Positions 1 to 23,075 of a stretch of DNA of 23,075 nucleotides are shown here, piece after piece (the first letter of the stretch is position 1; each line of letters starts with the position of its first letter). Below the pieces are notes generated by a model that was not told where the DNA came from, ran no database searches, and was given only the letters and a program-made list of their open reading frames with translations. The DNA is from a virus. The translations under genes were made by a program, and so were the position numbers. Location of the stretch: positions 1 through 23,075 of the IMG/VR virus record IMGVR_UViG_3300027285_000036. One strand, written 5' to 3'.

Positions 1-2072
1 TTGTTGGAGCCCGACTCCATGCGCTCCTTGCCTTGGCCTTCTGTCAGGTCGAAGATGAAGGTGGGGGCCCACTCCAAGTCGCCGCGCTGCTTGCTTGTGA
101 TCTCGTCGATCAGCAGGGGCATGCTGTTGAGCAGGCCAGCGCGTTGTTGCATGGCCACGGGGGATGTGCCCTTGCCTGTCCGGTAGTGGATCGGGTGACC
201 CCAGACGCCTGCCTTGGCGCTCAGCGTGAGTGACTTACCCGTGCCTGACTCGGTTGAGCCGATGTGCCACACGAAGCCTTCGTACTCCGAGAACTTCAGC
301 AGTGAGCAGCCGAAGCTGTCCAGACACATCGCCAGCATGGTGTACATCTTGCGCTTGGCCATGAGGTCCCAGAACTGCCGCCACTCATCCAGCGTGCCGT
401 GCTGGCTTGTGTTCTTGTTGATGTTCTCCAGCCCCGGCATGGGGACTGTGATCTCGCGCCCGTCAGGCGTGAACACGCGGTAGTTGTAAACGAACGAGCC
501 ATCTTTTTGCCAGCCACACTGCAGCGGAATGTCCACGGCTTTCTTGGCCAGTGACGCTTCCTCCACACAGGCGCGGACGTAGTTGAACAGGTTCTCGTCG
601 TTGCCCTTGCCGTAGCTGGCAATGATGTTCTGGCCCGCCAGAAACTTCACAGTCTCATCCTTGGACACCACGTGCTTGCTGGGCATCGTCACGTTCTTCG
701 CACCCATGGGGTGCAGCGCCACAAGGTGCACAACGAAGTCGGTCTCCTGCTTGAGGATGTCAACCACAAACATGTCGTACGCAAGGACCTGAACGTGCTT
801 GGTGAACTTCTTGCCTTCGCCGTCTTTGTCTTCGCGCTCGCAGTACACGCCGCCATGCGTGCCGTAGCTGAACCCACGCGGAGCCTTGGGACGCCTGACC
901 TTCTGGTGCGGGGACTCCTCCCCCATGTCGATGTCAGACGCTTCATCGGGCGCATCGAACATCAAGTCAATGTCGTCCGGCGTGCTGGGCGCTTCGTAGT
1001 TCACGTCAACATCTTTCTCAGTGTTGTCCGTCTTGATCTCTCGGCCGAGCGCCAGCGGGTTGGTGATCTTGCCGAAGTGTGGGCAGCCTTGGCACAGTCC
1101 GGGATTCTCACTGTCCATCTTCACGCAAGCGTACGGGCCTTTGATCTCGGCCAGCTTCTGGCGCATGCGCGTCTCAGGGTAAGGGTGCAGGTCGCTGAGC
1201 CACTTGGACCAGTCTTCGCCGTCATCACACACCTTGGTCCATGAAAGCAGACCGCGCCAGATGGGTTCGAGTCCGTCTTCCTTGGGGTTGGCAATGTAGT
1301 TGGCAAGCTGTGCACAACCTGTGCCGTTCTCTGTACGAGCGTGGATGTTTTCAAACAGCGTGATGCTGTTCTGCATGAGCTTGACCTGCGTGGCGTTTGG
1401 ATCGCGCTTGAGCCGTCGACCGGGGATTGCTTCAAACTTTGGCGCTTGCATTTCAGGCGCAAGCAAAGAATTGATGACAGTTCCTATGGCTTCCAGAGAG
1501 AACACGTCCCCCGTACCCATCAACTTCACAGGGCGCGGCGTGTCGTACTTCTTCTTGAAGTTGGTCGTGCCCGGTACGCGCAGCACACGGGCTGCGTCAG
1601 CAGTCACCGTCATGTCGATGCGCATGTCCTCTTGCTTGCACAGACGCTTGAAGTTCTCTGCAACAGGTTTCCAAGAGGCAATGTCGACCTCTTTATCCAG
1701 CGGCCAGTAGCAGTGGATGCCACCGCCCGAACCCACTATCCACGGGGTGCCCAGCGCAGCCAGCCCGGTCTTTTCCAGAAATGCGTTGAGCGCCAGTGCT
1801 GCGGCCTTCTTGGACTCGTAGCCATCCATGTCGATGAACAGGGACTTGACGAACTTGGCGTTGTCAGCAAGGCGTGAGCCTGACTTCTCGAACGTGGCCA
1901 GCGCGAAATACACATCCTTGTCTGCGCCGTGCCACTTGTTTATGGCGGGGTCAAGCGCCTCGATGTCTTCTGCATACTTGTGCTCCTTCTTTGTTGTGCT
2001 CAGTTCTGCCGCGCAATAGAACCCGTGACCCGGGGACGGCAAAACAGCCGCTAAGAACTCCAGCGGTGTCAT
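1..2072 (-). CDS. PrimPol-DUF927 primase-helicase (3' end beyond window)
   Basis: Replicative primase fused to a P-loop helicase. Only the first 690 codons are in the window; the C-terminus lies left of base 1. The N-terminal half carries an archaeo-eukaryotic primase (AEP/PrimPol) signature: FIDMD (D81, D83), SGGGIHCYW (H120) and a third acidic site in RIDMTVTADAARVLRVPGT (D153/D159, ending at T169). A Cys-containing linker (PYACVK...GLCQGCPHFG) follows. The DUF927-like helicase domain has Walker A GSTESGTGKS (605-614), Walker B LLIDEI (D656, E657) and then DLTEGQGKERM near the edge. The ATG at 2072 is chosen because AAGGA sits five bases upstream. It is the last visible gene of a replication block, consistent with initiating or priming phage DNA synthesis. 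The fold assignments rest on motifs; the exact primase subfamily is uncertain. Confidence 0.85.
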   Translation of the reverse strand, partial: MTPLEFLAAVLPSPGHGFYCAAELSTTKKEHKYAEDIEALDPAINKWHGADKDVYFALATFEKSGSRLADNAKFVKSLFIDMDGYESKKAAALALNAFLEKTGLAALGTPWIVGSGGGIHCYWPLDKEVDIASWKPVAENFKRLCKQEDMRIDMTVTADAARVLRVPGTTNFKKKYDTPRPVKLMGTGDVFSLEAIGTVINSLLAPEMQAPKFEAIPGRRLKRDPNATQVKLMQNSITLFENIHARTENGTGCAQLANYIANPKEDGLEPIWRGLLSWTKVCDDGEDWSKWLSDLHPYPETRMRQKLAEIKGPYACVKMDSENPGLCQGCPHFGKITNPLALGREIKTDNTEKDVDVNYEAPSTPDDIDLMFDAPDEASDIDMGEESPHQKVRRPKAPRGFSYGTHGGVYCEREDKDGEGKKFTKHVQVLAYDMFVVDILKQETDFVVHLVALHPMGAKNVTMPSKHVVSKDETVKFLAGQNIIASYGKGNDENLFNYVRACVEEASLAKKAVDIPLQCGWQKDGSFVYNYRVFTPDGREITVPMPGLENINKNTSQHGTLDEWRQFWDLMAKRKMYTMLAMCLDSFGCSLLKFSEYEGFVWHIGSTESGTGKSLTLSAKAGVWGHPIHYRTGKGTSPVAMQQRAGLLNSMPLLIDEITSKQRGDLEWAPTFIFDLTEGQGKERMESGSN

Positions 2073-2090
2073 AAAAATCCTTGGGTTGGG

Positions 2091-2231
2091 TTACTTGCCG
2101 TCGTCCAGCAATGCTGCGAAGCGTGCGATGATTTCTTGAATCCACTCCACTGGGAGTTTGTCGTGACCAATGATGTACGCGTAGCGCAGCAGCTCGTTGT
2201 TCGTCAGGTTCTGTGGTCGAATGCCTTGCAT
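2091..2231 (-). CDS. Small phage protein, 46 aa
   Basis: Short ORF beginning MQGIRPQNLTNNELLRYAYI and ending AALLDDGK. I do not recognise the family. It is soluble, with no signal peptide or membrane segment, and looks helical. The ATG at 2231 follows GGAG at a 6-base spacing, and a stop codon lies just upstream in frame. Its start lies inside the 3' end of the helix-turn-helix gene (28-base overlap), and it ends 18 bases before the primase-helicase start, so it fits the packed gene order and is probably translated. Confidence 0.6.
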   Translation of the reverse strand: MQGIRPQNLTNNELLRYAYIIGHDKLPVEWIQEIIARFAALLDDGK

Positions 2232-2482
2232 GCTTTACTCCATGCCTCCTCGGCCGTGCCGGAAGACTGCAAAATTTTGAGAAGAGACGTTACCGTTGGA
2301 CGGTACGCCACGAAGACCTCACCGCCTGCGAACCAGTTGTAGATCGTCTGACGGGACACCCCGGTCAGCTCAGAAATCTTGGTCACAGGAAAGTCGAGGT
2401 ACACGGCCCAGCGCCCGAGCTGGTTGCCCAGCGTCTTGGGAGCAGCATGCACCGTGTCGATGATCTGTTGGGAATATGCCAT
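2204..2482 (-). CDS. Helix-turn-helix DNA-binding protein, 92 aa
   Basis: Small probable DNA-binding regulator. The central segment VTKISELTGVSRQTIYNWFAGG is a classical helix-turn-helix: ISELTG first helix, VS turn, RQTIYNWF recognition helix. Flanking helices match a compact Cro/XRE-like or transposon-resolvase-like HTH. The ATG at 2482 is preferred over a longer reading into the HNH gene, because the HNH stop (2484-2486) lies two bases upstream and this start gives a complete HTH. The Shine-Dalgarno site is weak, so translation may be coupled. It may regulate phage transcription or replication; target sites are unknown. The inverted repeats described elsewhere in this window would be candidate targets, but nothing links them directly. 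Confidence 0.75.
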   Translation of the reverse strand: MAYSQQIIDTVHAAPKTLGNQLGRWAVYLDFPVTKISELTGVSRQTIYNWFAGGEVFVAYRPTVTSLLKILQSSGTAEEAWSKACKAFDHRT

Positions 2483-2483
2483 A

Positions 2484-2975
2484 TCAGTCCGCGACGTGCA
2501 GCTCCGCTTTGGCAGTAAGGTATGCAGCGTGCGCTGCTTCCGGCGTATCAAACGCACCCAGAAACATGTGCACGCCGTTGGCCTTTATCTGCGCGTGAAA
2601 CTTTTTGCCGATGGTAGACACGCCCAAGAGACCCGACTTATTGTTGCGCATAGCGCCTTTGCGGTTCCAGCCATTAACAGCAACAGAAACGTCGCGTAAA
2701 TTCACGATACGGTTGTCGCTCGGGCAGCCGTTGATGTGGTCGATCTCGGCTTGCGGCCATGTGCCGTACGTCAGCAGCCACGCAAGGCGGTGCGCCTTAA
2801 ACTCGTAGCCAAGAAGCCGAACACGCACATAGCCCTTGCTGTCCAAGCGCCCGGTCACATCACCAGCCACACGCTTGTGTCCGTCTACGCGGTGCGTAAA
2901 CAAACCGGTTGTCGGGTCGTAGCAAAGCAGTGCCTGCACTTCCTCGCGGGATACCGCTGTGTTGTATTTTTTCAT
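2484..2975 (-). CDS. HNH-AP2 homing-type endonuclease, 163 aa
   Basis: Free-standing HNH endonuclease of the HNH_3/AP2 type found scattered in phage genomes. The sequence HRLAWLLTYGTWPQAEIDHINGCPSDNRIVNLRDV contains the core: H from HRLAW, DH of the catalytic pair and the N of DNRIVNLR. The C-terminal segment beginning GLLGVSTIGKKFHAQIKANG and ending AAHAAYLTAKAELH matches the AP2-like DNA-binding repeat. The ATG at 2975 has AGGAG six bases upstream. It lies directly after a strong terminator, between the SSB-like gene and the HTH gene, so it looks like a selfish insertion; expression would need read-through or its own unseen promoter. All core residues look intact. Confidence 0.85.
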   Translation of the reverse strand: MKKYNTAVSREEVQALLCYDPTTGLFTHRVDGHKRVAGDVTGRLDSKGYVRVRLLGYEFKAHRLAWLLTYGTWPQAEIDHINGCPSDNRIVNLRDVSVAVNGWNRKGAMRNNKSGLLGVSTIGKKFHAQIKANGVHMFLGAFDTPEAAHAAYLTAKAELHVAD

Positions 2976-2984
2976 GGTTTGCTC

Positions 2985-3010
2985 CTAAAAGCAGGGGCCG
3001 AAGCCCCTGC
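2985..3010 (-). terminator. Intrinsic terminator, UUCG tetraloop
   Basis: On the minus strand, GCAGGGGC-TTCG-GCCCCTGC forms a perfect 8-bp, GC-rich stem with a UUCG tetraloop, followed at once by TTTT. This is a textbook rho-independent terminator. It lies six bases after the SSB-like gene and 10 bases before the HNH gene, closing the two-gene unit that starts near 4550. Confidence 0.88.
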
Positions 3011-3015
3011 GCAAC

Positions 3016-4008
3016 TCAGCCCTCGTCGTCCCAGTCGTCGACCATGGATGCCAAGTTGTTCTTGGCAGCAGGTACGGCGGTTGGCTTCTTCTCTTCCTTG
3101 CGCACGACAGGCTCTTCGGCTTCAGTCTCTTCCGCCACTGGCTCGGGCTTGGCTTTCGCTTTTGCTTTGGCCTTGGGTGGTGGAGGGGGCGCCTCGTCTT
3201 CAGTCTCCTCGACAGGCGCTGCTGCGGGCTTGGCCTTGCTTGCTGCTGGGCGCTCGCCGCCGATGGCGGGGTCTGCAGGTTTGGTGACGTTGTCCATCTT
3301 GGCCACGCTCATGGTGATCGCTTTGATGGCGTCGTCGGACTGGCCCTTCTCCTTGATGTTCGGGTACTCGTCGTCGGTCAACCAGCGCATGGCTTTGAAG
3401 AACAACTTGGGGGACTCGGACGCTGTGTCGAACTTCATGCGCGTCACCACTTCGGACGGATCAATGTTCTGTGCAGCCAAGTAGCGAGCGTACGCTTGCA
3501 GTGGGCGGTTGTCACCAGCTTCGCTGCCGAAGATCGAGGTCGCTGGCAGAGCCAATTGCAACACGTCGCCTTCTTGGTCATTGGCCAACACCAGCGCCAG
3601 ACGCTGTTGGTAGCGGCACGCACGGCTGTTGCCTTGACCGGAGCCTGCAATGTTCTGCACGCAGTCCGCGCAGGTCGAGGCTTGCTTGTTCTCGCTGTCA
3701 GGGCTTGGCTTGTCGCCGTCTGCAGACCAGCAATCAGGAGCGGACACCTCATTGGCGTCGTACTTCTTCATGTAGAACACGCGGGACACTTTGGGCGCAG
3801 CGTTGACCAGCACCACGTCGAGATAGCGCTCGTCGATGGCTGCAACTTCTTTGCCGTTGTTGACCAGACGGAACACGCCGCCTTTGATGGAGACACGCTT
3901 GCCACCACCGCCACCACCCGCAAGGGCTTTGGCCATGGCTGACAACTCGCCACGCGCTTTGGCGAAGGCTGGGGCTTGGGATGGGTTAAAGAGAGCTACA
4001 TTGCTCAT
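3016..4008 (-). CDS. Putative ssDNA-binding-like replication protein, 330 aa
   Basis: I do not recognise a named family. Features seen: a Gly-rich run (31-36), a beta-rich stretch (38-80), a Cys cluster (C93, C113, C116, C131) that could bind zinc, a folded region to about 250, then a low-complexity Ala/Pro/Lys/Glu tail with PPPPP and a KA repeat, ending in the acidic, aromatic tip SMVDDWDDEG. A folded core, a flexible linker and an acidic C-terminal tip is the layout of SSB, T7 gp2.5 and T4 gp32, where the tip recruits partner enzymes. Gene context (helicase upstream, primase downstream) agrees. The ssDNA-binding role is inference. The ATG at 4008 has AGGAG eight bases upstream. A strong terminator follows, as expected for a protein made in quantity. 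Confidence 0.6.
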   Translation of the reverse strand: MSNVALFNPSQAPAFAKARGELSAMAKALAGGGGGGKRVSIKGGVFRLVNNGKEVAAIDERYLDVVLVNAAPKVSRVFYMKKYDANEVSAPDCWSADGDKPSPDSENKQASTCADCVQNIAGSGQGNSRACRYQQRLALVLANDQEGDVLQLALPATSIFGSEAGDNRPLQAYARYLAAQNIDPSEVVTRMKFDTASESPKLFFKAMRWLTDDEYPNIKEKGQSDDAIKAITMSVAKMDNVTKPADPAIGGERPAASKAKPAAAPVEETEDEAPPPPPKAKAKAKAKPEPVAEETEAEEPVVRKEEKKPTAVPAAKNNLASMVDDWDDEG

Positions 4009-4029
4009 TTGGTTTCTCCTGTTGAAAAT

Positions 4030-4503
4030 TTATTTGGTGGGCTTGCGCACACTGATTGCGTATTCGGTCATCGAGTTGAGACCGGGCGGAACAACACCGG
4101 GGTTTTCCTCAAGGAACGTACCCATGTTGGTCTGCGCAATGCGCTTCTCCAGCAAGTCGATGGCGTCGTGTTCCTTGATGAACTCTTTGAACGAGTCCCA
4201 GTCTTGTGTGTTGTAGCGTGTCTTGGTGGACAGCACCACTGTACCGTTGTCGGTGCGCACAGAACTGACACCCATGACGAGCATCTGATCCTTGAGCGCC
4301 GTCTTCACGGCATCTTGTTGGCGCTTGATTTCTTCAACTGCGGCATCGTACTCCGATGTGAGCTCTTGAATCTTCGCGGCCATCTTGCGGTACACCTTGG
4401 CCAGCTTGTCCATGGGGATGGCTGCCATTGCTTCAGCGTCAGCGCGTGCTTGCTCCGCTGCGGTGTTGCTTGTTATCGTGTCTTCGTCGTCTACATCTAT
4501 CAT
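4030..4503 (-). CDS. Conserved phage protein with coiled coil, 157 aa
   Basis: Residues 15-75 are charged and helical (MDKLAKVYRKMAAKIQELTS onward), consistent with a coiled coil. The C-terminal half, TVVLSTKTRYNTQDWDSFKE through DLLEKRIAQTNMGTFLEENPGVVPPGL and ISVRKPTK, resembles a domain common in phage replication regions but without an assigned function that I know of. The ATG at 4503 follows AGGAG at seven bases. It is the first full-length gene after the promoter candidate at 4547-4574 and is probably co-transcribed with the SSB-like gene 21 bases downstream. Confidence 0.7.
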   Translation of the reverse strand: MIDVDDEDTITSNTAAEQARADAEAMAAIPMDKLAKVYRKMAAKIQELTSEYDAAVEEIKRQQDAVKTALKDQMLVMGVSSVRTDNGTVVLSTKTRYNTQDWDSFKEFIKEHDAIDLLEKRIAQTNMGTFLEENPGVVPPGLNSMTEYAISVRKPTK

Positions 4504-4531
4504 TTGCTTCTCCTAAAAGCGGTTGTGAAAT

Positions 4532-4547
4532 TGTCTAAGATTTGACA
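4532..4547. promoter_or_regulatory. Inverted repeat TGTCTA-N3-TTTGACA, copy A
   Basis: The plus strand reads TGTCTAAGATTTGACA, with TGTC/GACA arms eight bases apart. The same motif occurs at 20355-20370 (13 of 16 bases identical, differing only in the central three). Both copies lie in intergenic promoter-bearing gaps. This copy begins at the downstream edge of the putative -10, covering the expected start of transcription, a typical repressor position. The operator role is inferred. Confidence 0.45.
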
Positions 4548-4570
4548 TCATACATGGGATTTTTTCTCAT
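4535..4570 (-). CDS. Possible 11-aa mini-ORF
   Basis: Directly after the SNF2 helicase stop, AAAGGAG sits four bases before an ATG that opens MRKNPMYDVKS and then TAG. The ribosome binding site is as good as any in the window, but the peptide is tiny and overlaps the promoter candidate and inverted repeat A, so it may be a remnant or fortuitous. It could be translated from helicase read-through mRNA only. Confidence 0.25.
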   Translation of the reverse strand: MRKNPMYDVKS

Positions 4571-4574
4571 GCAA
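4547..4574 (-). promoter_or_regulatory. Sigma70-like promoter candidate
   Basis: On the minus strand, TTGCAT (4574-4569), a 16-base spacer and TATGAT (4552-4547; five of six to TATAAT). The -35 match is poor (TTG only), but the site lies in the only gap of the block that could feed the two-gene unit ending at the terminator at 2985-3010. Candidate only. Confidence 0.4.
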
Positions 4575-4582
4575 CTCCTTTC

Positions 4583-6145
4583 CTAAGAATTTTTTACTTC
4601 GCTGTCGAACAGGCCAACGAGCAACGAGTTGTCAGAAACTTTGGTGTTCATGGCCTTGAACAGCTTCTTCTCAATCGGGCTCGACTCGATGTGTACCACA
4701 GTAACTTTGTCGGAATCTTGACCTTTACGGTCGGCTCGTGCTATGCACTGGATGTACTGCTCGACGCTCATGAGCGGACCGAAGAACACAACCGTGTCAG
4801 CTGCCGTTAAGGTGATGCCGTGCGCAGTGGCCGCAGGCTGCATGACGAGCACCCGGATGGTGTCGGTTGTCTGGAAGTCGTTGATGATGCGCCCCCGCTT
4901 GGTCGCGTTCACGTCGCCGTGAATTTGTTCAACGCCGTACCCCTTCTTGGTCAGGTGGTTCACGATGGTGTCGATGCTGGAGCGGAACAGCGCGAAGATG
5001 ATGACCTTGCGTGACGTCTCTTCGAGCACTTCCTCCAACACGTTCAGGCGTGGTGCAGCGTCGAACTCCACAACTTCCTTGTCGTCAGTGTACGCAGCGC
5101 CGCAAGAAATCTGCAGCAACTTGTTGACGGCAACGCCAGCGTTGACCGCGCTGATCGTCTCACCCGCCGCACGCACCATGAGCTGCTCCTTGAGCATGCG
5201 GTAGTACTTGTTCTGTTGGGGTGTCATGGGCACCTCACGCGTCACTGTGATGACTGGCGGCAAGTCGAGGCACTGCGCTTTTGTGAAACGTATTGCTGGC
5301 TGCAGCGCGGCATACACCGTGGTCGTGGCGTCCGGCTTTGCTGCCCACTTGAACATGGTCAGCTTGTTCATCACCTTGTCGCGCCACGCTGTGAAGAACT
5401 TGGGCACGCCGCCGGGGTTCACCAACTTGGCCAAGCCGTACGCGTCCACAGGAGACTGCGAAGCGGGCGTGCCCGTCATCATCCACAGGTATGTCTCGGG
5501 CTTGATGATTGAGGCCAGCGCTTTCCAGCGTCGTGTGCTGGGGTTCTTGTATGCGTTGGCTTCGTCCACAATGACCAAGTCGAATCGGCCGTCTGCATTG
5601 ATCTCGTTGGCGATCAGGTTCAGGCCGTCGTAGTTGGCAATGACGATCTCATAGTTCTGCTGGATCATCTCGATGCGGCGCGATGCCTGCGCATGGTGGG
5701 CCACCACAGCGGAGCGGTGGATGACGCTGGAGTTGATGTCGCCCATCCACGCGCTGTGCATGATCGACAAGGGGCACAGGATCAACACACGCCGCACGTC
5801 ACCGCGCTTCATGAGGTAGTCTGCAGCCCACAGTGCGCTCAGCGTCTTGCCTGTGCCGGGGTCGTTGAAACAGAATGCGCGGCGGTACAGCGTGAGGAAG
5901 CTGGCCGTCTCGATCTGGTGGGCCATGGGTGTGTAACGTCCGGGCCAGCTGTACTTGCGAGTGATGGGTGATGGTGCGTTCTTCACGCCGAGATTGCGCA
6001 GTACGCGCATCTCATCCAGCCCCCAGTACACCGCTACTTCATACGTGCCGTCGTGCTCAGAGAGCACCTTGTGTTTTGGAATGACGCTGTACTTGTGTGG
6101 GTTGCGTGTGCGCACCACCAGCGCTTTGTTGTCAATGATTTGCAC
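4583..6145 (-). CDS. SNF2-type DEAD/DEAH-box helicase, 520 aa
   Basis: Superfamily 2 DNA-dependent ATPase/helicase of the SNF2 type carried by many phages. Numbered from the GTG at 6145: motif I DPGTGKT (about 95-101), motif II VDEAN (about 193-197, DEAN in place of DEAH), motif III TGTP (about 224-227), then the second RecA-like lobe with VIIFALFRSSIDTIVNHL, IHGDVNATKRG and motif VI QCIARADRKGQ. It is a full-length two-lobe enzyme expected to translocate on DNA and remodel replication or recombination intermediates. The GTG at 6145 is preferred because GGAGG lies six bases upstream; an alternative TTG at 6169 lacks a good site. It overlaps the preceding 66-aa gene by 14 bases. Confidence 0.9.
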   Translation of the reverse strand: MQIIDNKALVVRTRNPHKYSVIPKHKVLSEHDGTYEVAVYWGLDEMRVLRNLGVKNAPSPITRKYSWPGRYTPMAHQIETASFLTLYRRAFCFNDPGTGKTLSALWAADYLMKRGDVRRVLILCPLSIMHSAWMGDINSSVIHRSAVVAHHAQASRRIEMIQQNYEIVIANYDGLNLIANEINADGRFDLVIVDEANAYKNPSTRRWKALASIIKPETYLWMMTGTPASQSPVDAYGLAKLVNPGGVPKFFTAWRDKVMNKLTMFKWAAKPDATTTVYAALQPAIRFTKAQCLDLPPVITVTREVPMTPQQNKYYRMLKEQLMVRAAGETISAVNAGVAVNKLLQISCGAAYTDDKEVVEFDAAPRLNVLEEVLEETSRKVIIFALFRSSIDTIVNHLTKKGYGVEQIHGDVNATKRGRIINDFQTTDTIRVLVMQPAATAHGITLTAADTVVFFGPLMSVEQYIQCIARADRKGQDSDKVTVVHIESSPIEKKLFKAMNTKVSDNSLLVGLFDSEVKNS

Positions 6146-6332
6146 GAATGGCCTCCATGTATGCGACAAGCGTTTTCAGGTCTTCAAGCCGGAAGTCCCC
6201 GTCCAGACAAACTTGCAAGCTGTCTTTACCGTACTGTGGGTAGTCTCCGAGCGCACAGTACCCCGGAATCCCAAGGTGTTTTGTTTCAAAAAACGACACG
6301 CCGTGTTCATTGGTTCTTTTAATTATTTGCAA
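6132..6332 (-). CDS. Small phage protein, 66 aa
   Basis: Unrecognised protein beginning MQIIKRTNEHGVSFFETKHL, moderately acidic, ending in a helical segment (LEDLKTLVAYMEAIRANH). No membrane segment. Translation appears to begin at a TTG (6332) with GGAG seven bases upstream; no ATG is available at the right place. It overlaps the gene before it (14 bases) and the helicase after it (14 bases), which points to translational coupling. Reality is likely because the frame spans exactly the gap between two good genes. Confidence 0.6.
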   Translation of the reverse strand: MQIIKRTNEHGVSFFETKHLGIPGYCALGDYPQYGKDSLQVCLDGDFRLEDLKTLVAYMEAIRANH

Positions 6333-6741
6333 GGAGGTTCTCCACGTTTTCTTTCAAGCGATACCAGCCGTCTATGCTTTCAAAGAGCCCGGCTTGTTTG
6401 ATGCGGTCGAACACATCGGTGTAGAAGTCGTCGCCTGCTGGCGGTCTTGCGTGATGTGCGTCATACCACTTGTCGCCGTGCTTCACTTGCCACATCGTGA
6501 CCGCTTGCGACAGCGGTATCTGAAACGCTTCGCTCTTGTTGGGGTCGAAACGAGGAATAGCTTTTGGGGGTTGTTGTGCACCCATTCCGAGCGCCATGTT
6601 GTACTGCGCCTGCTGCTGTGCCGCAGTTATGCGCCGCTGTTCTACCTCCATGTAATGCTGCGCTTTGAGGTTTTCCAAGTGCTCCCGGTACTCATTAGCA
6701 GTTTGCCTGTTGTTCTTAAACACGTCATCAAATAAACCCAT
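6319..6741 (-). CDS. Phage protein, 140 aa, W-x-G-W domain
   Basis: N-terminal 50 residues are helical and Gln-rich (EYREHLENLKAQHYMEVEQR). The C-terminal 65 residues (PLSQAVTMWQVKHGDKWYDA onward to RIKQAGLFES) align by eye with the C-terminus of the next upstream gene (PIETLVDLWVTRYGEEWVDV ... KRLKSLGQLET). The two are neighbours sharing one domain, so a duplication is likely. Function unknown. The ATG at 6741 has AGGAG seven bases upstream. Confidence 0.7.
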   Translation of the reverse strand: MGLFDDVFKNNRQTANEYREHLENLKAQHYMEVEQRRITAAQQQAQYNMALGMGAQQPPKAIPRFDPNKSEAFQIPLSQAVTMWQVKHGDKWYDAHHARPPAGDDFYTDVFDRIKQAGLFESIDGWYRLKENVENLLANN

Positions 6742-6750
6742 GTTGCTCTC

Positions 6751-7146
6751 CTAAGTTGGTTTCCTACACACGAACCGCGAACGGTCGGTGAGGTAGTGTG
6801 TTTCGAGTTGGCCCAAAGACTTGAGCCGCTTGTATGCTGCGCCGAAGAATGAATCTTCCAAGAGCTTGTCTACGTCCACCCATTCTTCTCCATAGCGTGT
6901 CACCCAGAGATCGACCAGCGTTTCAATAGGCGTGTTGAACGCCACGCTATCGAGGTCCGCCATCGTTACGCTGTCCACATCCGTGATGACACCGCCCGGT
7001 GCCGTGACGGTGGCGTTGAATGAGGCAGCACCGTTGCTGTTGATGGTCAAGCCGCTTTGTGGGGACGCGGTGCCAACACCCAGATTGCCCGAGCTGTTAA
7101 TGCGGAACACTTCTCTGCCTGTAGGTGCGGTGTATATGCTGGGCAT
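6751..7146 (-). CDS. Chimeric protein: tail-fibre-like motif plus shared C-terminal domain, 131 aa
   Basis: Residues 12-44 (EVFRINSSGNLGVGTASPQS, then GLTINSNGAASFN) match the G-N-(L/V)-G-(I/V)-G-T-x-S-P repeat typical of phage tail fibres and intramolecular-chaperone-type fibre tips. The C-terminal 60 residues instead resemble the adjacent 140-aa protein (W-x(4-5)-G-(D/E)-x-W then an RLK-x-x-G-x-L helix). A fibre module inside a replication region is out of place. The ATG at 7146 overlaps the upstream stop as TGATG; there is no clear Shine-Dalgarno site, so coupling is likely. A GTG three bases earlier is an alternative start. Function unknown. Confidence 0.65.
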   Translation of the reverse strand: MPSIYTAPTGREVFRINSSGNLGVGTASPQSGLTINSNGAASFNATVTAPGGVITDVDSVTMADLDSVAFNTPIETLVDLWVTRYGEEWVDVDKLLEDSFFGAAYKRLKSLGQLETHYLTDRSRFVCRKPT

Positions 7147-7406
7147 CACTTGATCGAGTGGTCGCTCTTGCGAGCGTACGACCTGTTGGCGCTGGCGGGT
7201 TTTACCGTGAGGTTCTTGCGCGTCGTGGTGCCACCTTTGGACAGCGGCTTCTTATGGTCCACGTCTTTGCCGTCGCCTTTGCTCACGACGCCTTCGGCCT
7301 CCAGCATGCGCCGCGCTTTGTTGCGCTGGGCACGGGCCTTCTTGGTTGCAGGTTTGCTGTCGTACGCTGGGTACGAGGCGCGGTCTTCGGGGTTCTTGTA
7401 GGGCAT
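7146..7406 (-). CDS. Small HNH-endonuclease-like protein, 86 aa
   Basis: Begins MPYKNPEDRASYPAYDSKPA and contains KDVDHKKPLSKGG followed by NLTVKPASANRSYARK. The DVDH...GG...NL pattern is that of short phage HNH proteins (D-H pair followed by N). The first canonical HNH histidine/Cys-rich knuckle is not obvious, so it may be a reduced form. The start at 7406 is set by AAGGAG six bases upstream; the frame is open further upstream but that stretch overlaps the nuclease gene. It starts 10 bases after the RecB-like nuclease and ends in a TGATG overlap with the chimeric gene. Confidence 0.7.
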   Translation of the reverse strand: MPYKNPEDRASYPAYDSKPATKKARAQRNKARRMLEAEGVVSKGDGKDVDHKKPLSKGGTTTRKNLTVKPASANRSYARKSDHSIK

Positions 7407-7416
7407 TTCAGGCTCC

Positions 7417-8082
7417 TTAATGCTTGGGGTTGAACTCACAGCCAGTGACTTGGCACCAGCCGCAGAGCGGGGTTTGGTTGGGGTTCCACACGTTGTTGGC
7501 AAAGCTGGCTTCGAGCCGCGCTGTGCGCTCACGGTAGCGCCACCATGCAGCGTCCTTCTGGTCACGCGTCATCTGCATCTTGACCATACTGTTTTTCACG
7601 ATGAAGAGCAAGGCCGAGTTGACTTTGCGGATGTGGGGGAAGTGCTCGAACACCATGCAGGACATGAGCACGAGTTGGTCGCGGTCCGGGTACTTGTTGT
7701 TGCCCGTCTTGTAGTCGCCCACCCACGCCGTCATGTTCTCGTCGTCAACGATCAGGATGTCGGCAATGCCGCGCACCCACACGTCAGAGGCTTTCCATTC
7801 GGTTGGCTTCAGGTCAACGGTCAGCGCCATCTCGAACTCAGCGAGCTTGCGCCCGGGTTTCTTGATGAGCGAGTCCGCCACGTCTTTGAACTGAGCGTGC
7901 TCAGGTGGGATCGGTTTGCCGTCACGAACGTACAGTTCGAGCGACTCGTGCACTTGGTTGCCGTAGCGCGTGGCCTCAGTCTCTTGGAAGGGGTACTTCT
8001 TCAAGACCTTGACCTCGTGATAGCGCCGAGCGCAGCCCTCAAAATCTTTGAGGGAGGAGTGGGACCATGCGGGTTTTTTCAT
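7417..8082 (-). CDS. Cas4/RecB-like PD-(D/E)XK nuclease with Fe-S cysteines, 221 aa
   Basis: PDDEXK_1 family exonuclease. WSHSSLKDFEGCARRYHEVK is the family opening, with C17; GNQVHE gives H45; GIADIL gives D108; GDYKTG gives the catalytic D123 and K125; Q136 follows. CGWCQVTGC near the end supplies C207, C210 and C215. C17 with the three C-terminal cysteines is the four-Cys pattern that holds a 4Fe-4S cluster in Cas4 and AddB. It is expected to degrade or process DNA ends in phage recombination or replication. The ATG at 8082 overlaps the previous stop as ATGA. Confidence 0.87.
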   Translation of the reverse strand: MKKPAWSHSSLKDFEGCARRYHEVKVLKKYPFQETEATRYGNQVHESLELYVRDGKPIPPEHAQFKDVADSLIKKPGRKLAEFEMALTVDLKPTEWKASDVWVRGIADILIVDDENMTAWVGDYKTGNNKYPDRDQLVLMSCMVFEHFPHIRKVNSALLFIVKNSMVKMQMTRDQKDAAWWRYRERTARLEASFANNVWNPNQTPLCGWCQVTGCEFNPKH

Positions 8083-8300
8083 AGGGTTAGTGACCTGACT
8101 CGGTTGTACATGAGCATGTATTCAAGGGCGTCGTTGAGCGTCATGAACGTCGCGTAGCCCATGTAGTTTTCGTTGGGTGGCTTGATGTGCCACTCTCGGT
8201 CCAGTTCTTCCCACTGGCATTCCCAGCCTGCGTAGTGGAACAACATCTTGATGGCTTCGTCATCGAGCGCTATCTCAGAACTTTGCGGATCGGATGGCAT
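8079..8300 (-). CDS. Small acidic phage protein, 73 aa
   Basis: Unrecognised. It begins MPSDPQSSEIALDDEAIKML and contains many aromatics (WECQWEELDREWHIKPP, YMGYATFMTL). No membrane segment. The ATG at 8300 is chosen; a longer TTG start at 8330 would sit deep in the upstream gene. The ribosome binding site is weak, and the start lies 26 bases inside the HExxH gene, so translation is probably coupled to it. It ends in an ATGA overlap with the Cas4-like nuclease. Confidence 0.6.
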   Translation of the reverse strand: MPSDPQSSEIALDDEAIKMLFHYAGWECQWEELDREWHIKPPNENYMGYATFMTLNDALEYMLMYNRVRSLTL

Positions 8301-8577
8301 CGTTGAGCCGCTGAGAGAACGCTGTAACAAACTGCTCGTTGGCTTCGAGCTTGTGGCCCATGTCGTGCAGGATGGCGTGGGTCACTTCGTGCCAGAACGT
8401 CTCACTGCGCTGGCGCTCAGAGCGGTGCTTGGTGCGGTTGTTCTCGACCCAGCTATACGCTACCTTGATGTGCTTCCCACACACAACGTGTCCGAAGTGG
8501 TCAGGGGGCGTCATCATCTCCGGCTGCAGCACAGGGTACTTTGTCTTTCCGATCTTGATGGTCATTGGGATCATCAT
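8275..8577 (-). CDS. HExxH zinc-peptidase-like protein, 100 aa
   Basis: Small single-domain zincin. FWHEVTHAILHDMGH holds HEVTH (H63, E64, H67), and E81 in LEANEQFV is a plausible third zinc ligand, an arrangement like ImmA/IrrE and SprT-type minimal peptidases. The length is about the minimum for such a fold. It may process a host or phage protein; no substrate can be inferred. The start is ATG at 8577 (a second ATG follows directly), with AAGGAG seven bases upstream. It lies 15 bases after the DNA polymerase gene. Confidence 0.75.
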   Translation of the reverse strand: MMIPMTIKIGKTKYPVLQPEMMTPPDHFGHVVCGKHIKVAYSWVENNRTKHRSERQRSETFWHEVTHAILHDMGHKLEANEQFVTAFSQRLNDAIRSAKF

Positions 8578-8592
8578 GGTTGCTCTCCTTGG

Positions 8593-10620
8593 TCAGTTTT
8601 TAGCCAACCCGTATCGACGGTGTGCGCCACCGTCAGCGGCCAGAGGAATCCCCGGCAAATACTTCGGCTCCATAGTCATTTGCGCCAAGACCCAAGTCTT
8701 AGCGAATTCAACTTCTTTGTCCGGCACCACGGCGATCAGTTCGTCATGGACCGTGCCCTTCACAGGGTACTTCTTGTCGACGCGCAGCATGCCGTCGGTC
8801 ATCACAATGCGGGCTACGCCCTGCACGATGTTGTTCGTGATCTTACCAGCATACAGCTTCGTTGCGTCGTCGCCGTACACCCATTGCAAGCCGCCTTCTT
8901 TCTCGACGCCGTCCTCGTCCTTGGTCTTCTCGCGCTCTTGGCGCAGATTCGGGTACAGCAAGCTCATGCCGTTGGGCAGCACGATCTCTTCTTTGCGGAA
9001 GGTCACGCACTTGTATGTGAACTCGTTGCCACCAAACAGCGCACGCTCGATCATCGAGCCGCACATGTCCCAGAAGGCCACAACAGGCCACGCCGTAGCG
9101 CGGTACTTGTCGATAATCATCTTGGCTGCAACACAGTGTACCAACAGCTCTTCGTCGGTGCAAGTGTGCGGAATCTCGTTCAGCTTCTTGACGTTGTCAT
9201 CCCACTCAAGGAACTTCTGGATGTACGTTGCAGTGACGCCCAGTTTCTTCGCGAAGCTCTTATCGTAACGCTGAGGCGGCGCACCGAGGAAACCAACCAA
9301 AAGCTGGGCTGCAAACGAGGCCCACCCAAGTCCGTAACCGCAGCCAAGCAACGCGCTCTTCGCAGATTGCCGTAGGTCGGGATGGCTTTCTTTAGTAAGT
9401 CCGGGAATGTTGAACATCTGAGCGCCGAACGCAGCGTAAGGGTCACCGCCCTGCCGGAAGATGAGGAGCATGTCTTCGTAGTCCGCCAGCCACGCGAGTA
9501 CTCGCGGCTCAATCTGGGAGAGGTCGCCAACGACAAGCTGGTGGTTCTCGGGAGCCATAATTGCTTTACGCAAGAAGGACCCACGCTTGAGGTTCTGCAT
9601 GTTGATGGCGCTGCCTTTGGCTGCCGTCCAGCGCCCAGACTTTGCGCCGTAGTATGAGAGCGGTACAGGTAGTCGGCCACGCTTGGAGATGTCCAGAAAC
9701 CGCTGCGCCCGCGTACGCTCCGTGGTGGACTTGACTTTAAGACGAGCCTCACAGAGAGCGGCAACATCCTCGTTGTCCCCGTTGAGCATCGCCTGAAAAA
9801 GTGCGTCATTCTTCGCAAGAGCAAGCGTCTGTTTGCCAGTGGTTTTGCTTTTCTTGTAAGGCGGCGGCATCCCGAGCGAACGCAGAACCTCGGCAAACTG
9901 TTTGTTGGATGCGAGCGACGCTTCATCAACGCCGATCTTTTGGAGGAGGGCTTCACGTTTTTCCTTTTCATCGTATAGCGCGTCAGTGAGCATGCTCTGA
10001 TCGAGCTCCAGCACCGGACGTGTGTACATCTTGAGGGTCATGTCGATCAGGCGCAGCTCTTTGGTGGGGTACTTGCCGCCGCAGTTGCCTGTCACCGGAT
10101 CGAGCTGCACCATCAGCTTGCTGAAAATCTGCTCACACAAAAACACATCGTGCGCACAGTACTCGGCAAGCTCGCGCTCAGTCTTCGGGTCCAGCTCCGT
10201 CATGCCGTTGGTGTTGTGCACCGCTTGGCCTTTGTCCGGCAAGCCGAAGTCCTTGGCCAGCTTCATCAACGAGTTGCCGACTTCAACTCCGCGCAGTGCC
10301 CGAGCCATAGAGAGGCTGTCAAAGATAAAACACGGGTGCGCACCGTACACCCACTCCATGATGGAGACGTCGAACTGCGCGTTGTGGGCGAGCACGGCTG
10401 TGCGGCTCCAGTCAACGCTGTCGAAGTACTCTTGCAGGTCGTCGCCCCTGATCCATGGCGCTTTGCCTGTTGTGCCGAATTCGTGCACGCATGCGCCGAA
10501 TGCTTTGAATCGTTTATCACGTATGTATTCCTCTGTTGTTAGTTTTGATAGTGTGTACTCCGTGCTGTCCCAGCGTGTCTCCATGTCAATGGTTATGATC
10601 CTGTCGTACGGTTTAGGCAT
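8593..10620 (-). CDS. Family A DNA polymerase with 3'-5' exonuclease, 675 aa
   Basis: Phage replicative DNA polymerase of the Pol I family. The N-terminal DnaQ-like proofreading domain has TIDMET (D12, E14), NAQFD (N80, D84) and YCAHD (D158). The polymerase domain has motif A GDLSQIEPR (D366, E371), motif B RQSAKSALLGCGYG (R417, K421, L425, Y429) and motif C VHDE (D626, E627). The residue matching E. coli Phe762 is leucine. A stretch of about 160 residues between motifs B and C is longer than in E. coli. No 5' nuclease domain is present, as usual in phages. The ATG at 10620 has AGAGGAG six bases upstream and overlaps the HNH gene by eight bases. Confidence 0.96.
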   Translation of the reverse strand: MPKPYDRIITIDMETRWDSTEYTLSKLTTEEYIRDKRFKAFGACVHEFGTTGKAPWIRGDDLQEYFDSVDWSRTAVLAHNAQFDVSIMEWVYGAHPCFIFDSLSMARALRGVEVGNSLMKLAKDFGLPDKGQAVHNTNGMTELDPKTERELAEYCAHDVFLCEQIFSKLMVQLDPVTGNCGGKYPTKELRLIDMTLKMYTRPVLELDQSMLTDALYDEKEKREALLQKIGVDEASLASNKQFAEVLRSLGMPPPYKKSKTTGKQTLALAKNDALFQAMLNGDNEDVAALCEARLKVKSTTERTRAQRFLDISKRGRLPVPLSYYGAKSGRWTAAKGSAINMQNLKRGSFLRKAIMAPENHQLVVGDLSQIEPRVLAWLADYEDMLLIFRQGGDPYAAFGAQMFNIPGLTKESHPDLRQSAKSALLGCGYGLGWASFAAQLLVGFLGAPPQRYDKSFAKKLGVTATYIQKFLEWDDNVKKLNEIPHTCTDEELLVHCVAAKMIIDKYRATAWPVVAFWDMCGSMIERALFGGNEFTYKCVTFRKEEIVLPNGMSLLYPNLRQEREKTKDEDGVEKEGGLQWVYGDDATKLYAGKITNNIVQGVARIVMTDGMLRVDKKYPVKGTVHDELIAVVPDKEVEFAKTWVLAQMTMEPKYLPGIPLAADGGAHRRYGLAKN

Positions 10621-11101
10621 ACGTCACTCCTCTAAGAATTAACGAAACGCAGGTCTGCGAGACTTGTAGTAGGCGGGCGATAGCCTCTTGTGAAACACCG
10701 TGCGCGTACATGTCTTTGACTAGCTCAACGCTTTCAGGCGTGTGTTTAGCGTTGGTGTGTGCGCTGCCTTTTTTGGCCACACGCCGTTTTCTTCCGTACG
10801 CTTCGAGCTGGTTCTCTGCGTATGTGCCCACACGCATGTGTTTTGGGTTGCAGCACAGTCGGTTGTCGCACTGGTGCAAAATAAAACCCGCACTTTTTCG
10901 GTCTATCGGCGCGGCGATGTCGTCGATCAATCCGGTCAAGTATGCTGCAACGCGGTGTGCCGTGGCCGCACGGCCTTGATATGTCAGCGCACCGTACCCG
11001 GTGCCGTTGGTGGCACCAGTCCAGTTCCAACAGCCGTTACGTTCCGACCGGTTGCCTGTAACGCGAGCCCAAAAATCTTCGGGGGTGCTTTTTCTGCTCA
11101 T
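10613..11101 (-). CDS. HNH homing-type endonuclease with C-terminal HTH, 162 aa
   Basis: The core GCWNWTGATNGTGYGALTYQ, AHRVAAYL, ILHQCDNRLCCNPKHMRVGT is the HNH_3-type fold: H of AHR, the HQCDN site, CCNPKH (zinc/structural) and a DNA contact region. The C-terminus (VSQEAIARLLQVSQTCVSLILRG) is a helix-turn-helix probably used for target recognition. It lies directly upstream of and overlaps the DNA polymerase gene, a favoured site for homing endonucleases. The ATG at 11101 has GGAG five bases upstream. All core residues look intact. Confidence 0.88.
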   Translation of the reverse strand: MSRKSTPEDFWARVTGNRSERNGCWNWTGATNGTGYGALTYQGRAATAHRVAAYLTGLIDDIAAPIDRKSAGFILHQCDNRLCCNPKHMRVGTYAENQLEAYGRKRRVAKKGSAHTNAKHTPESVELVKDMYAHGVSQEAIARLLQVSQTCVSLILRGVTYA

Positions 11102-11126
11102 GTAGACTCCAGTATGTTTTGAGTCA

Positions 11127-11132
11127 ATTGTA
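11127..11132 (-). promoter_or_regulatory. Extended -10 promoter candidate before HNH/polymerase
   Basis: In the 34-base gap, the minus strand reads TGCTACAAT: TGn followed by TACAAT (five of six to TATAAT), an extended -10 element. No -35 is apparent at 17 bases. Transcription would begin about 20 bases before the HNH start and run into the DNA polymerase. Weak evidence from one short motif. Confidence 0.3.
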
Positions 11133-11135
11133 GCA

Positions 11136-11423
11136 TCAGTTGTACAACCCGCTCTCGGGTGCCTCCGCTTTGATGTCTGCGTTCAGGATGACGTACGCTT
11201 CACCAACGAGCCCCGCCATTTCGTACTGGTTGGAGTTGATGCCGACCGAGATGAATTTCTCACCGTCGGACAGGAGCAGGGTGCCGCGCCACTTAGCGTC
11301 TTTGCCGTAGCACTGCGACAAGATTGTCAGCATGCTGGCGAAGTGGTCCTTCTGTTGTTCGTCCAAACCGCTGGCCATCTTCTCGATGGCAGCAACCGCT
11401 TTCTGTGCGATGTCTTTGTTCAT
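11136..11423 (-). CDS. Phage protein of unknown function, 95 aa
   Basis: Begins MNKDIAQKAVAAIEKMASGL; the first 40 residues are helical, then a beta-rich part (TLLLSDGEKFISVGINSNQY) and an acidic end. No recognised family, no membrane segment. The ATG at 11423 has AAGGAG four bases upstream and overlaps the VRR-NUC stop as ATGA. A longer reading upstream is only a shadow of the VRR-NUC gene. Confidence 0.65.
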   Translation of the reverse strand: MNKDIAQKAVAAIEKMASGLDEQQKDHFASMLTILSQCYGKDAKWRGTLLLSDGEKFISVGINSNQYEMAGLVGEAYVILNADIKAEAPESGLYN

Positions 11424-11731
11424 ATCTCTCCTTGCATGAAACGCACCGACTGCAGCAGTGCGCGGAGGGTGTCGATGTTCTGTTCGTTGATGATGAGCGC
11501 CGTGCCTTTTGCCTTCCCGATGCGCTCGATGTTGGCGTCTTGCAGGGCGGTGGTCCTGCCCTTGCCTGCCTTGGCCTCGATGGCTACAAACTTCCCAGCA
11601 ACACAGCATAGAAAGTCAGGCACGCCCGAGTTGCCATAGCCGGTGCCCATGGGCATAGCGTAGTAGACGCCTTCGGCTTCAAGAATTTTTCTGATCTGCT
11701 TCTTGACAGCAGCTTCTGGAGTCATGGCCAT
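11420..11731 (-). CDS. VRR-NUC domain nuclease, 103 aa
   Basis: Stand-alone VRR-NUC (PD-(D/E)XK superfamily) nuclease, as in phage holliday-junction-type or structure-specific nucleases. KILEAEGVYYAMPMGTGYGN leads to SGVPDFLCCVAGKFVAIEAKAGKG, giving the PD...EAK catalytic triad, and the helix TALQDANIERI (LQ motif) follows. The length is typical of the minimal domain. It likely cuts branched DNA during phage replication or recombination. Start at ATG 11731, with AGGA nine bases upstream; the ATG at 11725 overlaps the previous stop as ATGA and is an alternative. Confidence 0.85.
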   Translation of the reverse strand: MAMTPEAAVKKQIRKILEAEGVYYAMPMGTGYGNSGVPDFLCCVAGKFVAIEAKAGKGRTTALQDANIERIGKAKGTALIINEQNIDTLRALLQSVRFMQGEI

Positions 11732-12174
11732 TTTGTGGGGTCCTGTGCTTCGTCGAAAAACATGTGCGTGGCGTTGCTGCCGTAGATCAGCGCCTGCGCT
11801 ACCGCCTTTTTGGTTTGCTGCATAGAGTTTGCAAGCGCTTGCGCATAGATGCTGCCAAGCATTCCGGGCTGCGGTGTGTCCTCAAAGAATTTGTCCATGT
11901 CATCGTCCTTGAGGTGTTTGAACTCGCCGTCGTACTCCAGCACCACGCCCTGCGCTTTGAGCCATTTGTATCGCACGACGGCGCTTTCGTACTGTTGCAT
12001 TCTTTTGCGCATGTGGTCCTGCGCCATGCTGAGCGCTTGGATTCTGGCCGCAGTCACTTTGGCTTTCTGCTCAAGGTCCCAGATGTTGTGCTTGAGTGTC
12101 TTGATGTGCTGCTCTTCTGTGCGTTGGCCGAACGCACGCTGCAGTGGTGGTTCTTTCCATTTTGCTTTTGCCAT
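11722..12174 (-). CDS. Helical phage protein of unknown function, 150 aa
   Basis: Residues 20-75 are long charged helices (LKHNIWDLEQKAKVTAARIQ onward) suggesting a coiled coil; the middle holds an acidic stretch (LKDDDMDKFFEDTPQPG). No recognised family. The ATG at 12174 has GGAG seven bases upstream in the recurrent GGAG...CAACC-ATG leader. It overlaps the VRR-NUC gene by 10 bases. Upstream lies a 163-base gap, so it may be the first gene of a transcription unit. Confidence 0.65.
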   Translation of the reverse strand: MAKAKWKEPPLQRAFGQRTEEQHIKTLKHNIWDLEQKAKVTAARIQALSMAQDHMRKRMQQYESAVVRYKWLKAQGVVLEYDGEFKHLKDDDMDKFFEDTPQPGMLGSIYAQALANSMQQTKKAVAQALIYGSNATHMFFDEAQDPTKWP

Positions 12175-12337
12175 GGTTGCTTCTCCGGTTGATTGAATAA
12201 AAGTTGGGGGATGGGTAGATTCAGCGCCCCCGCCGCTGTGAGGAGTTGATGAGGTGGGTAACGTGAGCTGAGCGCCCCCTCATCCGACAAAACGTGTTCG
12301 CATCTACCGGGCTTGCACGCGTTGCGCAACCATGAAC
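12175..12337. other. Noncoding gap with hairpin and imperfect direct repeat
   Basis: No convincing ORF on either strand. An inverted repeat GATGAGG (12248-12254) / CCTCATC (12278-12284), extended by GGG/CCC with one bulged base, could form a 10-bp stem with a loop of about 17 bases. There is no T-run, so it is not a standard terminator. GGGGGCGCT followed some 10-15 bases later by TACCCA occurs twice on the minus strand, an imperfect direct repeat. No good sigma70 promoter seen. It could be regulatory, a small RNA or a replication element. Confidence 0.4.
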
Positions 12338-12574
12338 TCAGCTCTCGTGTTTGGTTTGCATCTCGGCCAGCTTTTTCTTGTAGTGCTGCGCCTTGCCTGC
12401 GTCGTCGGAATCTTTCTTGCCCTGACGCATGGCGTACTTGATGATGTTCCCCTTGAGGAACCCTCGGAATTCTTCGGGCGTGAGTACAGCTTCCATGACA
12501 TGCCACGGCTGCATGCCCATGTCTTTGTAGTGTTGTCCGCCTACTTGCAGTTCGTCTGCTTTTGCTTCACTCAT
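12338..12574 (-). CDS. DUF3310 family phage protein, 78 aa
   Basis: Matches DUF3310 (SaV-like), common in phage replication and nucleotide regions: VGGQHYKDMGMQPWHVMEAV, then FLKGNIIKYAMRQGKKDSDD and KAQHYKKKLAEM. The conserved pattern GG-x-HY, QPW, F-x-G-N-x-x-KY-x-x-R and KA-x-x-Y is complete and the length is typical. Biochemical function is not settled. The ATG at 12574 has AAGGAG, then AAGCAAC, a member of the recurrent leader group. Confidence 0.88.
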   Translation of the reverse strand: MSEAKADELQVGGQHYKDMGMQPWHVMEAVLTPEEFRGFLKGNIIKYAMRQGKKDSDDAGKAQHYKKKLAEMQTKHES

Positions 12575-12611
12575 GTTGCTTCTCCTTGGTTAAAACGGCG
12601 CTTCTGGCGCA

Positions 12612-12854
12612 TCAATCATTGTCTTCTTGCGATCGACGGTAGACAGGTGCATCATCTTCAACACCCTTGGGTCTGCTCTGTCGAACGGCCACCATGCGTT
12701 TGTTGTTAGGGCGTGGCATTGATCCCGCATGGCCTTCGAGCGTAGCGAAGGTGTGGAGGTTGCCGCACTCTTTTCTGCGCCAGATTTGGTTGTTGTGCTC
12801 ATCGGTTCGTGTCTCCAGTGTACGCGTCCATGCGCCGCATTGTGGGCATTTCAT
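12612..12854 (-). CDS. NrdR-like zinc ribbon protein, 80 aa
   Basis: MKCPQCGAWTRTLETRTDEH followed by IWRRKECGNLHTFATLEG resembles the NrdR-type zinc ribbon (CPxC ... RRxEC ... FTTLE), with C3, C6, the Cys of KEC and the following His as a likely CCCH zinc site in place of the usual four Cys. The rest is basic and probably disordered. No ATP-cone follows, so it is not a complete NrdR. It may bind DNA or act as a transcription accessory. The ATG at 12854 overlaps the previous stop as ATGA. Confidence 0.7.
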   Translation of the reverse strand: MKCPQCGAWTRTLETRTDEHNNQIWRRKECGNLHTFATLEGHAGSMPRPNNKRMVAVRQSRPKGVEDDAPVYRRSQEDND

Positions 12855-13219
12855 GACTCGTGCTTGTTGGGGTTACGGACCGATGGCTTGGCTTTTGAGT
12901 ATATGCCAAACTGCTTGTATGCGAGCAAGTGAACTTCCTTTTTCAGCGTGTGTTCACCGATGCCGTGCATGTACCCGACCATCTCCCCCTTGGCCCGACG
13001 CGCATCCAAGTTGTCCGTAACAACTTGTCCAATACTTTTGTCGGATGCCCCCTTGGCGCGGAAGGTCACGTCTTGTGCAAACACACTAGGGCGAGGGTTG
13101 TGTGCCCAGTGGAAGGGCGAGTTCGGGTGGCAGTTGCAGGTTTGTTTGGGCACAGGGTTTCCTTTCAGGACAAAACAATTTTTGGTGGTGTCGTATCTTA
13201 CGAGGTCAAGAACTTTCAT
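12851..13219 (-). CDS. Phage protein of unknown function, 122 aa
   Basis: Begins MKVLDLVRYDTTKNCFVLKG and holds CNCHPNSPFHWAHNP, a His/Cys-rich patch that may bind metal, then a helical part. No recognised family. The ATG at 13219 has AGAGAGG close upstream; the longer reading to 13303 overlaps the preceding gene and has no site. It overlaps that gene by 14 bases. Confidence 0.65.
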   Translation of the reverse strand: MKVLDLVRYDTTKNCFVLKGNPVPKQTCNCHPNSPFHWAHNPRPSVFAQDVTFRAKGASDKSIGQVVTDNLDARRAKGEMVGYMHGIGEHTLKKEVHLLAYKQFGIYSKAKPSVRNPNKHES

Positions 13220-13439
13220 TTTTACCTCTCTTCGCAAGAGCGTGCAGTTTTTCTTCAAGCGGTGCGTCAAGACCGCCACCTGTCCACGAGTCCCACATGG
13301 CAAACCTTTTTTGGTTGATGGTCAGGTCTCCGTCCGGACTGTCCTTCAGCAAACGCCCCATCTGGGCGCAGCTCGCCGTGAAGTTTTTTGGGGCCTCTTG
13401 GTCAGGGCAAATTGTGAATGTGTACGGCAGCTTGGCCAT
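13206..13439 (-). CDS. Phage protein of unknown function, 77 aa
   Basis: Begins MAKLPYTFTICPDQEAPKNF; basic C-terminal helix (LEEKLHALAKRGKNESS). No membrane segment and no recognised family. ATG at 13439, with GAGGAG five bases upstream. It starts 38 bases inside the winged-helix gene and overlaps the next gene by 14 bases. Confidence 0.6.
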   Translation of the reverse strand: MAKLPYTFTICPDQEAPKNFTASCAQMGRLLKDSPDGDLTINQKRFAMWDSWTGGGLDAPLEEKLHALAKRGKNESS

Positions 13440-13824
13440 GTTTTCTCCTCAGTTCTCTGATCTTGTCGCGTGTCAGCGCCATGTTGAACACGCTGTTCAT
13501 GCGCAGGGTTTTGTTGCGGTGGGCCTCACTGCGTCTGCGGTTCTCTTTGATGTTGGGCTTGGGCTTGGGCTTGTCAGGCTTGTCACCCAGCTTGAACACA
13601 GCGCGTGGGTAGCGCCGTGCGTCGTCGTGCTCGTGGGTCCAGTCAGCAACGTAGATGCGCTTGACCCCGGCCTTGGTGCGCTTGGCCATGCGGTTGAGCA
13701 CAGCGTGCGCGTCATACCTGCCGATGTCTGCATAGTCTGCAAACTCCTGCGCGGTAATCTGGCCAAAGGTCTCAAGCGCTTCCAACACCTTGATGACGTG
13801 CGAGCCTGTGTTGGTTGAACTCAC
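13402..13824 (-). CDS. Winged-helix phage DNA-binding protein, 140 aa
   Basis: Residues 8-65 form a probable winged helix (VIKVLEALETFGQITAQEFA, then DIGRYDAHAVLNRMAKR, and a wing RIYVADW). A Lys/Pro linker (DKPDKPKPKPN) leads to a basic tail. Such proteins are frequent in betaproteobacterial phages and are taken as regulators or replication accessories. Translation starts at GTG 13824, with AGAGG eight bases upstream and a GTGA overlap with the stop of the preceding gene. Confidence 0.7.
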   Translation of the reverse strand: MSSTNTGSHVIKVLEALETFGQITAQEFADYADIGRYDAHAVLNRMAKRTKAGVKRIYVADWTHEHDDARRYPRAVFKLGDKPDKPKPKPNIKENRRRSEAHRNKTLRMNSVFNMALTRDKIRELRRKHGQAAVHIHNLP

Positions 13825-13985
13825 TCAGGTGTCCTCTTTATTTTTTCACTTAACGTGTGAATGTACTCACGCGCTTGCTCAACAGGAACCTCTGCGTGGT
13901 AAAAGATTAACGCAGCTTCAACCAGTTTCGGGCTTTGTGGGGTCTTATCGAAGACAGCCCACAAGTACTCTCGTTTTGCACTCAT
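13821..13985 (-). CDS. Small phage protein, 54 aa
   Basis: Begins MSAKREYLWAVFDKTPQSPK and ends SEKIKRTPE; charged and helical, no membrane segment, no recognised family. ATG at 13985 with GGAG eight bases upstream; ends with a GTGA overlap to the winged-helix gene. The frame fills the gap exactly, which supports it. Confidence 0.6.
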   Translation of the reverse strand: MSAKREYLWAVFDKTPQSPKLVEAALIFYHAEVPVEQAREYIHTLSEKIKRTPE

Positions 13986-14015
13986 ATGTTTTTCTCCAGT
14001 GCGCGTTGCCTGCTG

Positions 14016-14174
14016 TTAGTCATCGTCGTCCTCCATGTGGTCTTGAATCAGTTGCGTTTTCACGATGTCCAAACAACCCAGCGCGGTGGCAAGGATCATC
14101 GACTCATCGTATTTGTGGATCACTTCTAGCAGTTCCTCCACCAGCCCTTCGGCAAGGTCTCCGGCGTATCTCAT
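14016..14174 (-). CDS. Small acidic phage protein, 52 aa
   Basis: Begins MRYAGDLAEGLVEELLEVIH and ends QDHMEDDDD, an acidic helical protein without a recognised family. The ATG at 14174 has GAGGAG eight bases upstream and overlaps the double zinc ribbon gene as ATGA. A 30-base gap follows. Confidence 0.6.
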   Translation of the reverse strand: MRYAGDLAEGLVEELLEVIHKYDESMILATALGCLDIVKTQLIQDHMEDDDD

Positions 14175-14473
14175 GACGTCAGCTCCTCGTAACCCCACTG
14201 CTTGCCGCATCCGGGGCAGTGCACACGGTCCTGCATTAAGCTGAACAGTTGGTTGTCGCACGCTATGCAGCTCCAGACATGCGACCCGGGAGAAGGCGAT
14301 ACGTTGTACTTGTTGCGCCCGCGCATGCTTTTGCACTCGGGGCATTCAAACTCTGTGGTGCCGGGCTTCCACACCGCCGTCCACTCGTGGTTGCAACCCA
14401 TACAAAACAAGTAACCACTGATGTGCGGCTCGCGTTCTTCTCGGGCTTTTTGTAAGTCAATCACGTCGCTCAT
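14171..14473 (-). CDS. Double zinc ribbon protein, 100 aa
   Basis: Four CxxC pairs, CMGC, CPEC, CIAC and CPGC, make two tandem zinc ribbons: FCMGCNHEW...FECPECKSM and WSCIACDNQLF...VHCPGCGKQW. This suggests nucleic-acid or protein binding; no catalytic residues are seen. Start at ATG 14473 with AAGGAG six bases upstream; the longer ORF to 14647 covers two tiny membrane genes and is rejected. ATGA overlaps at both ends. Confidence 0.72.
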   Translation of the reverse strand: MSDVIDLQKAREEREPHISGYLFCMGCNHEWTAVWKPGTTEFECPECKSMRGRNKYNVSPSPGSHVWSCIACDNQLFSLMQDRVHCPGCGKQWGYEELTS

Positions 14474-14535
14474 AAACAGCTCCTTAGTGTCAACAGCGCC
14501 AACATGACGCCAATAAAAGTCCATGCGATTTTCAT
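14470..14535 (-). CDS. Tiny hydrophobic peptide, 21 aa
   Basis: MKIAWTFIGVMLALL is followed by TLRSCL and stop. One short hydrophobic helix after a Lys-containing start; the LRSC end only loosely resembles a lipobox. The ATG has AAGGAG eight bases upstream and both ends are ATGA overlaps with the 39-aa and 100-aa genes, which is better than chance for such a short frame. It could be a small membrane peptide, or a coupling device for the next gene. Confidence 0.4.
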   Translation of the reverse strand: MKIAWTFIGVMLALLTLRSCL

Positions 14536-14651
14536 AAAAACCACTCCTTGATGTGATGCCACGCGATGCACGCAATGGTGAACCAAACACCGAACAGCGC
14601 GATGTACAGATACACCATAGCCCAGCACCCAGCCTTTTCTCCTTCATTCAT
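14532..14651 (-). CDS. Small single-pass membrane protein, 39 aa
   Basis: Residues 9-29 form a hydrophobic span (CWAMVYLYIALFGVWFTIAC) between an acidic-basic N-terminus (MNEGEKAG) and a short polar C-terminus. GGAG lies eight bases before ATG 14651; the start overlaps the upstream stop and the end overlaps the 21-aa ORF as ATGA. It might act in superinfection exclusion or as a holin-like peptide, but the sequence alone gives no function. Confidence 0.5.
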   Translation of the reverse strand: MNEGEKAGCWAMVYLYIALFGVWFTIACIAWHHIKEWFL

Positions 14652-14832
14652 TGTTGACACTCCAGTAGTGCAGCTTGGTCATTTCCAAAACGCCAATCAG
14701 TGTGGCCACGGTCATGTGGTCGTACTTCGGTGAGTTGATAATGTCCCGCAAATCGTTCATAAGCTCAGCACCCGTCGCCCTCTGATCGGATGACGGAATT
14801 ATTGCGAGTTTTGGTTGAGTGCTTTCAGTCAT
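14644..14832 (-). CDS. Small phage protein, 62 aa
   Basis: Begins MTESTQPKLAIIPSSDQRAT; soluble, mostly helical C-terminal part (LIGVLEMTKLHYWSVNNE). Unrecognised. ATG at 14832 with GGAGG four bases upstream; it overlaps the 38-aa membrane gene as ATGA and the 39-aa gene by eight bases. Confidence 0.6.
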   Translation of the reverse strand: MTESTQPKLAIIPSSDQRATGAELMNDLRDIINSPKYDHMTVATLIGVLEMTKLHYWSVNNE

Positions 14833-14945
14833 TCATCCTCCAGTTTTGAGCGTTTGTCCTGTCGCCATATGGCGTAGCCACACAGCAGCCCGTGAACCCA
14901 TGTGATGCCCAGCATCAACCATGTGTCTGCATCAAGCTCGCGCAT
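14829..14945 (-). CDS. Small single-pass membrane protein, 38 aa
   Basis: MRELDADT is followed by a hydrophobic span WLMLGITWVHGLLCGYAIW, then the charged tail RQDKRSKLEDE, which predicts an N-out, C-in protein. Start at ATG 14945 with a G-rich site; the preceding stop lies two bases upstream. It is one of three tiny membrane genes within 480 bases. Confidence 0.5.
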   Translation of the reverse strand: MRELDADTWLMLGITWVHGLLCGYAIWRQDKRSKLEDE

Positions 14946-14946
14946 A

Positions 14947-15519
14947 TCAACCCCCGAAGATTTTGCGCAGCTCATCGTACAGGGCACGCGCTTGCTTGAT
15001 ACTCAGGTTGTTGAGCAGCGTCTCGGCATCCCACGCAGCGTTGATCTGCACAGGTGCTTCTGTAGGTGGTATGAACGTGGGCCTCGGCTTTGCTTGCGCC
15101 TTCTCTTTTACCGCCTTTGCAGGCTTCACCTGATCCTTGTTGCGTGATGTCTTGAGCGGTATGTACTCGTCCTTCGCTGCAAACATTGTGCCGTTGGCCT
15201 CACGCAGGAGACCTTGCTTGGACATCTGGCCGAGCAGTGAGCCCGTAGAGCCCTTCTTGAACCCTTGCGCTGCCAGTGCCGCAACGATCTGCGTGCGTGT
15301 GTTGCCGGGGTTGTTCTTCACGTAATCGAACGTGGCGCGTGTGACGTTGTTGGTGGTCTGGAAGTATTGCTTGGGCATGGTTGCCTCCTTGGCTTTGGTT
15401 GTGATGGTCTCGATGGCTGCGTCTGCGCCCTCGTCGTCCCACGCAGTGGGGATTTGGGGAGTGGGTGCAGATGCGGCTTTGCTCAATGCGTTTTGAAGTG
15501 CGGTCTTGATGTCAGGCAT
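14947..15519 (-). CDS. Winged-helix phage protein with possible internal start, 190 aa
   Basis: Residues 48-120 (MPKQYFQTTNNVTRATFDYV, then GNTRTQIVAALAAQGFKKGS and LLGQMSKQGLLRE) look like a winged helix with VKNNPGNTRTQI as the first part of the HTH. A Lys/Pro/Ala linker joins this to a C-terminal helical motif AAWDAETLLNNLSIKQARAL. Two starts are plausible: ATG 15519 (AAGGA at nine bases) and ATG 15378 (AAGGAGG at five bases, the recurrent CAACC leader), giving 190 or 143 aa. A regulatory or replication-initiation accessory is possible. Confidence 0.7.
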   Translation of the reverse strand: MPDIKTALQNALSKAASAPTPQIPTAWDDEGADAAIETITTKAKEATMPKQYFQTTNNVTRATFDYVKNNPGNTRTQIVAALAAQGFKKGSTGSLLGQMSKQGLLREANGTMFAAKDEYIPLKTSRNKDQVKPAKAVKEKAQAKPRPTFIPPTEAPVQINAAWDAETLLNNLSIKQARALYDELRKIFGG

Positions 15520-15531
15520 GATGACAGTTCC

Positions 15532-15687
15532 TTACTTGGTTGAGTTGATGGGGTGAGCGAGGAGCCACTTGTCCCCGAGCAAGCGCAGGGACCGGACCCA
15601 TGCGCGGATGTTGTGGCGTTGTGTGTGCACAGGTGCCCACTCATTGCAGAAGTGTTTACGGGCGCGGATGAGCATGTTGGTTTTCAT
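15532..15687 (-). CDS. Small basic phage protein, 51 aa
   Basis: Begins MKTNMLIRARKHFCNEWAPV and ends LLAHPINSTK; strongly basic with a helix NIRAWVRSLRLLGDKW, similar in look to short phage proteins of unknown role. ATG at 15687 with AGGTAGGT about 10 bases upstream; it overlaps the previous stop as ATGA. Confidence 0.6.
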   Translation of the reverse strand: MKTNMLIRARKHFCNEWAPVHTQRHNIRAWVRSLRLLGDKWLLAHPINSTK

Positions 15688-16178
15688 AGGTTGTACCTAC
15701 CTTTCGTTTTGAATTTAATGTGACCGGGGCGAGGCTGCACGAGGTTATGGAGCAGCTGCTTGACGGGGCGTAGCCCGTGATCGACAACGATGTCGATGTT
15801 GTGCTTGATGCCGAACAACGTGGTGAAGCTCTCAAGCATGGGGTTGAGTTCCTTACAGGCGAACCACAACGCGTCTTCGTAGGTGTGTGAGTGCTCGTCG
15901 AACACAGTAGCGATGTTGAACTCCACACGCGCACCGACGTGCCCGATACGCGAAGAGCTTCCGATCCTGTCAGGGTCGTCCAGCCACGGCTTGTTGGTGA
16001 TCTCCACCGTGCCAGCAACCAGCAACACGTCATGCCAAGACCTCACAGACGCTTGCTTGTCCACGTGCGTGAGCACGAACCGCGCATGGTACGTAGGGCC
16101 ATTACCCCAGACCACGCGCTCGTTCTCACGCACCTGCACGTCACACAGCTTAAAAGGAGAACTTGCTGAGGATGTCAT
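15684..16178 (-). CDS. Phage protein of unknown function, 164 aa
   Basis: Mixed alpha/beta protein with regions such as YHARFVLTHVDKQASVRSWH, KPWLDDPDRIGSSSRIGHVG and VVDHGLRPVKQLLHN. No recognised family, no membrane segment. The ATG at 16178 is my choice, but it has a poor ribosome binding site and overlaps the 293-aa gene by 29 bases; GTG codons at 16139 and 16133 are alternatives that would avoid the overlap. The frame is open much further upstream only as a shadow. Confidence 0.6.
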   Translation of the reverse strand: MTSSASSPFKLCDVQVRENERVVWGNGPTYHARFVLTHVDKQASVRSWHDVLLVAGTVEITNKPWLDDPDRIGSSSRIGHVGARVEFNIATVFDEHSHTYEDALWFACKELNPMLESFTTLFGIKHNIDIVVDHGLRPVKQLLHNLVQPRPGHIKFKTKGRYNL

Positions 16179-17031
16179 CGACGGCTTTCTTGGTGTCTTC
16201 ACGCAGGCCCTCGTCCTTGCGCAGGTCTTTGGGGTCCACGCCACACAGCGCCACTTCCAACGCCTTGCGTGCAGCTTCGAGGTCAAGGTCATTGACCACG
16301 TTCAAGGACTTGGTGATGTCACACAACTCCAGCGCACCATCGACAAGGCTGTCGTGGAACCTGCGAGCCTTGGCCTCGCCCTCGACGTAGTCGGTAGTCA
16401 GTCGGTCAGACATGCGCTTGAGATGGTCCCCGAGGCGTGAGCGCACATCTTGCATGGCAGCATCCACGCGCTCTTGTGCAATGCGTTCGAGCTTGGTCTT
16501 GATGTCGTCCATCGCAGCGTTGCCCACGTCCACACGGAAGTCACCAGCAGTGGGCACAGGTAGGTAGTTCACACGGAATGCGAACTTGGTCATGATGGCG
16601 TTCTGCGTGGGGTACTCGTCGCGCTTGAACATATCCCCCAACGCCATGGCCTGCGCTGTGATGAGCGTGGGGTAGATGTCAACGAACGCTTGCACCATCA
16701 TGGCGAACTCCTCCTCGAAGGCATTCATCTTGGCAGCGAAGCGCTCGAAGTTGATGGTGGGCAGCAAGCGCAGGCCCGAGTCAGACCACGGCAGTGTGTT
16801 GTCGTACACGAACGAGCGGGCTCGGCCGATCATGGACTGGATGTCTTCGAGCTCCGAGCGCCCAGCAAGCAGGGACTTGTTGACGCGTGCTGCATCCTTG
16901 GCCGCTGCGTTCTTGGATGTGACGATCTCTTCGGTCGCGCTCTTGTCGAGCTTGCGGGCGGTCCACACCGATGCGTTGAACTCAGTGAGCATGGCGCAGG
17001 TGTCGATGTTGTAGCGTGTTGTGTTTGTCAT
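16150..17031 (-). CDS. Helical protein of the MoxR-VWA module (DUF3150-like), 293 aa
   Basis: Entirely helical, soluble protein. Distinct stretches: EFNASVWTARKLDKSATEEI, KDAARVNKSLLAGRSELEDI, TLPWSDSGLRLLPTINFERF and PTLITAQAMALGDMFKRDEY. From memory these resemble DUF3150 proteins that accompany MoxR and VWA genes in phages and mobile elements; this should be checked. It probably binds the ATPase or VWA partner as an adaptor or substrate. The ATG at 17031 has AAAGGAG then AATCAACC; longer readings upstream lack a site. Confidence 0.7.
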   Translation of the reverse strand: MTNTTRYNIDTCAMLTEFNASVWTARKLDKSATEEIVTSKNAAAKDAARVNKSLLAGRSELEDIQSMIGRARSFVYDNTLPWSDSGLRLLPTINFERFAAKMNAFEEEFAMMVQAFVDIYPTLITAQAMALGDMFKRDEYPTQNAIMTKFAFRVNYLPVPTAGDFRVDVGNAAMDDIKTKLERIAQERVDAAMQDVRSRLGDHLKRMSDRLTTDYVEGEAKARRFHDSLVDGALELCDITKSLNVVNDLDLEAARKALEVALCGVDPKDLRKDEGLREDTKKAVDDILSKFSF

Positions 17032-17060
17032 GGTTGATTCTCCTTTGGTTGATGAAAACT

Positions 17061-17402
17061 TTACTTCTCTGCGGGGTTCTGGCGCTTGAGGCGCAAGAGG
17101 TTGAGTGCAATAGCAGCAGGTTGGCGCTCCGCGTATTGCTTGTGCTGTTTGAAAAACTCCCACAATACTTTCTTGTCGTGAATGTTGAGCGCATCCTTGA
17201 GTTGTGCTTCGCTGAATCTTTCGCACTCGTTAAGATTGAAGCAACGGAACCCATTGGAAATCCAGAAAGAAATCCGGCTCTCCTTATGGGTCCATCGGTG
17301 GTCTGTCAGCGTCCACGCATCGTGCTCCGCTGCTTCTGCCAACTCCTTGCCAAGCTCTGACATGCGCTTGCGGTGGTACTCCAAGATCAACTTAGCAAAC
17401 AT
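17061..17402 (-). CDS. Phage protein of unknown function, 113 aa
   Basis: Begins MFAKLILEYHRKRMSELGKE; helical first half, a Trp-rich middle (DAWTLTDHRWTHKESRISFW) and a basic end. No recognised family. ATG at 17402 with AGGAG seven bases upstream in the CAACC leader; it overlaps the preceding 75-aa gene by 11 bases. Being inside the MoxR-VWA unit, it may be functionally linked. Confidence 0.65.
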   Translation of the reverse strand: MFAKLILEYHRKRMSELGKELAEAAEHDAWTLTDHRWTHKESRISFWISNGFRCFNLNECERFSEAQLKDALNIHDKKVLWEFFKQHKQYAERQPAAIALNLLRLKRQNPAEK

Positions 17403-17619
17403 GGTTGCTCTCCTGTGTTGTGTAAAGCATCTCGCACAGCGTGACGGTGTTGAGCGCCATCTGTCGTTGTTCCTCGGCGCTGACTGCGTGGTAGTCGTGC
17501 ATGATTGCAACAGCCTTGGGGAAGCCGTGCGGTGTTTTTCCAAAGACCGCGATGCCGTGTGTGGAGAAAGGCGGCGCAGCCTTTGCGAAGTACTCAAGAA
17601 ACTCAATGCCCTTGCTCAT
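17392..17619 (-). CDS. Small phage protein, 75 aa
   Basis: Begins MSKGIEFLEYFAKAAPPFST; contains HGIAVFGKTPHGFPKAVAIM and a helical end (EEQRQMALNTVTLCEMLYTT). Unrecognised. ATG at 17619 with GAGGA seven bases upstream, ATGA overlap with the stop of the VWA gene, so co-translated with it. Confidence 0.65.
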   Translation of the reverse strand: MSKGIEFLEYFAKAAPPFSTHGIAVFGKTPHGFPKAVAIMHDYHAVSAEEQRQMALNTVTLCEMLYTTQESNHVC

Positions 17620-18803
17620 GGCTTGATCCTCATCACCTTGCCTGCGCGTGGCACGAAGTCATCGTTCTCCACCACACCCCACAGCGTGGGCATGTCGGTC
17701 ATGCGGTAGTCGGACTCGATGTACCCGTCAGTCAGCATGATGACAGCCTTGGCCTTGATCTTGTGCTCGTCGATGTAGTCAGCAACACACGACACAGTAG
17801 TGCCGCCACCACCCTTGGGAGCCAGCGCCTTGGCGATGTCGGGATATTGCTCGGGCTTGAACGTCTGGTCACCACACACTGACGTGTCCCACCACAGCAT
17901 GCGCACGCTGTCAGGCCGGGTGTTCTGCACGATACGCGCCACCTCACCGAACACGATGGGGTACGCCCAGTGCATGGAGCCCGAGGTGTCACACGCGATG
18001 ATGATCTCACCGATGGTCTCGTCGAAGTGCGATGGCATGATGAAGCCTGATGCGAGCAAGCGCTTGTTGGGAGGGCAGAAGCGGGAGTTCTCGTCGCCTA
18101 CGCACACGCTGTTGATGAAGTCCTGCAACGCATCGCGCCAGTTGGTCACACGCTCCTGCGCTGTGCCGAGGATGTCACGGCCACCCGCTTCATCACCGCG
18201 CATCTTGCGCACAAGCAACTCACCTTGGCGGTTGGCGTCGTCGATCATCTTGCCCAGCTTCTCCTTGTCCTCAGCAGACATGGGCTCGCCCGTGCCCTCA
18301 CCCTCGCCGTCCATCTGGTGATCGTCCATAGGCATGGGCATCTCCTTGGCATCCTTGAGCAGGTCTTGCAGCACTTGTGGGTACGACATGCCTTGGTACT
18401 TCTTGTCGATGCACATGTTCTGCACTGGCCGCTCAACGAACTTGAAGTCAGGGTCGAGCTCCTCGATCAGGCCGTTGACCACGAAGTCCATCGCCACGTT
18501 GTTGATCTGCGCACCGAAGCGCTTGACGTAGCCGATGTAGGTAGGCAGCACGCAGTGCTTGAGCGCCACGTGGAAGTTCTCGTGCAGCACAACGTAGCGC
18601 AGTTGCTTGCGGTTGAGGTTGCTGATGAACTCAGCGCCGTAGTACTTGTTCTTGCCGTCAGTGCATGCGGTAGGCATGCCGTCCTTGACCTCGGACTTGC
18701 CCATGCAGATGATGCCGGACAGCAGCGCGAACTTGTGATGACGCATGCAGTCGATGTTCGCTGCCTGAATCTTTTGGTTGGGTGTAAGTTTGTCGAAACT
18801 CAT
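17616..18803 (-). CDS. VWA-domain protein with HExxH metallopeptidase-like N-terminus, 395 aa
   Basis: DUF2201-type architecture: an N-terminal putative metallopeptidase-like domain and a C-terminal von Willebrand A domain. LHENFHVALKH gives HENFH (74-78), an HExxH motif, followed by NVAMDFVVNGLIEE (103-115), a helix typical of these proteins. An acidic linker (DDHQMDGEGEGTG, 160-172) precedes the VWA fold: MIDAS DTSGSM (D272, S274, S276), GGGGTT (331-336) and LTDG (D359), all intact. In characterised MoxR-VWA pairs such as RavA-ViaA and CobN-associated chelatases, the VWA protein partners the AAA+ ATPase. ATG at 18803 with AGGAG then TATCAACC. The target here is unknown. Confidence 0.88.
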   Translation of the reverse strand: MSFDKLTPNQKIQAANIDCMRHHKFALLSGIICMGKSEVKDGMPTACTDGKNKYYGAEFISNLNRKQLRYVVLHENFHVALKHCVLPTYIGYVKRFGAQINNVAMDFVVNGLIEELDPDFKFVERPVQNMCIDKKYQGMSYPQVLQDLLKDAKEMPMPMDDHQMDGEGEGTGEPMSAEDKEKLGKMIDDANRQGELLVRKMRGDEAGGRDILGTAQERVTNWRDALQDFINSVCVGDENSRFCPPNKRLLASGFIMPSHFDETIGEIIIACDTSGSMHWAYPIVFGEVARIVQNTRPDSVRMLWWDTSVCGDQTFKPEQYPDIAKALAPKGGGGTTVSCVADYIDEHKIKAKAVIMLTDGYIESDYRMTDMPTLWGVVENDDFVPRAGKVMRIKP

Positions 18804-19150
18804 GGTTGATACTCCTGTTCAAGTTGTGATGGGTGGTACATGTCAGACATGTCAGGCTCTTGGTGAACCACGACGAAGTTGTCGATGCCGAAGTGCATAG
18901 CCCACAAGAGGGGCACGCTGTCTCGTGCGTTCAGCAACATCTCATGGGTGAAGTCAGGCTTGGCAAAAAGCTCACGGTGAATGAGCTCCAGCTTCTTGCC
19001 CTTGTTGCCGCGCACAACGTAGAGGGACACAGCGCTGCGTTCTTTGCTGTGCCCCTTCCACACCTTGGAGACCACGACGATCTGGTTGTCTGCGTTGCGG
19101 CAGAACAAGTCAGTGCGTGGTTCACGCTTGCGGTATTGCATTGCGGTCAT
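18800..19150 (-). CDS. Protein of unknown function between MoxR and VWA genes, 116 aa
   Basis: Begins MTAMQYRKREPRTDLFCRNA, then NQIVVVSKVWKGHSKERSAV, a beta-rich basic domain, and an acidic end (HQEPDMSDMYHPSQLEQEYQP). No recognised family. ATG at 19150 overlaps the ATPase stop as TGATG and its stop overlaps the VWA start as ATGA; coupling on both sides implies stoichiometric production with its two neighbours. Confidence 0.68.
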   Translation of the reverse strand: MTAMQYRKREPRTDLFCRNADNQIVVVSKVWKGHSKERSAVSLYVVRGNKGKKLELIHRELFAKPDFTHEMLLNARDSVPLLWAMHFGIDNFVVVHQEPDMSDMYHPSQLEQEYQP

Positions 19151-20274
19151 CACTTGGTGCTGAAGAAAATCTTGTGGGCAGCCAGCATCTTGCCGAAGTT
19201 GGCGAGGGTGACGTAAATGGAAACCCTTTGGGATTGAGCCACGCTGTTGCAGAAGATAGACTGCATCTCTGCACGCATGCGCCACACGTACTCGACAACC
19301 TTCTCGGCATCCTCACGCGTATCGACACGCGAGACGAACTGAAACACCTGCACAAGCTGAGCGGTGGGGTTGTCGGACAGAGGTGCAGTCGCTGGGTCTT
19401 TGAGCACACGTTCGAGTGAGCAGATGTCACGGCCGAAGCGCACGAATGAAGACAGCGACTCGGCAGTCGTCGCACCCACAGTACCCACGAGCGCAGCCTC
19501 CAGCGTCTCGTCGTCGAGCACACCATCACCTGAGTCAAGCACGTCACCCGCTGCAACCAAGGAGCGCGGCGTAGCGTAGGCCAGAGACATGCTGCGAGGG
19601 TTGAAGATGTAGCCGTTGTCCTTGTCTTGCTGCTTGCCCTCATGCTTGCCACCCTTCTCGTAGTCGAGGAACGAGTCCATGACCTGAGCGTAGCTGTTGA
19701 CGAATGCAATCACAGAGGCGTTGACACCCTTGTCGATGGCCCACTGCACCCACTCGCCAGCCGTGGGCTTGCGCATCTTGACGAACACGAGACGGTTACG
19801 CAGGTGCGCTTGGATGCTATCGCCCAGACCCTCGACTGCAAGGTTGGTAGCGCAGAACACAACGCTGCCCTCGGGCATATGATAGTTACCCACACGGCGC
19901 TCGTAGATGATCGGAGCAAGCACGTTCTTGATGAACTGCGGAGCCTTGGCGATCTCGTCGAGGAACACCATGATGGGCTTGGCACCGTTGACCCCGAGTT
20001 GGTTGACCTTGCTGACACCGAAGCGCTCGTTAGGCAGCTCGCGAGAGACGCCATTCTCACGGTCGAGGTCAGGCATCCACACCGAGCCATCGCTCAGCTG
20101 TGTGCAATCGACAGGGTCCACAGCGATGTGGTCTGCGAACTTGGGGTGCTTCTTGAGCGCATGGAACAGCGCGGTCTTGCCGATACCATTCTCGCCCTCG
20201 ACGATGACGGTACGCTTGTCGCCCACTGCGGCGATGAGGTTGAGAACTTGTGTGAAAGAAAGCATGTTATTCAT
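19150..20274 (-). CDS. MoxR-type AAA+ ATPase, 374 aa
   Basis: AAA+ ATPase of the MoxR/dynein-like group, the motor of the module. Walker A GENGIGKT (27-34), Walker B VFLDEI (D106, E107), sensor 1 CATN (141-144) and the HLRNRL arginine-finger region (R159, R161) are all present. The insert DNPTAQLVQVFQF and C-terminal helices match the lid region. MoxR ATPases act with VWA proteins as chaperones or metal-insertion machines that remodel target proteins. The ATG at 20274 has AGGAG nine bases upstream; it is the first gene after the promoter-operator-hairpin gap at 20275-20388. Confidence 0.9.
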   Translation of the reverse strand: MNNMLSFTQVLNLIAAVGDKRTVIVEGENGIGKTALFHALKKHPKFADHIAVDPVDCTQLSDGSVWMPDLDRENGVSRELPNERFGVSKVNQLGVNGAKPIMVFLDEIAKAPQFIKNVLAPIIYERRVGNYHMPEGSVVFCATNLAVEGLGDSIQAHLRNRLVFVKMRKPTAGEWVQWAIDKGVNASVIAFVNSYAQVMDSFLDYEKGGKHEGKQQDKDNGYIFNPRSMSLAYATPRSLVAAGDVLDSGDGVLDDETLEAALVGTVGATTAESLSSFVRFGRDICSLERVLKDPATAPLSDNPTAQLVQVFQFVSRVDTREDAEKVVEYVWRMRAEMQSIFCNSVAQSQRVSIYVTLANFGKMLAAHKIFFSTK

Positions 20275-20308
20275 GATTGAAAACTCCTGTGATGAAAGAA
20301 AAGGTTTG

Positions 20309-20327
20309 CGGGAACACCGTGTTCCCG
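20309..20327. repeat. Palindrome CGGGAACAC-N-GTGTTCCCG
   Basis: Perfect 9-bp arms separated by one base. On the minus strand a T-rich stretch (CCTTTTCTTTC) follows, but not a clean T-run, so it may be a weak terminator, an attenuator ahead of the ATPase gene or a dimeric protein-binding site. A second GGGAACA-N3-TGTTCCC copy occurs at 21771-21787. Confidence 0.55.
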
Positions 20328-20341
20328 GCTTGTGGTTTGAT

Positions 20342-20371
20342 AGTGTATCGTAAATGTCTAGTGTTTGACAA
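20342..20371 (-). promoter_or_regulatory. Sigma70-like promoter candidate for the MoxR-VWA unit
   Basis: On the minus strand, TTGTCA (20371-20366, five of six to TTGACA), an 18-base spacer and TACACT (20347-20342, four of six). It would start transcription at about 20335, ahead of the hairpin and about 60 bases before the ATPase start. It overlaps inverted repeat B. No better candidate was seen in this 114-base gap. Confidence 0.45.
20355..20370. promoter_or_regulatory. Inverted repeat TGTCTA-N3-TTTGACA, copy B
   Basis: Plus strand TGTCTAGTGTTTGACA, TGTC/GACA arms eight bases apart, matching copy A at 4532-4547 at 13 of 16 positions. It covers the -35 and part of the spacer of the promoter candidate, where a bound protein would block or help RNA polymerase. 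Operator role inferred. Confidence 0.45.
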
Positions 20372-20388
20372 CTCCTTCCTGTAAAAAT

Positions 20389-21321
20389 TTATGCGAACGG
20401 CGTGGCCGTGGTGCGTGGGAACGCCATGATGTTCATGAACTGGGGCAGCGGCCACGCCGCAGACTTGCGCTTGAGCGCATAGGTCTCACGCACGATCACT
20501 CTCCACAACCCGTCAGCCAGAACCTTCTCCGTAACAGGTTTCTCAGAGTCGTAGTTGGCCTTGTAGTACAGCTTGGTCGCTTCGTAGTCGTAGACCTTCT
20601 CGGCCAGCTTCATGAAGGCGTTGATGAACTCTTGGCCCAGCTCCTTGCCCTCGGTCATGCGTCGAATCGCTTCGCGCTCGGAGAACAGCGTATTAACTCC
20701 ACCTCTGAACGGTTCGATCAGGTCTTGATTGACGTACTCATCTCTGCGCCAGTCCCCCATGCGCAAGCAAGCCAGCGTGATGTAGGGCTCACACAGCGCC
20801 TTGATGTGGTTGCGTGTTTCCTTGTCGCTCTTGCCCACCTTGTGGACGTACATCGGCGTGTGTGCTGACTGCTCTACGACGAGGCGTTTGTGTGGGCTGT
20901 TGTCGAACCACAAGCTGGCGCTGAACCCGTGTCCGTCTTCGTAGATGCTGTCCTTGTACGACACAGGCACGGCCACCGTTTGATTGTCCGTGGTGTCCAT
21001 GTGCATCAGTGTGCTGTGCCGTGTGACGTTGCGCATGAACTGCTTGGACGTGTTGCTGTTGTGCGCCGTGTACATCACGCGCCGCCCGTCTGGTGTTGGT
21101 GCATAGAACCGCGCCATGGCTGTGGTGTACAGCACGACGTCGTAATACTCACCGCCCCGTCCCTGCTCGATGCGATAGTGCCACGAGCGTGTGTCCTTGA
21201 GTGGGCGCTGGTTGTCGTTCCACTGACCCTTGCGTGTGACTGGCTTGGGCGTCTTGGTGAACCACTCGTGCGCTGACTCGAAGTCGTTGATGGTGGGAAG
21301 GTTTTGTGTGGATGAAAACAT
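20389..21321 (-). CDS. Phage protein of unknown function, 310 aa
   Basis: Soluble protein: an N-terminal beta-rich region (RSWHYRIEQGRGGEYYDVVL, then FYAPTPDGRRVMYTAHNSNT), a middle with DGHGFSASLWFD, and a helical C-terminal half (FINAFMKLAEKVYDYEATKL). I do not recognise a family. No catalytic motif stands out. ATG at 21321 with AAAGGAG then TTTCAACC, a leader matching that of the next upstream gene for over 20 bases. It lies just before the promoter region of the MoxR-VWA unit. Confidence 0.7.
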   Translation of the reverse strand: MFSSTQNLPTINDFESAHEWFTKTPKPVTRKGQWNDNQRPLKDTRSWHYRIEQGRGGEYYDVVLYTTAMARFYAPTPDGRRVMYTAHNSNTSKQFMRNVTRHSTLMHMDTTDNQTVAVPVSYKDSIYEDGHGFSASLWFDNSPHKRLVVEQSAHTPMYVHKVGKSDKETRNHIKALCEPYITLACLRMGDWRRDEYVNQDLIEPFRGGVNTLFSEREAIRRMTEGKELGQEFINAFMKLAEKVYDYEATKLYYKANYDSEKPVTEKVLADGLWRVIVRETYALKRKSAAWPLPQFMNIMAFPRTTATPFA

Positions 21322-21351
21322 GGTTGAAACTCCTTTGGTTGGTGATGAAAA

Positions 21352-21741
21352 TTACTCGGCGTCTTGCGCAGGAAAGTCTACGCGGATGCTGTTGACGGGA
21401 TCGACGTACTCCCACAGGTCGTAGTTGACGTCGTGGCTTGTTTCGGTTTGTACGTCACCTGCATCCTCCCCCACGCGCACGAAGCGCCACTCGGCACCGA
21501 AAAGCTTCTCAGCGTCGCGCATCAATGCGTGGTGTGCTTGCACTTCTGGATACGAGTCGTACCACTTCCACCCCTCTTGGTAGAAGGTGATGATCGGATG
21601 GTTGCCATACTTGTACTGAACCTCGGTGAGCGCTGTGTTGGTGGGCTCTTCGTTCTTGGCGTGCATGAGCGTGATGAAGTTGTCGCGGTGCTCGATGGTG
21701 TCGAAGTGAATGACGTAAGCCACGTCTGATCTGTATCCCAT
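21352..21741 (-). CDS. MGYRSDV-type phage protein, 129 aa
   Basis: Opens MGYRSDVAYVIHFDTIEHRD, a start seen in many phage and plasmid proteins of unknown function. Contains GNHPIITFYQEGWKWYDSYP and FGAEWRFVRVGEDAGDVQTE; alpha/beta, acidic. ATG at 21741 with AAAGGAG then TTTCAACC. An intrinsic terminator lies just upstream, so it needs read-through or its own promoter, which I do not see. Confidence 0.7.
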   Translation of the reverse strand: MGYRSDVAYVIHFDTIEHRDNFITLMHAKNEEPTNTALTEVQYKYGNHPIITFYQEGWKWYDSYPEVQAHHALMRDAEKLFGAEWRFVRVGEDAGDVQTETSHDVNYDLWEYVDPVNSIRVDFPAQDAE

Positions 21742-21763
21742 GGTTGAAACTCCTTTGGTTGGT

Positions 21764-21787
21764 TAAAAACGGGAACACGTTGTTCCC
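21764..21787 (-). terminator. Intrinsic terminator
   Basis: On the minus strand, GGGAACA-ACG-TGTTCCC forms a 7-bp stem with a three-base loop, followed by GTTTTT. It lies 22 bases beyond the end of the 229-aa gene and would end transcripts from the right-hand genes. It shares its arms with the palindrome at 20309-20327. Confidence 0.75.
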
Positions 21788-21808
21788 AGAAAGAATGATG
21801 ACCGTTCC

Positions 21809-22498
21809 TTATACAAGGACGCCATCCTCGTCGAAGCGCCAGCCGTTGCTGTACGCGCTCTCGATCAGCGACTCCTCACTGGTGAGGTGCTCGTGCTCAG
21901 ACTCAAGGTCTGCGTAGATTTTGTCAGCGAACTCACGCGCTTCTTCGATGACCCACTCGCACAGATCGTCCAGCAGGGCGCTGCCGTCGATGCCTTGCCA
22001 CAGTTGGTAGATGTTGGCGCGTTGCAGTGGGCCCTCCTCTTGCAAGCGTTCCTCATCGTTCTCGTCAAGGTTGTCCACGCCGCCGTAGTCCATCCCATCG
22101 AGGCGCATGGTCTGCGAGTGCACGTAATGAAACCCGTACCTACTGACGTTGACGCGTCGCTCTACCCAATCGTTGCCCTCGTTGATGATGGCTTGCAGTA
22201 CGAAGTACCGGCTGTAGTCGGGGTGATCTTCCTTCAAATGGTGCTCAAGGAACTGCTTGATATTTACCTCACCCGTCCACGATGCGCCATCGCCTTGAGA
22301 CCAGAAGCCTGAGAAGCGTATGTCCTCGATGTCGAAGCCCTTCTCCGCGCCGTCTTCCTTGGCGTTGGCGTACGTGCAGTCCCACCATTCGTAGTCCAGC
22401 GATTCGCTGAACCACTGAAGCGCTTTCTCCTTGGCCTTGGGGCTCAGGTCTTCGTAGATGAACTCGGTCTGTTCTGTTTCGGTTTCTGTGTCAGTCAT
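21809..22498 (-). CDS. Conserved acidic phage protein, 229 aa
   Basis: Very acidic. LSPKAKEKALQWFSESLDYE, then WWDCTYANAKEDGAEKGFDI and SGFWSQGDGASWTGEVNI form a pattern I have seen in many phage proteins without assigned function. A C-terminal acidic helical part follows. Acidic charge suggests a DNA-mimic possibility, but this is only conjecture. ATG at 22498 with AAAGGAG then AGCAACC; overlaps the 85-aa gene by eight bases. Confidence 0.72.
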   Translation of the reverse strand: MTDTETETEQTEFIYEDLSPKAKEKALQWFSESLDYEWWDCTYANAKEDGAEKGFDIEDIRFSGFWSQGDGASWTGEVNIKQFLEHHLKEDHPDYSRYFVLQAIINEGNDWVERRVNVSRYGFHYVHSQTMRLDGMDYGGVDNLDENDEERLQEEGPLQRANIYQLWQGIDGSALLDDLCEWVIEEAREFADKIYADLESEHEHLTSEESLIESAYSNGWRFDEDGVLV

Positions 22499-22748
22499 GG
22501 TTGCTCTCCTTTGGTTGATCCATCTTCACAATGATTCCTGCAGCAGCGACAAGCGCCTGCGCCATGAGGTGCAGGTCTTGCATCTCTTTCTTCGCGCTCA
22601 ACAACACGTTGACAGCAGCTTGCTTGGTCATGTCCTTCATGAGTAGCTCAAACGCCTCGGGCTTGCGCTTGAGTAGTTTCTGTATGACAGGCAGGGCCTG
22701 TCGTTCCTCCCATGTGAGGGCGATCTTTGGTTTTGTTTCTGTCGTCAT
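22491..22748 (-). CDS. Helical phage protein, 85 aa
   Basis: Begins MTTETKPKIALTWEERQALP; almost all helical with a moderately hydrophobic end (MAQALVAAAGIIVKMDQPKE). No clear membrane span. Unrecognised. The ATG at 22748 sits just after the stop of the 41-aa membrane gene, with a TTGGAG site upstream. Confidence 0.65.
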   Translation of the reverse strand: MTTETKPKIALTWEERQALPVIQKLLKRKPEAFELLMKDMTKQAAVNVLLSAKKEMQDLHLMAQALVAAAGIIVKMDQPKESNHD

Positions 22749-22751
22749 GTC

Positions 22752-22877
22752 TCACTCCAAAAGTAAAAACACCACCATGAAGATGGCGAACAGCGCAAAG
22801 ATGATGAGCTCAGCCTTGTCGCTGATGTGCTCTCTGTGCGTGGGGATGGGCTTGGCTGGCCCGGTGTATTTAGGCAT
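22752..22877 (-). CDS. Small tail-anchored-like membrane protein, 41 aa
   Basis: A polar N-terminus (MPKYTGPAKPIPTHREHISD) precedes a strongly hydrophobic span AELIIFALFAIFMVVFLLLE that runs to the end. ATG at 22877 with AAGGA eight bases upstream; overlaps the preceding partial gene by eight bases. Function unknown. Confidence 0.6.
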   Translation of the reverse strand: MPKYTGPAKPIPTHREHISDKAELIIFALFAIFMVVFLLLE

Positions 22878-23075
22878 TTGATTCGTCCTTTCTTTCTTTT
22901 ACAAGCCACTCGATGATGTTCATACCCTCGGCAAGCGTTGCCACGGGTTGGTCGTGGATGCGGGCAGCCCCATCGTTACTTGTCACGAAGTACTCGACCC
23001 GCCTGCGCAGGCCCTCTTTTCCTTTGTCACGTTGCTCAACAAACCCAGCCGATGTGCTGCCGTTGGGGTACAGGT
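22870..23075 (-). CDS. Phage protein, C-terminal 68 residues only
   Basis: An open frame enters from beyond the right edge and stops with TAA at 22870-22872. The visible part contains YPNGSTSAGFVEQRDKGKEG, VEYFVTSNDGAARIHDQPVA and EGMNIIEWLVKERKDESNA. No family recognised; the start is outside the window. It is supported by the overlap with the 41-aa gene and the absence of an alternative open frame. Confidence 0.55.
   Translation of the reverse strand, partial: LYPNGSTSAGFVEQRDKGKEGLRRRVEYFVTSNDGAARIHDQPVATLAEGMNIIEWLVKERKDESNA

Follow-up and report, generated by a model that had tools for sequence, protein, structure and literature searches.

A candidate protein-remodelling trio of an AAA+ ATPase, a zincin-like VWA protein and a DUF3150-like protein shared by phages and plasmids

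Which genes make up a putative AAA+/VWA module encoded by a freshwater phage, and what might such a module do for the element that carries it? The question is raised by a 23,075-base virus record (the window, that is, the whole stretch of DNA analysed here), in which a sequence-only reading had recognised a module of six genes between positions 20274 and 16150. We found all six open reading frames where they had been placed, on the minus strand, with Walker A and B, HExxH and MIDAS motifs all intact:

19150..20274, minus strand: AAA+ ATPase of 374 aa, homologue of N4 gp24 (phrog_1297, 7e-41)
18800..19150, minus strand: 116-aa protein without family, a fast-changing passenger between the ATPase and VWA genes
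17616..18803, minus strand: 395-aa protein with a DUF2201_N zincin-like (HExxH) domain and a C-terminal VWA domain with MIDAS, homologue of N4 gp25 (phrog_1314, 2e-67)
17392..17619, minus strand: 75-aa protein without family, variable
17061..17402, minus strand: 113-aa protein without family, variable
16150..17031, minus strand: DUF3150-like, mostly helical protein of 293 aa that completes the conserved trio

The TGATG and ATGA overlaps thought to join these genes are present at the first three junctions, with TGATG between the ATPase and 116-aa genes and ATGA at the 116-aa/VWA and VWA/75-aa junctions. The 75-aa and 113-aa genes, however, share an 11-nt overlap, and overlaps do not occur at every junction, since a 29-nt gap precedes the DUF3150-like gene, which has its own GGAG.

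The ATPase bears a Walker A motif (GENGIGKT, residues 27-34), a Walker B motif (FLDE, with D106 and E107) and the residues N144, R161 and R237, which are kept in 61 of 61 homologues with identities down to about 20-25%. It is thus an intact AAA+ protein as claimed, whereas its assignment to the MoxR type is loose: its matches to AAA_5 and further AAA models are weak, with scores under the cut-off, and the best match in the PDB by sequence is midasin (4e-9). The ATPase of KPP25 was considered as a relative and rejected.

The VWA protein matches PF13203 (1.3e-13) and PF09967 (2.9e-10), both above the curated cut-offs, and with intact HExxH and MIDAS motifs it belongs to the DUF2201 metallopeptidase-VWA proteins. 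Its HExxH motif reads H74-E75-N-F-H78, accompanied by H83, and its MIDAS consists of D272-x-S274-x-S276, T335 and D359. Among 64 homologues reaching down to about 20-25% identity, H74/E75/H78 are kept in 63 and D272/S274/S276/D359 in all, so that the HExxH N-terminus and the MIDAS proposed from the single sequence are near-invariant. The predicted model of the protein is fairly confident (pLDDT 82, pTM 0.51), and its VWA domain compares to known VWA folds with Z scores of about 12; this VIA-align comparison covered residues 233-395 only and is therefore silent on the N-terminal domain. Foldseek matches of the model include the MIDAS domain of midasin and NorD, and one is to the minimal metallopeptidase selecase (prob 0.99, E 0.014, low TM). 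By sequence, the protein gave no match to solved structures. It is matched in 594 phage records. PHROGs (phrog_1314) and many RefSeq phage records label this DUF2201_N-VWA protein 'HNH endonuclease'; a Pfam scan found no HNH domain in it, and the name therefore looks wrong and propagated.

The 293-aa protein had been called DUF3150-like. The window protein itself scores 17.0 bits against DUF3150 (PF11348; E 0.0039), below the Pfam gathering score of 24.9, but the model is matched by 30 of 39 relatives (E <= 0.01, best 5e-7) and the best fold match in BFVD is a DUF3150 protein (E 8e-15). The fold matched no solved structure at E <= 0.001, and our literature search found no publication on DUF3150.

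How many of the six genes belong together was apparent from their neighbourhoods. Searches of viral contigs returned 22 loci for the VWA protein as query and 66 for the DUF3150-like protein. Throughout these contigs the ATPase, VWA and DUF3150 genes recur together, always on one strand and in four gene orders (85 loci, several from the same contig); the few DUF3150 loci lacking a partner all end at contig edges. The sequence-only reading had named missing co-conservation as a finding that would speak against a module; in the neighbourhoods surveyed, the trio is strictly co-conserved. Judged by gene content, the conserved unit is this trio of ATPase, DUF2201_N-VWA and DUF3150-like protein rather than the six genes first claimed, as the 116-, 75- and 113-aa genes are missing from or replaced in many relatives. 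None of these small genes was detected in rearranged versions of the trio. A 65.7-kb relative, G001, shares 99% identity with the window in the three core proteins, compared to 58% in the 116-aa and 48% in the 75-aa protein. At the nucleotide level, identity drops to about 70-76% over the length of the 116-aa gene, and a single 100-bp bin within the 75-aa gene is down to 11%. The small genes at 18800-19150 and 17392-17619 have diverged by local swap or fast change, and all three are variable passengers. Homology of the 116-aa gene to the small gene between gp24 and gp25 of N4-like phages was rejected, with no similarity detectable by hhalign. Elsewhere in the window, a comparison with the near-identical phage G001 shows two ORFs that look HNH-like (2484-2975 and 10613-11101) as clean insertions, the pattern expected of free-standing homing endonucleases.

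Presence and absence of the trio were followed in 17 contigs of 45-68 kb, chosen by terminase or DNA polymerase similarity regardless of the trio. All three profiles match the same eight contigs and miss the same nine, some of which are incomplete; an 8-versus-9 split identical for three genes is one such partition in 24,310. In three trio-less relatives of 68.3, 62.6 and 61.9 kb, the replication block with its primase, SNF2, RecB-like and polymerase genes has kept its order, with polymerase identities of 73-75%, but everything between p155 and p85, both included, is missing. As it is complete in eight contigs and wholly missing from the other nine, the trio appears to be an accessory cassette and not core replication or virion machinery. 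The ATPase and the DUF3150-like protein have substitution rates close to that of DNA polymerase, lower than is usual for arms-race proteins, and do not support arms-race evolution; the VWA protein changes somewhat faster. In two of the three trio-less relatives, the accessory region holds an M28-type peptidase and its 450-aa partner; in the third, it holds an amidoligase and a GATase-II-like protein:

L288:6615-9073, L289:16839-19313 and L294:9069-11900: other accessory cassettes of the trio-less relatives

Sequences related to these M28-type and amidoligase cassettes also occur in some trio carriers (L083, L069, L079). A host could not be assigned from MAG contigs; this attempt was rejected, as the bins disagree (Polymorphobacter, Chthoniobacterales, an archaeon, Methylophilaceae).

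The trio is also found outside phages. DUF3150-like proteins are encoded on 41 plasmids, mostly of Burkholderiales, and the VWA protein is present in 41 of 41 of these records; by eye, the listed coordinates place it next to DUF3150 in all but two, in which the DUF3150 gene is in pieces. In ten trio loci examined, the order is ATPase, DUF3150, VWA, and type IV secretion genes lie downstream in six. All three plasmid proteins are homologous to those of the phages (HMM and hhalign). The trees of the phage and plasmid trios leave the deep branching between both sets without resolution; phage MinM2 and a Rhodovastum plasmid group together in all three (VWA 90/95, ATPase 98/94, DUF3150 100/98), and because this grouping recurs in three separate trees, the three genes of this version have apparently been transferred together. 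Three phage records of 65,014 bp each (OQ594354, OL906435, PP438419) bear different cyanobacterial host names and identical DUF3150 proteins; they are probably one phage, with a doubtful host assignment.

The plasmid copies also bear on the proteolysis that had been put forward as a possible activity of the HExxH site. The motif is intact throughout the window family, and yet two plasmid lineages have lost it and kept the MIDAS (L110, L111, L115), with LKxxQ in its place in Paraburkholderia dioscoreae and P. sabiae and ATxxH in Variovorax. The motif is thus present as proposed, but proteolysis is not needed everywhere for the module. On at least some plasmids the chaperone-like part would accordingly outlive the peptidase motif, and copies lacking HExxH may be degenerating.

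Two further elements lie upstream of the ATPase gene:

20342..20371, minus strand: sigma-70-type promoter of the operon, TTGTCA-18-TACACT, a conserved box in relatives
20309..20327, minus strand: leader hairpin CGGGAACACGGTGTTCCCG, just downstream of the promoter

Taken alone, the promoter candidate predicted for the operon is at chance level (4 found, 2.9 expected), but a box resembling TTGTCA-17/18-TACACT, of the general form TTG...-16/17/18-TA...T, is kept before the ATPase gene in most of 16 relatives while the nearby sequence changes. This suggests transcription by host RNA polymerase, from which early expression may be inferred. The palindrome of the GGGAACACnnTGTTCCC type occurs twice in the window (20309-20327 and 21770-21788; 0.06 expected) and six times in G001, always in the early region and mostly 20-60 nt before start codons. 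In eight relatives that were folded, the letters differ and the stem persists before the ATPase gene; with letters varying around a constant stem, the palindrome resembles a hairpin in the leader of the mRNA more closely than it does an operator.

Part of the module has been seen before. The ATPase and VWA protein are homologous to N4 gp24 and gp25 of the Schitoviridae (phrog_1297/phrog_1314), and in both cases the genes lie close together on one strand. Homologues of gp24 and gp25 are annotated in LUZ7, and one of gp25 in Presley; both phages have one small gene between the two. N4-like genome papers list gp24/gp25 as unknown, hypothetical or by domain only (PMC2784036, PMC6992544), and phage N4 is not mentioned in one CRISPRi phage screen examined. 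A pair of MoxR ATPase and vWA protein with N-terminal metallopeptidase domain was described in 2021 from group 2.2 jumbo phages (PMC7824862). The ATPase/VWA pair is therefore not new, and the earlier statement that the module was not described went too far. The N4 type, however, is a pair only, without a DUF3150 homologue found in LUZ7 or the neighbours tested, and no third subunit is mentioned for the jumbo phages. Synechococcus phage MinM2, Planktothrix phage Pag-Yong1 and the Burkholderiales plasmids encode the same three proteins in close vicinity and on a single strand; they differ from the window in their order (ATPase-DUF3150-VWA), in identities of about 20-30% and, in some plasmid copies, in the lost HExxH. 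What seems not to have been described is the third partner and the fact that plasmids share the complete set.

With an evenly balanced degree of confidence, we regard the trio as a protein-remodelling machine of the AAA+/VWA type with three subunits, which mobile elements carry as an accessory and which is aimed at a target of the host or of a rival element. The mechanism would follow that of NorQD and midasin, by analogy; NorQD structures have the VWA finger in the AAA+ pore and a twisting linker (PMC13036017). The ATPase would form a hexameric ring, and the second protein would dock into it by its C-terminal VWA/MIDAS domain. ATP hydrolysis would move this domain relative to the N-terminal zincin-like domain and linker, and a bound substrate would thereby be pulled on or reshaped, with cleavage at HExxH as an optional extra step. 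The zincin-like domain would take the place of the N-terminal domain of NorD; NorQ-NorD and RavA-ViaA share the AAA+ ring with VWA partner, but their N-terminal domain is not known as a zincin, their targets are cellular metalloproteins and they lack DUF3150. The DUF3150-like protein would be a dedicated partner that presents or scaffolds the substrate; since its fold has no solved relative, this role is a guess. Host RNA polymerase would transcribe the operon from its own promoter, probably early, and the machine could serve host take-over, counter-defence or the exclusion of competitors. Action on a host target, as had been suggested, fits the accessory, early-type position of the cassette, as does action on a rival.

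Other roles have to be weighed against this. A virion-assembly chaperone that also processes structural proteins by proteolysis, the role proposed for the jumbo-phage pair (PMC7824862) and reported for ATV p618/p892, would agree with cyanophage S-TIM5, in which the pair lies near virion genes and Hsp20. We consider it unlikely here: in the window group the cassette has a host-type promoter of its own and is part of the replication/early block, which runs in the opposite orientation; relatives by terminase or polymerase are wholly devoid of the trio; and the trio-bearing plasmids make no virions. Polymerase-like conservation rates would agree with a replication-associated remodeller, for example of helicase or replisome. 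So would the position of the pair in N4-like phages, near the helicase and polymerase genes: in LUZ7 and Presley its neighbours are the genes for helicase and PolI. PolI is also close by in RHph_TM3_14A. The trio is missing, however, from relatives that have identical sets of polymerase, SNF2, RecB-like and primase genes, and we regard this role as quite improbable. The all-or-none distribution and the plasmid copies weaken the case for both virion assembly and core replication, and a job from which any incoming element benefits fits better. Metal insertion or cofactor maturation in the manner of CobST, NorQD or CoxDE, finally, would share the AAA+/VWA logic, the MIDAS and conserved His/Asp residues, but is very improbable, as the block holds no recognised metalloenzyme target gene and the N-terminal domain is zincin-like, not chelatase-like.

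Accessory distribution and plasmid carriage would also suit a resident defence module against competing elements, similar to the cellular MoxR-vWA ternary conflict systems (PMC7159879), which likewise consist of AAA+, vWA and a third protein. On the plasmids L118, L119 and L120, cellular-type pairs of MoxR ATPase and VWA-like protein lie near DUF262, UvrD-helicase or toxin-antitoxin-type genes, a possible defence context; DUF3150 was not detected at these pairs. The conflict systems are defined by VMAP, iSTAND, FtsH or a beta-propeller as third component and by effectors C-terminal on the vWA protein (PMC7159879). Here, by contrast, the third protein is DUF3150-like and by family match none of these, the VWA domain ends the protein without a C-terminal effector, and there are several gene orders rather than one. 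Against the PADLOC defence library the trio gave only weak generic AAA matches and none that is specific, and NCBIfam only weak unspecific ones; we rate resident defence as rather unlikely. Returning to the remodelling of a host or rival target, we propose more tentatively that the trio is an undescribed ternary AAA+/zincin-VWA/DUF3150 system whose genes travel together between phages and plasmids and which may reshape or disarm a host or rival protein complex on arrival.

N4 gp24 and gp25 are widespread phage genes without an assigned function, as the 594 phage records with the VWA protein illustrate. That a related module is optional, carries a third subunit and is also found on plasmids lowers the odds of virion assembly or replication being the common job, and would point to a function useful to any incoming element.
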